Below, piece after piece: positions 1 through 64,000 of a stretch of 64,000 nt of DNA. The stretch lies in contig CALSQR010000001.1 of the NCBI GenBank assembly GCA_943788505.1, positions 186,001 to 250,000 on the forward strand, written 5' to 3'. Position numbers and translations under genes: made by a program. How positions within the stretch are numbered: the first letter of the stretch is position 1; every line of letters starts with the position of its first letter. The DNA comes from an uncultured bacterium (GTDB lineage Bacteria; Bacteroidota; Rhodothermia; Rhodothermales; UBA10348). The notes under the pieces were generated by a model that saw only the letters and a program-made list of their open reading frames with translations, did not search any database and was not told where the DNA came from.

Positions 1-971
<971 letters not shown>

Positions 972-2882
972 ATGTCACTTCATGCAGGTACTCAGCCTTC
1001 TGGGGGCAGCAAGACGGAAGGCCTTTGGCGGGAAAAGATTCCCGTTGAAATTTTCGATGCTCCAAACGATCTCTCTCTTGCCGTAGCTCATCGCATTGCC
1101 GCGCTCATCCGTTCACGTGCATCCGAATCCAAGAAGGCGATTCTAGGGCTACCTACTGGTAGTACGCCCATCGGAGTGTATCAGCACCTGATCACAATGC
1201 ACCGGGAGGAAGGCTTAGATTTTTCCCATGTCGTGACCTTTAACCTCGATGAATACTATCCTATGAATCCGGATAGCTTGCAGAGCTACCACCGATTCAT
1301 GAAGGAAAATTTCTTTGATCATGTAAATGTGCCGACTGAGGCTATTCATGTTCCAAGGGGTGACCTCAAGCGTGAGGATGTTCTACCTTTTTGTGAGGAG
1401 TACGAGCAGAAGATTCGTAAGGCAGGTGGGCTAGATCTCATTCTGCTGGGTATCGGGCGAACGGGTCATATTGGTTTCAACGAGCCCGGCTCAGGTCCTG
1501 AGACGAGGACGCGACCGATTATTCTGGACGAGATAACCAGAAAGGATGCCGCCAGTGATTTTTTTGGAGACGAGAACGTCCCTCGTGAAGCGATCACAAT
1601 GGGAGTAGGAACGATCCTGGACGCACATGAGATTATTCTTATGGCAACCGGTGAGCACAAGGCTCCAATAATTAGGCGTGCGGTAGAGGAGAAAGTGACC
1701 AATGCCGTCACTGCATCCTACCTCCAAAGGCACGAAGCTGCGCACATATATCTTGATCGTGCCGCTTCATCGGAATTGACAAGGATTAAGACGCCTTGGC
1801 TAGTTAGGGAGGTGCAATGGGACGAGGAGTTGTCAATTCGCGCCGTTATCTGGCTCGCAGAGCGTACTGAAAAGGCGATTTCTACGCTGGAAGAATCCGA
1901 CTTTCATCGTCACTATTTGCATTCCTTGGCGAATTTGCACCCCAACACCGACCATCTGTGCAAATTTGTTTTTGAGCAGCTAAGGCAACGAATCGCCTAC
2001 CTCGAGGATCTTCCGGCTGGTCAGAGTATGATTCTGTTTAGTCCGCACCCCGATGATGATGTGATTTCAATGGGAGGCATGCTGAATAAGGCGGTACTTA
2101 ATGACAACGACATGACCGTTGCCTACATGACCAACGGATCAGTTGCTGTATTCGATGCTGACGTCAGACGGTACCTGCGCTTCATGCGAATGTCAGGAGA
2201 GTTTTTTGGTGGGGGAGACAACCTACTTGAAAAGTTGGACGTGCTCCGGGAAGCAATGGCAAAGAAAATTCCAGGGGAAGTTGATTCAAACGAATTGCAG
2301 CTAGTAAAAGCTTATATCCGCTATTCAGAAGCGGTAGCTGGAATCGAGGTGATGGGGCTTAATCTGAGCCATGCACGTTTTTTGGACATGCCTTTCTATA
2401 AGACCGGAACGGTGCGAAAAGAGCCCATTGGAGATAAGGATGTGCAAATTGTGTTGGACCTTCTAGAGGAGAAAAAACCTGATCACATTTTTGTGGCCGG
2501 AGATCTCTCTGACCCGCATGGCACGCACCGCATGTGCTATTTCGCAATTCAACGAGCTCTGACCACTTATCGAGAGCGATATCCGGCCGAAGATTGTCCG
2601 CTTGTTTGGCTGTATCGAGGAGCTTGGCAGGAGTGGGATATCGACGAAGCTGATATCTTCATTCCTATGTCAAAGGCCGATCTAGATCAGAAAATCGAAG
2701 CGATCTTCAAGCACGAAAGCCAGAAAGACAGAGCAATGTACCCTGGGGCTTACGACAGTAGGGAATTCTGGGAACGGGCTAAACAGAGAAACCAAGAAAC
2801 AGCAAGTCGGCTTGATGCACTCGGGTTACCGGAGTTTTATGCTGTAGAGGCTTACGTTTGTGTGGACGAACTGCCGTCTTGA
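972..2882 (+). CDS. nagB: Glucosamine-6-phosphate deaminase fused to a PIG-L/LmbE-type deacetylase domain
   Basis: 636 residues with two enzyme domains. Residues about 22-275 are NagB/RpiA-like, which converts glucosamine-6-phosphate to fructose-6-phosphate and ammonia: LPTGSTPIGVY at 60-70, NLDEYY at 91-96 (D93 matches the proton-transfer Asp72 of E. coli), and GHIGFNEP with H166 and E171. Residues about 350-620 are PIG-L/LmbE-like: SPHPDDD at 357-363 and DPHGTHRMC near 510 form the metal-site signature of this de-N-acetylase superfamily. Such fusions are known in Bacteroidetes; the joined activities suggest deacetylation plus deamination of amino sugars, but the PIG-L substrate is unproven. 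Residue 164 is Thr where E. coli NagB has Asp141. Monocistronic, convergent with ltaE 45 bases downstream. Confidence 0.9.
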   Translation: MSLHAGTQPSGGSKTEGLWREKIPVEIFDAPNDLSLAVAHRIAALIRSRASESKKAILGLPTGSTPIGVYQHLITMHREEGLDFSHVVTFNLDEYYPMNPDSLQSYHRFMKENFFDHVNVPTEAIHVPRGDLKREDVLPFCEEYEQKIRKAGGLDLILLGIGRTGHIGFNEPGSGPETRTRPIILDEITRKDAASDFFGDENVPREAITMGVGTILDAHEIILMATGEHKAPIIRRAVEEKVTNAVTASYLQRHEAAHIYLDRAASSELTRIKTPWLVREVQWDEELSIRAVIWLAERTEKAISTLEESDFHRHYLHSLANLHPNTDHLCKFVFEQLRQRIAYLEDLPAGQSMILFSPHPDDDVISMGGMLNKAVLNDNDMTVAYMTNGSVAVFDADVRRYLRFMRMSGEFFGGGDNLLEKLDVLREAMAKKIPGEVDSNELQLVKAYIRYSEAVAGIEVMGLNLSHARFLDMPFYKTGTVRKEPIGDKDVQIVLDLLEEKKPDHIFVAGDLSDPHGTHRMCYFAIQRALTTYRERYPAEDCPLVWLYRGAWQEWDIDEADIFIPMSKADLDQKIEAIFKHESQKDRAMYPGAYDSREFWERAKQRNQETASRLDALGLPEFYAVEAYVCVDELPS

Positions 2883-2927
2883 TGGCTAAATGCACAACGC
2901 CGGTGGGCACCTGAAACAGGCAAAAAC

Positions 2928-3962
2928 CTAGTTGAGGATCGGTTCAGCTCTTTCGAGAGCAGTTTCGATGTCCTCCTCAGATACATCCCTGTGTGTGGTC
3001 GCCCGAATGCGGGTTGGGCCAAACGGGACCATGCGCACGCCTGCGCTTTCTAGTTGCAGCAATACATCCGCAGCGCTTCTTCCATCAACAATATCGATCA
3101 TAACGATATTCGTCTCCACTGAAGCAGGGTCAAGCGAAACGCATTTCATGGCCGAAAGGCCATTGGCGAGGCGCTTTGCCTTGATGTGATCTACGACCAG
3201 CCCCGAGCGATGGTGCTGCAGTGCATGAAGCCCAGCCGCAGCAAGCAATCCAGCCTGACGCATGCCACCTCCTAAGGCTTTGCGAACTCGACGCGCTCGG
3301 AGGATGTCCGATTGACTGCCTACTAAGAGAGAGCCCACTGGAGCACCAAGTCCTTTTGACAAGCATACACTAATGGTGTCAAAGGGCGCTGCCCATTTAC
3401 GCTCCTCGATACCTGTTGCGGCGGCTGCATTCCATAAACGCGCACCATCCAAATGGAACGCTAGGTTTTTAGACCGAGCAAGATCTCCAATGGCATGAAT
3501 CGTCGCCAAGGCAGTGATCGTTCCACCTGCGCGGTTATGCGTGTTCTCTAAGCAAACCAGACTTGTTCTAGGGTCCCAGTCATTGTGTCCTCGAATCGCG
3601 GAGGCTATCAGGTCAGCGGATAAAATGCCACGCGGGCCTGAGACTGCATGGAGTTGGACCCCTGAAAGTCCTGCCGCAGCTCCACCCTCGTAGTGAAGGA
3701 TGTGAGCATCTGCCTCTAGAATGACCTCATCGCCCGGTTTTGTGTGTATGCGGACCGCAATTTGATTACCCATGGTGCCGGAAGGCACAAAAACGGCTGC
3801 CTCCTTATCTAACAATGCCGCAACAGTGCTTTCAAGAAGATTAACGGTCGGGTCTTCACCAAAAACGTCGTCACCCACTTCGGCCTGGCTGATAGCTGTC
3901 ATCATGGCCGCGTCTGGCTTGGTTACAGTATCACTGCGCAGATCGATTGGTGTTGTTGGCAT
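2928..3962 (-). CDS. ltaE: Low-specificity L-threonine aldolase
   Basis: PLP enzyme of fold type I that cleaves threonine/allo-threonine to glycine and acetaldehyde. From the chosen ATG the protein is 344 residues, normal for the family. It opens with the family hallmark [21 protein letters not shown] is at 30-39, HLDGARLWN at 170-178 holds the PLP-contacting Asp172, and [11 protein letters not shown] at 201-211 carries the Schiff-base Lys203. I prefer the ATG at 3962 to the upstream ATG at 3995: it starts exactly at the conserved N-terminus, lies 4 bases after the greA stop and has GAGGTTGA just upstream inside the end of greA. It is therefore probably co-transcribed and translationally coupled with greA. 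Confidence 0.93.
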
Positions 3963-3966
3963 CGAT

Positions 3967-4449
3967 TCAACCTCGGCTGATTTCCAACACTTCAAGCGTC
4001 ACTTTGCCCGCTGGTACCGAAATCTCAATCTGATCACCGACAGATTTTCCGAGCAAGCCCTCACCGATGGGACTCTTAATAGAAATCTTTCCCGTTGCGA
4101 AGTCTGCCTCTTGAGCAGACACCAACTTGTAGGTTTGCTCCATATCGTTGGATGTGTTCTTCACACGTACCGTCGATAGAATGTAGGCCTTGGAGGAATC
4201 AATCTGACTCTCATCAACGATTCGAGCTTTAGAAACAGTATCAGCAAGTTTGGCAATTTTAGCTTCTAAATGCCCTTGTTCATCCTTCGCTGCGTCGTAC
4301 TCGGCGTTCTCTGAGAGGTCGCCCTGGGCGCGAGCTTCAGCAATGGCCTGGGCCACTCGTGCTCTACCCTTTGTCCGCAAAAAATGGAGCTCTTCAGTAA
4401 GTTTCTGAAGACCTTCCTTAGTCAAATATGTGGGTTTCTCGTCGCTCAT
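3967..4449 (-). CDS. greA: Transcription elongation factor GreA
   Basis: 160 residues, standard length. GreA enters the secondary channel of RNA polymerase and stimulates cleavage of backtracked transcripts. The N-terminal coiled coil (residues 1-77) has the acidic tip [13 protein letters not shown], with D44 and E47 in the places of the catalytic acidic pair. The C-terminal FKBP-like domain includes [14 protein letters not shown] near 128-141. First gene of a two-gene unit with ltaE. A terminator-like hairpin about 75 bases upstream, in the leader on the same strand, suggests attenuation or a small leader RNA. Confidence 0.97.
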
Positions 4450-4523
4450 GATGTATGAATCGACCTCCGAGATGTTTGTCGATCTGGCTGCACGTTTAGT
4501 TCGTGCACTATGACCGGCCTATA

Positions 4524-4570
4524 AAAAAACGCTCCCACCCAAGGGTGGCAGCGAAAGCTCTCTGGGAGCA
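4524..4570 (-). promoter_or_regulatory. Terminator-like hairpin in the greA upstream region
   Basis: Read on the minus strand, GCTCCCA (4570-4564) can pair with TGGGAGC (4538-4532), and the alternative inner stem GGTGG/CCACC (4549-4545 with 4540-4536) is nested within it; the 3' arm is followed by seven T (4530-4524). This has the form of an intrinsic terminator pointing toward greA, with no minus-strand gene upstream to terminate. I infer a greA leader that ends early, as known for the E. coli greA leader RNA, but no transcript data are available. Confidence 0.5.
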
Positions 4571-4680
4571 TTTTGATCTGATGTTTGCTTGAACACACGT
4601 ACCCGGTTGAATGATCCGGATTCACTTCCTTAACGAATAATCCAAATCCAGAAATGCATCAAATTGGATCAATCCTAGAT

Positions 4681-4700
4681 GGTTTGGGTTCGACCAAACC
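4681..4700. promoter_or_regulatory. Perfect 7-bp inverted repeat upstream of bacilliredoxin
   Basis: GGTTTGG (4681-4687) and CCAAACC (4694-4700) are exact inverted repeats separated by six bases, ending 24 bases before the start codon at 4725. It could be an operator or an RNA hairpin near the ribosome-binding site. No factor can be named from sequence. Confidence 0.4.
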
Positions 4701-4724
4701 GAATCAAAATACGCCGAACGAATC

Positions 4725-5231
4725 ATGCCCTATCCTGAACCACTTGTTGCTCCCATGCGGGCTGAACTTACTTCTGTAGGTGTCACAGAGCTAAAGACTG
4801 CCTCCGAAGTAGATCAGGCTTTTGAAGCCGCCGCAGACAAAACGATGCTTCTCATTGTCAATTCTGTATGCGGTTGTGCTGCCGCGATGGCAAGACCTGC
4901 CGTCCGTATGTCTTTACAATCAGATGCGTTGCCAGACATGTTTACAACGGTCTTTGCCGGCCAAGACATGGAGGCTACTTCACGCGCTCGTCAGCATATG
5001 ATGGGCATACCTCCATCGTCTCCGTTTATGGCACTGATAAAGGATGGAGAGCCGGTATTCGTTCTCGAGCGTAGGCATATTGAAGGCCGTTCAGGAAGTG
5101 CTATCGCAACAGATCTGGTGAATGCCTACCACCATTTCTGTGGAGACGGCGATGTACCAACATCGGCTTCTACTGATGATGCTAAGGCCGCTCAGGAAGA
5201 ACGTCCATCAACGTTCCGCTCTATTCTTTAA
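4725..5231 (+). CDS. BrxA/BrxB family bacilliredoxin
   Basis: 168 residues with a thioredoxin-like fold. The signature NSVCGCAAAMARPA holds the CGC active site at C49-G50-C51, which defines the BrxA/BrxB (YphP/YqiW) family. Other family blocks are TVFAGQD and IPPSSPFMALIKDGE. Characterised members reduce protein mixed disulfides with bacillithiol. Whether this organism makes bacillithiol cannot be told here; the PIG-L domain of the nagB fusion is only distantly related to BshB. The last 25 residues are a low-complexity tail outside the family core. Likely monocistronic, with an inverted repeat just upstream that may regulate it. Confidence 0.88.
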   Translation: MPYPEPLVAPMRAELTSVGVTELKTASEVDQAFEAAADKTMLLIVNSVCGCAAAMARPAVRMSLQSDALPDMFTTVFAGQDMEATSRARQHMMGIPPSSPFMALIKDGEPVFVLERRHIEGRSGSAIATDLVNAYHHFCGDGDVPTSASTDDAKAAQEERPSTFRSIL

Positions 5232-5299
5232 TAGTAAGAGAGCTTAAATCGCGTCGATGGGAGCCGATACTGCGAAGGAATAGATCCTGAGTAGTCATT

Positions 5300-5587
5300 A
5301 TGCAACCTATCCCTCCAAATGTTACGCCTTTGCGCCCGTCTGCAGCCATTGCAGAGCGCGAGGTCTACTACGTTAAGCCCACGCTCGACGAATTGATGAA
5401 GCTATGTGAGGAATTCGACCTAATAGCTGACGTTCAGACGGTAGGAGACGGATACTTGATTCAGTGCAAAGATGAGTCCTTCAAAGTGTCAGCAACAGAG
5501 GCCTCATTTTTAGTTAAAGGTCTTCTTATTGGCCATTTTGCATTTCACACGCGAGACGACCTTTCTTTGGCCAACTGGAGCCATTGA
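5300..5587 (+). CDS. Small conserved-looking hypothetical protein
   Basis: 95 residues, no family recognised. The first 22 residues are Pro/Ala-rich and probably disordered. The rest (VYYVKPTLDELMKLCEEF to the end) alternates charged and hydrophobic residues as in a small alpha/beta fold, with one Cys at 36 and one at 57. No signal peptide or membrane segment. It stands between the bacilliredoxin and the thiolase with about 70- and 117-base gaps, so its operon membership is unclear. The codon pattern and lack of an overlapping alternative frame make it a plausible gene. Confidence 0.55.
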   Translation: MQPIPPNVTPLRPSAAIAEREVYYVKPTLDELMKLCEEFDLIADVQTVGDGYLIQCKDESFKVSATEASFLVKGLLIGHFAFHTRDDLSLANWSH

Positions 5588-5704
5588 CAGGAGCTTTCGT
5601 GAAAATGCCTTGTAGTCACGCCAGTGGCTGAGTCTGCAAAGAACCGGCAACCCTTTTGAGGGTACATTTCGCTACGCGTTCCGTTCACCACTTTGCAGGA
5701 GTCC

Positions 5705-6895
5705 ATGAGAGACGTATTCATTGTCGATGCCGTTCGAACCCCTATTGGTAGATTCGGCGGTTCACTTCAAAATCATTCGGCAGTTGATCTAGCCGCCCAC
5801 GCCATGAAGGCGTCCCTGACGCGTTCAGGCGTCAAAGGGGAGGATCTTGACCTATACGTATTTGGCAACATTTTGCGTGCCGGCCAGGGGCAACTAATTC
5901 CACGTCAAGCAGCATTCAAGGCGGGAATCCCAGAATCTGTTGATGGCTTCACGATCGACATGGTGTGTTCATCTGGTATGATGAGTGTTATGCAGGCAGC
6001 TACCATGATTAAGGCTGGTGAGGCTGATCTCATGATGGCAGGCGGTACGGAATCCATGTCTGGGACGGGCTTTTACCTGTCCCATCGTGCGCGCTGGGGA
6101 TACAAGTTTTTGATGGGCAATCCAGAAGGATTAACAGACCTATTGCTCCACGACGGCCTGACAGACCCAATGAGCGGAGAGGCCATGGGTGTTCAGACGG
6201 AACGATTGGCTAAGGAGAAAGGGATCACCCGAGATCAGTTGGACGAAGTTGCTGCAATGTCACACACGCGGGCTGAAGCAGCGTGGAATTCTGGGGCATT
6301 TGATGCGGAAATTGCCCCGATGGAGATCCGTGTCAAGCGAGACACGGTTGAATTGAAGAAGGATGAGGGAATCCGCGCTCAAACCACTTTAGAGTCGTTG
6401 GGCAAACTGCGTCCTGCTTTTGACCCGGCAGGTGTGCTCACCGCAGGAAACAGTTCTCAGATTAGTGATGGCGCAAGCGCCTTGATGGTGGCAAGTGCAG
6501 ATGCAGTTGAGCGTTTAGGACTGACGCCAATCGCGCGGGTATTGGGCTCCGGATGGGCCGCAGGGGCGCCTTGGCGTTTTCCTGAAGCACCGGTACCAGC
6601 TGTCAAAAGTGTACTCGACAAGACCTCATTCAAGATTTCGGACTTTGATCTCTTCGAAAACAACGAGGCATTTTCAATCAACAGTGTATTGTTCAGGGAT
6701 ATGCTTGGCGTTTCGTACGATCAGTTGAACGTAAATGGTGGAGCGATTGCGTTAGGACACCCGATTGGCTGTTCTGGCGCACGAATTCTGACCACGTTGA
6801 CACACGCGTTGAAAGCCAGAGGTGGAAAGCGAGGAATGGCGGCTATCTGTCATGGTACAGGTGGCGGTACAGCTATTGCGATAGAACTGGTTTGA
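5705..6895 (+). CDS. Thiolase (acetyl-CoA C-acetyltransferase)
   Basis: 396 residues. Condenses or cleaves acyl-CoA (acetoacetyl-CoA or 3-ketoacyl-CoA). Family features: VDAVRTPIGRFGG at the N-terminus, the acyl-accepting Cys88 in MVCSSGMM, ENNEAFSIN, the His of GGAIALGHPIGCSGARI, and the C-terminal catalytic Cys in ICHGTGGGTAIAIE. The ATG at 5705 is chosen over a TTG at 5693 because homologues begin at MRDVFIVDAVRTP and AGGAG lies just upstream. The gene for the fluoride channel follows after 3 bases. Substrate chain length cannot be told; a biosynthetic or beta-oxidation role are both possible. Confidence 0.92.
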   Translation: MRDVFIVDAVRTPIGRFGGSLQNHSAVDLAAHAMKASLTRSGVKGEDLDLYVFGNILRAGQGQLIPRQAAFKAGIPESVDGFTIDMVCSSGMMSVMQAATMIKAGEADLMMAGGTESMSGTGFYLSHRARWGYKFLMGNPEGLTDLLLHDGLTDPMSGEAMGVQTERLAKEKGITRDQLDEVAAMSHTRAEAAWNSGAFDAEIAPMEIRVKRDTVELKKDEGIRAQTTLESLGKLRPAFDPAGVLTAGNSSQISDGASALMVASADAVERLGLTPIARVLGSGWAAGAPWRFPEAPVPAVKSVLDKTSFKISDFDLFENNEAFSINSVLFRDMLGVSYDQLNVNGGAIALGHPIGCSGARILTTLTHALKARGGKRGMAAICHGTGGGTAIAIELV

Positions 6896-6898
6896 CCC

Positions 6899-7285
6899 GT
6901 GGCTAAGCTCCTCTACATAGCGTTAGGTGGGGCCGCAGGTGCAGGTCTGCGCTACGTTGTCTCGTTGGCAGCATTGCGACTTGGAGGCGCAGGCTTTCCA
7001 TGGGGAACGTTGGTCGTCAATGTAGTAGGATCGTTGTTTGCCGGGTTTATTTGGGGCTTATTGGACGAAACAACCGGCCAGCAACGAACGAATGCGTTCT
7101 TTTTCATTGGTCTGCTCGGTGCGTTCACGACGTTTTCTGCGTATTCACTCGAAAGTATGCGCCTGTTTAACGACGATCGGACAATGATGGCCGTTGTCAA
7201 CGTGCTTGCCAATAACGTCGGTGCGATCCTGGCCGTGTTTGCAGGTTTTGCATTGGCGAGAGCTCTTTTCCCAGCGACACGCTAA
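6899..7285 (+). CDS. crcB: Fluoride ion channel FluC/CrcB
   Basis: 128 residues with four hydrophobic helices, typical for the dual-topology dimeric F- exporter in the inner membrane. Signatures are GGAAGAGLRY near the N-terminus, VNVVGSLFAGF with the conserved Asn, and GAFTTFSAYSLE, the Phe/Thr motif that lines the pore. Start is a GTG at 6899, three bases after the thiolase stop, so the two genes are coupled. No fluoride riboswitch is visible directly before it; expression is presumably driven from the thiolase promoter. Confidence 0.93.
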   Translation: MAKLLYIALGGAAGAGLRYVVSLAALRLGGAGFPWGTLVVNVVGSLFAGFIWGLLDETTGQQRTNAFFFIGLLGAFTTFSAYSLESMRLFNDDRTMMAVVNVLANNVGAILAVFAGFALARALFPATR

Positions 7286-7296
7286 TCATATTGGTA

Positions 7297-8343
7297 ATGA
7301 AAGACGAGATTATTCAGGCGTTGTGTACGGTTGGCGAGGCTTGGTTAGATACCGACTATCCAGTACGAGAAGACGCCGTTGAAAGAACTCTTTCGGCAGA
7401 CAACCGATTCACGGAAGCGGCAATCGCCTTTGCTGTGAATCAGCAGATGTCGTTATTATCTAAGGAGGCGCTCCTCTCTTGGCAATCAGCGTTGGGCTGG
7501 AATGAATCTGAAACTATCGGAGTACTGAATCCAGGAAATATTCCATTCGTTGAGCTCCAAGATTTTCTTGCTGTCATTCTTAGCGGTAGGACGTACGTAG
7601 GCACAGTTTCCTCGAAATCACCCGCACTGTTTCCTGCGTTTTTGGCTGATCTTTTGGAAGAATGTCCTGCCATTGCGGCCGACTTGACAGATTTAGATGA
7701 CGTTATCGAATCGTGTGATCGTTTGATTGCTGCCGGGTCTGACGAAACAATGGCCCAAGTTCGTTCGATGCTTGAACGGGAAGGCAAGGAGGTGAGCGAA
7801 AGTTGGTTTAGGGGGCATCGTTTTTCAGTGGCTGTTCTCCATGGCAGAGAATCAGAAGATGATCTCGTTGGGCTAGCAGAAGATGCTTTGCTCCATGAAG
7901 CGCTGGGGTGCCGCAATGTCAGCATCATATTCGCACCGGCATCCATGCCGATCGACCCCGTCTTGGATGCACTTGCGGCATTCCGGGGGCTGTTTGAAGC
8001 TCATGATTCCACCAAAGGGACACTCAAGATGCAGCAAGCATTTCTGGGCGCCTTGAAAGTGCCACACGCTTTTGCCGATGATCACCAGTTTTTACTTTCG
8101 AGGGGCGAAGCAGAAACACAACAACCTGGTCATCTTCGCTGGGTACCGATTGGACATCAAAGAGAGGCCGAAGCCTGGATTGCTGAGCATTCACAGTCCA
8201 TCCAATCAGTATTTAGCAATGTGCAAGTCAGTAGCAGCGGATTGCCGGTTGGACCCCTTGGTACTGCTCAGCGGCCACCGCTGGACTGGTCTCCAGACGG
8301 AAGGTCGCATATCCAGTTTTTCAGGCACTTTTCTGTGTCCTGA
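7297..8343 (+). CDS. Acyl-CoA reductase, LuxC family
   Basis: 348 residues from the ATG at 7297 (a TTG two codons earlier is possible). LuxC-type enzymes reduce acyl-CoA or acyl thioesters to aldehydes with NADPH via an acyl-cysteine. Visible blocks: GVLNPGNIPFVELQDF at 75-90, the nucleotide-binding segment GHRFSVAVLHG near 173, and ALGCRNVSIIF around Cys205, the expected nucleophile. The chain lacks the luciferase operon context; related genes are common in Bacteroidetes of unknown role. It follows fluC by 11 bases and overlaps the next gene by one base, so it is inside the thiolase operon, which would fit a lipid or aldehyde pathway (inference). Confidence 0.82.
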   Translation: MKDEIIQALCTVGEAWLDTDYPVREDAVERTLSADNRFTEAAIAFAVNQQMSLLSKEALLSWQSALGWNESETIGVLNPGNIPFVELQDFLAVILSGRTYVGTVSSKSPALFPAFLADLLEECPAIAADLTDLDDVIESCDRLIAAGSDETMAQVRSMLEREGKEVSESWFRGHRFSVAVLHGRESEDDLVGLAEDALLHEALGCRNVSIIFAPASMPIDPVLDALAAFRGLFEAHDSTKGTLKMQQAFLGALKVPHAFADDHQFLLSRGEAETQQPGHLRWVPIGHQREAEAWIAEHSQSIQSVFSNVQVSSSGLPVGPLGTAQRPPLDWSPDGRSHIQFFRHFSVS

Positions 8344-8876
8344 TGCGTACACAAGGCATGAGTAGCGAGCCACTACATAACGAGAGCAAAAGCACTGAGC
8401 CTGCGGATCCCGAAAAGACGGCTGCCGAAATGGACAATACTTCGGAGTCTGACTCAACTGCATCACCGAAAGGACGTCTCGGTCAGTTTGCTAGCGAGTC
8501 CAGAGAACTCATAGAGGATCTTAGAGAATGGGTCGATTTGCGCGTGGAATTAGTCCAGGTGGATATTGAGGAGCGAATACAAGCCGTCGCAAACCAGATG
8601 GCCGCTATGTTGATAGCGACTGTATTTGGTCTTTTTACAGCATTGTTTTTGCTTCATGGACTCTCGGTTCTGATTGGTAATGCCCTAGGAAATGAAGCGT
8701 GGGGCTATCTGATTATCGCAGCTGTTCTTGGGGTAGTAACTCTGGTAGTACACCTAGCAAAGCCCACATTGATCAGGCGTCCCAGTAAAGAAGCCACAGG
8801 CGGCGATGATGAACCTTCTGGCTCACTTCCAGCCGTGGCTGAGCCTAAGAAATTAATGCCAGGAGAGGAAGCGTGA
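8343..8876 (+). CDS. Phage-holin-like (Actinobacterial Holin-X/YqjE-type) membrane protein
   Basis: 177 residues. A charged N-terminal tail (about 1-45) is followed by an amphipathic helix (ESRELIEDLREWVDLRVELVQ), then two membrane helices (about 83-108 and 116-138), and a Pro/Glu-rich tail. This layout matches the Holin-X family that includes E. coli YqjE; despite the name these are chromosomal envelope proteins, not lysis genes. No phage gene is nearby. The start overlaps the previous stop by one base (TGATG). Confidence 0.7.
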   Translation: MRTQGMSSEPLHNESKSTEPADPEKTAAEMDNTSESDSTASPKGRLGQFASESRELIEDLREWVDLRVELVQVDIEERIQAVANQMAAMLIATVFGLFTALFLLHGLSVLIGNALGNEAWGYLIIAAVLGVVTLVVHLAKPTLIRRPSKEATGGDDEPSGSLPAVAEPKKLMPGEEA

Positions 8877-9370
8877 TGGCAGAAAAGCGAACACGCCAGG
8901 ATATAGAGGCCCAATTAAAGCAAAAGTCTGAAGCTATTTCCAGTAGGTTTGGAGCTTTGGAATCGAAGTTGCCAGGTTCATCTTCTAAGGTCGTGAAAGT
9001 GCTCGGCAACCGTAAAAATTGGAAAGTAGGTGCAGCGATTGGCGCAGGTTTGTTTGTTGGGGTAATGGTCTTTGAGCGCCGTCGCTCGAATCGGTCTATA
9101 GATTATGGTGAAGGACTCGACAGTCTTAGCCGTAGGATCGCCGAATCTGTCCTTGATAGACTTGAAAAAGGGCAGTCAGAGCAAGAAGCGGTAAAAGAAG
9201 CGCTCCACGACGTACCCCCAGTGGTAGAAATGGGTGAGGCTGGCGAAGGAATTGTATCTGGCGCACTTAGGCATTTACTGCGTACAAGTTCAGGTTTGCT
9301 TGCCAATGAAATGGCACATTATCTGAGTCGCCGCTTCCTTGAAGAAAAGGAGAGTCCCCCAAAGGATTAA
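8876..9370 (+). CDS. Hypothetical single-span membrane protein
   Basis: 164 residues from the ATG at 8876, which overlaps the upstream stop and has AGGAGAGG before it. One probable transmembrane helix at about 50-65 (VGAAIGAGLFVGVMVF) is followed by RRR, so the C-terminal part is likely cytoplasmic under the positive-inside rule. Charged helical segments flank it. In E. coli the Holin-X protein YqjE sits beside YqjD and YqjK, small helical proteins with one membrane helix; the present pair resembles that arrangement in layout only. No family assigned. Confidence 0.7.
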   Translation: MAEKRTRQDIEAQLKQKSEAISSRFGALESKLPGSSSKVVKVLGNRKNWKVGAAIGAGLFVGVMVFERRRSNRSIDYGEGLDSLSRRIAESVLDRLEKGQSEQEAVKEALHDVPPVVEMGEAGEGIVSGALRHLLRTSSGLLANEMAHYLSRRFLEEKESPPKD

Positions 9371-9450
9371 GGATCTCCGGAATCATTCTTCCCGCTTCCG
9401 GGTGGAATGCCTCCTTTGTCGGAATTGTCTCTTTTCACCCCTTGTATTTC

Positions 9451-10095
9451 ATGCGTATCGTTCTGTTCGGCCCGCCCGGAGTGGGTAAAGGCTCCCAGGC
9501 CAGATTTCTCTCTGAAAGAGAACACGTAAAGCATATCTCCACCGGAGAGTTGCTTCGCGGGGCAATACGGAGCAAAAGCGAACTAGGGCGGAAGGCGCGC
9601 TCCTATGTAGAGGAGGGAGAATTGGTACCCGGTGTTCTAGTTCGCGCGTTGGCAGAAGATGCAATTAAGGATTCAGGTTACAAGAGCTTTGTTTTGGATG
9701 GGTACCCGAGGACGATTGAACAGGCCGAGTGGTTGGACACGTACTTGAAAGATGCAGGACATCAACTCGACAGTGTTTTGAGCCTCATTGTTCCGAGTGA
9801 GGTCATCATTGACCGATTGTCCAAAAGAAGGGTTGATCGCACCACGGGTGAAAACTTCCATCTCGACTTCAAACCCCCACCACCCGATATTCCGGCATCT
9901 CGCATCATCCAGCGAAAAGACGACATGCCAGAATCGATTCTTCATCGGCTCCAGATTTATCACGAAGAGACGCATCCCGTCCAAGCATGGTATCGCGAGC
10001 GTGGCATGCTGCAGGAAGTAGCTGGAGCAGGCTCTTTTGAAGAGGTTTATGGACGTATCTTGAGTGCCATTCAGGATTCCATGTCCCGTCGCTGA
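9451..10095 (+). CDS. adk: Adenylate kinase
   Basis: 214 residues. Catalyses ATP + AMP = 2 ADP. P-loop GPPGVGKG at 7-14, AMP-binding HISTGELLR, LDGYPRT, and the LID RRVDRTTGENFHL. The LID is the long form without the four zinc cysteines. The start is the ATG at 9451, immediately before the P-loop strand MRIVLFG; a TTG at 9442 is unlikely. The stop overlaps a candidate CTG start for the polyprenyl synthase. Many Bacteroidetes carry a shorter adenylate kinase of about 190 residues, so a paralogue may exist elsewhere (inference). Confidence 0.93.
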   Translation: MRIVLFGPPGVGKGSQARFLSEREHVKHISTGELLRGAIRSKSELGRKARSYVEEGELVPGVLVRALAEDAIKDSGYKSFVLDGYPRTIEQAEWLDTYLKDAGHQLDSVLSLIVPSEVIIDRLSKRRVDRTTGENFHLDFKPPPPDIPASRIIQRKDDMPESILHRLQIYHEETHPVQAWYRERGMLQEVAGAGSFEEVYGRILSAIQDSMSRR

Positions 10096-11111
10096 CATTA
10101 TCAGGCATTTCCTACAGTACGCTGAGCACATCGCAGGAGATAACGGCCTTCTTAGAAAGCAATCTGTCTGACTTCGACGGACTGCTTCAGCACGTGGTGG
10201 ACAGAACGGAACCACTTAGGCTGTACGATCCAGCGCGATACATTCTCGAAGGAAAAGGGAAGCGATTCCGCCCCCAATTAGTACTGGCGGCCTCCGCATC
10301 CTTTGGTGGGGACAGAGCAGTAGCACTCAAAGCAGCGGCTGCCGTTGAGGTGTTTCACATATTTACGCTTGTACATGACGATATAATGGATCGTTCAGAT
10401 ACGCGTAGAGGGAGAGACACCATTCACGTCAAATGGGATGAGCCGACAGCTATTCTGACGGGCGATTACCTGCTAGGTAAATCGATGGACCTGCTGCTCT
10501 CGTTTCCGGATGATAGACTCAGACACGTACTAACCTATTTCTCAGACACGATCCGTTTATTGTGCGAAGGCCAAGTGCGAGACATGGCATTTGAGACGCG
10601 TAGTGATGTAACACTTGAGGAGTATGTTCAGATGATCGATGAAAAGACATCTGCTCTTTTACAGTGTTCATTGGTGCTAGGGGGACTTTCTGGAGAGGCA
10701 AGGAAAGTGGATATCGAGAAGCTGTCCTCTATCGGCCACCATCTTGGACAGGCGTTTCAGATACAGGACGATTTCCTGGATTTGATGACTGATTCGGAGC
10801 AGTGGGGGAAACCCATTGGAGGAGACCTCATGTCGGGGAAAAAGACGTATTTAGTTCTAAAAGCGGTAGAGCAAGAGGCTCTACGCTCGGAATCGTGGTT
10901 TTCGGACGCCATGAAGAGAGGCGGCGTTCCTGCTCGGCTGATACCAGAGGCCCGGGACCGAATGCATGATCTGGGCGTTACCGAAACTACTCGCTCCGCT
11001 GTTATATTTCACTCCGGCGAAGCAAAGCGTCTGATCGATGAGCTACCAGAGGGAATCGGTCGTGCGAGCCTTGCAGCTCTTACGCATAAAATGCAGCAAC
11101 GCCTGCACTGA
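10092..11111 (+). CDS. Polyprenyl (geranylgeranyl-type) diphosphate synthase
   Basis: Trans-isoprenyl diphosphate synthase; condenses allylic diphosphates with IPP. GKGKRFRP binds IPP, LVHDDIMD is the first Asp-rich motif and FQIQDDFLD the second. The first ATG/GTG in frame is the GTG at 10194, but that would leave only 19 residues before GKGKRFRP, where homologues have about 40-50. The frame is open upstream with protein-like sequence (SQEITAFLESNLSDFDGLL), so a non-AUG start is likely: CTG at 10092 overlapping the adk stop as CTGA, or ATT at 10107. A C15-C20 product is plausible and could feed the carotenoid operon at 28007, but chain length is not determinable here. ptsH follows after 14 bases. 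Confidence 0.87.
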   Translation: MTLSGISYSTLSTSQEITAFLESNLSDFDGLLQHVVDRTEPLRLYDPARYILEGKGKRFRPQLVLAASASFGGDRAVALKAAAAVEVFHIFTLVHDDIMDRSDTRRGRDTIHVKWDEPTAILTGDYLLGKSMDLLLSFPDDRLRHVLTYFSDTIRLLCEGQVRDMAFETRSDVTLEEYVQMIDEKTSALLQCSLVLGGLSGEARKVDIEKLSSIGHHLGQAFQIQDDFLDLMTDSEQWGKPIGGDLMSGKKTYLVLKAVEQEALRSESWFSDAMKRGGVPARLIPEARDRMHDLGVTETTRSAVIFHSGEAKRLIDELPEGIGRASLAALTHKMQQRLH

Positions 11112-11125
11112 ACGGGATTCTGACC

Positions 11126-11395
11126 ATGGTTGAAAAAGAGGTTACGGTGACTAACCGGGCAGGGCTACATACGCGCCCAGCCTCCATGATTGTACGTACG
11201 GCTTCCCAATTCAAGGCTGAATTCTATATCCATAAAGATGGATATGAGATAAATGGGAAGAGCATCATCGGGGTTATGACGTTAGCAGCAGAACAAGGGG
11301 CTACCTTGATGCTAATATGTGATGGTCCGGACGAGAATGATGCTATAGAAGCATTGTCGAAAATATTTGCAGATGGTTTCGGAGAGGTCGTCTGA
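11126..11395 (+). CDS. ptsH: HPr phosphocarrier protein
   Basis: 89 residues. His15 in GLHTRPAS accepts phosphate from enzyme I. Ser46 in NGKSIIGVM is the site phosphorylated by HPr kinase in organisms that have it, and the surrounding motif is intact. Enzyme I follows within 1 base. No sugar-specific EII component is seen in the window, so the pair may be regulatory, as in many non-enteric bacteria (inference). Confidence 0.95.
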   Translation: MVEKEVTVTNRAGLHTRPASMIVRTASQFKAEFYIHKDGYEINGKSIIGVMTLAAEQGATLMLICDGPDENDAIEALSKIFADGFGEVV

Positions 11396-11396
11396 C

Positions 11397-13196
11397 GTGG
11401 ACGATACTAAACATAGTTCCACAGCCGAAAACCCAGATGCGTCTCAGCCGCACAAGGGTATTGGCGTCTCTCCCGGGATAGCCATAGGTCCAGCTTATCT
11501 GTATGCCCGAGTTTCCTTTGATGTAGAGGAGCGCTCCGTTGACCCAGAAGAGATTCAGCTTGAAACGGCACGATTTGAGAAAGCCGTTCAAAAAGCTGAA
11601 CGCGATCTGCACAAGATCATTGATGTCACACGCGAGAAGTTAGGAGAGGACAGTGCTACAATTTTCGAGGCACAACTCCTGATGCTTCGTGACGAGACGG
11701 TTTATCCAGAAGTGGTTCGGTACATCGAGAATCATGGAATCAACGCCGGATATGCTGTTCAGTCCGTGATGGGAAAGCACCGTCAGCTGATGGAGGCCTC
11801 GGATAATGAGTACTTACGAGAGCGCTCAAATGATCTCTTGGATATCCAAGATCGCATTATTCGTCATCTCAGGAGGGGGCATATTCTTTCGGCAGTCGAA
11901 AAAGAAACGATCATCATCGCAGAGAATTTGACAGCTGCTGATGTGATCCTGTTTAGCAGACGAGGAATTCTAGGATGCGCCACGGATTACGGCGGGCCAA
12001 CCTCTCATGTCTCCATCATGGCACGTGCGCTGGGCCTCCCTGCCGTGGTTTCTATGCATGGGATTACGAACATTATCAGAACGGGTGATATTGTCGTTCT
12101 GGATGGTATCAAAGGGGAGCTCGTAGTCAACCCAGATGAGGATACGTTGGCTGCCTACCGGCAAAAGCAAGAACGATATGCCCGTCTTGTTCAAGAAGAT
12201 AAACAGCTTGTCGGTCTTCCAGCAGAGACGCTGGACGGGCATCCAGTGCAATTACAGGCTAACCTGGAATTACAGGAGGAGCTTGAGTTGATGAAGGAAA
12301 ACGGTGCTAAAGGAGTTGGGTTGTTTCGAACCGAAATGCTCCTTTTAATGCAAGGAAGGGCTATTGTGACAGAAGAGGAGCAGACGTTGCTGTACCAGAA
12401 AGTGGTAGAGTCCGTAAAGCCGTACGAGACGACATTCAGGATATTGGATCTAGGCGGCGACAAGCTTTTACCGATGGGACACCGCGAGCACAATCCATTT
12501 CTCGGGTGGCGCGGAATTCGCATCATGCTGGAAAAAAAGGAACTTCTAGTTCCACAGCTTCGGGCAATTCTGCGGGCCAGTTCAACGGGGCCAACGCGTA
12601 TCCTACTTCCCATGATCACCACGATCAGAGAAGTACGTCGTTTTAAGGAGATTCTAGAGGAGACAAAAGCTGGCCTTAGGTCAGAGGGCGTTTCTTTTGA
12701 TGAGGACATTCCAGTCGGCGCTATGGTTGAGGTGCCATCTGTGGCGCTGCAAGCAGATGCGTTTGCCCGCGAAGTTGATTTCTTTTCTATTGGGACAAAC
12801 GACCTAACTCAATACACACTAGCTGTGGACCGTGGCAACGATCTTGTTGCGGACATATACGATGAGTTGCACCCGGCAGTGTTGCAACTGATTAGGAAGA
12901 CCACGGACGCAGCTAAAATGGCAGGGATTCCAGTAAGCCTTTGCGGCGAATTGGCAACAAACCTTAGAGCAGTTCCAGTATTGCTAGGGCTTGGCGTCAC
13001 ATCGCTCAGCGCTTCGCCCGTTTATCTGCCAGCTATCAAGCGAGTAATTCGTGCGATGAAAATGACGGAGGGTGAGGCCTTAGCAGATAAGGCTCTCGCA
13101 TTGGTGGATGCACAAGACTTCCGTGACAGTATGGACAAATGGCTGGAGGAACATGCGTGTGGCGTATCGTTCTTTCTTGAAGGGGCAGCCGGCTAG
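11397..13196 (+). CDS. ptsI: Phosphoenolpyruvate-protein phosphotransferase (PTS enzyme I)
   Basis: 599 residues from a GTG at 11397, one base after the ptsH stop and 8 bases after GGAGAGG; an ATG at 11367 inside ptsH is the alternative. Enzyme I transfers phosphate from PEP to HPr. The phosphohistidine domain has GGPTSHVSIMARALGLPA; the PEP-binding barrel has GVGLFRTEMLL, GWRGIRIML, FFSIGTNDLTQY and SLCGELATN with the active-site Cys. Length fits classical EI without an N-terminal GAF domain. The N-terminal 25 residues are a charged extension. Confidence 0.95.
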   Translation: MDDTKHSSTAENPDASQPHKGIGVSPGIAIGPAYLYARVSFDVEERSVDPEEIQLETARFEKAVQKAERDLHKIIDVTREKLGEDSATIFEAQLLMLRDETVYPEVVRYIENHGINAGYAVQSVMGKHRQLMEASDNEYLRERSNDLLDIQDRIIRHLRRGHILSAVEKETIIIAENLTAADVILFSRRGILGCATDYGGPTSHVSIMARALGLPAVVSMHGITNIIRTGDIVVLDGIKGELVVNPDEDTLAAYRQKQERYARLVQEDKQLVGLPAETLDGHPVQLQANLELQEELELMKENGAKGVGLFRTEMLLLMQGRAIVTEEEQTLLYQKVVESVKPYETTFRILDLGGDKLLPMGHREHNPFLGWRGIRIMLEKKELLVPQLRAILRASSTGPTRILLPMITTIREVRRFKEILEETKAGLRSEGVSFDEDIPVGAMVEVPSVALQADAFAREVDFFSIGTNDLTQYTLAVDRGNDLVADIYDELHPAVLQLIRKTTDAAKMAGIPVSLCGELATNLRAVPVLLGLGVTSLSASPVYLPAIKRVIRAMKMTEGEALADKALALVDAQDFRDSMDKWLEEHACGVSFFLEGAAG

Positions 13197-13336
13197 GCAG
13201 ACCATTCGTCAGTGCCTTTCGCCCGGTCACAGGTGATCTTCTACGGCAAAGCTTCTAGGCATATTTGCATGACATGGAAATGTCTACTTTCAATATACCG
13301 GTTGCTTCTTATCTGGCCGGAGCGCATTCCAATCCT

Positions 13337-16294
13337 ATGCTCAGAATCTCTGCTTTTCTTCCGGGAGTCCTGTTTGTTCTGGTGGCCTTATTGCTGCCAG
13401 CTGTGCCCTCCTGGGCCCAGCTCGGATATCATTTCGGCCGCAATAAAATCCAGTACGAGGATTTCGAATGGCAAGTCATGAAGACGGAGCATTTCGAAAT
13501 CTACTACTACCCCGAAATGCAGGAATTAGCCGAACATGGGGCATTCTTTGCAGAAGAGGCCTATCGGGACTTGGAACACAAATTCAACTTTTCGCTGAAT
13601 AGGCGTGTCCCTCTAATATTCTACTCTTCGAACCTACACTTCAAACAAACGAACGTCACGCCAGGATTTATTCCTGATGGGGTAGGAGGGTTCTATGAGT
13701 GGCTAAAAGGACGAGTGGTCATTCCAGCAAATGGGAATTTGCATCGTTTTCGGCGAGTAGTCCGTCATGAGATGGTGCATGTATTCACCTTTAATAAGGT
13801 GATTCGGGTCATGCGAGATCATCGTCGGACTACAGAGCGATTCCTTCCACTATGGTTGACTGAAGGGCTAGCAGAGTATTGGTCAGGACCACCTGACCAC
13901 CAGCACGAAATGATAATGCGGGACGCTCTGTTTACGAACTATTTGGTGCCGCTCGAATCCATGTATCGCATTAACGGATCGTTCATCATGTACAAACAGG
14001 GTGAGGCGCTTTGTCGGTTCTTTGCGGAGGAATATGGAGAGGAGAAGTTATTAGATTTGCTGGAAGGCGCCTGGAAGGACCGTGACTTCCGAATCGTTAT
14101 AGCTACGACGTTCCAAGAAGAATTCAGCGTTATCTCGCAAAAATTCCAGGATTGGCTGAAAGAGCAATATTATCCAGAATTGAGTGATGTGGAGCTCCCT
14201 TCCATCATTGCAGGTGGGCTATCAACAGAGGGGTTTAGTGCCAAGCCTAATTTCTACCGATTCAATAGCGGAGAACGAAGGGTTTATTTCGTAGGTAATC
14301 TGAACGGACTAAGTAACGTGTATTCGTTGCCTGTTGACCAGAACTACTCTCCATTAGGCGAGCCAGAAATCTTGATTAAGGGAGAGAGGAATGATGAATT
14401 TGAATCTTTCCACCTGTTTGAAAGCCGAATATCAGTTTCTGGAAGCGGTAGTCTTGCTTTCGTAACGAAATCAGGTGGGCAGGACGTGATACACGTTTAT
14501 GACCTGGAGGCTGACAAGCTAACCGAGACGCATCGTTTTAAGGATCTCGTTGCGGTGTATTCGCCGAGCTGGAATCCAGATGGGTCCAGAGTGGTTTTCA
14601 CAGCCATTACTCAATCGGGTTTTTCCGATTTATATGTCTTCGATGTCGAATCAAAAGAACTACAACAGCTGACCGCAGACACGTATGATGATCGAGATCC
14701 GGCTTGGAGTCCAGATGGTACGCATATAGCGTTTTCGTCGGACCGAACTGCTCTCGGGCAAAAAGGAGCATATAACCTCTTTACCTATGGTCTCAATGAT
14801 GGTCAGATTCGGTACGTCACTTATGGTGACAGAGTAGATTTCTCACCCACGTGGAGTCCCGATGGAGGCGATTTAGCCTTCGTTTCCTCAGTTCGCGACG
14901 ACGAAGGTAGATATAGCGCACAGGATATTTGGGTTGCAGATATGTCGGCGGACGCAAGCAGGGGTGGCTCTCTTGCAAACAATGACCGGGCAGATTCCAC
15001 AGGTGCCCCGACATGGAAAGCAATGGAGCAACTGACAAAGCTCGTGTCCGCCGCTTATGATCCAGTCTGGACAGCGGATAATCGACTTATATTCACCAGT
15101 TTTGAGGGTCTGAGCTTCTCAATTAGGCAACTCGATGACGTCCCTAAAAGGCTAGAGCGCCCAAAAAAGGTCCAGCCGACTGACTTAGCTACAGTAGGTA
15201 CATCATGGCGGTACGATTCTATTGCTCTTGGAGAAGACGCTGAGACAGGTACCTACAAACGGAAATATCAGCTTGATATCGCACAGGGTTCCGTATCCCA
15301 AAACCCGGTTCTTGGTACAACAGGTGGAGCTGTTATGGCCTTTTCCGATATGCTCGGAGATGACTATCTGTATCTAACCATCTTGAACACTGGATCTGGG
15401 ACGCGCAGTTTTCTTCGGGATTTAAGTTTCCAGGTGGCCCGATTCAAGTTGAACCGGCGAGCTAATATTGGATACGGGGCCTATCGCTATTCTGGAAGGA
15501 GGTATGACGTAACTGACCCTGATGCTCCCACCGAATTCCCTCTTTTCCAGGAGACTGTGTATGGCGGTTTCGGGGCAATCAGCTATCCGCTTTCCAAGTT
15601 TGCGCGTCTTGAGTTAACAACCTCTCTCAATTGGACAAGCAAAGACATCAATATTAGGAACGTGGAACGGGACGCTCTTCTGTTGTCGAATAGTATTTCT
15701 TTGGTTCGAGATAACGCATTGTATTGGATGAATGGGCCGATTGGAGGCTGGCGGGGAAGTTTGACAGCCGGATATACAACGGATGTCCTCTATGCAAATG
15801 TTAGCTATTACACAGTAATGGCAGACATCAGGAAATACGTTAGAATCACTCAGGACATCACTTTTGCTTCATGGGCAATGGCGCGAATCAACGAAGGTCG
15901 TGAAGCACGACTCTTCGTCCTTGGAGGAAGTTGGGATCTTCGTGGTTTCAGATGGTTCGACGTGCGGGGGCAGAAAATGTGGTTCACCTCTCATGAACTT
16001 CGGTTTCCGATTTTAAAGGCCCCGTCTATCATGTTTCCCGTGCTTGCTCCTTTCGGGGTCGCAAGCTTGAGAGGAACGCTTTTCTTTGATGCAGCACACG
16101 CCTGGAATACAGACTATTATGACATCAGACCAGAAATCAGGGCAGGAGAAACTGTTGGTGCTGCGGGCATTGGCTTCAGGTTGAACTTATTCGGCGCCTT
16201 TGTCTTTCGCTACGACATCGGCCGGCGCTATCGAGACGGTTTCAAAGAGCAAGACAAAGTCTTCCGACAGTTCTTTTTCGGCTGGGACTTCTGA
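13337..16294 (+). CDS. Secreted zinc metalloprotease-TolB propeller-outer-membrane barrel fusion
   Basis: About 985 residues. The ATG at 13337 gives a clean signal peptide ending VPSWA/Q; in-frame starts at 13265-13280 would add up to 24 residues. Residues about 30-290 are a peptidase-MA-like (gluzincin) domain: HEMVH at 144-148 and WLTEGLAEYW with E176 as third zinc ligand. Residues about 300-640 contain TolB/PD40-type repeats (SWNPDGSRVVF, AWSPDGTHIAFSSD, TWSPDGGDLAF). The last 300 or so resemble a surface-antigen (BamA/TamA-like) barrel, with GGSWDLRGFRWF, SHELRFPI, FFDAAHAWN and a terminal Phe. I infer an outer-membrane-anchored periplasmic protease. It overlaps the next gene by one base. 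Confidence 0.85.
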   Translation: MLRISAFLPGVLFVLVALLLPAVPSWAQLGYHFGRNKIQYEDFEWQVMKTEHFEIYYYPEMQELAEHGAFFAEEAYRDLEHKFNFSLNRRVPLIFYSSNLHFKQTNVTPGFIPDGVGGFYEWLKGRVVIPANGNLHRFRRVVRHEMVHVFTFNKVIRVMRDHRRTTERFLPLWLTEGLAEYWSGPPDHQHEMIMRDALFTNYLVPLESMYRINGSFIMYKQGEALCRFFAEEYGEEKLLDLLEGAWKDRDFRIVIATTFQEEFSVISQKFQDWLKEQYYPELSDVELPSIIAGGLSTEGFSAKPNFYRFNSGERRVYFVGNLNGLSNVYSLPVDQNYSPLGEPEILIKGERNDEFESFHLFESRISVSGSGSLAFVTKSGGQDVIHVYDLEADKLTETHRFKDLVAVYSPSWNPDGSRVVFTAITQSGFSDLYVFDVESKELQQLTADTYDDRDPAWSPDGTHIAFSSDRTALGQKGAYNLFTYGLNDGQIRYVTYGDRVDFSPTWSPDGGDLAFVSSVRDDEGRYSAQDIWVADMSADASRGGSLANNDRADSTGAPTWKAMEQLTKLVSAAYDPVWTADNRLIFTSFEGLSFSIRQLDDVPKRLERPKKVQPTDLATVGTSWRYDSIALGEDAETGTYKRKYQLDIAQGSVSQNPVLGTTGGAVMAFSDMLGDDYLYLTILNTGSGTRSFLRDLSFQVARFKLNRRANIGYGAYRYSGRRYDVTDPDAPTEFPLFQETVYGGFGAISYPLSKFARLELTTSLNWTSKDINIRNVERDALLLSNSISLVRDNALYWMNGPIGGWRGSLTAGYTTDVLYANVSYYTVMADIRKYVRITQDITFASWAMARINEGREARLFVLGGSWDLRGFRWFDVRGQKMWFTSHELRFPILKAPSIMFPVLAPFGVASLRGTLFFDAAHAWNTDYYDIRPEIRAGETVGAAGIGFRLNLFGAFVFRYDIGRRYRDGFKEQDKVFRQFFFGWDF

Positions 16295-17457
16295 TGAAAA
16301 ACCGTTTCCTAGATATCATCTGTTTTGCGCTCTTGGTTGGATCTGTTTCATCATGCCAGACGATTCAATTTGAACGCCCTAATACTCTTGCGGAGTCAGA
16401 TTGGCCAACCGATGGACAGAAGCCCTCAAGAAGCAGGTATTCGCCGTCAACCCTAGCATTGCCGCTTGAGATGGCATGGGAGTACAGTGCTAACGCCGGC
16501 TTCGGTCCCGGATCTCCGCTTCTCTTTCAGGATCGAGTTCTTATCGCTACTCGCCAAGGTGAGGTTCATACAATCGATCTGAAGACGGGTAATGGCAGGG
16601 GGTTCAAGCGATTAGCTGAAGTTATCGAGGGATCGCCCCTAATTGCAGACGGCTTGATGTTTGTCCCGTCAGCATGGGGGAAAGACGCAGTAACTGCATT
16701 TGACTTGCGTATTGGTGTCAAAAAATGGCGTGCTGAAGGCATTCCAATTGAAACGCCAATCGTTTATTGGAAGGGTCTGGTTATTGGAGTAGATGTTGAA
16801 AGCAACGTGACGGCATTCGATGCGGACACGGGCAGCCATTCTTGGAGTTTTTCTCTCATGGAGAAGACGGCAGTTCGGGCGGCGCCGGTTCTTGTCGGAG
16901 ACAATGAATTGTTTGTAGCTACGGTTGATGGGGATGTATTTCTCCTAGATCTAGAGGAGCAGCAGGTAGTTTGGCAACAACAAGTAGGAGCGCCCGTCTA
17001 TGAAAGCCCATTGTGGAGTGATGGGGCTTTGGTTCTGTCAACCACGAGAGGTACAGTGATGGCGTTGGATGATTCATCTGGCCACGTGCTTTGGCAATAC
17101 AATAGCAAAAGCGCAATGACGCGAATGGGGGCACCAGCCTCGGATGGTGAAGCCATTTATGTAGGTGCGACAGATGGCAACATCCGTCGTTTAAACTTGA
17201 GGACTGGATCTATCGAATGGACTGTGCAACTAGAAGACGTAGTGACGGCTGCGCCACAAGTGGTTGGTAGCCATCTCTTTATAGGCACATTGGGCCGAGA
17301 GTTTTATGCCTTTAGCTGCATATCTGGTGATGTACAATGGCAAACGACGCTTAGGGGACGCATCAAGTCTGCGATTGCTGTCACAGATGTAGGTGTTCTA
17401 GTATTAAGTGAGCCCAAATGGGTTACATATTTCGTGCAGGAGGAGGCGAATCAATGA
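16294..17457 (+). CDS. BamB-like PQQ-repeat propeller lipoprotein
   Basis: 387 residues. The signal peptide ends in a lipobox, VSSC with Cys21, so it is a lipoprotein. The body has repeated PQQ-type blades: GFGPGSPLLFQDRVLIATRQGEV, AAPVLVGDNELFVATVDGD, ESPLWSDGALVLSTTRG, GAPASDGEAIYVGATDG, AAPQVVGSHLFIGTLG. This is the architecture of BamB, a scaffold in outer-membrane barrel assembly. Placement directly after a barrel-containing protease (one-base overlap) and before a PEGA protein supports an envelope role. True BamB orthology is not proven. Confidence 0.8.
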   Translation: MKNRFLDIICFALLVGSVSSCQTIQFERPNTLAESDWPTDGQKPSRSRYSPSTLALPLEMAWEYSANAGFGPGSPLLFQDRVLIATRQGEVHTIDLKTGNGRGFKRLAEVIEGSPLIADGLMFVPSAWGKDAVTAFDLRIGVKKWRAEGIPIETPIVYWKGLVIGVDVESNVTAFDADTGSHSWSFSLMEKTAVRAAPVLVGDNELFVATVDGDVFLLDLEEQQVVWQQQVGAPVYESPLWSDGALVLSTTRGTVMALDDSSGHVLWQYNSKSAMTRMGAPASDGEAIYVGATDGNIRRLNLRTGSIEWTVQLEDVVTAAPQVVGSHLFIGTLGREFYAFSCISGDVQWQTTLRGRIKSAIAVTDVGVLVLSEPKWVTYFVQEEANQ

Positions 17458-18221
17458 ACGGATTCAAACAAGCAGGCATCATCTTCGCCCTACACATGAT
17501 CATCGGAGCTAGTGGGGCTTATGCACAAAGCCGGACGCTTGCCATAACGTCAAACGTCAGTTCCGCTCACGTATATCTTGATAGTCAGTGGTTGGGTTTG
17601 GTTAGTCAGGCGCCGTTTGACATACCGCTGAACGCAAGCAAAGTCACTGTAATGGCTTCACGAGAAGGACTTTGGTCAGTTGATCCGCTCTTGTTTGACT
17701 TGAGCCAACAGGCAGATGGTGCAGTATCTCTTATTGCCCCTTTCCCCTATACCTATCATGTGGAATCCATACCGTCTGGAGCACGCGTTTTCAACGATAG
17801 TGGTATCCAATTGGGTTTTACCCCTCTTCAATGGGAATCGGTAGCACCAGTTGAACAGGAATTTACTGTGTCGCTTGCTGGACACGCTCCAGTCACAGCT
17901 CAACCTGGCAACGAGGTCTGGAATCGGCACATGTTTGCATTAGTACCCTTGACTCCCGGAGAGGGAGTGGCTACACGTGGGATTATGAGCGATCGTCCTA
18001 AGCGCCGTTGGATAAACAAGGTGACCCTGACGTCCGCGCTGGCCGCTGGAGCACTAGCCGTTCACTTCCGCACAAAAGCGGACAATCGCTTCGATGATTA
18101 CAACCAAACTGGCAATCAGGCTCTTCGCGATGAAATACGTCGTCTCGATATACGTTCTGGTGTTGCTTTAGGAGCCATGCAGCTTGGAGTAGGCGTGGTG
18201 GCGATCCGACTGGCGTTCTGA
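17454..18221 (+). CDS. PEGA-domain secreted protein
   Basis: 255 residues. The ATG at 17454 overlaps the upstream stop as ATGA and has AGGAGGCG before it. Signal peptide ends GAYAQ/S. Two PEGA-like units follow (ITSNVSSAHVYLDSQWLGL at about 25-43 and VESIPSGARVFNDSGIQLG at about 110-128), each with the small-loop pattern of that surface-protein repeat. A basic segment KRRW precedes a hydrophobic stretch near 190-205 that may be a membrane anchor, and the C-terminus ends in a second hydrophobic run. Probably periplasmic or membrane-attached; function unknown, in the same operon as the protease and BamB-like genes. Confidence 0.75.
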   Translation: MNGFKQAGIIFALHMIIGASGAYAQSRTLAITSNVSSAHVYLDSQWLGLVSQAPFDIPLNASKVTVMASREGLWSVDPLLFDLSQQADGAVSLIAPFPYTYHVESIPSGARVFNDSGIQLGFTPLQWESVAPVEQEFTVSLAGHAPVTAQPGNEVWNRHMFALVPLTPGEGVATRGIMSDRPKRRWINKVTLTSALAAGALAVHFRTKADNRFDDYNQTGNQALRDEIRRLDIRSGVALGAMQLGVGVVAIRLAF

Positions 18222-18258
18222 ACCGGATGAACGTTTGATCGTAGCAAGAGGCCACAAT

Positions 18259-18747
18259 ATGACGTCAATTCAGGTACCCATCAATTCGATGATTAGCGAA
18301 AAACTCCAACAGGATCTCAAGGACGCCATGCGTTCCAAAGATGCGGTACGTCTTCGTACAATTCGGTCACTTCGTGCTGCTATAATGCAGAAAGAAATTG
18401 ATTCACGAACAGATGGCGCGGGCGAACTTCCTTACGAAGAGGCGTTGGCCGTCATTCAGAAGCAGGCAAAACAGCGTAGGGATGCTATTCAGCAGTATGA
18501 GGCCGCCGCGCGGGATGATTTGAAGCAAATCGAGGTTGACGAATTGGTCGTTATCGAGAGCTATCTACCAAAGCAACTTTCGGAAGATGAAATCCGTAGC
18601 GCTGTTGAGACCATCATCAGTGATACTGCGGCTAAAGGTATGAAGGACATGGGTCGCGTAATGGGCGCCGCCATGCAACAACTTAAAGGACAAGCCGATG
18701 GCAAGATTGTTCAGCAAGTAGTTCGGACTGCGCTCATGTCGATCTGA
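18259..18747 (+). CDS. GatB/YqeY-domain protein
   Basis: 162 residues from the ATG at 18259, chosen because AAGAGG lies 7 bases upstream; family alignment begins at the ATG at 18289 (MISEKLQQDLKDAMRSKD). Core features are LRTIRSLRAAI, KQAKQRRDAIQQYEAA, ESYLPKQLSEDEI and the C-terminal MGRVMGAAMQQLKGQADG. Related to the tRNA-binding tail of GatB; the cellular role of stand-alone YqeY proteins is not settled. One-base overlap with cvpA. Confidence 0.92.
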   Translation: MTSIQVPINSMISEKLQQDLKDAMRSKDAVRLRTIRSLRAAIMQKEIDSRTDGAGELPYEEALAVIQKQAKQRRDAIQQYEAAARDDLKQIEVDELVVIESYLPKQLSEDEIRSAVETIISDTAAKGMKDMGRVMGAAMQQLKGQADGKIVQQVVRTALMSI

Positions 18748-19328
18748 TGACTTCACTTGTCCGTAAACCAGCCGATACCGTCCTCATGGCAACTCTCGAC
18801 ATTTTCATTCTAGTAGTTATTGGAATCGGCCTTCTTAGAGGTTGGCGAACAGGTTTCTTGCGTCAAATATCCTCCCTAGGCGGAACGATTTTGGCTTTTG
18901 TCCTCGCTGCTTCATTCATGGAGACAATAGGCCAACTAATTACGGTCAATACTGGCTTTGCCCCTGAACAGAGTGCTCTGCTAGGATTTATCGGCGTGTT
19001 TATGCTGGTAAAAATACTTGTAAACGTCGTGATACGGACGGCTGAAAGGCTCCTGGAGGCTGTAAAGCTTTCAGGACTAGATAGGCTTGCTGGCGGGATC
19101 ACAGGAGGATTCAAAGCAGCGATTGCATTGAGCTTGGTTTTTGTTGTGATAGGTTTTGCCCAATTACCTGGCAAAGTTTCCCGCGATAGCTCAGAATTCT
19201 ATAAGCCGGTTTATCGTTTCGTGCCTGAAGCTTGGAGCTTATTGTCAAATAGGTCCCCTGCCTTCGAAAATCTGCGCAAAAGGGTAGAAGACCGTCTCGA
19301 TTTTAGCGCTGATTCGCTTCCTATTTGA
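18747..19328 (+). CDS. cvpA: CvpA family membrane protein
   Basis: 193 residues, with four predicted membrane helices. The N-terminal DIFILVVIGIGLLRGWRTGFLRQI matches the start of the CvpA family, and LDRLAGGITGGFKAAIALSLVF is the second conserved block. Family members are linked to envelope homeostasis and colicin V release in E. coli, but the mechanism is unclear. The first 15 residues precede the family start, so MATLD at 18786 could be the real beginning. Convergent with the next gene. Confidence 0.85.
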   Translation: MTSLVRKPADTVLMATLDIFILVVIGIGLLRGWRTGFLRQISSLGGTILAFVLAASFMETIGQLITVNTGFAPEQSALLGFIGVFMLVKILVNVVIRTAERLLEAVKLSGLDRLAGGITGGFKAAIALSLVFVVIGFAQLPGKVSRDSSEFYKPVYRFVPEAWSLLSNRSPAFENLRKRVEDRLDFSADSLPI

Positions 19329-19400
19329 TAGGAGCCGTTCAAGGGTCGAAGCGAGCATAGCGACTTGACTCGCCCGAATACTTCCCTAAAGTGTGCGTAG

Positions 19401-20207
19401 TTACCTGGTCGTCAGGAACCGGTAAGTTAAACTGAACCCCATTCTCGTTCTAGAGGAGCTACCACTGTCGCCCAGCATACTGTTTATGCGAGCGTTAGCA
19501 TCCAGTGTCATTTGATCGCTGAAGCCTATTAGAATGTTCAACGCACCCAACCATTCGCTCTTTTCTGAGGAAGTCCACGCTTTGTGACCGCCATTTATGC
19601 GGAGTTCTAGGTTTTCTAGAACATTGATGGACCCCATAGCAAGCCATCCATAGTGGAAAGCCGACTCCCTTCCTTGAGAATCCACCGGCTTCCCGAACTC
19701 GATGGATGAAGCACCAAGGACGGCCATAATCCTACTAGAAGCCCGTGCATTAGAGTCGTTCTTATGCCAATGAAAACCTGGTCCCGTAGCGATCTGGCCC
19801 CATGTGGCACGATGTTCTACTGTTCCGCGGCGATCAATATCTAGAAGAGTCACCCCACCGCTCCACACAGCTCGGTGTAGTACAAGGTTTAACGCGGTTG
19901 CTTGGAATCTAAAACTGGATTTACCGACTAGCTCGTCTCTATATCCCGCAGAGATGGACGCAAAATCGATGTTTGAATCCGAGGTGACCTGAGGAAGAAG
20001 TTGGTCTAAAGGAACAACGCGCTTCATTCCAAGCACAATTTGCTCACGTCCAGTTTCGTCGACTTGGTCGATCTGTAGGCCCGCCTCCCAAACTGATGCT
20101 TGGATGTTCAATTGGGCTGATGCATTGTTCACCAGTGGCCAAAGAAAAAACGCTACAAACAGTGCGTGGTGTAATCGCCAATTCGAGTTTGCATTAATCA
20201 GTGTCAT
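19401..20207 (-). CDS. Probable outer-membrane beta-barrel protein
   Basis: 268 residues from an ATG at 20207; a TTG at 20255 overlapping the upstream gene would break the signal peptide. Signal sequence with cleavage near NNASA/Q. The mature part consists of alternating polar/hydrophobic strands (SSFRFQATALNLVLHRAVWSG, LELRINGGHKAWTSS, QMTLDANARINSM) and ends FSLTYRFLTTR, close to the aromatic barrel terminus. Family not recognised; about 12 strands could fit. Likely co-transcribed with the EamA gene upstream. Confidence 0.6.
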   Translation of the reverse strand: MTLINANSNWRLHHALFVAFFLWPLVNNASAQLNIQASVWEAGLQIDQVDETGREQIVLGMKRVVPLDQLLPQVTSDSNIDFASISAGYRDELVGKSSFRFQATALNLVLHRAVWSGGVTLLDIDRRGTVEHRATWGQIATGPGFHWHKNDSNARASSRIMAVLGASSIEFGKPVDSQGRESAFHYGWLAMGSINVLENLELRINGGHKAWTSSEKSEWLGALNILIGFSDQMTLDANARINSMLGDSGSSSRTRMGFSLTYRFLTTR

Positions 20208-20235
20208 GGTTACAGATAAATAGACTGAAAGAACC

Positions 20236-21174
20236 TCAGCTGGAAGGCTGAACAACGAGCTTTTTCTTCCTTGCCCACCTCATGATTACAAGACCACCAA
20301 TAATCAGGGTACCACCTAAAATTTGTGCCGGCAAAATTGGATCACCAAGGATGAGGAATCCACTGAATAATGCGATCAATGGTACAAGATTACCGAATGC
20401 CGCCGTATGTGAGGCACCTAGATTACGAACGGCGTTATTCCAGAATACAATAGCCACCCCTGTTGAAAGGGCACCTGAAAAGAATATGGCTAACCAGTAC
20501 CAGATGGTTAAGGCGGCCCAATTCGTCTCAGACAAATATGGCATAGACAGTAGTGACAATGGAACCAAGGATATCAAAAGGGCCAGCACTGTCAATGAAA
20601 GGGGAGAGTGCTTTTGAACCAGTGGCCTCGTGAGCGCTGTATAAAAGCCCCACAAAACTGAAGCACCAAGGATAATGGCATTGCCGATAAACATGTCCGA
20701 CGATAGGTCAATCTCCGTTGAACTAAATACAACGATAACGGTGGTACCGACAATCGATAGCATCAGTCCCGCCCAGGCTTGCAGGGAGAGTTTTTCAGTG
20801 CGCATCGCGAGCGATAATAGAGCCGTCCAGATAGGAGCGGAGGACATGAGAATTGCTCCATTCCCTGCGCTAGTCAGGTTCAATCCCGATATAAATGCAG
20901 CTTGATAAAGAATCCAGCCAATAATGGAAAGACGTACAATCGCCCATCCGTCAGTTTTCATTGGTGATATGAAGGCTTGGTAGGAATACCCGGACCGTCT
21001 CCAATAAATCCAAGTCAACACGCCAGAAGCTGCCAAAAGCCTAAAAAGATTCATGGCATGAGGATGCATCACCTGAAGTACGATCTTCACGATGACAAAA
21101 TTAAGTCCCCAAAACAGGACAACGGACAGAAGTTCTATTTCACTCCGGAAGGAGCGCTGGGTAGTAGAGGTCAT
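20236..21174 (-). CDS. EamA/DMT-family permease
   Basis: 312 residues with ten hydrophobic helices arranged as two EamA repeats (about 12-143 and 160-298). Typical DMT features are VLFWGLNFVIVK at the start, GAILMSSAPIWTALL, and in the second half GFYTALTRP, FWNNAVRNLGASHTAAFGNLVPLIA and GGTLIIGGLVIM. Such proteins export or import small metabolites across the inner membrane; substrate unknown. The C-terminus is short and basic (RWARKKK), probably cytoplasmic. Confidence 0.9.
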   Translation of the reverse strand: MTSTTQRSFRSEIELLSVVLFWGLNFVIVKIVLQVMHPHAMNLFRLLAASGVLTWIYWRRSGYSYQAFISPMKTDGWAIVRLSIIGWILYQAAFISGLNLTSAGNGAILMSSAPIWTALLSLAMRTEKLSLQAWAGLMLSIVGTTVIVVFSSTEIDLSSDMFIGNAIILGASVLWGFYTALTRPLVQKHSPLSLTVLALLISLVPLSLLSMPYLSETNWAALTIWYWLAIFFSGALSTGVAIVFWNNAVRNLGASHTAAFGNLVPLIALFSGFLILGDPILPAQILGGTLIIGGLVIMRWARKKKLVVQPSS

Positions 21175-21308
21175 TTCAGGTCTGAATTGAAAAGCAAGCT
21201 AGGTGCTGCAATGGACATTCGCTGACGGGTTGTTGTACCTTGACCAATAATTGTTGCGCACCATGCGTGTGCTGATCATCTCAGTTCCAGACAATTTAGG
21301 ACGTACTC

Positions 21309-21650
21309 ATGGCCATGTTAGACAATGGAATCACCAAACTCTATTACACGATAGGTGAGGTAGCTGCTCTTGTGGAAGAGGAGGCTCACGTCTTACGATA
21401 CTGGGAGACAGAGTTTGACAGTCTTCGCCCTCGCAAAAACAGGGCGGGTAAACGGGTCTACACAAAGGACGACATCGATGTCGTTTTTCGTATTCGGCAT
21501 CTCCTCAGGGATGAGAAGTTTACCATCGACGGTGCGCGTCTGGCTCTGAAAAAGGAGCGTTCGGAATCGAGACAATCTTCCGACAGCGTTTTGGAGCTAA
21601 AGGAAGTACGCTCGTTTCTACAGAAAATGCTCGACCGTGTATCTGACTAA
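21309..21650 (+). CDS. MerR-family transcriptional regulator
   Basis: 113 residues. A winged-helix MerR DNA-binding domain occupies about 9-80 (YYTIGEVAALVEEEAHVLRYWE, LRPRKNRAGKRVYTKDDIDVV), followed by a helical region EVRSFLQKMLDRV that would form the dimer coiled coil. There is no effector domain and no metal-binding Cys, as in the small MerR proteins common in Bacteroidetes. The second ATG at 21315 is an equally good start. It lies 140 bases upstream of tRNA-Pro. Confidence 0.9.
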   Translation: MAMLDNGITKLYYTIGEVAALVEEEAHVLRYWETEFDSLRPRKNRAGKRVYTKDDIDVVFRIRHLLRDEKFTIDGARLALKKERSESRQSSDSVLELKEVRSFLQKMLDRVSD

Positions 21651-21790
21651 TAGGATAGGATAGTGACGATAGTCGGAGAAGGTATTTGGATGCAGTCTTG
21701 CATTCATCTAGATGTGACCTGTTAGATCAGAGAGGGAACCGCCGGGTAGGTTGTAAATTGGATGGTGACCTGCCGAGTGGTGGGAATTTT

Positions 21791-21864
21791 CGGGATGTGG
21801 CGCAGTCCGGTAGCGCACACGCCTGGGGGGCGTGGGGTCGCAGGTTCAAATCCTGTCATCCCGA
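21791..21864 (+). tRNA. tRNA-Pro (anticodon GGG)
   Basis: 74 bases. Acceptor CGGGATG pairs with CATCCCG (21857-21863), discriminator A at 21864, no encoded CCA. The anticodon stem CACGC/GCGTG encloses loop CTGGGGG, giving anticodon GGG. The T arm GCAGG-TTCAAAT-CCTGT is standard (one G-T pair). A strong terminator follows. Confidence 0.96.
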
Positions 21865-21873
21865 CTACGATTG

Positions 21874-21904
21874 AAAAGAGCAGGCCATAGGTCTGCTCTT
21901 TTCG
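21874..21904 (+). terminator. Intrinsic terminator after tRNA-Pro
   Basis: AAAAGAGCAG and CTGCTCTTTT are exact inverted repeats around a nine-base loop, giving a ten-pair stem with a T-rich 3' arm. Because it is symmetric (A tract on one side, T tract on the other) it could also stop minus-strand transcripts. Confidence 0.85.
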
Positions 21905-21932
21905 TTTGTAATAGAGATAGGCATTGCGGGTC

Positions 21933-22575
21933 TCATTTTACCAGCGTCATCGTTTCCGATTTTTGACCGCTCGATGTGATAATGCGGTAGAGGTAGGTCC
22001 CGCTTGGTAGAGCATCAGCGTAGAATGGAAACTCGTGTGTACCAGCAGACAGGTAGTTGTCAACGAGTGTGCTCACTTGCCTTCCGCTCATGTCGAAAAC
22101 AGTTACTGAGACTTGATCAGCCTCCTGAAGGGCTATACGGATAGTTGTTGAGCTGCTGAATGGGTTCGGATAATTTCCGAGCTCCATTTCGCCGGGCAAA
22201 ACATCTGTGGATGTTGGATCCTCTACGCTGTGAGACATAGAGCGAAGAACCCGAATTTCGGTAGGTATACGGACTTCAGTACCATAAAAATCATCCAGCG
22301 TGACCACTAACTCAGTCGAATAGATACCAGGCTCTAAATCAAATGCCGAAATCGTGATCGGGGATCTAGTACGCTTCTTTCCGGATAAGACTTGGTCTTC
22401 GCTTGGAATGAGCCACTGATCAGCATTTCTGGAAGCTGCGCGTGCAGACCAAGTGATGGAATTTGCAGACACATTTTTGAAACCGAGTTCTACTTCAGCA
22501 ACTTCTCCTGATGAAATAGTCAATTCAATTGAGTCGTTCGAAATAGTTGGTGGAGGTGCATGAACGAATACACTA
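21933..22575 (-). pseudogene. C-terminal remnant of a T9SS-secreted protein
   Basis: The last 80 or so residues are a type IX secretion C-terminal sorting domain: NYPNPFSSSTTIRIAL, VTVFDMSGRQVSTLVD, SGTYLYRI, and final MTLVK. Before it is an Ig-like/BACON-like stretch (SNDSIELTISSGEVAEVELGF). There is no signal peptide and no catalytic domain; the start of the protein is missing. The open frame continues upstream only as out-of-frame ZIP transporter DNA (the VWAAFGRGG... segment), so a deletion has fused the tail of this gene to the body of another. T9SS substrates need an N-terminal signal, so this remnant cannot be secreted as such. Confidence 0.75.
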
Positions 22576-23230
22576 CCAACTTCACCACGGCAACCGCTCC
22601 AAGAACGGCAGCGATGGGTTCCACCACGGCCGAAAGCTGCCCATACCAAAAGGCTCGTAACCGACTTTTCCCAGTCGCTCTAATAGGCAACGCGACGGCA
22701 ATACCTTCCGGGAAATTCTGGATTCCAATCCCAATAGCTAATGCGGTTGCTCCAGCTAGTGTCATGGTGCCTCCCATGTCGACACCTGAAGCAACGGCAC
22801 CGAAAGCTACCCCGACAGCAAGTCCTTCTGGGATGTTGTGCAGCGTAATCGCCAAAACAAGCAGTGTGGTTTTACGCAAATCCGATGGTGGTCCTTCAGG
22901 TTTTATACCCGGCATTCCAGGGTGAAGGTGGGGAATAAGTTGATCCGCCGTCCAGAGAAATGCACAACCGGCCAGTAGTCCTACCGCTGCTGGGAGCCAG
23001 GCTGGAATAGCCATCGTCTCAGCCAGTTCAATCGAAGGTGCCAAAAGTGACCAGTAACTCGCAGCGAGCATAACGCCGGCAGCGAATCCGAGCATTCCAT
23101 CCAATAGCTTTTGATTTACACCGCGAACAAATACAACAGTGCCGGCACCAGCTGCAGTTACGCTCCAGGTAAACAAGCCAGCTACCAAGGCCTGGCCTAC
23201 GGGATCAATGGATTGAAACCACTCGATCAT
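22520..23230 (-). pseudogene. ZIP-family metal transporter, 3' end lost
   Basis: 236 residues. ZIP/GufA-type features are clear: TADQLIPHLHPG, LVLAITLHNIPEGLAVGVAFG (the HNIPEG metal-site helix), GIGIQNFPEGIAVALP, FWYGQLSAVVEPIAAVLGA. Family members continue with two more helices including an EE-IPE motif, about 50 residues. Here the frame leaves the homology after about LGAVAVV and ends in an unrelated tail (FMHLHQLFRTTQLN) that is the T9SS remnant read in another frame. The break lies near 22560-22595. Probably inactive or impaired. Confidence 0.78.
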
Positions 23231-23304
23231 GCGAATAGCGTTTACGTATTTGAGGCAGATTCAGGGAAGAAAAATAATAAGGCAACGACAATTTTGAGTC
23301 TGTC

Positions 23305-23317
23305 GGGTATGTTACCC
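23305..23317. promoter_or_regulatory. Small palindrome between ZIP remnant and mscL
   Basis: GGGTA-TGT-TACCC, a 5-bp perfect inverted repeat with a 3-base centre, lies in the 167-base divergent spacer and is flanked by two copies of TCTGTCG (23300-23306, 23323-23329). Could be an operator; weak evidence. Confidence 0.25.
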
Positions 23318-23397
23318 CTAATTCTGTCGTGACTTGCTGAAGAAGACGCATTTCGTTAGCGGCACGATTACCTCCCCGCAAAATAGAAGGTGTCAGC

Positions 23398-23724
23398 ATG
23401 AGTATGATGAACGAGTTTAAAGAGTTTGCAGTAAAAGGCAACGCTGTGGATATGGCCGTTGGTATTGTAATTGGAGCTGCTTTCGGAGCTGTAGTCTCGA
23501 GTTTTGTAGCTGATATAATCATGCCGCCGGTAGGTTTATTGATTGGAGGTGTAGACTTCAATCAATTGGCCGTGGTGCTCAAAGAAGCATCTGGAGATGC
23601 AGCGGCAGTGACGCTGAACTATGGCAATTTCATTCAGACCTTAATTGACTTCCTCATCGTTGCATGGGCGATCTTCATTGCCGTCAAGGGAATGAACAAG
23701 CTGCGTTCATCGGAAGAAGGTTAA
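23398..23724 (+). CDS. mscL: Large-conductance mechanosensitive channel MscL, short form
   Basis: 108 residues. Opens at high membrane tension to release osmolytes. The N-terminal [25 protein letters not shown] and [15 protein letters not shown] are nearly identical in pattern to E. coli MscL, and the second helix [25 protein letters not shown] is present. The protein stops eight residues later, so it lacks the cytoplasmic C-terminal helix bundle (about 25-28 residues in E. coli). The channel part is complete. A strong terminator follows. Confidence 0.95.
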
Positions 23725-23770
23725 TTGTTGAGTTGAATCTTTTGGATTCACTACGCTAGTAAAATGGGAA

Positions 23771-23812
23771 GAGGGAGTGAACTACTGATGTTCACTCCCT
23801 CTTTCTATTTTC
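23771..23812 (+). terminator. Intrinsic terminator after mscL
   Basis: GAGGGAGTGAAC (23771-23782) and GTTCACTCCCTC (23790-23801) form a perfect 12-bp stem with a seven-base loop, followed by TTTCTATTTT. It separates mscL from the convergent kinase remnant. Confidence 0.9.
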
Positions 23813-23835
23813 GGATACTGTGCAGACTAACGGTT

Positions 23836-24440
23836 TTAACGTTCGATCGATTGATTTTCAGCCAGTGATTGAGATACGGCATCCACTAAATGACTGGCTA
23901 TAAGAGGCTTACTAATAAATCCGCACATCCCACTTTTGAGACACTTCTCAAGCGCTTCGGCACGCGCATCTGCAGTAACAGCAATTATTTTCATTGAAGG
24001 GTAGAGTGGGAGGAGCTTTTGCGAGGTTTCAAAGCCATCGAGACCCGGCAAATGACAATCCATTAGGACTATGTCATACTTGGTGGAGCCACATGCTTCC
24101 AAGGCCTCCTCACCGCTCATGACAAAGTCTGCGCTCCATCCAAGATCTTCCATGATATATCGAGCTACCTCTAAGTTTGTCGGATTGTCATCAACAATCA
24201 AGAAATTAAGGGCGTCTGCTTCTTCAATGGCACTCTCTAGTGATTGCCAGCCTGTGACAAGTGGTTTCAATGTCTCGTGATGACCGCCATCGATATCTTG
24301 GACGGGAAGTAAGACTGTGAAGCGAGAACCATTTCCTAAACGGCTGTCAACTTGAAGTTCACCCTTCATCATCTCAACGAGATTTTTCGTGATGCTGAGA
24401 CCCAGGCCCGTTCCACCATACTTCCGCCTCGTGCGTAAAT
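23836..24440 (-). pseudogene. C-terminal remnant of a hybrid histidine kinase (ATPase tail + receiver)
   Basis: The frame begins inside the kinase ATP-binding domain: [19 protein letters not shown] (G2 box, about 24370-24430), then GSRFTVLLP, then a full receiver domain with [13 protein letters not shown], the phospho-acceptor Asp in [22 protein letters not shown] and FISKPL. Everything upstream (sensor, H box, N and G1 boxes) is missing; a TAA lies in frame just before the homology and the DNA there belongs to a porin-like gene. An internal ATG at 24372 could still express a stand-alone receiver. Confidence 0.72.
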
Positions 24441-25315
24441 CTTAACTCTGCTATCCACTCCTCCAAGACGAACTGCAGGTTGGACATAAAATCCCCAATT
24501 GGGTGCATCCGCTATCGGGCCCTGGTGAGATACGGACATGAACTCAGCCATTAACTCCCATCGGAATGTTTGCAATGCGGTTTGCACAGCCACCACCGTT
24601 TTGTTCAGGCGACTGGTGGAGTGTTCTCCGTGGAGGCAGGGGCGTCCATCCTTTCTCTGAAAACAGAGGCACCAAATGAGAGGCCGAACACGCTGGATGG
24701 GGATACTGAGAGTCGAGAGTAGTAGGCGGGATTCTTGGAGTGAGATTCCTCATTTTCTTGCCTACCGTGCGAATTGTCTTGACTCGCGACTCCTGCTACA
24801 TACTAGATGCTGCCCCAAGCTCGATTCGCGACGCCAGAAAATTCAACCGCAAGCGAATGGATAGGGCTAAATCTCGTAGCGTACTCAACGATAATGGGTC
24901 GGGTAATAGACGTCTGTAAATATTGTCCGTGGTGGTACGTAGAATTCCAAATACTAACTGGAGTGTGAATGCGACCAATTCGCAACCGAGCGGAGTCTTT
25001 GAAATAGAATTTGAATATGGACCGCTCAAGTGAAACCTGACTACCGTGTGCTCCCGATGCATCGAGATCGACCTCGGCAAAGTAGCTTAATCGCCGGCTG
25101 AGTGGAGTATTTACGTGACCAACAACGTGCCCAGCGTACATCTCCGCGATTACATCTCTTGAAGACGAACCATTCAGGTATGACTCAAGGCTAAAATGCG
25201 CAAATGCGCCATACGATGTCCTTTTACTGGACTCGTCGAGCACCGTATCGGTTTGACGACCGAACGCGAGCCCAATTAAGAGCAAAAGGACAAGAATAAA
25301 TTGCAATCGACGCAT
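24430..25315 (-). pseudogene. Broken porin-like outer-membrane protein gene
   Basis: The 5' part (24803-25315) encodes a signal peptide (ending LAFGRQ) and barrel-like strands (SYFAEVDLDASG, SIFKFYFKDSARLRIGRIHTPVSIWN, ITRPIIVEYATRFSP) typical of phosphate-selective-porin-like families. It ends at a TAG (24803-24805), but the same frame stays open for 65 more codons with further strand-like sequence (YYSRLSVSPSSVFGLSFGASVF). After that the homology moves to another frame (FRWELMAEFMSVSHQ, GFYVQPAVRLGG, RVKIYAR) and stops where the kinase remnant begins. Thus at least one nonsense codon, one frameshift and one deletion. Sequencing error could explain the first two. Confidence 0.62.
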
Positions 25316-25432
25316 GGAGGGGAGTCCTAGTTGGGTAGGCTGGAAAATCCCTCATACCCTTCTTTGCTCTCATCCTTTTTCGACGAACACCCCGAATCTT
25401 TCGACGAAAAGGTGGTATGTTTCGAATAGTTA

Positions 25433-25858
25433 TTGAACCAACCGAAGTCGGAAAGTCTATTGGGAGATTTACTGCTTATCGTCGACGCGATGTGCCTCAC
25501 GCTGGCATGGCTTGTTCAGGGGGTGATTTATCCGACGTTTCGTTTCGTGGAAGACCGAAGTTTTGGAAAGTATCACTCTTGGTACACCTCGAGAATCACG
25601 TTATTTGTGGCGCCATTAATGATTGCGCAGTTGCTTCTCCATTCTTTCGAGTTGATTCAATTTCCGGATATTGGATCCATTTCGTCCATGGTATTCGTCC
25701 TGATTATTTGGGGGATCACAGGGATTGGAGCCGTCCCGGCACACGGTCGACTAGGCAATGACGGCAAAAATGAAATAATCATTGCTCAATTGCTCAACCT
25801 GAATTTGTTGAGAACCTTGCTTTGGACAGCCGTTCCTTTTTTACAGTATTTCGGCTAG
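25433..25858 (+). CDS. Hypothetical four-helix membrane protein
   Basis: 141 residues from a TTG at 25433; an ATG at 25487 is an alternative. Four hydrophobic helices. Conserved-looking blocks are LAWLVQGVIYPTFRFV in the first helix, FGKYHSWYTSRIT, GAVPAHGRLG and LNLNLLRTLLWTA near the end. The combination of a P-x-H-x-x-L loop and N-x-L-R-T-x-L-W-T recurs in a family of small uncharacterised membrane proteins I have seen in many bacteria, but I cannot give a name or role. Divergent from the broken porin gene. Confidence 0.65.
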   Translation: MNQPKSESLLGDLLLIVDAMCLTLAWLVQGVIYPTFRFVEDRSFGKYHSWYTSRITLFVAPLMIAQLLLHSFELIQFPDIGSISSMVFVLIIWGITGIGAVPAHGRLGNDGKNEIIIAQLLNLNLLRTLLWTAVPFLQYFG

Positions 25859-25927
25859 GTAGAAAGTTTCAACAGGCGTGGTTGGAAGCGAAAAATGCGA
25901 ACGGCGTGTTTGCAGTCACTTTTCTAC

Positions 25928-26935
25928 TCACATCGTCATTGCAGAAAGCAACCGCTCCATCATATCTGGATCATCAGGAAGAAGTTCGGCGGCCGGCAAG
26001 CGTCGGAGCAATTCTGCCCATCGCTCATCTTGATCCGCGGCACGCCTGAGATAGGGGAGGGCAGCCTCCACATCACCAACGCTTGCAAGGGTAACGCCTA
26101 CCCAGAATGGCGCCTCTCCATTGGTGGCCTCATCAGGAAGGAGCTCCATTGCAAACTCGTACGAATTGACCGCTTCCTGAACGTTTCCTGTCGTCATGTA
26201 GCCGTCACCTGCATTCATGGCGTTATAGGCGCGCTGCATTCGAACGAGCCGTCGCAACTCTAGCAACGGTTCTGGATGATCTTCAACACGGAGGTCAAAA
26301 ATCTTGTCTGCCCATGGTTTCCCTGTAGACTCACCTGGTACAACTAGGATGGCAGCGGATTGCTTGCCACGAATATCGCCACCTACTGCCTGAGCAGCAT
26401 CAAGGGCAGCCAAAAGTCTCTCCGCAAGATCTCCTTCAGTTGTCTCAAATGCCTCAGCCATTGCCGGCCATACTTCAGCACTTTCCATCATATTCGCTTG
26501 AACCGAATAGCCATCGCCTGTGTAATGGCCAGCGGCAATGATTGCTCCAGACCCAGTGTGTGCAGCTACATTTCCGTTGGCATCGACCATCCCAACTTGA
26601 CGCACCGCTTCTCCTTCATCCGTTGAGACCAACGCTTGCAAGGCTTGGCCTGCCGTTCGCCCAGTACGCATTAATTCTAGCCCTAAAGGACCGTAAGCCG
26701 GTTCGATAAACGATTGTGTAGCAACGGCTCCAACTCCGGCCTGTGCCCAAGTGACGGTAGAGCCTACTGAGAACCAGTGCGACTGTACGGCCACTCCCAT
26801 CTCGCCCGTATTCGCATCACGGGCCACAATGGAGTAGGTAGCAACGGGTCGAAAAGGCAATTGGCGTTCTTGTGCCTGCACAGAGCCTTGTAACTCGAGT
26901 GCAAGAAAAGCGGCTAAAATGATGATGCGAGACAT
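25928..26935 (-). CDS. Secreted DUF1028 (Ntn-hydrolase-like) protein with TPR-like tail
   Basis: 335 residues. Signal peptide ends SVQAQ. DUF1028 core about 28-235: TYSIVARDANTGEMGVAVQSHWFSVGS, GVGAVATQSF, GPLGLELM, HTGSGAIIAAGHY, VQANMM, and DIRGKQSAAILVV. The family resembles Ntn hydrolases and is of unknown substrate. The C-terminal 95 residues look like TPR helices (AYNAMNAGDGYMTTGNVQEA, PFWVGVTLASVGDVEAALPYL). Divergent from the light-sensor operon across 164 bases. Confidence 0.87.
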   Translation of the reverse strand: MSRIIILAAFLALELQGSVQAQERQLPFRPVATYSIVARDANTGEMGVAVQSHWFSVGSTVTWAQAGVGAVATQSFIEPAYGPLGLELMRTGRTAGQALQALVSTDEGEAVRQVGMVDANGNVAAHTGSGAIIAAGHYTGDGYSVQANMMESAEVWPAMAEAFETTEGDLAERLLAALDAAQAVGGDIRGKQSAAILVVPGESTGKPWADKIFDLRVEDHPEPLLELRRLVRMQRAYNAMNAGDGYMTTGNVQEAVNSYEFAMELLPDEATNGEAPFWVGVTLASVGDVEAALPYLRRAADQDERWAELLRRLPAAELLPDDPDMMERLLSAMTM

Positions 26936-27014
26936 AGCAATTTCCGATTATTGAGCTGAATACCTTTCCAAAGTAAGTCCCAATTTAAATCGAAGTACAC
27001 CTTCGCCGAAGAAT

Positions 27015-27049
27015 GTATATCGTTCATCAAGGCAAAATGAACGAAATAC
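27015..27049. promoter_or_regulatory. 35-bp palindrome, candidate operator of the carotenoid operon
   Basis: GTATATCGTTCAT (27015-27027) and ATGAACGAAATAC (27037-27049) are inverted repeats matching at 12 of 13 positions, with a nine-base spacer. The site ends 50 bases before the start codon of the CarH-type regulator, in promoter distance. Such a long dyad is expected for a dimeric or tetrameric repressor. Assignment to this regulator is inference from position. Confidence 0.65.
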
Positions 27050-27099
27050 CGTAACGGCTCAAGGCTTTCTGCATCTTACCTCGGTATAAAAGGGTGCAC

Positions 27100-28020
27100 A
27101 TGAAGCTTTCCTCCAGACAAGCCGCCGTTCTTCTGCACACGCATGAATCCTCCGTAAAAAGGTGGTGCAATGCGGGTGCACTCCCATGTTCATTTACGAA
27201 TGGGGGACATAGGCGCATTCAATTGGACGATCTTCTTCTCTTCGCTGACTCACAGGAGGTTGACTGTGAATTGCTGCGACTAGGAGGAGATGCTGAGATG
27301 GCTCTCAAAAGTGTGTTCAGATTGCGCCGCGGCGTTCTTTCAAACGACGTAGTCACCCTGCTTAAAGACTGGCTTTTGGAATCACAGAGCAGAAAGGTCC
27401 TAGCATTGATTATTGTCGCCCGCTCATTCGGTATTTCCCTGTCCGTGATTTTTGACAAGATGATCGGTGACTTGATGAGGCACATTGGAGAGTCCTGGGC
27501 AGCCGGTTCATTTGGAATTGGAGAGGAACATCGGGTCTCAGAGTGTATTCTGGATGTTCTCTATCATCTTCAGTCCGAGGTAGAGCCCTCTGATGATCGG
27601 ATGCGGCCAACGGCTATTCTCGGGACGGGTCCGGATGATGACCATGTAACCGGCGCACTAATGGTGCGAACTCTGCTGACGGAGATCGGTTGGAACGTGG
27701 TATTTTTGGGACGAAAGGTGCCCGTGGAAGATTTTGTCCTATTCCAACAGAAATACAAGGCGTCGCTCGTTTGTATCTCGCTGGCGGCCGATCGGTCGTT
27801 GGCAGACGTTTCAAGCTTCATTACCTCGGTCAGATCTCTTTCCGGAAATGATGGGTTTCAAATAGCCTTCGGAGGATCCGGTGCCAGGAGCTTGCTTCGC
27901 GCGCCAACGACGGCACCTGACCATAGTGGAGTCTTCTTTTTTGAGTCAGCGACGGAGTTTGGATCCTGGGCTGACACAACATTAAACCATCTTCTTACAC
28001 CATACCATGAAGTCAACTGA
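27100..28020 (+). CDS. CarH/LitR-type cobalamin-binding light-responsive transcriptional regulator
   Basis: 306 residues; ATG at 27100 with AGGG 5 bases upstream (a GTG two codons earlier is possible). Residues 1-50 are a helix-turn-helix with wing (VKRWCNAGALP, GGHRRIQLDDLLLFA). About 75-160 is the helical cap with W133-x9-E143-H144, the motif that holds the upper face of adenosylcobalamin in CarH. The Rossmann-like B12 domain has D180-x-H182-x-x-G185, then 41 residues to S227-L228, then 28 more to G258-G259, matching the base-off/His-on spacing. Characterised CarH proteins are dark repressors disassembled by light. It overlaps the CruF-CrtB gene by 14 bases, so sensor and target enzymes share an operon. 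Confidence 0.9.
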   Translation: MKLSSRQAAVLLHTHESSVKRWCNAGALPCSFTNGGHRRIQLDDLLLFADSQEVDCELLRLGGDAEMALKSVFRLRRGVLSNDVVTLLKDWLLESQSRKVLALIIVARSFGISLSVIFDKMIGDLMRHIGESWAAGSFGIGEEHRVSECILDVLYHLQSEVEPSDDRMRPTAILGTGPDDDHVTGALMVRTLLTEIGWNVVFLGRKVPVEDFVLFQQKYKASLVCISLAADRSLADVSSFITSVRSLSGNDGFQIAFGGSGARSLLRAPTTAPDHSGVFFFESATEFGSWADTTLNHLLTPYHEVN

Positions 28021-29890
28021 GCGCGCAGGACTCATCCTGCTGGCGACTTTTTCCTTTTTTGCAGTAGCCGGGTATTGGTTTTTCGGCGTGCACCCAGAAA
28101 ACCTAGCACGCTTCCCGAGCTCGGCCGAGTTTTACGCGATTTCGTTTTCGTTTTTCGCTAGGACACAGGTGTGGCTTTCAGGGATTGTTCTCATATCTAT
28201 ACTCTCGCTTGGACGACACGTCAAGTGGCTGCCATCCCTACTCGCCGTTTATATACTAAGCCTTACTAGCGAGCTGCTTGGAACGACAACAGGCTTTCCG
28301 TTTGGAGATTACAAATACACGGGCTTACTGGGTGCGAAATGGTTTGATCACGTACCATACCTGATCCCTCTGAGTTGGTTTACGATGGCGCTGCCCTCGT
28401 TCGTCTTGGTGGAGCGCGCTTTGACGCCAAGGGTTGGCAAGATTGCTAGATGGGCTCTTGCGGCAGCCCTTTTGACCTCATGGGATTTAGTACTGGATCC
28501 CGCGATGAGCTATTTGGTGCCATATTGGTTGTGGGGACAGTCTGGTAGTTTTTACGGGATGCCGTTAATTAATCTTGCTGGCTGGTTTGTGACAGGCTTT
28601 GTACTGGCTGCAGCGCTCAGTAAATTCAATGCGTTGCAAGCTGTAGAACATGTCAGTACGAAGACGCTCGTAATTTACTACGCCATTATCTACGCGCTGC
28701 CTGCCGGGATGCTGGTGGCCGCAGGTCATGTCCTTCTTGTGGTCTTAGTGACCATAGGTATTTGGGGGGCGTTGTATCTGGGTTACATCCTTTCGACGCG
28801 ATGGTCAAAAGAAGACGGATCAGATGACGATACCTCGGAATATGATGACTCGGAGCCAACACATCATTCTCCAAAGCTAGATGATCGATTAGAACGAATT
28901 GCTGACCGGACAGGAGAGTATTTCGAGCAGCATTCTCGCTCCTTTTCCTTTGCATCTGGGCTTTTTATGCCTGAGGACAGAGTACGGGTGAGCCGGCTCT
29001 ATGCCTTCTGTAGGATGTCGGATGATATTGCAGACGAGCAATCGGTAGCGGTTAGTGAGCGGCGCGACATGATGAAAGAGTGGGCTAAACTCGTAGAGGA
29101 ATCCTTTGATGGCGTTCACTCGGGTGTCCACTGGCTAGATGACTTAATGGCTGACCTACGTTCGCATGGCCTCTCTTTCCGTGTTATTCGCGAACTTTTG
29201 GATGCTATTGAGTCAGACATTGAATTTCGGCCTATCAAGGCTCAAAAAGACCTGGCAGATTACTCCTATGGTGTAGCATCAACAGTGGGAATTATGATGT
29301 CCCATATGTTCGATGAGACCGACCCTTGGATTCAGGAACGCGCAATCTCGCTTGGTCTAGGCATGCAGTTGACAAACATTTTACGAGATGTAGGTGCGGA
29401 TCTAGAGCTCGGTCGTGTGTACTTGCCACAAGAGTGGCTGCAACGATATGACGTAACCGAAGCGGACCTTTATGCTATGAAGGAGGGATCTCCTTTGAGT
29501 GAGGGATACATTGCATTACTGAGGGATCTTGAGGGGCATGCAAGTATTGCGTATCGCAAGGCTTGGGAAGCCATCCCCCTACTGTCCTGGCGGTTTGGTC
29601 CCTCGGTAGCTGTCGCAGCTGAGGTATATCGAGGAATCCACCGCTCTATTTCCCGAAACGGTTATAACAATCTGTCATCTCGGGCCTACACGGGCCTACT
29701 TCGAAAGTCGTTTCTGCTCGTAGGAGCTCTAGCCCGGTATTCCGGTGGGAAAGTCCTTGTTGCGGTCCAGGAATGGTCTCCCAAATCGATACAAAATGGC
29801 GTACGTGAACTACTCCAAAAGACTCGTATGAGCTGGATGGTTCCATTTATGGTTTCCATGATTCACGTTGCTAATCCTCTTACCTGGTAA
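28007..29890 (+). CDS. Fusion of CruF-type carotenoid hydratase and phytoene synthase CrtB
   Basis: 627 residues. Residues about 8-265 form a multi-helix membrane domain of the Carot_biosynth/CruF family: TSELLGTTTGFPFGDYKYT at 87-105 and SWDLVLDPAM at 158-167 are its hallmarks; characterised CruF adds water across the 1',2' double bond of carotenoids. An acidic linker (266-292) leads to a complete squalene/phytoene synthase domain: SRSFSFASGLF, the first Asp motif DDIAD at 339-343 and the second DVGAD at 461-465. CrtB joins two GGPP to phytoene. Thus one polypeptide tethers the first pathway enzyme to the membrane and a late-step hydratase. Second gene of the light-sensor operon; crtI follows 4 bases later. 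Confidence 0.9.
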   Translation: MKSTERAGLILLATFSFFAVAGYWFFGVHPENLARFPSSAEFYAISFSFFARTQVWLSGIVLISILSLGRHVKWLPSLLAVYILSLTSELLGTTTGFPFGDYKYTGLLGAKWFDHVPYLIPLSWFTMALPSFVLVERALTPRVGKIARWALAAALLTSWDLVLDPAMSYLVPYWLWGQSGSFYGMPLINLAGWFVTGFVLAAALSKFNALQAVEHVSTKTLVIYYAIIYALPAGMLVAAGHVLLVVLVTIGIWGALYLGYILSTRWSKEDGSDDDTSEYDDSEPTHHSPKLDDRLERIADRTGEYFEQHSRSFSFASGLFMPEDRVRVSRLYAFCRMSDDIADEQSVAVSERRDMMKEWAKLVEESFDGVHSGVHWLDDLMADLRSHGLSFRVIRELLDAIESDIEFRPIKAQKDLADYSYGVASTVGIMMSHMFDETDPWIQERAISLGLGMQLTNILRDVGADLELGRVYLPQEWLQRYDVTEADLYAMKEGSPLSEGYIALLRDLEGHASIAYRKAWEAIPLLSWRFGPSVAVAAEVYRGIHRSISRNGYNNLSSRAYTGLLRKSFLLVGALARYSGGKVLVAVQEWSPKSIQNGVRELLQKTRMSWMVPFMVSMIHVANPLTW

Positions 29891-29894
29891 ACTC

Positions 29895-31421
29895 ATGTCT
29901 TCATTTGCCATCATAGGCTCGGGATTTGGAGGATTGTCTTTAGCGGTCCGTTTGCAGGCGGCTGGGCATCAGGTCCGCATTTTTGAGAAACGTCCTAAAA
30001 TTGGTGGTCGTGCCTACCAATTGAAAGATGCTGGGTACACCTTTGACATGGGCCCCAGCTTGGTAACTGCTCCCTCCATCGTTCGCGCCATTTTTGAGGC
30101 GGCTGATCGCCGCCTTGAGGATTATGTTGATCTTGTACCTCTGGATCCGTTCTATCGGATCTTCTTCCATGATGGAACGCACATGGACTACAATGGGGAC
30201 GCCGAGCAGATGAAGAGCCAACTAGCTGTATTCTCGGTTAAGGATGCGGAGCGATACGATGACTTTATGTCGGATATCAAAGGTATTTACGATGCCGTAA
30301 TCACGGAAGGTCTTGGAAAACAGCCATTCGATACGATCGGGAAAATGGCTCGATTTGTTCCTCGCGCGATGAGACTGAATGCACTCCTGCCTGTGGCTCG
30401 GTTGGCTAAGTCCTACTTCGAGGATTTTAGGAGTCGCTTTATGTTTTCCTTCCATCCTCTATTTATAGGAGGGCATCCGTTTCGTGCCCCGTCGATTTAT
30501 GCTATGATTCCGTATCTCGAGAGAAAAGAAGGTGTCTGGTTTTCCAAGGGCGGAATGTATTCCATCGTAGAAGCGCTAGGAAAGGTGTTTGAAGAGTTAG
30601 GGGGGCAGATAACGACGTCAGCTGAGGTCGAAAAAGTCATTGTCAAAGACGGCGCAGCAAAGGGACTACAAGTTGACGGATCGGTCTTTGACTTCGATGG
30701 TGTGATTAGCAATGGGGACGTCACGCAGACATATTTGGCACTAATCGATCCACAACACCGAAAAAAGTGGACAGACCGTAAGTTGAAGGCTCAAACTCAG
30801 TCCATGAGCTGCTTCCTCATGTACATCGGTACGCGTAAGAAATTTCCCGAATTGGCGCACCATACGCTCATTCTATCCGAACGCTATAAAGAGCTGATCG
30901 ACGAAATATTTGCTCATAAAGAGTTGCCGGAAGACTTCAGCATGTACTTGCATGTCCCAACAGCTACGGATGACTCCATGGCGCCTGAAGGGTGTGAAAG
31001 TATGTACGTCCTAATTCCCGTTCCGAACCTCAGAGCATCCACAGTATGGGCCGAGGAGAAAGAGGAGTATGCAGATAAGGTGCTAGACTTCCTCGAAGAA
31101 TGGGGGATGAGCGGGCTTCGGGATTCTATGGAGGTGTGCCACATCTTTACACCTGATGACTTCGAATCCCAGTTGAATGCAACTGATGGAAATGCATTCG
31201 CTCTGGAGCCGAAATTGACCCAGACAGCCTGGTTCCGTCCGCACAATCGCTCGGAAGACATTGATAGTTTGTACGTAGTTGGAGCTGGGACTCATCCTGG
31301 CGCAGGCGTTCCCGGTGTCATGCTTTCATCTGAAGCAACACTCTCGTGCATTCTTGAGGATTACCCCGTTGGCACATCTCAAACGATGTCTAACAAAATC
31401 GACGTTGAATCGGTCGCTTAA
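29895..31421 (+). CDS. crtI: Phytoene desaturase
   Basis: 508 residues from the ATG at 29895 (an upstream TTG at 29868 lies inside the previous gene). FAD-binding AIIGSGFGGLSLAVRLQAAGH at the N-terminus, GGRAYQLKDAGYTFDMGPSLV, and the C-terminal AGAGTHPGAGVPGVMLSSEATL are hallmarks of CrtI-type desaturases. The enzyme introduces double bonds into phytoene to give neurosporene or lycopene. A CrtD-like role cannot be excluded by sequence alone, but position directly after crtB favours phytoene desaturase. Confidence 0.93.
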   Translation: MSSFAIIGSGFGGLSLAVRLQAAGHQVRIFEKRPKIGGRAYQLKDAGYTFDMGPSLVTAPSIVRAIFEAADRRLEDYVDLVPLDPFYRIFFHDGTHMDYNGDAEQMKSQLAVFSVKDAERYDDFMSDIKGIYDAVITEGLGKQPFDTIGKMARFVPRAMRLNALLPVARLAKSYFEDFRSRFMFSFHPLFIGGHPFRAPSIYAMIPYLERKEGVWFSKGGMYSIVEALGKVFEELGGQITTSAEVEKVIVKDGAAKGLQVDGSVFDFDGVISNGDVTQTYLALIDPQHRKKWTDRKLKAQTQSMSCFLMYIGTRKKFPELAHHTLILSERYKELIDEIFAHKELPEDFSMYLHVPTATDDSMAPEGCESMYVLIPVPNLRASTVWAEEKEEYADKVLDFLEEWGMSGLRDSMEVCHIFTPDDFESQLNATDGNAFALEPKLTQTAWFRPHNRSEDIDSLYVVGAGTHPGAGVPGVMLSSEATLSCILEDYPVGTSQTMSNKIDVESVA

Positions 31422-31469
31422 GGGCATGAAACAAGCCTAAATTACCCTCATCCAAAAAAAAGACGTTCA

Positions 31470-32117
31470 ATGGACGCTTCCTTGAAGAACCCGGTCGAAT
31501 TAGTAGATGCGACTGGAAATACTATCGGTACAGCTCCCAAAATCGACGTTCATCTCGATGGGTCGCTGCACAGAGCGGTTTCGGTTTTTATTTTTGATGA
31601 CAATCGCCGTCAATTATTGCAGCAACGGGCAAAAGATAAATATCACGCTCCAGGGTTGTGGTCCAATGCATGCTGCTCACATCCGTATCCTTCCGAATCC
31701 CCACGTACTGCTGCTGAACGCCGTCTGCAGGAGGAATTGGGTATGGAAGCAGAGCTATGCGAGGCGTTTGTTATGCGTTACAAGGCAGACGTTGGAGAAG
31801 GGTTAGTGGAACATGAATATGATCATGTATTCATTGCAAGAGCGTTGACGTCGCCGGTCCCGAACCCGGCTGAAATTATGGCTGTTAAGTGGATGAGCTC
31901 TGACTCGCTGAAGCGGTCAATAGAAGAGATGCCTGCGGCATTTACGCCTTGGTTTAGGCTTGCGCAGGTTGAAGTGATGAACTGTCTTACCAAAAATAAC
32001 CAAGAGAATGGGAAAGTGGTCCTCACACCTGAGGGGGATACTGCAACGTTTCTCTATGAGCACGCCGGCTCAGCGACAGAGCGTCAATCCGCTACGCCGG
32101 TCAGCATAACCCTCTGA
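31470..32117 (+). CDS. idi: Isopentenyl-diphosphate delta-isomerase, type I
   Basis: 215 residues. Interconverts IPP and DMAPP. Nudix-fold features: LHRAVSVFIFDD, the catalytic Cys in NACCSHPYP (68/69), the Nudix helix AAERRLQEELG and E114/E116 in VEHEYDHVF. The last 40 residues are an extension beyond E. coli Idi. Last gene of the carotenoid operon, 48 bases after crtI; it would raise prenyl precursor supply when the pigment is made. Confidence 0.94.
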   Translation: MDASLKNPVELVDATGNTIGTAPKIDVHLDGSLHRAVSVFIFDDNRRQLLQQRAKDKYHAPGLWSNACCSHPYPSESPRTAAERRLQEELGMEAELCEAFVMRYKADVGEGLVEHEYDHVFIARALTSPVPNPAEIMAVKWMSSDSLKRSIEEMPAAFTPWFRLAQVEVMNCLTKNNQENGKVVLTPEGDTATFLYEHAGSATERQSATPVSITL

Positions 32118-32126
32118 TGGTAGGTA

Positions 32127-32308
32127 TTACCGGCGAAAATGGTAGGCTTAGATCACTATCTTAATTTGGGCAACAGTCATTTGAAGGGTTCAGTCCTATG
32201 TTTACCAGCGAAAACTTCTGGTCTGAATGGTTTTCTGGATCGGTGACGATGTAAAACGTACCTTTCAGACCGATTTATCTATCGTCTGAATCCAACCCAA
32301 TTACCAGC
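32127..32308 (+). repeat. Spaced direct repeats TTACCrGC(GAAAA)
   Basis: TTACCGGCGAAAA (32127-32139) and TTACCAGCGAAAA (32202-32214) differ at one position; TTACCAGC recurs at 32301-32308 directly before the ATG. Spacing is 75 and 99 bases. Possibly protein-binding sites; no further copies were found near other genes by eye. Confidence 0.35.
32220..32290 (+). promoter_or_regulatory. Leader with two mutually exclusive hairpins before the rodZ-like gene
   Basis: Segment A GGTCTGAATGG (32220-32230) pairs with B CCTTTCAGACC (32261-32271) at 10 of 11 positions. B, extended to 32274, also pairs with C ATCGTCTGAA (32281-32290) to give ten base pairs with one bulged C and a six-base loop. A-B and B-C cannot form together. 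C ends 18 bases before the ATG at 32309 and no T tract follows, so translational control would be more likely than termination. Transcription through this region is assumed, not shown. Confidence 0.45.
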
Positions 32309-35535
<3,227 letters not shown>

Positions 35536-35536
35536 G

Positions 35537-37057
35537 ATGCTACATCCCTTAGACTATGTAGTAATCGTAGGCTATCTAGCTGCGGTAGTGCTTTTTGGTA
35601 TAAAGAGTGCTGGTAAGCAGAAGACAGTCGGTGACTACTTTTTGGGAAACAAAGAAATGCCGTGGTGGGCCATTTCGTTTTCCATCGTTGCGACAGAGAC
35701 CAGTACGCTGACCGTAATCGGGATTCCAGCCGTTGCCTATGGTGGGGCACTCACGTTTTTTCAATTGACGTTTGGGTATTTGGTCGGTAGGATCGCCGTC
35801 GCCATCTGGTTTTTGCCGAGATACATGAAGGGCGACCTGCAAACAGCGTATGCATTTTTAGGCTCTCGTTTTGGGCCACGTCTGCAGGGATTGGCCTCCG
35901 TAACGTTTCTCGCGACACGATTGCTGGCTGACGGAGTTCGTCTTTTTGCTACGGCCATCCCCATCAAAATTATAGCCACGTCTGCAGGTTTCGACGTCGG
36001 ATATCCAATGATCATCCTCACAATTGGGATACTGACGGCCTTATATACCTACGTAGGTGGTTTCAAGGCCGTTGTCTGGATGGACGTTGTCCAGATGAGT
36101 GTCTATGTGGTTGGGGCGCTCGTGACCTTGACGCTTCTTCTGGCTTCCTTTGAAGGGGATGTTTACAGTCAATTGGCAGCAGCCGGTAAGTTGCAAGTCT
36201 TTAGTGTGGATGGATCGCTGAAAACGATTCTTACGAGTCCTTATTCCTTGGTAACGGCGGTTATTGGAGGAGGGATATTTAGCATGGCTTCCCATGGTAC
36301 AGATCAATTAATCGTACAGCGCTTGCTTTCGTGCCGCTCTCTTCTTGATGCGAGGAAGGCCATCATTTCGAGTGCGTTTTTTGTAATGATCCAGTTTGCC
36401 ATCTTTCTGGCCGTGGGTGCGTTTCTGTGGATTCACTACGGCGGTGCCGATGCAACCACCCTCGGACTGGCGCGGCTCGATGAAGTATTTCCTCGCTATA
36501 TCGTTGAAAACCTACCGGTCGGTATAGCAGGTCTTGTGCTTGCAGGTATTCTTGCTGCGGCCATGAGCACGTTGTCATCTTCTCTAAATGCATTAGCGAG
36601 TTCATCCCTCAATGATCTAATTGGCAAGCGAGCCGCAGGGTGGGACGAAGCAAAAAGCCTCAGGCTGTCAAGATTGCTTACGCTTGGCTGGGCACTGGTT
36701 TTTGTCTTTCTTGCCACACTGTTCGAAGACCAGCAAAACCCAGTAGTGGAACTAGGTCTTTCGATTGCCTCGTTCACATATGGAGCCTTGTTGGGAGCTT
36801 TTCTATTAGGATTAATCACTTCCAAAGTCTCTGAGGCGGATGCTATGATTGCATTCGTCGTAAGTGTGGTCTCAATGGTACTTATCATTTTTGGGCTATG
36901 GATGGACGGGAATGGAACTTGGGGATTCACGTGGCGACCTGACGATGCGCAAATCATGGCTAGAGGGCTGGTTCCTCTCGCATGGCCTTGGTACACAGCA
37001 TTGGGGGCCGCGATCACATGCAGTATTGGATCCTTGCTCTCTCTACGGCATAGGTAG
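35537..37057 (+). CDS. Sodium:solute symporter (SSS family)
   Basis: 506 residues with about 13 membrane helices. Family blocks: DYFLGNKEMPWWAISFSIVATETSTLT at about 33-60, GVRLFATAIPIK, YTYVGGFKAVVWMDVVQ, and GIAGLVLAGILAAAMSTLSSSLNALASSS, the sodium-site helix. Transports an organic solute with Na+; the substrate (sugar, amino acid or sialic-acid type) cannot be read from sequence. Member of the rodZ-ligA-symporter-pgpH unit. Confidence 0.9.
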   Translation: MLHPLDYVVIVGYLAAVVLFGIKSAGKQKTVGDYFLGNKEMPWWAISFSIVATETSTLTVIGIPAVAYGGALTFFQLTFGYLVGRIAVAIWFLPRYMKGDLQTAYAFLGSRFGPRLQGLASVTFLATRLLADGVRLFATAIPIKIIATSAGFDVGYPMIILTIGILTALYTYVGGFKAVVWMDVVQMSVYVVGALVTLTLLLASFEGDVYSQLAAAGKLQVFSVDGSLKTILTSPYSLVTAVIGGGIFSMASHGTDQLIVQRLLSCRSLLDARKAIISSAFFVMIQFAIFLAVGAFLWIHYGGADATTLGLARLDEVFPRYIVENLPVGIAGLVLAGILAAAMSTLSSSLNALASSSLNDLIGKRAAGWDEAKSLRLSRLLTLGWALVFVFLATLFEDQQNPVVELGLSIASFTYGALLGAFLLGLITSKVSEADAMIAFVVSVVSMVLIIFGLWMDGNGTWGFTWRPDDAQIMARGLVPLAWPWYTALGAAITCSIGSLLSLRHR

Positions 37058-37060
37058 CGC

Positions 37061-39451
37061 ATGTCATTTTTGAAAAGATTATCGTTTTTCGGCCCTCCAG
37101 TACGTCCTGTTGGAGATACTCTTGAGTCAGGAGATATCCAGAATCAGATATCTCGTAAGCGACGGCGGATTGCGTTTAAAATTGGGATGATTGTATCGCT
37201 GATCGTCGTTACGATGATCGCGTTTCCTCGAGGCACCGTCTATCAGTACACGGTTCAGATGGACGAGATATGGAGGCAACCCAATCTACATGCCCCTTTT
37301 ACGTTTGCCATTAACAAGCCTGCGGCTGAGCTTGAAAGCGAGCGACAGGCAGTAAGGCTAGAAACTCCACCTGTCTTTACTCGAGTTCAAAATGCTCAGG
37401 AAGATGTGCGTGACAGAGCAGAGCAGCTTAGGGGTCAGTTACAGCGCATTCTCGTCCATTACGGTCAGTTTCAATTGAACCAGACTAGAGGACGAACGGC
37501 TGAAGCGCTCAGGGATTCGGTCAGTTATCGTTCCTCGTATGATAGTTTGACAGTTCGCTTTACGCGCCCTGAGTGGACGGCAATTTTAACGTCATATGCC
37601 GCAGTAACCTCGGGTATGGCAGCTAATTCGAGAGGTAGGCAAGGCGGCATGAGGCTGGACCGGGAGACTCTTGACGCTGCTTTGCAGATTATGCTTGATC
37701 TGATGAATCCAGGGATACTAGACCTTGATAAGTCAACGATCTCCTCGGACAGTCTCTCCGTCAGAAACGAGGTCACGTTCAAGGAAACCCCCACGTCAGT
37801 AAACCGTGTTTTTGATGTAGCTGAAGCTTTAGAAGAAGCTAGGGATAGACTGGCACTACGATGGCTTGGTGATGAAAGCAGATTAGCCATCGCGGAGAAA
37901 ATGTTCGGATGGCTGCTTTTCCCCAATCTTGAATACGACCGTGAGGGTACGGAAGAATTATGGGCCGTGAGAGTGGACCAAATTGTACCCACGATGGGCA
38001 TCGTGCGCGAAAACGAGGTAATTGTTCGACAAGGTGACCGAGTAACAGCTGATATACGGCTCAAGATCGAGTCATTGCAAAATGAACTGATTCAGCAAAG
38101 CGGCGGCAGTATTCCGTGGAAAACCTTGTCGGGACACTTCCTGCTCTCCATAGCTACGTTCCTGATATTCTTCCTGTATCTGTTCTTACTGCGAAGACCC
38201 ATTTTTGATGATAATCGCCTTGTTCTGTTAATCACCCTATTATTTATGGGCGTGATATCTGTTTACGGAATTGCGTTACGGGCAGCACTACTAGACATGT
38301 ATGTGGTCCCGGTAGCGATCGTGGCAATTCTACTCACAGTTATTTTTGATTCAAGGGTTGCCATTTTTGGTTCGTTGACTATGGCACTGATTGGTAGTCA
38401 TCTTCTGAATTATGATTTTGCGTTTACGTTTGCAACGCTTTTCGCCAGTACGCTAGGAATCTTTAGCGTCCGCGACATCCGAAACAGAAGTCAGTTTTTC
38501 GTTAGTGCCAGCGTTGTATTTGCGGGCTATATGCTTGTGTTGGGGGCGAACCTGTTGTTGCAGAATACGCCTATGGACCGATTTACTGACCTAACCATTT
38601 TTGTGGCGATAAACTCAGTTCTTCTTCTCCTAGCCTACCCAGCTTTGTGGTTGTTCGAACGTGCTTTTGGGGTTACAACGGATCTTACGCTCCTCGAGCT
38701 TTCGGACACAAATAGGCCACTTCTGAAAGATCTAAGCATGAAAGCGCCCGGCACGTTTAATCATGTGCTTCAGGTAGCGAATCTTGCCGAGACGGCTGCA
38801 GCAGCGATTGGGGCCAATGCGCTTCTTACCAGGGTTGGCGCGCTCTATCACGACATAGGGAAAATGGTTAAGCCGGAATACTTTGTGGAAAATCAGCGTG
38901 GAGGGGTAAACCCACACGACGGTTTGAAGCCTAGGATGAGTGCTTTGATAATTGCCTCTCATGTCAAAGAGGGTATTGATCTAGCTCGACGTAATCGGTT
39001 GCCCCGCATCGTAGAAGAGTTTATCCCGATGCATCACGGGACCATGCGTATTGAATATTTTTATCAGAGAGCTCTGAAGCAGACCAAGGAAGGTGATCCA
39101 CCGGTGCAGGAGTCGGACTTCCGGTACCCAGGTCCCGATCCTTGTTCCAAAGAGACATCCATCTTGATGTTAGCCGATGGCATCGAAGCGGCCAGCCGTA
39201 CGGTAGAGAATCCGTCTCATAAACGGCTGTCGGCTCTAATTGAGTCAATGGTTGAGTCTAGACGCGTCGATGGACTGCTTGACGATACAGATCTTACGTT
39301 TGCGGAGCTGCGCAAAATCAAAGAGGCATTCCTGGGAGTACTTACCGGGATTTATCACGTACGAGTAAAGTATCCCGGCGAGGAAGATGAAGCTGCTTCG
39401 GACGAAACAGGCTGGTCAGGGGATCAGACTGCGAACGCGCTCGACGGATGA
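37061..39451 (+). CDS. 7TM-HD family phosphohydrolase (PgpH-like, c-di-AMP phosphodiesterase)
   Basis: 796 residues. One N-terminal membrane helix (about 40-60), a large extracytoplasmic 7TMR-HDED domain (about 65-355), seven helices (about 360-550), then an HD hydrolase domain: FNHVLQVANLAE, LYHDIGKM near 597, MHHGT, and LMLADGIEAASRT. PgpH of Listeria degrades c-di-AMP to pApA; a c-di-AMP role here is inferred by architecture. Such signalling bears on potassium and turgor control. The 3' end overlaps the convergent gntR gene by 36 bases. Confidence 0.92.
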   Translation: MSFLKRLSFFGPPVRPVGDTLESGDIQNQISRKRRRIAFKIGMIVSLIVVTMIAFPRGTVYQYTVQMDEIWRQPNLHAPFTFAINKPAAELESERQAVRLETPPVFTRVQNAQEDVRDRAEQLRGQLQRILVHYGQFQLNQTRGRTAEALRDSVSYRSSYDSLTVRFTRPEWTAILTSYAAVTSGMAANSRGRQGGMRLDRETLDAALQIMLDLMNPGILDLDKSTISSDSLSVRNEVTFKETPTSVNRVFDVAEALEEARDRLALRWLGDESRLAIAEKMFGWLLFPNLEYDREGTEELWAVRVDQIVPTMGIVRENEVIVRQGDRVTADIRLKIESLQNELIQQSGGSIPWKTLSGHFLLSIATFLIFFLYLFLLRRPIFDDNRLVLLITLLFMGVISVYGIALRAALLDMYVVPVAIVAILLTVIFDSRVAIFGSLTMALIGSHLLNYDFAFTFATLFASTLGIFSVRDIRNRSQFFVSASVVFAGYMLVLGANLLLQNTPMDRFTDLTIFVAINSVLLLLAYPALWLFERAFGVTTDLTLLELSDTNRPLLKDLSMKAPGTFNHVLQVANLAETAAAAIGANALLTRVGALYHDIGKMVKPEYFVENQRGGVNPHDGLKPRMSALIIASHVKEGIDLARRNRLPRIVEEFIPMHHGTMRIEYFYQRALKQTKEGDPPVQESDFRYPGPDPCSKETSILMLADGIEAASRTVENPSHKRLSALIESMVESRRVDGLLDDTDLTFAELRKIKEAFLGVLTGIYHVRVKYPGEEDEAASDETGWSGDQTANALDG

Positions 39452-40333
39452 GGAAGCTAAAGCGAGTGTCAATTCGACATGCTTGCGCGCTCTTTCGATG
39501 AAAGGTCTTACTCGTCTTTCAGCCCCAGGAGTATAGACAAGAAGTTCGCTTTGGCGGACAAGAGAGGCGACATACGAATCTCCCTCGTCCACAGATACCG
39601 CTAATACCTGGCCTGAAAACTTGGTCTGAGCTCGTATTTCCGCTAAAAGCGGAGCAATCGCATCGGAATAGCGGGTAACGAGCCCCAATGTCTCATGGTC
39701 GAGTAATCGCGAAGTAGCTGCAAGAGCTTCCTCTCCCAAGACGATAGTAGTGCCAATCACATCTGCTCTGGGGTTCATCGAAAGCACTTGCTTGACATGC
39801 CGAAACGGCACCAGCAACAGATCGGCATCCGCATGTTGTGACACTTCCGTCAGCGCAGCCGTTTCGCAGTCTCGTTGAAGTTGTTCGGAAAGTTGAGAGG
39901 CACATGCTTGACCCAACTCGCGAAAAGGCGTCACGATAACGATTTTAGTTTGATCCTCTTCAGATTCTAGAAGTGAAATCTGCTCATCCAGCAGATAGGT
40001 GATCTCCTCCTCATCCAGGCCAATTCCAACTGCCTCTTTGAGTGCTGCGCCCAGAATGGAAGCTCCACGCTCCATGCGTTCCGATTTGCTTAAGGGAGCA
40101 GCATCCTTAACAATAAAGCCGCTTCCAGCGCGGGCCTCGACTAGACCTTCTTCTTCAAGCTGCTGATACGCCTTGCGGACTGTGTGAAAAGATATTCCCA
40201 GCTGCGAGGCAAGCTTTCGCGTCGCTGGAAGGCGCCCACCGATGCGATATTGTCCACCCGCAATGCGAAAACGCATAGCGTTGACTACCTGTTGGTGAAC
40301 AGATTGGCCAGAATGTTTATCAATCTCGATCAC
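39416..40333 (-). CDS. GntR-family transcriptional regulator with long C-terminal domain
   Basis: 305 residues from a GTG at 40333 that overlaps the stop of the upstream gene (GTGA). Residues 1-75 are a GntR winged helix (SVHQQVVNAMRFRIAGGQYRIGGRLPATRKLASQLGISFHTVRKAY). The region after about 110 resembles periplasmic-binding-protein folds as in some GntR/LacI hybrids, with segments KIVIVTPFRELG, DLLLVPFRHVKQV and TLGLVTRYSDAI. Ligand and targets unknown. It may regulate its own operon with the membrane protein and the amino-acid enzymes upstream. Confidence 0.85.
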   Translation of the reverse strand: MIEIDKHSGQSVHQQVVNAMRFRIAGGQYRIGGRLPATRKLASQLGISFHTVRKAYQQLEEEGLVEARAGSGFIVKDAAPLSKSERMERGASILGAALKEAVGIGLDEEEITYLLDEQISLLESEEDQTKIVIVTPFRELGQACASQLSEQLQRDCETAALTEVSQHADADLLLVPFRHVKQVLSMNPRADVIGTTIVLGEEALAATSRLLDHETLGLVTRYSDAIAPLLAEIRAQTKFSGQVLAVSVDEGDSYVASLVRQSELLVYTPGAERRVRPFIERARKHVELTLALASSSVERVRSLIP

Positions 40334-40869
40334 GGTAGAGTTGTATCAGTTGTCGTCGGATGCGAGAAGCTTATACTCGGTTCATTTCTCACTTCATCTT
40401 GGTGCCCAGTTGCATTCGAAGAATGTAGGGACTGCTGCACCAGGTTCCATTCAGGCCACAAACCTGGGTGAAGCTGCTGTTGATCCAGTCCGAGGGTGAT
40501 CCGAGCAGGTCGCTCGTTAAAATCGACATCGATCAGGCGCTTGAAAACCAATGGTGAGGCAGGAGAAGCCGCTTCCATCAGTGAGCGCACGGCAACCAAG
40601 TCATTTGAAATATGAATTTCGACGATTTGACTTCGAACACGGAGCCACGTCCAGCCAAGAGCCACGGCCGACGCTAATGGGAATCCGTACAGCAAGTATC
40701 CCAACGCATAGAATCCCTGAAGCATCGTCACTAATGCGGCAATCATTACTGGAAGCATGCAAAAACCGATTGGTTTTGCGAGCGCTGCAGCCGCTACGGA
40801 AGCTTTGCCAGCTCTGAGGGGATGATCGGTTGAATTGAAACTGCGATATGACGTTTCCAATGAACTCAT
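40330..40869 (-). CDS. Hypothetical membrane protein with PH-like cytoplasmic part
   Basis: 179 residues. Two hydrophobic helices, about 30-53 and 54-76, then a region of short strands (VEIHISNDLVAVRSLM, RLIDVDFNERPARITLGL) that could be a PH-like fold as in bacterial PH-domain membrane proteins. A low-complexity Ser/Thr tail closes it. No named family. Coupled to gntR by a 4-base overlap. Confidence 0.65.
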   Translation of the reverse strand: MSSLETSYRSFNSTDHPLRAGKASVAAAALAKPIGFCMLPVMIAALVTMLQGFYALGYLLYGFPLASAVALGWTWLRVRSQIVEIHISNDLVAVRSLMEAASPASPLVFKRLIDVDFNERPARITLGLDQQQLHPGLWPEWNLVQQSLHSSNATGHQDEVRNEPSISFSHPTTTDTTLP

Positions 40870-40884
40870 GCTGACACAACCTGC

Positions 40885-41895
40885 TTAGCGGGTGCCAAAT
40901 GCCCGAACTAGTGGAACGTCCTTCACCGTTTGTAGGCCAGGCTGAGCGTGGAAGGTCTGAGGTATGCCATTAATGAGTGTAGCAACAGTCGCTGTATCTC
41001 CAAAAATGCCACCGCGAACAACTAGGTCCATGGGAGGATCTCCATCAACTTTGACTGCGTCACGGGGGTCTTCTGCGCCTACAAACATTTTCAGATCCAG
41101 CGTCAAGAGAAGTTCTTCACCATCGTAGGCATAGGCATGATGGTGAATACCTGCCACAGACCCTTCCTTGACCGTCAAAAAAGGTGTAATTACTTCCCGT
41201 GGAGAAATGACTGGATCAAGGTGTTCTTCGATGCGATCGATAGACCAGTCAAGACCGTCCGCTATCAACCTGATGGATTCGACCAATCCGATGTGACCAA
41301 ACATCCCAGTCGCCTTCTTTTCAGCAAACTGCTCTGCTGTTATCCCGGCACCAACTTTTTGCTGTAGTGGTAGGCGCCGCAGACCGGCGTCTACCTCTCG
41401 GTTGATCGTAATGGAACGGACCTCATTACATACGCCCGTTGCCATGAGAGCTAGCGCATCCATTGCATAGCCCGGATTAACGCCAGTGCCTAGAATGGTA
41501 ACGCCGTTTTCTCTTGCAACAAGATCAAGCTCCTTGGCAATCTCTGGGTGTCTATCGAATGGATACGAAAGCTCTTCTGTAGACGAAATTACATTAGCTC
41601 CATGCTTGGCACATAGCACAAGTTGGTCGTACATCCGGGCGAGAAAAGATGATGTGGTATGAACTACTACGTCCGGCTTTGTCCTGGATAGAACCTCTTC
41701 CGCGTCAGCTGAGACTTGAACACCAACGGGTGCATCCAGCCCAAGAATCTCGGAAACATCCTTTCCGACCCTGTTGGGATCGATATCGATCGCTCCCACT
41801 AGTTTAATGTGATTATTCTTGGTAAGAATAGTTCGCAGACAGGATTGCCCGATGGGCCCGATGCCGTACTGCACAACCTTGAATGACTGAGCCAT
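40885..41895 (-). CDS. NAD(P)-dependent amino-acid dehydrogenase, 2,4-diaminopentanoate dehydrogenase-like
   Basis: 336 residues from the ATG at 41895 (GTG at 41904 possible). Rossmann GIGPIGQSCLRTIL at the N-terminus, then VGAIDIDPNRVGKDVSEI and VVVHTTSSFL as in dihydrodipicolinate-reductase-like enzymes; GTGVNPGYAMDALAL and GHIGLVESIRLIADGL are the pattern of the 2,4-diaminopentanoate dehydrogenase (Ord) group. That enzyme acts in clostridial ornithine breakdown. Directly downstream of P5C dehydrogenase (33 bases), so an amino-acid catabolic unit is likely, but the substrate is uncertain. Confidence 0.75.
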   Translation of the reverse strand: MAQSFKVVQYGIGPIGQSCLRTILTKNNHIKLVGAIDIDPNRVGKDVSEILGLDAPVGVQVSADAEEVLSRTKPDVVVHTTSSFLARMYDQLVLCAKHGANVISSTEELSYPFDRHPEIAKELDLVARENGVTILGTGVNPGYAMDALALMATGVCNEVRSITINREVDAGLRRLPLQQKVGAGITAEQFAEKKATGMFGHIGLVESIRLIADGLDWSIDRIEEHLDPVISPREVITPFLTVKEGSVAGIHHHAYAYDGEELLLTLDLKMFVGAEDPRDAVKVDGDPPMDLVVRGGIFGDTATVATLINGIPQTFHAQPGLQTVKDVPLVRAFGTR

Positions 41896-41928
41896 ATGGG
41901 TCACGTAAGGAGATTGTTGAAAGATCCG

Positions 41929-43578
41929 CTACAAGGGTAGATCGGTTGGATCTGCCTCGTGAAATGGATACCCAAAGTGATGCGGAGGATTGAAGTTTTC
42001 TTTGATCGTACGGGCAGATACCCATCTTACAAGATTCATATACGATCCAGCTTTGTCGTTCGTACCAGAAGCACGTGCGCCACCGAATGGTTGCTGTCCA
42101 ACTACGGCACCGCTCGGCTTATCGTTCAAGTAGAAGTTTCCTGCACTGTCCACCAGAGCGGCTGATGTAGAGGCCAACACAGACCGGTCCTGAGCGAAGA
42201 TGGCTCCCGTAAGTGCAAATGGAGACGTTCGGTTGAGCAGGTCAATCGTTTCATCGTAGCGGTCATCATCGTAAACGTGGATGGTCACTACCGGGCCGAA
42301 GATCTCTTCGCACATTGTCCGGTATAGTGGGTCCTCGGTTACAAGAACGGTTGGTTCGATGAAATAGCCGGTTTCATCCGAGTAGTTGCCACCAGCCAAG
42401 ACAGAAACGCCATCTGTTGCTTTGGCATGGTCGATGTAGGACGTGATATTGTCGAACGACTTTCTATCAATGACAGCATTGATAAAGTTCGTGAAGTCCT
42501 CGACAGGACCCATCTTGATTTCGTCCAACTGAGCAACGACTGAGTCACGAATGATTGGCCAAAGTGATTTCGGAACGTAGACTCTTGATGCGGCTGAACA
42601 TTTCTGACCCTGATACTCAAACCCGCCACGAACAATAGCGGTAGCCACAGGGATAGCATCGGCACTTGGATGCGCCATAATAAAGTCTTTGCCACCGGTC
42701 TCACCAACAACTCGCGGATAACCACGATAGGTGTTCATGTTGTTGCCGATCGTCGACCACATATGGTTGAACGTTCCAGTGGAGCCTGTGAAGTGGAGGC
42801 CTGCAAAGTGTTCCGATGCAAATACTGGATCACCAACCTCAGCACCATGGCCTGGAACCATGTTGATAACACCCTTAGGAAGCCCAGCTTCCTCGAACAT
42901 TTTGTACAGGTAGTACGCTGAATGCAACTGGGTAGATGACGGCTTCCAAAGCACCGTATTACCCATCAGTGCGGGTGCCGTCGGAAGGTTACCTGCAATA
43001 GATGTAAAGTTGAATGGCGTGACGGCGAAGACGAATCCTTCGAGCGGGCGGTACTGAACTCGGTTCCAAACACCAGGAGACGAAATGGGTTGGTCCTTGT
43101 AGATCTGCTCCATGTACCGGACGTTGAACCGCAGGAAGTCGATGAACTCACACGCAGCATCAATTTCTGCCTGATACGGGTTCTTGCTCTGGCCCAGCAT
43201 GGTAGACGCGTTGATAATGTCACGCCAAGGACCAGCTAGAAGCTCCGAGGCTTTCAAAAAGATTGCTGCACGATCTGTCCAGTGCATGTTCATCCAATCA
43301 TTCCTGGCAGCCACGGCCGACGAAATGGCTGCATTCAACTCAGGTGCAGCACACTGATGAGCTCTTCCGAGGACGCGTGCATGTTCATGCGGTGCAACGA
43401 TATCAATCAAGTCGCCTGTGCGGACTTCTTCGCCATTGATGAAGGCTGGGATATCGATGGTTTCTTCCCGCATCGTTTTCATCGTTTGACGCAAGGAAGC
43501 TCTTTCTGGAGATCCTGGTGCGTACGAGCGGACCGGTTCGTTGACCGGATCTGGAGTGCGAGAATAGGTGTTATTCAT
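41929..43578 (-). CDS. pruA: L-glutamate gamma-semialdehyde (1-pyrroline-5-carboxylate) dehydrogenase
   Basis: 549 residues from the ATG at 43578, where homologues begin (MNNTYSRTPDPVNEPV); upstream codons to 43662 are likely untranslated. Oxidises glutamate semialdehyde to glutamate with NAD. ALDH-fold motifs: VTPFNFTSIAGN, FTGSTGTF, GETGGKDF and the nucleophile in GQKCSAASRVY. Codon choice leans to C-ending codons, as in the giant gene next door, which suggests high expression (inference). Confidence 0.95.
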   Translation of the reverse strand: MNNTYSRTPDPVNEPVRSYAPGSPERASLRQTMKTMREETIDIPAFINGEEVRTGDLIDIVAPHEHARVLGRAHQCAAPELNAAISSAVAARNDWMNMHWTDRAAIFLKASELLAGPWRDIINASTMLGQSKNPYQAEIDAACEFIDFLRFNVRYMEQIYKDQPISSPGVWNRVQYRPLEGFVFAVTPFNFTSIAGNLPTAPALMGNTVLWKPSSTQLHSAYYLYKMFEEAGLPKGVINMVPGHGAEVGDPVFASEHFAGLHFTGSTGTFNHMWSTIGNNMNTYRGYPRVVGETGGKDFIMAHPSADAIPVATAIVRGGFEYQGQKCSAASRVYVPKSLWPIIRDSVVAQLDEIKMGPVEDFTNFINAVIDRKSFDNITSYIDHAKATDGVSVLAGGNYSDETGYFIEPTVLVTEDPLYRTMCEEIFGPVVTIHVYDDDRYDETIDLLNRTSPFALTGAIFAQDRSVLASTSAALVDSAGNFYLNDKPSGAVVGQQPFGGARASGTNDKAGSYMNLVRWVSARTIKENFNPPHHFGYPFHEADPTDLPL

Positions 43579-43961
43579 ATCGTAGTGAGCCTCGGAGACC
43601 GTTGGTTTTCTATCCATCCACGCAGAATATAAAACCCTGCGATTCCGGAATCTAAGGTCCATGGAAGGGCTCCCAAACCCGTTCTCGAAAAGTTCTAAGC
43701 CGGGTCGTATTCAAGCGAATGAAGGCACAATTTTCCGTGTAACAGGAAGGAAATCCCTTTTCAATCATCTTTTGTGATAACACCGCCAGCTCCAGTGATC
43801 CCTTCGGAATAGCGCTCTAAAGCAGCCTTGATGAGTCATAAAAGCACTATTGAGGCCAACAAATCATTTTTTGTGCTTCTGTAATCAAGGTGCGGCACGA
43901 AGATGGTTCTGTTGTGACTAGAACAAACTCCGAGACAACTCCCGGATTCCGGGCTATCACT
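43579..43961. other. Divergent spacer between pruA and the giant repeat gene
   Basis: 383 bases. No convincing gene; the frame upstream of 43962 is open to a GTG at 43890 but shows no protein-like features. A loose inverted repeat AAGCAC (43842-43847) and GTGCTT (43873-43878) lies in it. The promoters of both flanking genes must be here but no clear consensus was found. Confidence 0.4.
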
Positions 43962-46900
43962 ATGTTTTTCAAATCTGAACAGGCGAACGTCAGCGATGCC
44001 AGAGATGCAGTCAAGAAGCAATTGCTTCGATCACTCATCCAGCAGGTCGTAGACGAAATCAACTCCCACACCCTAGACGGTTTCTCAGAAATCGTTCGCT
44101 CCTTCATGGACGAAAATGATCTTGCAGGTATATCCTCTGAGCTCAAGTCTTCCATCACGAAGGAAATCCAGTCTCAGCTGTTTCCATCCGTTATGGATGA
44201 GATTATGCAAGAGGTTTCCCCAGACGCTCCAGCTATCGAAACGATGGTCAAGGAGAAGCTGGAAGAAATCGATATGAGCGGATTGCGGTCTGTCCTTATG
44301 GTCGGATTCAAACACAAGATTCAGGAAGACATCCTTCCCGAGATCATCAATGACGTTGCTTCAACCGCTACGAATACAGAGACTCCAGAGATGGAGGCGA
44401 TTGTTCGTGCTGGAGTAGATGGCATCGAAACCCAATCGATGATCGACACTTTGCGTGTTCGCATAGAGTCCACATTTCGCAAATCCGTCCTGCCAGACTT
44501 GGTGGATGAAATCGCGCGCGGCATCAACGGTCCAGACAGCAACGATCTAGAGGCATTGGTTCTCGCCGGTGTGAAGAAGGTCGAAACGCAATCCCTCGAG
44601 GACACTCTTCGTAGCGAGATTGAAACCACATTCAGGAGTATAGTGGTGCCAAGTCTCGTTGATGATATTTCAAAGGATGTTATCGCTGAGGATCAGGTTG
44701 ATATCGATTCCCTGATCAAAGCGAAGATGGATGATCTCGACCTTTCAGATTTTGCCGACAGAATTGCCGAAACTGCACAGAATCACCTTACGCTCACACT
44801 GCTTCCTGAGCTCGTCAATACGATCGCAACAGAAGTTAACGAGGTTCCTGTCCAGGAATACGAGAAGCGGATTCGCGATCTCGTGTCTTCGGCAGACTAC
44901 GAATCACTCTTGCAGCGACTGTCCGAAAAGGCAACCGAACTCTTTACTGAAAGAACGCTTTCCGAGATTACGGATGCATTGAACACTCCCGAGGCTGCTC
45001 TTGAGCAGAACATTCAGGAGATGGTTAATACGCGCCTAGAAGAATTCCTGCTTTCATCAGAATGGGCTGACGGTCTGCGTGAGGCTGAAGAACAGATCCG
45101 GTCTCGCGTGCAGAAAGCCGTAGAAGAGACTGCAGCCAGCGATGATGAGATGCTTTCCATTGTCAATGAACGCGTTTCAGATTCGATCACATCGAACGAT
45201 GAATTGCGTGCTCGCTTGGAAGCCTCAGCTACCGAGTCACTCGTGACCCGTCTAGCCGATACAATGGCGGCAGACCTGGCATCTTCCAACGACTTGATTT
45301 CTGCCACAGCAGCCGACCTCGAGCAACGTCGTGATCTTATGGATCAGATCATTGAGCAGGTTCGAGAACGGGTTCACGGTCAGATCGCATCTGAATCTAT
45401 TGAAGCCGTATCCAATATCGAGCAGACGTCAGACAGGGCGTTTGAACTTATCGATCCTGAGAACGAGATCCTCGTAGGAAACCGAGACGCCGTTCAGAAT
45501 AAACTCATTGAGGACATCGCCGATCGGGCGACGCGTTCGCTTGCCGACCTTGAGGAAGTGCGGGAACGCGCAGGAGTTTGGATCACAGAAGATCATCCAG
45601 CAGTCCGCGAAGCAGTAGCTGAAGTCGAGCAGTACATCCACGCACTCGTGCGTGAAGTAGCAGCTCGCCAAGCGGAAGACACACAAGCAGTCGTCGGGAA
45701 TGTCCTTCCTTCGTTTACTAAAGACACCGAGGCAATCCGAGCAGCTGTCAAGGAAACCAGAACTAAACTTATCGACCGTGTTGTCAGCTTTACGCTACGT
45801 GACATGGAAGACTCTTCTCAGGTAGCCGCTGATGCCAACAAACGAATTGCAGACGAGAACGAACGAATTCTCGACGCAGTTAGAGGCACTCTAGCCAAAC
45901 TTACAGAGCGCGTCTCAGAGCATGCTCTAGAACGCTTGAGTGCTTCTGATAAAGTTGCTAAGGATGCTTCTTCTCGTGTCCCAACTCAAAACGACGTGTT
46001 CCAGCGGGCAATTAAGGCCACGATGTCGCTTCTAATAGATGACATCGTCATCGAGGCAGGATCACGAATGAAGTCGGCTGAGAAGGTTTCGAGTGATGCT
46101 CGAGCACGAATGGATGCCATTCCAGCAGAAGTACGCCAGGCTTCGGGTGTTTTGGAAAACATGTTGCTTACCGAGGTAGCAGACATGACGAAGGAGCGCT
46201 TGTACGATGTGCAGTATGCTTCTGAAAAAGCCAGCACGTTCCTGCGTGCAACCAAGGAACTGGATGCGATCGAAGAAGCTGTCCGAATGAAGCTTTTCAA
46301 AGGCGTTGCGGACCAGGTTGTCAAAAGTATCGAGGACCCTGAAAAGGCAGGTGCCGAAGCTTTCTGGCAGGTTGATCAGCAACACGAGCACATCCTAGAT
46401 GCAATTGGAGAACTACGCAACCAGCTTCTGTTCACGATTGCTCGCGAGTCGATGTCCCAGCTGGGAGATCAGGAAAAAGTGGCTCAAGAATCCAGGACGT
46501 ACATCCCGGATACATCAAAACAAATCACAGGCGCTACGACACGTCTTTATGAGATCGTTGTCGAAGACATTGCTCGTCAGTCACTGAATCTACTTCGTGA
46601 TGCTGATGCAGTGGTTGAAGGGGCGGCATCTCACGTGGATGACCAGCATGAAGTGGTTCAGCGCATGCGCGGAATCGTCCAGCGTCACTTGATGGAAAGC
46701 CTTCTTGCTAATGCGCTAAATGACATTGGTCAGAATGTTGCTGGTACAGATGAAGCTGGAGAGCGTGCATTTTTCAAGCAAGCTATTCGCGACATCCAAT
46801 CAACGCGGACACAACCTAGCAATGAAGACCCGAACCAGCTAGACTCACAGCCTTTTGAAGGGCCGACTGTAACTACAGAAGACACTGAGTCTTCAGAAAC

Positions 46901-47918
46901 ATGGTCGAAGCTATCAGATATTGATCCATCCACTCCAGGAGGTACCCCCTCTAGTGACGAGTCTTTACTGACCGAATCAGTTTCGGCTGACCCTAGCCAA
47001 ACAGAAGTATCTACTGACTCGGGTGCCCGTAAATCATGGACTGTCAATGAGTTTCGTCCAACGGATCGAGATCCTTTGTCAGGCGCAGTTTCAGGTGATG
47101 GTGCTCGAACAAGAGCCCCAAAGTTTCCAAAACCAGGGATAAATACTACGACGCTTTATGTTTATGGCGTAATCAGTACTGAAGCAGCCGATTCTGAATC
47201 CTTTTATGGTATTGAAGGAATCCATGCAGACTCTGAAGTGAAATTACTTGCCTGTGGTTCTTTGACGGCCCTTGTCAGCCCGATAGGAAACCAGAAGTTT
47301 TCTCCCAAGGTCATCCGCGAATCGATGAAGGACACGGACTGGTTGAAAAGCCATGTACGTCGTCATGCAGATGTTCTGGCTGAGGCTCAAGCCGTGCAGA
47401 CCGTAATACCAATGCGCTTCGGTTGCGTGTTTTCAAATCCGCGCGAGATCATGCAATTCATAGACTCCAGAAAGGATGCTCTACAAGAGGCGCTTGTTCG
47501 ACTGCACAACCGCTCCGAATTCAGCGTCAGTGTCCGCATTGACGGATCATCGGTGAATACGGTGCCCAACGATCTTGAAGGCGTGCCAAGTGGCGTCGCT
47601 GACTTTCTGCGAGCCGCCGCCGGTGAGAAACCAGCAGCAGCAGAATTAGAAGCAACAGCTACAAAGATTCATGCTCACCTAGCGAGATATGCAGGGGAGA
47701 GTATGCGGAATCCGAATACGGAAGCTGAAATGCTACTCAATGCAACGCATCTAGTCACAATAGCATCCGAGGAAGAATTCAAGCATGCTGTTAAAACCTT
47801 ATCTGCGGAATATGATGCCCAAGGCATTAGAATCGAGGTAAGTGGCCCCTGGCCTCCGTATCACTTCGTCGATATTGATTTCGACGGCGATGCAGGCAGG
47901 GAAAAGATTCCCGTCTAG
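43962..47918 (+). CDS. Giant repeat protein with C-terminal GvpL/GvpF gas-vesicle domain
   Basis: 1318 residues from the ATG at 43962 (GTG at 43890 possible). No signal peptide or membrane helix, so cytoplasmic. Residues 45-354 are six repeats of 51-52 residues, 355-447 a related helical region, 448-931 eleven repeats of 43-45 residues, 932-1061 an acidic Ser/Thr/Pro linker, and 1062-1318 a GvpL/GvpF domain: TLYVYGVI, GSLTALVSPI, DTDWLKSHVRRHADVL, TVIPMRFGCVF, ALQEALVRL, and SGPWPPYHFVDI. GvpF/L are accessory proteins in gas-vesicle assembly, some binding GvpA. No gvpA or other gvp gene is in the window. A filament or scaffold carrying a Gvp-like head is my inference; role unknown. Confidence 0.9.
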   Translation: MFFKSEQANVSDARDAVKKQLLRSLIQQVVDEINSHTLDGFSEIVRSFMDENDLAGISSELKSSITKEIQSQLFPSVMDEIMQEVSPDAPAIETMVKEKLEEIDMSGLRSVLMVGFKHKIQEDILPEIINDVASTATNTETPEMEAIVRAGVDGIETQSMIDTLRVRIESTFRKSVLPDLVDEIARGINGPDSNDLEALVLAGVKKVETQSLEDTLRSEIETTFRSIVVPSLVDDISKDVIAEDQVDIDSLIKAKMDDLDLSDFADRIAETAQNHLTLTLLPELVNTIATEVNEVPVQEYEKRIRDLVSSADYESLLQRLSEKATELFTERTLSEITDALNTPEAALEQNIQEMVNTRLEEFLLSSEWADGLREAEEQIRSRVQKAVEETAASDDEMLSIVNERVSDSITSNDELRARLEASATESLVTRLADTMAADLASSNDLISATAADLEQRRDLMDQIIEQVRERVHGQIASESIEAVSNIEQTSDRAFELIDPENEILVGNRDAVQNKLIEDIADRATRSLADLEEVRERAGVWITEDHPAVREAVAEVEQYIHALVREVAARQAEDTQAVVGNVLPSFTKDTEAIRAAVKETRTKLIDRVVSFTLRDMEDSSQVAADANKRIADENERILDAVRGTLAKLTERVSEHALERLSASDKVAKDASSRVPTQNDVFQRAIKATMSLLIDDIVIEAGSRMKSAEKVSSDARARMDAIPAEVRQASGVLENMLLTEVADMTKERLYDVQYASEKASTFLRATKELDAIEEAVRMKLFKGVADQVVKSIEDPEKAGAEAFWQVDQQHEHILDAIGELRNQLLFTIARESMSQLGDQEKVAQESRTYIPDTSKQITGATTRLYEIVVEDIARQSLNLLRDADAVVEGAASHVDDQHEVVQRMRGIVQRHLMESLLANALNDIGQNVAGTDEAGERAFFKQAIRDIQSTRTQPSNEDPNQLDSQPFEGPTVTTEDTESSETWSKLSDIDPSTPGGTPSSDESLLTESVSADPSQTEVSTDSGARKSWTVNEFRPTDRDPLSGAVSGDGARTRAPKFPKPGINTTTLYVYGVISTEAADSESFYGIEGIHADSEVKLLACGSLTALVSPIGNQKFSPKVIRESMKDTDWLKSHVRRHADVLAEAQAVQTVIPMRFGCVFSNPREIMQFIDSRKDALQEALVRLHNRSEFSVSVRIDGSSVNTVPNDLEGVPSGVADFLRAAAGEKPAAAELEATATKIHAHLARYAGESMRNPNTEAEMLLNATHLVTIASEEEFKHAVKTLSAEYDAQGIRIEVSGPWPPYHFVDIDFDGDAGREKIPV
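44094..45023 (+). repeat. Six tandem 51-52-residue protein repeats
   Basis: Units at residues 45-95, 96-147, 148-199, 200-251, 252-303 and 304-354. Five units carry a Pro (or Ser in the sixth) at position 29-31 followed by a hydrophobic pair, and most end in acidic-rich turn segments. Example of similarity: units 3 and 4 share AGV at positions 3-5, ETQS at 9-12 and DTLR at 15-18. DNA-level identity is modest, so the array is old. Confidence 0.85.
45303..46754 (+). repeat. Eleven tandem 43-45-residue protein repeats
   Basis: Units begin at residues 448, 492, 536, 580, 625, 669, 713, 757, 800, 844 and 888; lengths are 44 except 45 (fourth) and 43 (eighth). Most open with A/S-rich residues, have a hydrophobic pattern (about I-x-x-A/V-x-x-x-L) at 12-24 and close with D/E-K/V-A. 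The near-constant length implies a regular helical solenoid or stacked coiled coil. Confidence 0.85.
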
Positions 47919-47950
47919 ATTCCGAAGGAATTGAAACGGGGTTTGTTCAG

Positions 47951-47962
47951 CGCGGGCCCGCG
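47951..47962. repeat. Perfect 12-bp GC palindrome
   Basis: CGCGGGCCCGCG, 33 bases after the stop of the giant gene. It is GC-rich against its surroundings. No T tract follows, so it is not an obvious terminator. Confidence 0.4.
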
Positions 47963-48002
47963 TGTCGTTTTCAGGATCCTGCGAGGGGGCCAAGCGTCAC
48001 AC

Positions 48003-48050
48003 CGCTTCCTCGAAGATTACGCTTCCTCGAAGACCACGCTTCTTACGATC
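48003..48050. repeat. 17-bp tandem repeat before the permease gene
   Basis: CGCTTCCTCGAAGATTA (48003-48019) and CGCTTCCTCGAAGACCA (48020-48036) differ at two positions; a degenerate third begins CGCTTC at 48037. It lies in the probable non-coding gap 47919-48128, though an open frame through it exists. Confidence 0.5.
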
Positions 48051-48128
48051 CGCGACCAGAGGGTTAATGGACGTACAGGACCTTCTTTCGCAACGGATTT
48101 TCCGTTCGAGCCAAATCACGCTGCTTCC

Positions 48129-49388
48129 GTGTCATTTAACGTCGAATCCTTCATAGCAAGACGGTATCTGCGTGGTGCAGAAGGGAAGAGTGAAGGTCGC
48201 CGTTTTTTGCGGTTGATTACATGGATATCGATTGGTGGTGTTGCAGTCGGGGTAGCAGCACTTATTCTAGCGCTTTCTATCGTCCGAGGATTCAGTGGTG
48301 AGATTACCGACAAGGTCATTGGTTTTGCCTCCCACGTTCAGGTTCAAAGTATTCGAGATGAGCCTTTGCAAGGCGCTGCGATGCTCTCCAATATTCTTGG
48401 TAATGAATCGATTGTCTCGACAGCGATGCCCATCATTCAGGAATTTGTGCTTATCCGTCGAAGCTCAAATGACATCGACGGGGTTTCCTTACAAGGTGTT
48501 GGTAGCCTGCCGGATTACATTTCGTCGTCTTTACTACAAGGAACAGGCCTTCTTGAACCTCAAAATGGTACGTCTGCTTCTAGTGTATCAGGCCCCGGCA
48601 TTGTGATCGGAGCTACGCTCGCACGACAATTGGGAGCCGAAATTGGAGAGCATTTGACAGCATTCTCCATTCAAGGTGGCCCTGGATCAGGAGCTAGAGG
48701 AGCCCCTCGCGTCAAGCAATTTGTCCTAACAGGCATCTTTGAAACATCTCTAGCCAACTTTGATGAGCTTTACGTGTTTGTCGGCTTGTCTGAGGCCCGC
48801 TCTTTGTTGGAGTACGGTCCTGATGAAATAACCCGGTTTGATGTACGAGTCAATGGCGGGGTAGATTATACGGAAGCCGCAGACCTTCTTGACTCTCGTC
48901 TGGACTTTCCCGCCATAGCGCGACCAGTCACAGATATTTACCGGAGTTTGTTTGCTTGGGTATCTCTGCAACAGAGTATTATTCCCATGATCATTTCCAT
49001 TATTGTATTCGTGGCAGCAGTTAATGTGATTGGAACCTTGCTCATGATCATCTTGGAAAAGAATCGAGAGATGGGCATTCTGGCTAGTATGGGTGCCACG
49101 GCCGCTATGAGGCAGCGCATATTTGTGAGATTAGGTCTGCTAATCGGAGCTAGTGGGGTTGTTATTGGAGAAGTGATAGCTCTAGTATTCGCCTTATTAC
49201 AAATGCGCTTTGGTATCATCCCTCTTCCTGCCGAGGCCTACTACATGAATACCGCGCCAATCGATCTGAATCCCGTTGATTTCATTGTTGTGGCAGCTAT
49301 AACCTTGGTGCTCTGTACCGCGTCGTCATGGATCCCCGCCCGACATGCCGCCAAAGTCTTACCTATTCATGCCATCCGAACTAGATAA
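48129..49388 (+). CDS. FtsX/LolC-type ABC transporter permease
   Basis: 419 residues from a GTG at 48129. The frame is open to 47931, but homology begins at FNVESFIARRYLRG, the usual N-terminus of LolC/E-like permeases. First membrane helix about 30-55 (ISIGGVAVGVAALILALSIVRGFSGEI), a periplasmic MacB-like domain (about 60-270), then three C-terminal helices (MIISIIVFVAAVNVIGTLLMIILEKNREMGILASMGAT and later). The ILEKNREMGILASMGA block is the contact to the ATPase. Lipoprotein release is the best guess. No ATPase gene is adjacent. Confidence 0.85.
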   Translation: MSFNVESFIARRYLRGAEGKSEGRRFLRLITWISIGGVAVGVAALILALSIVRGFSGEITDKVIGFASHVQVQSIRDEPLQGAAMLSNILGNESIVSTAMPIIQEFVLIRRSSNDIDGVSLQGVGSLPDYISSSLLQGTGLLEPQNGTSASSVSGPGIVIGATLARQLGAEIGEHLTAFSIQGGPGSGARGAPRVKQFVLTGIFETSLANFDELYVFVGLSEARSLLEYGPDEITRFDVRVNGGVDYTEAADLLDSRLDFPAIARPVTDIYRSLFAWVSLQQSIIPMIISIIVFVAAVNVIGTLLMIILEKNREMGILASMGATAAMRQRIFVRLGLLIGASGVVIGEVIALVFALLQMRFGIIPLPAEAYYMNTAPIDLNPVDFIVVAAITLVLCTASSWIPARHAAKVLPIHAIRTR

Positions 49389-49399
49389 TTCCATGCAGT

Positions 49400-49864
49400 A
49401 TGAACGTTGGCGATAAAGCTCCAGATTTCACATTATACTCTGAAGAGAAGCAACCCGTAAATCTCCACGAAACATTAAAAAACGGTCCAGTTCTACTCCT
49501 TTTTTTCCCTGCTGCCTTCACAGGAACGTGCACTACAGAATTACACGAAGTGACTAATAATTTAGGGGCGTACTCGCCAGCCCAAGTGTTCGGAGTTTCA
49601 ACAGATACGATCTTTTCTTTAGCTGAATACTCCAAAAGCAACGGATTCAAGGTGTCTTTGTTGAGCGATCATAATGCAGAGGTCGCTGAGGCGTTTGATT
49701 GTAAGTTCGATCATAATTTTGGTCCTATGAAGTACGATCGTATTGCCCGTCGAGGATCCTTTTTGATAGATACAGATGGCATCGTTCAGTACGCTGAGGT
49801 TTTGGACAATCCAGGTAATCTTCCCGATCTGGCGGGCATAATAGACACGATCGCTTCATTGTAA
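49400..49864 (+). CDS. Peroxiredoxin (AhpC/TSA, AhpE/Bcp-like)
   Basis: 154 residues. Thioredoxin-fold peroxidase with peroxidatic Cys44 in FPAAFTGTCTTEL; the motif P-x-x-x-T-x-x-C is intact. Other Cys is at about 101 (FDCKFD), not in the usual Bcp resolving place, so a one-Cys AhpE-like mechanism is possible. KYDRIARRGSFLIDTDG is the conserved C-terminal strand pair. moaD starts on the stop codon (TAATG). Confidence 0.88.
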   Translation: MNVGDKAPDFTLYSEEKQPVNLHETLKNGPVLLLFFPAAFTGTCTTELHEVTNNLGAYSPAQVFGVSTDTIFSLAEYSKSNGFKVSLLSDHNAEVAEAFDCKFDHNFGPMKYDRIARRGSFLIDTDGIVQYAEVLDNPGNLPDLAGIIDTIASL

Positions 49865-50109
49865 TGACTATTTCTGTCCGCGTATTTGCCATGCTCAGGG
49901 AGGCTTTGGGAGCTTCAATGATTCATGTTGAGGTGCCAGAAAACTGTTCAACGCGCATGTTGGTGGACCTTCTAGTCAAAGCTTTTCCCTCTATAGAACC
50001 TGTTCATAACGTGATTAGGGTTGCAGTAAATGACGAATGGGCAAGCTGGGACACCTTGATCGCAGCCGGAGACGACGTGGCTCTACTTACACCTGTTTCC
50101 GGCGGATGA
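49864..50109 (+). CDS. moaD: Molybdopterin synthase small subunit MoaD
   Basis: 81 residues with a beta-grasp fold ending in the obligatory Gly-Gly (TPVSGG), the site that becomes a thiocarboxylate and donates sulfur to precursor Z. LLREALG-like start (FAMLREALGA) and VNDEWASWDTLIAAGDDVALL are typical. Overlaps the peroxiredoxin stop by one base and moaE by four. Confidence 0.93.
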   Translation: MTISVRVFAMLREALGASMIHVEVPENCSTRMLVDLLVKAFPSIEPVHNVIRVAVNDEWASWDTLIAAGDDVALLTPVSGG

Positions 50110-50540
50110 CGTATTTCTGGATTGACATATCGGCAGAGCCCATATCTCCTGATAAGGTTTGGTCCTACCTAGCAGCTTCTGAGGGAGGAGGCATAAATAT
50201 ATTCGTGGGAGCTACCAGGCGCCTAACCCAAGGGCGTGTGACAGTGCGGCTTGCTTACGAAGCCCACGAATCAATGGCGCTGAAGGAGATGGCTTCATTG
50301 GCAGAATCAGCGGCAAGTAAATGGGATGTTCTTCGCATCGCGATTCTTCATCGAACTGGCGAAGTATCAGTCTCTGAGCCGAGTGTCATTATCGGAGTGG
50401 CCTCGTCCCACAGGGCGGAGGCTTTTGCCGCCAGCAGGTTTCTGATAGATGAGCTGAAGATTAGCGTTCCAATCTGGAAAAAGGAGATATACGAAGACGG
50501 GGAAACGCAGTGGAAAGACGCAAAATGGGAGCGTCCTTAA
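50106..50540 (+). CDS. moaE: Molybdopterin synthase catalytic subunit MoaE
   Basis: 144 residues from the ATG at 50106, overlapping moaD as ATGA. Binds MoaD's C-terminus and converts precursor Z to molybdopterin. Motifs: INIFVGATRR, YEAHESMALKEM, ILHRTGEVSVSE, SSHRAEAFAASRFLIDELK and VPIWKKE with the catalytic Lys pair. Ends convergent with purC. Implies molybdoenzymes elsewhere in the genome. Confidence 0.94.
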   Translation: MTYFWIDISAEPISPDKVWSYLAASEGGGINIFVGATRRLTQGRVTVRLAYEAHESMALKEMASLAESAASKWDVLRIAILHRTGEVSVSEPSVIIGVASSHRAEAFAASRFLIDELKISVPIWKKEIYEDGETQWKDAKWERP

Positions 50541-50592
50541 GCTACAAGCCCGGTAGGTGTCTTAGTAGAGTGCCTGTGAAGGGGAAGGCACC

Positions 50593-51561
50593 TTATCTAA
50601 AGCCAGACAACGCTTTACGGATGTTTGTTTCGATTCGCGCGATCGGATCAGAGGAAGTATCTGGAACGAATGAAGTGCCTGTGATCTGCTCAAACAACTC
50701 TATATAGCGAAACGAGACCATCGCCCTGAAGTCGTCGGGCATGTCGGGAAGTACCTGTCCTTCAAGTCCTTGGAAGCCGTTATTCATCAGCCACTCTCTG
50801 ACAAACTCTTTGGACAGCTGACGTTGAGGTTTGTCTGCTTGAAGGAGTTCATGGTACGTATCGGCGTAGAAATATCGGGATGAATCCGGCGTATGGATCT
50901 CGTCGATGAGCACAATACCGCCGTCATTATCGAAACCGAATTCGTATTTGGTATCAACCAAGATCAAATCCCTAGCAGCTGCGCGGTCCGTGCCTCGTTG
51001 AAACAGGGCTAAGGCCAGCGCTTCCAACTGATCCAGGTGGTCTTTTGAAAGCAGTCCTCTATTGAGAATACCTTCTCGGGAGATGTCTTCGTCATGACCC
51101 TCTTCGGCCTTGGTGGCAGGTGTTAGGATGGGCGAGGGAAGCTTAGAATTTTGACGAAGACCCTCAGGAAGAGTGTGTCCGCATAGGGTTCGCCCCCCGT
51201 CTCGATAGGTTCTCCAAGCGTGACCAGCTACATATCCTCGTACAACGAACTCGACAGGAATCGCGTTACAACGTTTCGCAATTGTGACATTGGGGTCAGG
51301 TAGCAAAAGCACGTGGTTGGTCACAATGTCTTGCGTCTGAGAGAAAAACCAAGCGGCTAGCTGATTGAGTACTTGTCCCTTGAATGGAATCGTCTGACGA
51401 AGAATGTGATCAAACGCTGAAATACGATCTGATGTGACGAGCACCAGGCGGTCTCCTACTTGGTAGGTGTCACGCACTTTTCCGCCGTAGCGAGTTCCGA
51501 GGAAGTCAAAGTGAGTGTCTCTAACCGTGGCGCCCATTTGGGCGGCGACAGCACTTTCCAT
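50593..51561 (-). CDS. purC: Phosphoribosylaminoimidazole-succinocarboxamide synthase
   Basis: 322 residues from the ATG at 51561 (a TTG one codon earlier is not needed). Purine pathway step CAIR + aspartate + ATP to SAICAR. Motifs: YGGKVRDTYQVGDRLVLVTSDRISAFD, GQVLNQLAAWFF, EFVVRGYVAGHAW, LILVDTKYEFG and SRYFY. The length is that of the longer (about 300 residues) SAICAR synthetase group. It overlaps the lacI-type regulator stop by one base, so the two are co-translated. Confidence 0.95.
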   Translation of the reverse strand: MESAVAAQMGATVRDTHFDFLGTRYGGKVRDTYQVGDRLVLVTSDRISAFDHILRQTIPFKGQVLNQLAAWFFSQTQDIVTNHVLLLPDPNVTIAKRCNAIPVEFVVRGYVAGHAWRTYRDGGRTLCGHTLPEGLRQNSKLPSPILTPATKAEEGHDEDISREGILNRGLLSKDHLDQLEALALALFQRGTDRAAARDLILVDTKYEFGFDNDGGIVLIDEIHTPDSSRYFYADTYHELLQADKPQRQLSKEFVREWLMNNGFQGLEGQVLPDMPDDFRAMVSFRYIELFEQITGTSFVPDTSSDPIARIETNIRKALSGFR

Positions 51562-52595
51562 CAATCAGTACGTGGGTAAAGACTCGAAGACCTGACTTCG
51601 AGACGGGGTTCAACAACGATGTGGGAGGGTGTTTCCGGCGCAAGTCTATCAATTCGTTCCTGCAGCTTCGCTGCTGCTCTATGTCCAATTTTCTGCATGC
51701 TTTGGTCAACGCTAGAGAGTCCAAGAAAACGAGACGCCTTTATATCATCATATCCAACGATAGCCATCCGTTCAGGTACCGAAACACTTCGTTCCCTGAG
51801 CGCTAACAAGGCACCAATTGCTTGAACATCCGAACTGCAAAAAACTGCTGTGCACTGAGAATGATTATCGAGAATAGTCTGCATGGCATCGTAGCCATCC
51901 TCTTCTGAAAAACCGCCATGGTATTGCGGTTTCCCTGACACAATACGGTCCTCCAGAACGGGCAGTCCCGCAATCGTCAGAGCGTCTTTGTATCCCATAA
52001 TTCTGTCTTGCTGCATTGTGCTGTCAACGCCGGACCTGATCATTGCAATCTCACGATGGCCCTGATCAATCAAATGGCGTACAGCAGCCTGCGCGCCAGC
52101 GGCATCATCCCAGCAGAAACTGTCGAAAGCAGGATCTGAATAGCCTACTAGCACGGTTGGAGAGCTAAATGAAGAGAGTTCTCTAGCCAAGGGTTCATCC
52201 ACAGGAACTCCGCATAGGAGTAATCCGCGAACTGCCCCTCTGTTGAGAAAGCGATGGAGGGCTCCAATTTGATCGGATGAACCGAGGTCGCAAATCAGCA
52301 AATCATGGTCGAATTCTTTCAGGAACGTGCGAATACCTTTCAACAATTCGGTCTGGAATGGAACCGTAAAGGAGGGAAGAGCAACAGCAAAGGAGTGATA
52401 CTCCTGCTGGGCAAGAGATCGAGCGGTCCGATTTGGATGATACATTAACTCCTCGATAGCTCGTTCCACCTTGCGGCGGGTATTCTCAGAGACATCGGGA
52501 GAATCGTTCAGCACCCTTGATACGGTAGAAATAGCCACACCTGCTGCGTTAGCTACGTCGTAGATCGTGGCGTAAGGTTTGACGTGACGTTTCAT
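51561..52595 (-). CDS. LacI/PurR-family transcriptional regulator
   Basis: 344 residues. N-terminal LacI helix-turn-helix with hinge (TIYDVANAAGVAISTVSRVLNDSPDVSENTRRKVERAI, YHPNRTARSL), then a periplasmic-binding-protein-like sensor (about 66-340). Ligand unknown; coupling to purC makes a purine or nucleotide signal plausible, while most LacI relatives bind sugars. A 23-bp dyad lies 43 bases before the start codon and is a candidate operator. Confidence 0.9.
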   Translation of the reverse strand: MKRHVKPYATIYDVANAAGVAISTVSRVLNDSPDVSENTRRKVERAIEELMYHPNRTARSLAQQEYHSFAVALPSFTVPFQTELLKGIRTFLKEFDHDLLICDLGSSDQIGALHRFLNRGAVRGLLLCGVPVDEPLARELSSFSSPTVLVGYSDPAFDSFCWDDAAGAQAAVRHLIDQGHREIAMIRSGVDSTMQQDRIMGYKDALTIAGLPVLEDRIVSGKPQYHGGFSEEDGYDAMQTILDNHSQCTAVFCSSDVQAIGALLALRERSVSVPERMAIVGYDDIKASRFLGLSSVDQSMQKIGHRAAAKLQERIDRLAPETPSHIVVEPRLEVRSSSLYPRTD

Positions 52596-52637
52596 ATAGA
52601 TTTCCGAAGTTCTGGTCCCGAAGATAACAACGGGAAT

Positions 52638-52660
52638 GAACGGAATTCATGAATCCGTTC
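52638..52660. promoter_or_regulatory. 23-bp palindromic operator between lacI-type gene and copA
   Basis: GAACGG (52638-52643) and CCGTTC (52655-52660) are exact inverted repeats and the inside, ATTCATGAAT (52645-52654), is itself a perfect palindrome, with one extra A at 52644. LacI-family sites are of this general form (central symmetric dyad). It could control the regulator, purC, and the divergent copper ATPase. Confidence 0.55.
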
Positions 52661-52765
52661 TGTTGGAAGGGCTTCGAGTAGAAGAATCAGGATCATTACG
52701 CATATCGCTGCTTACATTTATTCTTCGCACCCCGCAGAATCGTTCATATTTCGCGTCCTGCGACC

Positions 52766-55192
52766 ATGACTGAATTGAACATTTCATTGCTCCACGATGA
52801 GCCTGAGAGCGAAAGCCTGACGATTCCCGTACAGGGAATGACGTGTGCGGCCTGTGCGCTTCGGATCGAGCAAAAACTGAACAAGACTGCTGGAGTTGAG
52901 CACGCTGGAGTAAATTATTCCTCTGAAGAGGCCGTGATTTCACGCTCTACAGAAGGGCCAAGTGTCAAGGACTTAGTGGCTGCCATCCGAAAAACAGGGT
53001 ATGGAGTAAGAACCAGCATCGCCGAGACACATTTCGATGGGGAAGAGGCATCTATCCGTTTAGAAGGTTTGCTGACTGAATTAGAGGCGACAAACGGTGT
53101 AATTGACCTTGAAACAGTGCAAGATGCCGCTGGTGTGAAAGTTACCATTGGCTATTTGCCGACCATTCTACCCGGCAAGGCACTATCGACGATAATTACG
53201 GCCTTTCGGCCAACATCGGCTTCATCGCTAACTGAGGATATTGACGAGAGAGGGGACCGTGAACGGGCTATGCGTTATCGGTTGATGGTGGCTGTTCTTT
53301 TCAGCACACCCTTGGCCGTTTTAGCGATGAGTCATGGGGCCATTGCCGTTGCAAATGGCCACTTCGTCCAACTCCTATTGTCCTTGCCCGTCGTTCTATA
53401 TTCCGGAACACCCTTTTTTGGGGCAGCTTGGACGGCATTGCGGCACCGGGCGACGGACATGAACACGTTGGTGGCTCTTGGTGTGGGTTCTGCGTTTGGC
53501 TATTCGAGTGTTGCCACACTGGCACCTTCTCTAGTCTCTGCGAATGGGGCAATGCCAGACGTCTATTTTGAGGCGGCTGCCTTGATCGTAACCTTCGTTT
53601 TAATCGGCCGGTGGTTAGAAGAAAGGGCCAAAGGCCGTACTGGTGAAGCCATTGCTCTGTTAAAAAACCTACAACCAGATCAAGCACGAGTGCTTCGCGC
53701 TGGTGTAGAGCACATGGTAGTGGTCGCCGACGTTGAACTGGGCGAAAAGGTACGAATTCTACCAGGAGAGCGAATTCCTGTTGATGGGTTTGTGACGGAA
53801 GGAGCAAGTCCTGTTGACGAGGCAATGGTAACAGGGGAATCTGTTCCAGTCACGCGCCGAAAGGGGGATCCTGTCATTGCAGGTACTACCAATACGTCAG
53901 GCGTCTTGGTCGTTGAGGTGTCCAGGGTTGGACCTGACACTTTGTTAAATCAGATTGCAGGAATGGTATCCCGTGCGCAGGCTACGAAAGCGCCCATCCA
54001 GCTATTGGCTGATCGGATTGCTGCTATATTTGTACCGAGCGTTTTGATAGTAGCTACCCTTACGGGTTTGGCATGGTGGGTTTTAGGTCCTGAGCCCTCG
54101 TTGGACAATGCGCTCCTTAGGTTTGTCGCCGTGCTGATAATCGCTTGCCCATGTGCCCTCGGTCTGGCAGCGCCGACGGCCATTGTTGTTGGCACTGGAC
54201 GGGCAGCACGTCTTGGTATTCTGATTAGAGATGCAGCTTCTTTACAGCGTCTTGCCGTGGTGACTGACGTTGCAACAGACAAGACGGGTACGGTTACCAC
54301 AGGAAAGCTCGCAGTCGTAGATGTCAGGGCTGTGGAAGGAGTGGACGAACAGGAGCTGATTCGCCTAACGGCCTCTGTAGAAGCCTGGTCAGAGCACCCG
54401 CTTGCAAGGGCTATACTCACTTATTCCGATTCGTTGGATCTACTTCCGTCTCGTGCAAGTGATGTCTCTGTAGATCCAGGCTCAGGTATAACTGCTCGCG
54501 TTGGCGATAAACTCGTTGTCGTCGGAAATCAGCGATACGTAGCTGCCGCCACAGGGATAGAACAAGCTGACGACACGAAAATAGTCGGATCAAGGGTTCT
54601 CGTAGCGATTGATGGGAAGTATGCCGGCATGATTATCGCAGCAGACAGCATGCGCACAGACGCGCCTACGATGGTGAAGCGGCTGATACGTTCTGGCAGG
54701 CAGGTCCATATGCTAACAGGGGACAACCAATTAACGGCAGACGCCGTTGCTAGTGATGCAGGTATCTTGGCCGTACACGCGGAGCTTCTACCAGGGGAAA
54801 AGGTTGAAGTGATTCAGGGATTACAGTCCAAGGGCCTGCGGGTTGCCATGATTGGAGATGGTATCAATGATGCTCCTGCACTGGCAATAGCAGATATCGG
54901 GATCGCTGTTCAAGCGGGATCCGACATAGCAAGGGAAACAAGCGATGTCACGCTTATGAGAAATGACCTGGCGTTAGTTCCTGAGGTCTTTGATCTTGCA
55001 TCTGACACGATGAAAGTGATCAAGCAAAATTTGTTTTTCGCTTTCGTCTATAACGTATTACTGATCCCAATTGCAGCAGGTGCTTTATATCCGGCTTTTG
55101 GGATTCTCTTAAGTCCAGTCTTGGCATCGGCCGCGATGGCGCTTAGTAGCATTTCTGTTGTTACAAATAGCCTGCGACTAAAAAAATCATAA
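52766..55192 (+). CDS. copA: Copper-translocating P1B-type ATPase
   Basis: 808 residues. N-terminal metal-binding domain with Cys27 and Cys30 in MTCAAC, a second domain-sized stretch (about 95-150) without Cys, eight membrane helices, ACPCALG at 460-466, the phosphorylation site Asp505 in DKTGT, HP motif SEHPLA, GDGINDAPAL. The last helices have YN near YNVLLIPIAAG and MALSS, the Cu(I) site pattern of CopA. Exports monovalent copper from the cytoplasm. A heavy-metal chaperone gene follows 48 bases later. Confidence 0.93.
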   Translation: MTELNISLLHDEPESESLTIPVQGMTCAACALRIEQKLNKTAGVEHAGVNYSSEEAVISRSTEGPSVKDLVAAIRKTGYGVRTSIAETHFDGEEASIRLEGLLTELEATNGVIDLETVQDAAGVKVTIGYLPTILPGKALSTIITAFRPTSASSLTEDIDERGDRERAMRYRLMVAVLFSTPLAVLAMSHGAIAVANGHFVQLLLSLPVVLYSGTPFFGAAWTALRHRATDMNTLVALGVGSAFGYSSVATLAPSLVSANGAMPDVYFEAAALIVTFVLIGRWLEERAKGRTGEAIALLKNLQPDQARVLRAGVEHMVVVADVELGEKVRILPGERIPVDGFVTEGASPVDEAMVTGESVPVTRRKGDPVIAGTTNTSGVLVVEVSRVGPDTLLNQIAGMVSRAQATKAPIQLLADRIAAIFVPSVLIVATLTGLAWWVLGPEPSLDNALLRFVAVLIIACPCALGLAAPTAIVVGTGRAARLGILIRDAASLQRLAVVTDVATDKTGTVTTGKLAVVDVRAVEGVDEQELIRLTASVEAWSEHPLARAILTYSDSLDLLPSRASDVSVDPGSGITARVGDKLVVVGNQRYVAAATGIEQADDTKIVGSRVLVAIDGKYAGMIIAADSMRTDAPTMVKRLIRSGRQVHMLTGDNQLTADAVASDAGILAVHAELLPGEKVEVIQGLQSKGLRVAMIGDGINDAPALAIADIGIAVQAGSDIARETSDVTLMRNDLALVPEVFDLASDTMKVIKQNLFFAFVYNVLLIPIAAGALYPAFGILLSPVLASAAMALSSISVVTNSLRLKKS

Positions 55193-55240
55193 AAACGAAC
55201 TCCATGCGATGACTCCTGGAATCAAATTCGGAAAAACGAT

Positions 55241-55459
55241 ATGAAATACGCCCTAGAACTTGGCGGAATGACGTGTAATCACTGTAGAATGGTCGTCGAC
55301 GAGGCACTTGAGCAGCTCGAAGGTATTACGTCCAAAGAGGTATCTATCGGGAAAGCGGTGATAGAAACATCTTCGATTGACGACATCAAAAAAGAGCTGG
55401 CATCCGTATTAGAAGAGGAAGGCTACCCTCTACTTTCTGTGAGCGAGCACATCGGCTGA
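55241..55459 (+). CDS. CopZ-like heavy-metal chaperone
   Basis: 72 residues, a single HMA domain (beta-alpha-beta-beta-alpha-beta) with the metal-binding MTCNHC (Cys12, Cys15) and the downstream SKEVSIGKAVIE strand. Delivers Cu(I) to CopA. Positioned directly after copA. Convergent with the flavoprotein gene, no clear terminator in the 50-base gap. Confidence 0.92.
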   Translation: MKYALELGGMTCNHCRMVVDEALEQLEGITSKEVSIGKAVIETSSIDDIKKELASVLEEEGYPLLSVSEHIG

Positions 55460-55509
55460 TTCCGAGTGTCCAAAAGGATGTTTCGACTATCCAGGCAGAT
55501 CTGTACCGA

Positions 55510-56907
55510 TCACTCTGGGGATTTGCCTAGGGCCGACACCATCTCTTCGACAGAGGTGAATTTGACTCTAGGACGTCCAGATGCTGTACCGCGCTCGGTC
55601 TCGATACGGTCCAATTCAAGCCAGTCAGCATAATTGAACAGCGCAGGTTGAACTCCTCTCAAGAATGACTCGGCGTCAGATTCCGATGGGGAAAAATGCT
55701 TCCCTGCTTGGAGGTCTTCTATCATACAGGCTACCGTTTCGACAGCATCAGGCTTATTGGTACCGATGACTCCAGTTGGCCCTCGTTTTATCCATCCGCC
55801 AGCGTAGCATCCCTCTACCACATTTCCGTCAGCATCCGTAATGCGTCCTTTCTCATTGTGGATTACTCCCCAGGCATCATTAAACGGAATGTCAGGGAGT
55901 GCAACACCTCTGTAGCCTACAGAGCGGAAAACAAGTCCTACAGGCCATTCGAACGTCTCGCCAGTAGCTCGCGCACCAAGGCGGCCAGAAGAGGAAGGCT
56001 CCAACTTGTTACGTCCCACTTTCATAGCTCCTACAGCGCCACTACCGTCGTCCTGTAGTTCTATTGGTGAAACAAGAAAGCGTACCTGGCAGGTGCGGGA
56101 GGCTGTTTCGTTGGTACCTTCGAGGAAGCCATCGAGTACGTCTAACTTCTTGGAGGTCATGCGGTCCGGGTTCGTTTCTAATTGCGCTGAGGAATGCTCG
56201 TCGAGCTGCATTTCATCTGCCATAGTCACGGCTGATGCATCGGCCAATTCACCCATCTCTTTGATTTCTTTCAAAGAAAAAGCAGCTTGTGCTGGACCCC
56301 TTCTGCCCATCAGTATCACTTCCTTTACGCGACTTTCGGAGAGGGCATCAAGTGCATAGTCGGCAATATCAGTGGTCTTCAATTCATTCACTGTTTTGCA
56401 CAATATGCGAGCTACATCGATGGCCACATTACCTACGCCCACAATGACTACACGCTCCTGGCTCAAGTCAAACTGTAGGTCCCTGAAATCTGGATGACCG
56501 TTGTACCAAGCCACAAACTCGGTAGCCGAATAACTTCGTTCCAGGTCTTCCCCTGGAATCCCAAGAGCCCTATCGACTTGAGCACCTGTCGAAAAGTAGA
56601 CCTGATGATAGAAGCTCCTGAGTTGTTCGAGCGAAACGTGATTACCGAATTCAACGTTTCCAAAAAACCTAAAACTCGGATTGGAAGCCGTCTTATCGAA
56701 AATGCGCGTCACGTTCTTGATCTTCTCATGATCAGGTGCCACTCCAGCTCTTACGAGGCCATGGGGAGTGGGAAGCCGGTCGAACACATCGACGTTGACA
56801 TGAAGGTCAGCCTGCTTGAAAAAGTGGTCAGCTGCGTAGAAACCGGCTGGACCGGCTCCAATTATGGCGATTCGCCAAGGGTTCTGTTCGGTGCCAGGTG
56901 AAGACAT
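55510..56907 (-). CDS. Adrenodoxin-reductase-type ferredoxin-NADP reductase (FprA-like)
   Basis: 465 residues from the ATG at 56907, followed by the FAD site IAIIGAGPAGFYAADHF; an ATG at 56973 would add a useless 22-residue leader. NADP site in VVIVGVGNVAIDVARIL, and GRRGPAQAAFSLKEIKE, GLVFRSVGYRG and the C-terminal AGWIKRGPTGVIGTNKPDA are the family signatures. Transfers electrons between NADPH and ferredoxin, which could be linked to nifJ or cytochrome P450 systems (inference). Confidence 0.92.
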   Translation of the reverse strand: MSSPGTEQNPWRIAIIGAGPAGFYAADHFFKQADLHVNVDVFDRLPTPHGLVRAGVAPDHEKIKNVTRIFDKTASNPSFRFFGNVEFGNHVSLEQLRSFYHQVYFSTGAQVDRALGIPGEDLERSYSATEFVAWYNGHPDFRDLQFDLSQERVVIVGVGNVAIDVARILCKTVNELKTTDIADYALDALSESRVKEVILMGRRGPAQAAFSLKEIKEMGELADASAVTMADEMQLDEHSSAQLETNPDRMTSKKLDVLDGFLEGTNETASRTCQVRFLVSPIELQDDGSGAVGAMKVGRNKLEPSSSGRLGARATGETFEWPVGLVFRSVGYRGVALPDIPFNDAWGVIHNEKGRITDADGNVVEGCYAGGWIKRGPTGVIGTNKPDAVETVACMIEDLQAGKHFSPSESDAESFLRGVQPALFNYADWLELDRIETERGTASGRPRVKFTSVEEMVSALGKSPE

Positions 56908-57111
56908 GATGGCGGGGTTTGACTTGAATAAGCCATAGAATGTAGTGCCCATTCCGGCATTGCGCCAAGCCAAGAGAAAGAAGAGATCTTTTTAGGGAAA
57001 CTGCCTACCGTCCCCGGGGTAGGTTCTCCGGCAGCGTTCCATCCCAGACAACGTTTTCCGTTGCGAGATCTGCAGATTCATTTAACCTCCAAGGCTGAAA
57101 AGGAGCTCTCA

Positions 57112-60100
57112 TTGTCGTGCAGAGGTCCCGAAGGAGGCGTGCTTGGGGGGTTCAACGTATTGGCGGCTTGGTTGGCCGTTTTCTACATATCTATCTGGGT
57201 GATCGTGCCCAGTTATTGCTGGTCACAGGATCTTCCGAATCCAGACAAGCGATTCGAGCAAACGTCCTCGCAGCATCTAGTCCTGCCATCCAGGTCAGAT
57301 ACCCTCAGTGTTACTGGCAGGGGGCCATTTCTCATCCGGCCATTTATTGTCCCAGGGACACTTTCAATTAGAATCGCCCGCACTAGTATCTCGCCAGATG
57401 ATTGGCTTCTCGATGCAAGACATGGTTTTATAGAATTTGTAGGCATAGATCCAGATTCCTCCTTCATATTTGTGGCTGCGTACTCGTATGTACCGTTGGA
57501 GCTTGCTGCTTCCTATCAGCTATGGGATGAAACCGATGCGGAAAACACCCATCAATCGCCTAAACGCCCTGTGCAGCCCGCGAGCCGTTTGCAAACGTCG
57601 GGGTCTATAACCAGAGGAATTCTGACAGGCAGTAACCGTGATGCTGCAATCGAATCTGGACTTCGATTACAGGTTGAGGGTGAAGTGGCACCCGGTGTAA
57701 CTGTGCGAGCTGCATTGACGGATGAAGACACGCCATTATTGCCCGAGGGTACAACTCGGCGCTTAGACCAGTTTGATAGGGTGTTTATCCAGTTCGAGTC
57801 CAGACGAGGACTGGTACAGCTTGGGGACTACGAGGCCCGGCTTGATGGAAGTGAGTTCGGTCAATTACGACGAAAGCTTCAGGGCGGTACGATTCGAACT
57901 GCACCGATAGGAATCGATGCCGGTTGGATAAAAGATCTTTCCTTCGAGGCAGGTACTGCTGTATCGCGAGGGATCTTCAAATCGCAAGCCCAAGATACAG
58001 AGCAAGGACTACAAGGTCCTTATCGGTTGACGGGGAACGATGGGGAACGCTTTGTTCTAGTGCTACCTGGGACGGAGCGAGTCTATGTCGATGGGACATT
58101 GCTGGAATCAGGCGCTTCAGAAGACTACACGATTGACTATTCGACTGGCGAGCTCTCATTTACACCTAACCGTTTAATGGGTAGAGACAAGCGGGTACGC
58201 ATCGATTTCGAGTACACGACTAATAGATACAGCCGTACGCTCAGTTTTGCAGAGGCGTCAGTTGGTCTTGGCGCTCGGTCGAAGCAAACATCCACACAGC
58301 TTACCGTACGAGCCATTAGAGAGGCTGACGGAGATGCCTTTACGGACGAATTTGGGCTGTCTCCAGCAGATTCGGCAATCGTCGCCGACGTAATGGATGG
58401 CAACGCATTCGGTTCAGGCGCCACAGAGGTCACGTACGAGCCGGAAGCACTCTTCACGCAGTATTTCAGTGAGAATACACTGGATACTTCAGGTGATATG
58501 ATCGCGATATGGGTCGTGTTAGATCGTCTACCTAGTGCAGGAGAGGCGGTATACCGCGTTACTTTCTCCTGGATCGGAGAGGGTAAAGGCGATTATAAGC
58601 GAATTGCAGGTCCTTCTGGGGGCATAGCATTCCAATACGTTGGCAAGGATGCAGGTGCCTATAACCCTCTACGACCACTTCCAGTGCCCTCAAGTAGGGA
58701 GCTAGTTGACGTTCGCCTGTCCTCAAAGGTTATACCAGGGTTCGTGATTGAATCAGAGTGGGCTGTTTCTTCGCTCGATAGAAACAGACTATCCAATCAT
58801 CCACAGAGTCTGGATCAAGGACAGGCTGGGTCATTTGGGATTAGCAGCCAAAAACTCGAGCTACCCAGTGATTGGTGGATGCGACTTGATACGAGATACT
58901 CTCTGCGTCAGCAGGATTTTGTGACGTTTGAACGTGCTCGAAGCATTGAGTTTGAAAGAGAATGGAATCTCCCGTTTCGCAATACCGACCCGACGACCTC
59001 GCTACTGAAAGGAGAATCAGAATCGACCAAAAGTGTGGGGGTACAGATTGGAAAAGGCGAAGACATCGATGTTCATGTACAGACAGCGCGTCTTTCGTTG
59101 GGCGATGCGCTGACAGCGTCACGCTTCTCGGTCAATAGTAGCATAACAGCATCCGGGTTTCCCGTGCTTTCTACCGTCGCACAGGCCACGGAAACACACT
59201 ATGCAGAATGGATATCACCTTCCCGTTGGCAGAGTATTTTATCCAGAGCCGACAGATCCAATTCGGAAAAACGTTGGCAACCGTATACGGAATGGGAAGG
59301 GGAGAGACGAAGCGGGCCGTTTCGGCTAGATGGAACAAGCGGTATACCCTTCGATGAATACCGAATCGGTGTAGACCGGGCAGGAGAGAGGTATACGTGG
59401 GGTGTACTCTTGGAGGAACGACGAGAGCTATCCGGATCCACGCTACCGTCAACGGAAAATGATACGGGATCTCAAGGATCAGGTCATAGCACGTTAGAAG
59501 CCGGTTCTGGAAGTAGCATTACTACATTTCAATCGTCAATTGATATCGATCTCGGAGCCTCTCTACGAAACAAGATGACCCTTGGGCTTCGTTCGTTGCG
59601 CGACCCACGTTCAATGGACGTCATAGGGGCTTCTTCCGGGGTCGCTGGTTCAAATAGCATCGAGAATACTCTCTTGATGTCGATTGAGGGTCAAAGCAGG
59701 TTTTTTGGCACGCATGTACTACGATGGAACTACCGGACGCAGTCTGAGAGAACAGCAGCGCAGCAAGAGATCTACATACGTACAGGTCCCGAACGAGGAC
59801 AATATGTCTGGATCGATGGAAACAAGGATGGCGTCATTCAAGAAGATGAGTTTTTGCCTGAAACGACCCCTGGCGAGGGTATTTATGTCCGAACATTCTT
59901 CCCAACGGATTCTCTCGAATCCGTCACAAACGTGCAAGCATCGCTTCGTCACGATGTCAGTCCAGACAGTAATAGTGGATTGCTCGGGCGCTTCAGTTGG
60001 CGCACGGTTCTAGAGGTTAGCGAAACGTCTCGAACCGATGCACGTGCTCGGCTATACTTATTGGATCCGTCTGTGATGCGGCTTGGAGGAAAGACTATTG

Positions 60101-60741
60101 CCGGCCGATACCGCCTGAGCGAACGCATTGGCATCTTTCCACGTGATCGAAATCGCGATCTAGATATCTCCATTCAACGCAACGGATCTGTGACCGAATT
60201 AGTGTCTGGAATTCGAACGACCACACGATCGGATTTGTCTGTTCGTTTCAGACAGGCATTTGGAGCACTTTTTAGTTTTACGATGGAGGCCGCCCGCGTT
60301 CGGGATGAGTCAGAGTCAGCAGGTTTTTCTAGCCGCACATATTCCATCCAGCGAAATGAATTTATTCCTGGTGGGGTGATAGCTGGAGAGTACAATTCTA
60401 TTTCTCTGCGCCTACACCTCACCCAAGGCCGGGATGAGAGGTCCGATATCAGCGCAAAAAGCTTCCGTTTGCCCTTGGATTGGACGTGGAGCACCTCGCA
60501 ACGGATCCAGATTAGGTCCGGTCTCGAATATTCGAACGTGAACTTGGACGGGGTGGCCGTTGGTTTGCAGCTGTTTGAGCTAACTGAAGGACGAGGCAAA
60601 GGTGAGTCATGGCTTTGGCGAACTCGAGCGGACGTGCGAGCATCAGAAACAGTGACAGCCACGCTGGCTTACGATGGCCGAGCCCCTTCGGTCGGCCCGA
60701 TTATTCATACCGGACGACTGCAACTCACGGCCCGATTCTAA
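57112..60741 (+). CDS. Large outer-membrane/cell-surface beta-strand-rich protein
   Basis: About 1209 residues from a TTG at 57112, selected because AAAGGAG lies 7 bases before it; a TTG at 57061 is possible. Signal peptide with hydrophobic core VLAAWLAVFYISIWVIV and cleavage near CWSQ. Residues about 110-340 include a carbohydrate-like beta region and the block LPGTERVYVDGTLLESG followed by YTIDYSTGELSFTPN, which recurs in large barrel proteins of Rhodothermota and relatives. From about 350 the sequence is amphipathic strands (LSFAEASVGLGARSK, TRSDLSVRFRQAF), ending LQLTARF with a terminal Phe, so a big barrel is likely. An NPD-type acidic loop (WIDGNKDGVIQEDEF) resembles an EF-hand/dockerin calcium loop. 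Function unknown. Confidence 0.75.
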   Translation: MSCRGPEGGVLGGFNVLAAWLAVFYISIWVIVPSYCWSQDLPNPDKRFEQTSSQHLVLPSRSDTLSVTGRGPFLIRPFIVPGTLSIRIARTSISPDDWLLDARHGFIEFVGIDPDSSFIFVAAYSYVPLELAASYQLWDETDAENTHQSPKRPVQPASRLQTSGSITRGILTGSNRDAAIESGLRLQVEGEVAPGVTVRAALTDEDTPLLPEGTTRRLDQFDRVFIQFESRRGLVQLGDYEARLDGSEFGQLRRKLQGGTIRTAPIGIDAGWIKDLSFEAGTAVSRGIFKSQAQDTEQGLQGPYRLTGNDGERFVLVLPGTERVYVDGTLLESGASEDYTIDYSTGELSFTPNRLMGRDKRVRIDFEYTTNRYSRTLSFAEASVGLGARSKQTSTQLTVRAIREADGDAFTDEFGLSPADSAIVADVMDGNAFGSGATEVTYEPEALFTQYFSENTLDTSGDMIAIWVVLDRLPSAGEAVYRVTFSWIGEGKGDYKRIAGPSGGIAFQYVGKDAGAYNPLRPLPVPSSRELVDVRLSSKVIPGFVIESEWAVSSLDRNRLSNHPQSLDQGQAGSFGISSQKLELPSDWWMRLDTRYSLRQQDFVTFERARSIEFEREWNLPFRNTDPTTSLLKGESESTKSVGVQIGKGEDIDVHVQTARLSLGDALTASRFSVNSSITASGFPVLSTVAQATETHYAEWISPSRWQSILSRADRSNSEKRWQPYTEWEGERRSGPFRLDGTSGIPFDEYRIGVDRAGERYTWGVLLEERRELSGSTLPSTENDTGSQGSGHSTLEAGSGSSITTFQSSIDIDLGASLRNKMTLGLRSLRDPRSMDVIGASSGVAGSNSIENTLLMSIEGQSRFFGTHVLRWNYRTQSERTAAQQEIYIRTGPERGQYVWIDGNKDGVIQEDEFLPETTPGEGIYVRTFFPTDSLESVTNVQASLRHDVSPDSNSGLLGRFSWRTVLEVSETSRTDARARLYLLDPSVMRLGGKTIAGRYRLSERIGIFPRDRNRDLDISIQRNGSVTELVSGIRTTTRSDLSVRFRQAFGALFSFTMEAARVRDESESAGFSSRTYSIQRNEFIPGGVIAGEYNSISLRLHLTQGRDERSDISAKSFRLPLDWTWSTSQRIQIRSGLEYSNVNLDGVAVGLQLFELTEGRGKGESWLWRTRADVRASETVTATLAYDGRAPSVGPIIHTGRLQLTARF

Positions 60742-60747
60742 AGCCTT

Positions 60748-62046
60748 CTACTCTGGATCAGCCCACTCGTCGTAACTCACGCGAGTGATGTCAATTCCTG
60801 CTCCAGCTAATTTTTGCTCAAGACGCTCATATCCCCGGTCAAGATGATAGATACGATGGACATGCGTCTCACCGGATGCCACCATTCCTGCCAGGACAAG
60901 AGAAACGCTTGCGCGTAGGTCCGTGCTCATAACCTGAGTGCCTTGAATCTGCTTTCCACCCTCTATCATTACCTCATCTCCAACAATAATAGCATTGACG
61001 CCCATTCGCTGCAGTTCAGGTATATGTTTGAAGCGATCCGGATAGACGGTCTCATGAACTTTGGAGTTGCCAGCACACCGGGCCATGAGGATCGTCCATT
61101 GTGCTTGCAGGTCCGTTGGAAAACCGGGGTAGATGTCTGTTCGGACACTAACAGGTCGTAACTCCTCAGGAGCCGTGATGAGTAGCCCGTCTCCATCTGC
61201 CGAAACAACACTGCCAGTTCGTTCAAACGCGTCCATGAATACTGAACCTAGATGTTCGGTCCAGCCTCCTGTGATTCGCACAGGTGAATCTGGCGTCCCC
61301 GCTATGGCTGCTGCAATCATAAACGTCCCGAACTCAATCCTATCGGGACAATTCTCGAAGGCCACCGGGCTCAACGATTCGGATCCCTGAATATGGAGTG
61401 TTCGCGATCCGATTCCCTCCATCGTTACGCCCATTTTCTGCAGCATGGTGCAAAAGTGAACAACATCTGGTTCTATTGCAGCGTTATCGATGACAGATTC
61501 TCCTCGAGCGAGAGCCGCTGCCAATGCGATATTAATGGTTGCCCCAACGGAAGAGGGTTCGAGTGTGACGCGTCCCCCTTGGAGCCGCCCTCCAGGAGCT
61601 TCCGCGACTACATAGCCCTGGTCTAGTTCAACTTTTGCCCCCAAGGCTTGCATACCCTTTAGGTGCAGGTCTACGGGGCGGGGGCCCCAAGCGCATCCAC
61701 CAGGAAGGGAGACGCGCGCTTTTCCAGCCCTTGCGAGAAGCGCGCCTAACATGTAAAAGGAAGCGCGCATACGCTTCACTAATTCATAGGGAGCTTCAGC
61801 CCGGTCAAACCCCGAAGCATCAAGAGTGATGCGGTGACCAACAGGGTCAAAATTTACAGAAGTGCCAGTAACCTGAATCACACGACTAAACGTGTCAATG
61901 TCCTTCAAGTCCGGAATATTCGTTAGTTCAACTGGCCCATCGGTTAGAATAGCAGCCGCCATCAAAGGGAGTGCCGTATTCTTCGAGCCACTTACATGTA
62001 GAGCTCCTTGTAGCGGGTTACCACCACGGATGACAAGTTTGTCCAT
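60748..62046 (-). CDS. murA: UDP-N-acetylglucosamine 1-carboxyvinyltransferase MurA
   Basis: 432 residues. First committed step of peptidoglycan synthesis, PEP + UDP-GlcNAc. N-terminal GGNPLQGALHVSGSKNTALPLMAAAIL, the catalytic loop LPGGCAWGPRPVDLH with Cys118 (the fosfomycin target; Cys kept here), and IEPDVVHFC, TDIYPGFPTDLQAQ, DLRASVSLVLAGM. Convergent with the large surface protein (6 bases between stops) and divergent from the cysteine desulfurase. Confidence 0.96.
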   Translation of the reverse strand: MDKLVIRGGNPLQGALHVSGSKNTALPLMAAAILTDGPVELTNIPDLKDIDTFSRVIQVTGTSVNFDPVGHRITLDASGFDRAEAPYELVKRMRASFYMLGALLARAGKARVSLPGGCAWGPRPVDLHLKGMQALGAKVELDQGYVVAEAPGGRLQGGRVTLEPSSVGATINIALAAALARGESVIDNAAIEPDVVHFCTMLQKMGVTMEGIGSRTLHIQGSESLSPVAFENCPDRIEFGTFMIAAAIAGTPDSPVRITGGWTEHLGSVFMDAFERTGSVVSADGDGLLITAPEELRPVSVRTDIYPGFPTDLQAQWTILMARCAGNSKVHETVYPDRFKHIPELQRMGVNAIIVGDEVMIEGGKQIQGTQVMSTDLRASVSLVLAGMVASGETHVHRIYHLDRGYERLEQKLAGAGIDITRVSYDEWADPE

Positions 62047-62139
62047 TATCTCAGATTTCTGAGGGCGATTCTAAAAGGAATGATCGACATCTGGTGACGT
62101 CAATATATGGGTGCGCCGGTCGGTTCGAGAGTCCAATGA

Positions 62140-62153
62140 TTCAGAACTCTGAA
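62140..62153. promoter_or_regulatory. Short palindrome TTCAGA-N2-TCTGAA before the cysteine desulfurase
   Basis: Six-base perfect arms around two bases, 49 bases upstream of the ATG at 62203, in the divergent murA spacer. The same TTCAGA/TCTGAA arms appear in the rodZ-like leader. Possible operator, low weight. Confidence 0.3.
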
Positions 62154-62202
62154 CGTTTCGTTTGTCTGCTGCGTATATCGACACCCCGCATCCCAAAGGA
62201 CC

Positions 62203-63354
62203 ATGACTAACACGACGCATATTTATCTCGACCATTCAGCAACTAGCGCAATTCGCCCCGAAGTATTGGAGGGGATGATGCCGTGGTTGACAAGCCAGTT
62301 CGGGAATCCTTCTTCGGTATACCGTGCGGGACGTGAAGCACGCCATGCACTTGAATCGTCAAGAGCTCGTATCGCAACCCTTCTAGGTGTGGGGCCAGCA
62401 GAGATTACTTTTACTTCAGGAGGGAGTGAGTCTAACGGTACCGTAATCGCTTCGCATACCAACCCCATGCGTCCTGGGGTAATTACCTCGTCCATTGAGC
62501 ACGAGGCAACACTCGAACCCGTCAGGCAACACGATATCCACACGATCATTAAGCCAGATTCGTCGGGCCGCGTGACGAAGGGCATGCTCAGTTCTTTGGG
62601 AGAAGAACGTCTCAAGAACACGGGCCTAGCGTCCTTTATGCTGGTGAACAACGAGCTGGGAAGTATCAATCCTATCGTAGAGTTGAGTGACTTCTTGCAT
62701 GAACATGGCATCATGATTCATACGGACGCAGCGCAAGCGGTTCGAACGATTGATCTAGTTCCGATAGCCAAGAATGCGGATTACCTGTCCATGTCTGGGC
62801 ACAAGTTTGGCGCGCCTAAGGGGAGTGGTATCCTGATGGTAAAAGTCGGTACACCCTACGTACCGCTTATCCGAGGTGGTGGGCAGGAACAGGACCGTAG
62901 AGCAGGTACTGAAAATGTGGCTGCAGCCGTTGGGCTTGCTGTTGGCTTGGAATTGGCTATCGCAGAACGGGAGTCATTGGTTGCGCAATGCTTGGCGTTT
63001 AGAGAGATGCTTGTCAATGGATTGACTAATGAACTAGGGGATTCTCTTCGCATCAACTCTTCATTGAACGACAGCTCACCTCACATTCTGAACGTAGCCA
63101 TTGTGAATTCGGATGGGGTTGGTCTCGACGGTGAAATGCTCATTCTTGGATTGGATATCGAAGGCCTGGCAGCATCAGCTGGATCTGCCTGCAGCTCAGG
63201 CACGATAAAGACGAGTCACGTGCTCGATGGTATCGGTGTGGCATCTGATGTCGCGAGAGGAGCACTACGACTGTCTATGGGGCCGCAGACTACGTCAAAG
63301 GAGATCAATCACGCCGTTGAGATAGTTAGTCGGGTCGCGAAGCGGATGATGTAG
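62203..63354 (+). CDS. Cysteine desulfurase (NifS/IscS type)
   Basis: 383 residues. PLP enzyme that makes a persulfide from cysteine for Fe-S and thio-modification. YLDHSATSAIRPEVLEGM at the start, His100 in SIEHEA, the Schiff-base Lys201 in SGHKFGAPKGSGIL, and the catalytic Cys330 in SAGSACSSG. The SSCSSG-type loop is of the long NifS/IscS group rather than SufS. Could support moaD sulfuration and Fe-S proteins such as NifJ. AAAGGA lies just before the ATG. Confidence 0.93.
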   Translation: MTNTTHIYLDHSATSAIRPEVLEGMMPWLTSQFGNPSSVYRAGREARHALESSRARIATLLGVGPAEITFTSGGSESNGTVIASHTNPMRPGVITSSIEHEATLEPVRQHDIHTIIKPDSSGRVTKGMLSSLGEERLKNTGLASFMLVNNELGSINPIVELSDFLHEHGIMIHTDAAQAVRTIDLVPIAKNADYLSMSGHKFGAPKGSGILMVKVGTPYVPLIRGGGQEQDRRAGTENVAAAVGLAVGLELAIAERESLVAQCLAFREMLVNGLTNELGDSLRINSSLNDSSPHILNVAIVNSDGVGLDGEMLILGLDIEGLAASAGSACSSGTIKTSHVLDGIGVASDVARGALRLSMGPQTTSKEINHAVEIVSRVAKRMM

Positions 63355-63513
63355 GCCGGCTGCGCTTGGCGCGAATGCAGTCAAAGGATCAGATCGATCC
63401 GGTTTTCCTGGTCTTCCGACGATTATTGAAAACAGCCGCATATTCGGGTTGGAACGTGAGACTAACCTGAATATCTTGCCAGCCTACGCTAGGATCAACC
63501 AACCCGTCCCATT

Positions 63514-64000
63514 ATGCAGCCGGAAGGAAAACTCGAAGAAATTGGAGCGTTTAAGACGCTAGAACAGTTCATCATCGAGCGTCAATTCACTGTCGAGTCC
63601 TCCACTGGCGCTTTTTCAAGATTGCTGCGCGACATAAGTGTAGCAGCCAAGCTAGTAAACTGGCACATGCGCCGAGCTGGAATTGTCGATGTGTTTGGGA
63701 GTACGGGAGAGATTAATGTTCAGGGCGAGGTCCAAGCAGTGATGGATGCGCTGGCCCATAAAGAATTTGTCAGAGCACTCCGACGCGGCGGGGAATGCTG
63801 TCTAATTGGTTCAGAAGAGCACTCCGAGGCAATTCCGATGCGGACTGCCGACGATAACGAAGGCAAGTACATTGTCCTTCTGGATCCTCTTGATGGATCA
63901 TCCAATATTGAAGTCAACGTATCAGTCGGTACGATATTTAGTATCTATCAGCTTCCTGAAGGTGTTAAGGAGGTCACGCTTGATGCGGCACTGCAGCCCG
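63514..64000 (+). CDS. fbp: Fructose-1,6-bisphosphatase class I, N-terminal part (partial)
   Basis: 162 complete codons, cut by the right edge. Gluconeogenic phosphatase. TLEQFIIERQF at the start, GAFSRLLRDISVAAKLVN, EEHSEAI with acidic metal ligands, and the signature LLDPLDGSSNIEVNVSVGTIFSIY with the metal-binding Asp pair. Start ATG at 63514, 159 bases after the cysteine desulfurase; probably its own promoter. Confidence 0.95.
   Translation, partial: MQPEGKLEEIGAFKTLEQFIIERQFTVESSTGAFSRLLRDISVAAKLVNWHMRRAGIVDVFGSTGEINVQGEVQAVMDALAHKEFVRALRRGGECCLIGSEEHSEAIPMRTADDNEGKYIVLLDPLDGSSNIEVNVSVGTIFSIYQLPEGVKEVTLDAALQP

Follow-up and report, generated by a model that had tools for sequence, protein, structure and literature searches.

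The GvpL/GvpF family (Pfam PF06386) comprises assembly proteins of gas vesicles, and crystal structures have been solved for GvpF from Microcystis (4qsg) and Anabaena (6l5d). Gas vesicles carry on their outside another protein, GvpC, which is repetitive and helical, has repeats of ~33 residues and binds the GvpA shell. What GvpF and GvpL do biochemically has been learned mostly from interaction screens, in which they have many partners. GvpL binds all other accessory gas-vesicle proteins, and GvpF binds GvpA (PMC7688916). GvpF needs no more of GvpA than its first helix (alpha-1) for binding, and has been proposed to act as its chaperone (PMC11445434). Lineages that keep a GvpL/F domain under constraint without a recognisable shell protein provide a test of the domain's own activity.

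A gene of this kind lies at positions 43962..47918 on the forward strand of the window, the 64,000-nucleotide stretch of Rhodothermales DNA that was analysed, and its rod protein is present in a single copy in the genome. The open reading frame begins with ATG at 43962, is uninterrupted by stops and translates into 1318 amino acids. This start agrees with the N-terminus of the homologues, MFFK..Q.NVSDARDAVKKQLLR, which give no support to an in-frame GTG upstream at 43890. The protein consists of a conserved N-terminal helix (residues 13-33, ARDAVKKQLLRSLIQQVVDEI; 43998..44060, forward strand), a long helical rod, a linker and a C-terminal GvpL/GvpF domain (residues 1065-1304; 47154..47873, forward strand). 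Its size and its setting apart from gvp genes are as the sequence-only reading described them.

The C-terminal domain is a bona fide GvpL/GvpF domain. PF06386 scores 160.8 bits over residues 1065-1304 (E 7.7e-47), the curated cut-off being 23.6 bits; in a profile search this match is the sole one in the 2.75-Mb genome, and the same family is matched by 21 of 21 long members. A domain profile built from 14 relatives finds solved GvpF by sequence (6l5d, 3.2e-19; 4qsg, 1.3e-16). In an AlphaFold2 model of residues 583-1318, pLDDT is about 80-90 across most of the domain, and the top Foldseek matches of the model are the two GvpF crystal structures, 6l5d (E 4.2e-12) and 4qsg (E 2.5e-10), with TM values by target length of 0.74 and 0.72. 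The full-domain profile, the predicted fold and the signature motifs are thus like those of the assembly proteins, and the domain assignment first made from motifs stands. However, the scores against the NCBIfam equivalogs fall far under the cut-offs, at 46 of 200 bits for GvpL (NF045778) and 36.2 of 350 bits for cyanobacterial GvpF (NF052351), so the domain is of GvpL/F type yet belongs to none of the curated gas-vesicle proteins. The rod protein further differs from the assembly proteins in its added helical rod, in a genome without GvpA/J/M and GvpK, and in its placement in the tree, where the long-form GvpL/F domains form one clade of their own (support 88/95).

The helical repeats of the rod extend over ~890 residues, with 52-residue units first and 44-residue units after. 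The N half (residues 35-460; 44064..45341, forward strand) carries degenerate 52-residue repeats, and the C half (residues 463-901; 45348..46664, forward strand) carries the 44-residue repeats, which are defined by a repeat profile and by autocorrelation. Compared with shuffled sequences, the autocorrelation of the N half peaks at a lag of 52 residues (z = 9.4) and that of the C half at a lag of 44 (z = 11.5), which places the regularity noted at the outset beyond chance. Hydrophobicity has a sharp 3.66-residue period across the whole rod, and residues 35-925 are predicted to be nearly all helical. Since the AlphaFold2 models of the rod are of low confidence (pLDDT about 50), its predicted arrangement is undecided between single long helices and helical hairpins. 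The consensus of the 44-residue unit is AxxxLRxxLLxEIAxRAxxxLxDxExxAxxARxxI followed by a D/P/H-rich loop, and nine such units are picked up by profile in the 1318-residue protein. Positions 22-25 and 36-40 of the unit are enriched in P, G, D and N, which suggests that each unit would comprise two helices. The rod is followed by a P/G/D/E-rich linker (residues 926-1060; 46737..47141, forward strand) that is predicted to be unstructured.

Helical repeats are shared with GvpC by general description, with no homology claimed, but the GvpA shell that GvpC binds is absent here. The rod also resembles generic helical-repeat or coiled-coil cytoskeletal proteins in its long cytoplasmic helical region of species-variable length, but no Pfam family matches its repeats consistently in 21 relatives, and a PDB sequence search with the 44-residue unit found no relative. 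Weak Pfam matches to IMD, DUF445 and DeaD_dimer were below cut-off or confined to a single member and were rejected as repeat families. For the N half, the PDB search returned marginal matches only (E 0.008), to tetratricopeptide repeat protein 21B. The periodicity is compatible with a cytoplasmic filament or scaffold.

Proteins of ~680-1917 amino acids with a C-terminal GvpL/F domain are encoded in at least 22 Rhodothermales genomes. Close relatives were found among genome contigs by domain alignment, whereas peptide patterns of the whole protein gave none; a plasmid search gave no match. No rod-fused or gvpA-free GvpL/F protein was found described in the open-access literature, a scope outside which most subscription papers lie. 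Within the same scope, the fusion of rod and GvpL/F domain is an architecture for which no description was found, and no long fused homologue with a known role came to light.

The rod and the GvpL/F domain both vary among relatives, which bears on whether the rod itself could be the working part, as a spacer, ruler or cytoskeletal element, with the GvpL/F domain as a dispensable end cap. Within the genus, conservation is highest in residues 1-34 (88-91% identity), and the repeat number varies widely, from 2 units by profile (G044) to 22 (G014). In two genomes of the genus (G003 and G004) the rod, the linker and a conserved tail, W(R)(V/I)NEFRPED, are retained, and the protein stops exactly before the position of the GvpL/F domain, with no space for the domain ahead of the LolC/E gene; the domain is thus not always needed. 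The opposite loss is also seen, as two members of family f13 (G091 and G097) keep an acidic linker and a C-terminal GvpL/F-type domain with almost no rod. The members of family f6 have just 2-3 repeat units, short forms of the protein are rodless, and of the two parts it is the GvpL/F domain that the order keeps more constantly. Within the genus, the domain (60-62% identity) is as conserved as the rod C half (58-60%), and lower values are found for the linker (41%) and the rod N half (25-36%), the least conserved part. A protein in which the rod does the work and the domain is a cap is therefore an unlikely, if still respectable, alternative. In other relatives, the rod gene is missing from between its usual neighbours (G012 and G018), reduced to an open frame of 259 amino acids (G006), partly broken in the GvpL/F domain by an internal stop (G026, one of the 22 genomes), or left with a rod and a partial domain (G027). 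Absence or truncation in some relatives indicates that certain lineages can do without the gene and that neither part is strictly universal.

The long gene occupies the same locus wherever this could be tested. In 22 genomes (families f1, f2, f6 and f11) it is followed by a gene for a LolC/E-type permease (here 48129..49388, forward strand), and in most of these an aldehyde dehydrogenase gene (here 41929..43662, reverse strand) lies on its other side in divergent orientation; the G027 and G091 genes also adjoin LolC/E, and that of G097 lies on a short contig. On the upstream side, the aldehyde dehydrogenase is accompanied by 2,4-diaminopentanoate dehydrogenase; the downstream genes encode the permease, a peroxiredoxin, ThiS/MoaD and MoaE. 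The neighbours named in the sequence-only reading, namely amino-acid catabolism, a permease and moaD-moaE, were correct, though the peroxiredoxin had been missed. The unbroken succession of rod gene and LolC/E in 22 of 22 genomes of the cluster could reflect a role in the cell envelope, for instance together with this lipoprotein-release permease. However, LolC/E is present in 98 of 100 Rhodothermales genomes, most of which have no rod gene, and about 210 bases and a terminator-like hairpin separate the two genes. Further genes of the locus are conserved as well, so the linkage may be no more than old gene order, which is the preferred reading. An envelope role is improbable, and the permease, being near-universal, was rejected as a specific partner and is treated as context rather than as part of the rod system. 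The hairpin (47950..47963, forward strand), just 3' of the rod gene, is a consensus match only, and terminator-like sites are no more numerous in the region than chance would give. The neighbours of the rod gene offer no functional hint beyond position.

The canonical signature of the GvpL/F domain could also mean that the protein nucleates a shell or gas vesicle made from a diverged GvpA-like protein that escapes recognition. PF00741 (GvpA/J/M) and PF05121 (GvpK) have no match in profile searches of the protein's own genome or of any of the rod-form relatives, and no gvp gene was found among the neighbours of the rod gene. Two relatives, G063 and G095, served as positive controls for both searches; the GvpL/F proteins in their ordinary gvp clusters are about 250-280 amino acids long. 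PF00741 is a short model that a strongly diverged shell protein could escape. Among 100 Rhodothermales genomes, PF06386 is found in 41, 39 of which lack GvpA, and PF00741 and PF05121 occur in the two controls alone. Among genomes of the phylum sample that lie outside Rhodothermales, 36 have PF06386 and 30 of these have PF00741 too, so GvpL/F domains without GvpA are usual in Rhodothermales but exceptional in the rest of the phylum. The set that marks a functional gas-vesicle system, GvpA/GvpB with GvpK and a clustered PF06386 protein, is seen only in G063 and G095, and the rod gene does not occur together with gvpA and further gvp genes. These searches give no support to the earlier proposal that the protein recruits a Gvp-like shell and make a shell nucleator quite improbable. 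That the gene is left over from a gas-vesicle cluster since lost and drifts without function, as its absence or truncation in five relatives (G012, G018, G003, G004 and G006) might indicate, is the least probable reading and was rejected, given long open frames (~680-1917 amino acids) in at least four families, ordered repeats, a kept signature, saturated dS, order-wide inheritance and a locus unrelated to gvp genes.

The rod protein very probably belongs to an inherited, gas-vesicle-independent GvpL/F family of Rhodothermales, a reading drawn from its conserved order-wide inheritance without shell genes. The domain is not decaying, since its signature is kept and, between species of the genus, dN is about 0.32-0.36 with dS saturated. 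It seems to be reused for a different scaffolding or adaptor job. Of the functions suggested at first, the one with the best support is that the GvpF fold has been put to a new use; a filament or scaffold is plausible, although the low-confidence models of the rod leave it as inference. The whole statement, that the protein represents a family without gas vesicles and acts as a cytoplasmic scaffold or adaptor, is put forward tentatively, at somewhat less than an even chance.

A possible mechanism, held more loosely than the statement above, is that of a helix-binding scaffold. The strongly conserved N-terminal amphipathic helix would dock or oligomerise, the number of helical repeats would set reach and valence, and the GvpL/F domain on its flexible linker would capture short amphipathic helices of partners or of the rod itself, provided that it retains the binding activity published for GvpF towards the first GvpA helix. 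Such multivalent binding could produce a filament, a cluster or a tether inside the cell. In a more specific and rather doubtful version, Rhodothermales would have a gas-vesicle-independent filament or tether system, in which GvpL/F domains grab the rod or the N-terminal helices of neighbouring molecules and rod length is tuned by species. If the domain were a helix-binding connector, this would help to explain the role of GvpL/F with GvpA, and an organelle assembly factor would have been reused in a cellular scaffold.

A short form of the protein is found in sister lineages, the Rhodothermus-type families f3, f7 and f8, with GvpL/F proteins of about 300-460 amino acids and a longer open frame in f7, and is amenable to study in a cultivable Rhodothermus-type organism. 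It is like the rod form in having no GvpA, a single domain and an N-terminal helix followed by a linker. It differs in its length, in having no 44-residue repeats and in its locus, which, in genomes with sufficient sequence at this place, lies 3' of a LysM/transglycosylase gene. No sampled genome contained both forms. A conserved gene near the short form (c16) was considered as a linked partner and rejected, being present in 83 of 100 genomes and unlinked to the domain. Neither the helix motif of the rod form nor that of the small genes described below resembled GvpA in the comparisons made, and although the rod-form helix (AKxALKxxLLxxxMQQAxxEL) looks like that of the small genes, the hhalign probability of 17% is not significant and leaves the likeness no more than suggestive. 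In f3, f7 and f8, the short GvpL/F gene is immediately preceded by one small gene or by two. The N-terminal helix of their products has the pattern EARxEALAxAKxxLKExMLQAIL, and the short GvpL/F protein carries it again at its own N-terminus (profile E 1.7e-12, G052). A helix common to the small genes and to the short GvpL/F protein points to it as an interaction module.

The plan of an orphan GvpL/F domain may extend beyond the Rhodothermales. Divergent GvpL/F-like proteins of 411-564 residues are encoded in genomes from other families of the phylum, at loci L184 (G110), L185 (G325), L186 (G257), L187 (G400) and L188 (G148), and they share a common arrangement in which an N-terminal helical-looking segment is followed by a linker and a C-terminal GvpL/F-like domain. 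The adjoining genes are unrelated, and the GvpA/J/M profile PF00741 is absent alongside these proteins in all of these genomes. Within the Rhodothermales, ordinary gvp clusters occur in G063 (C1:593703-599171) and G095 (C40:20547-24231), each with three GvpA/J/M matches, GvpK and several GvpL/F proteins, the latter forming long branches in the tree.

In two genomes of the same genus as the window, rod proteins at the same locus (L158:3-2426 in G003; L159:3-1541 in G004) end exactly ahead of the position of the GvpL/F domain, both being incomplete on the N-terminal side where the contig ends.

Immediately upstream of the short GvpL/F gene at L069 (G054), L070 (G033) and L182 (G032) lie two successive small genes that share an N-terminal helix motif, and a similar motif is found at the N-terminus of the short GvpL/F protein itself. 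NCBIfam and Pfam assigned no family to the small genes tested.

At 49864-50540 of the window, the ThiS/MoaD-like and MoaE reading frames overlap as listed; the true MoaE start is probably downstream of the longest-ORF start.
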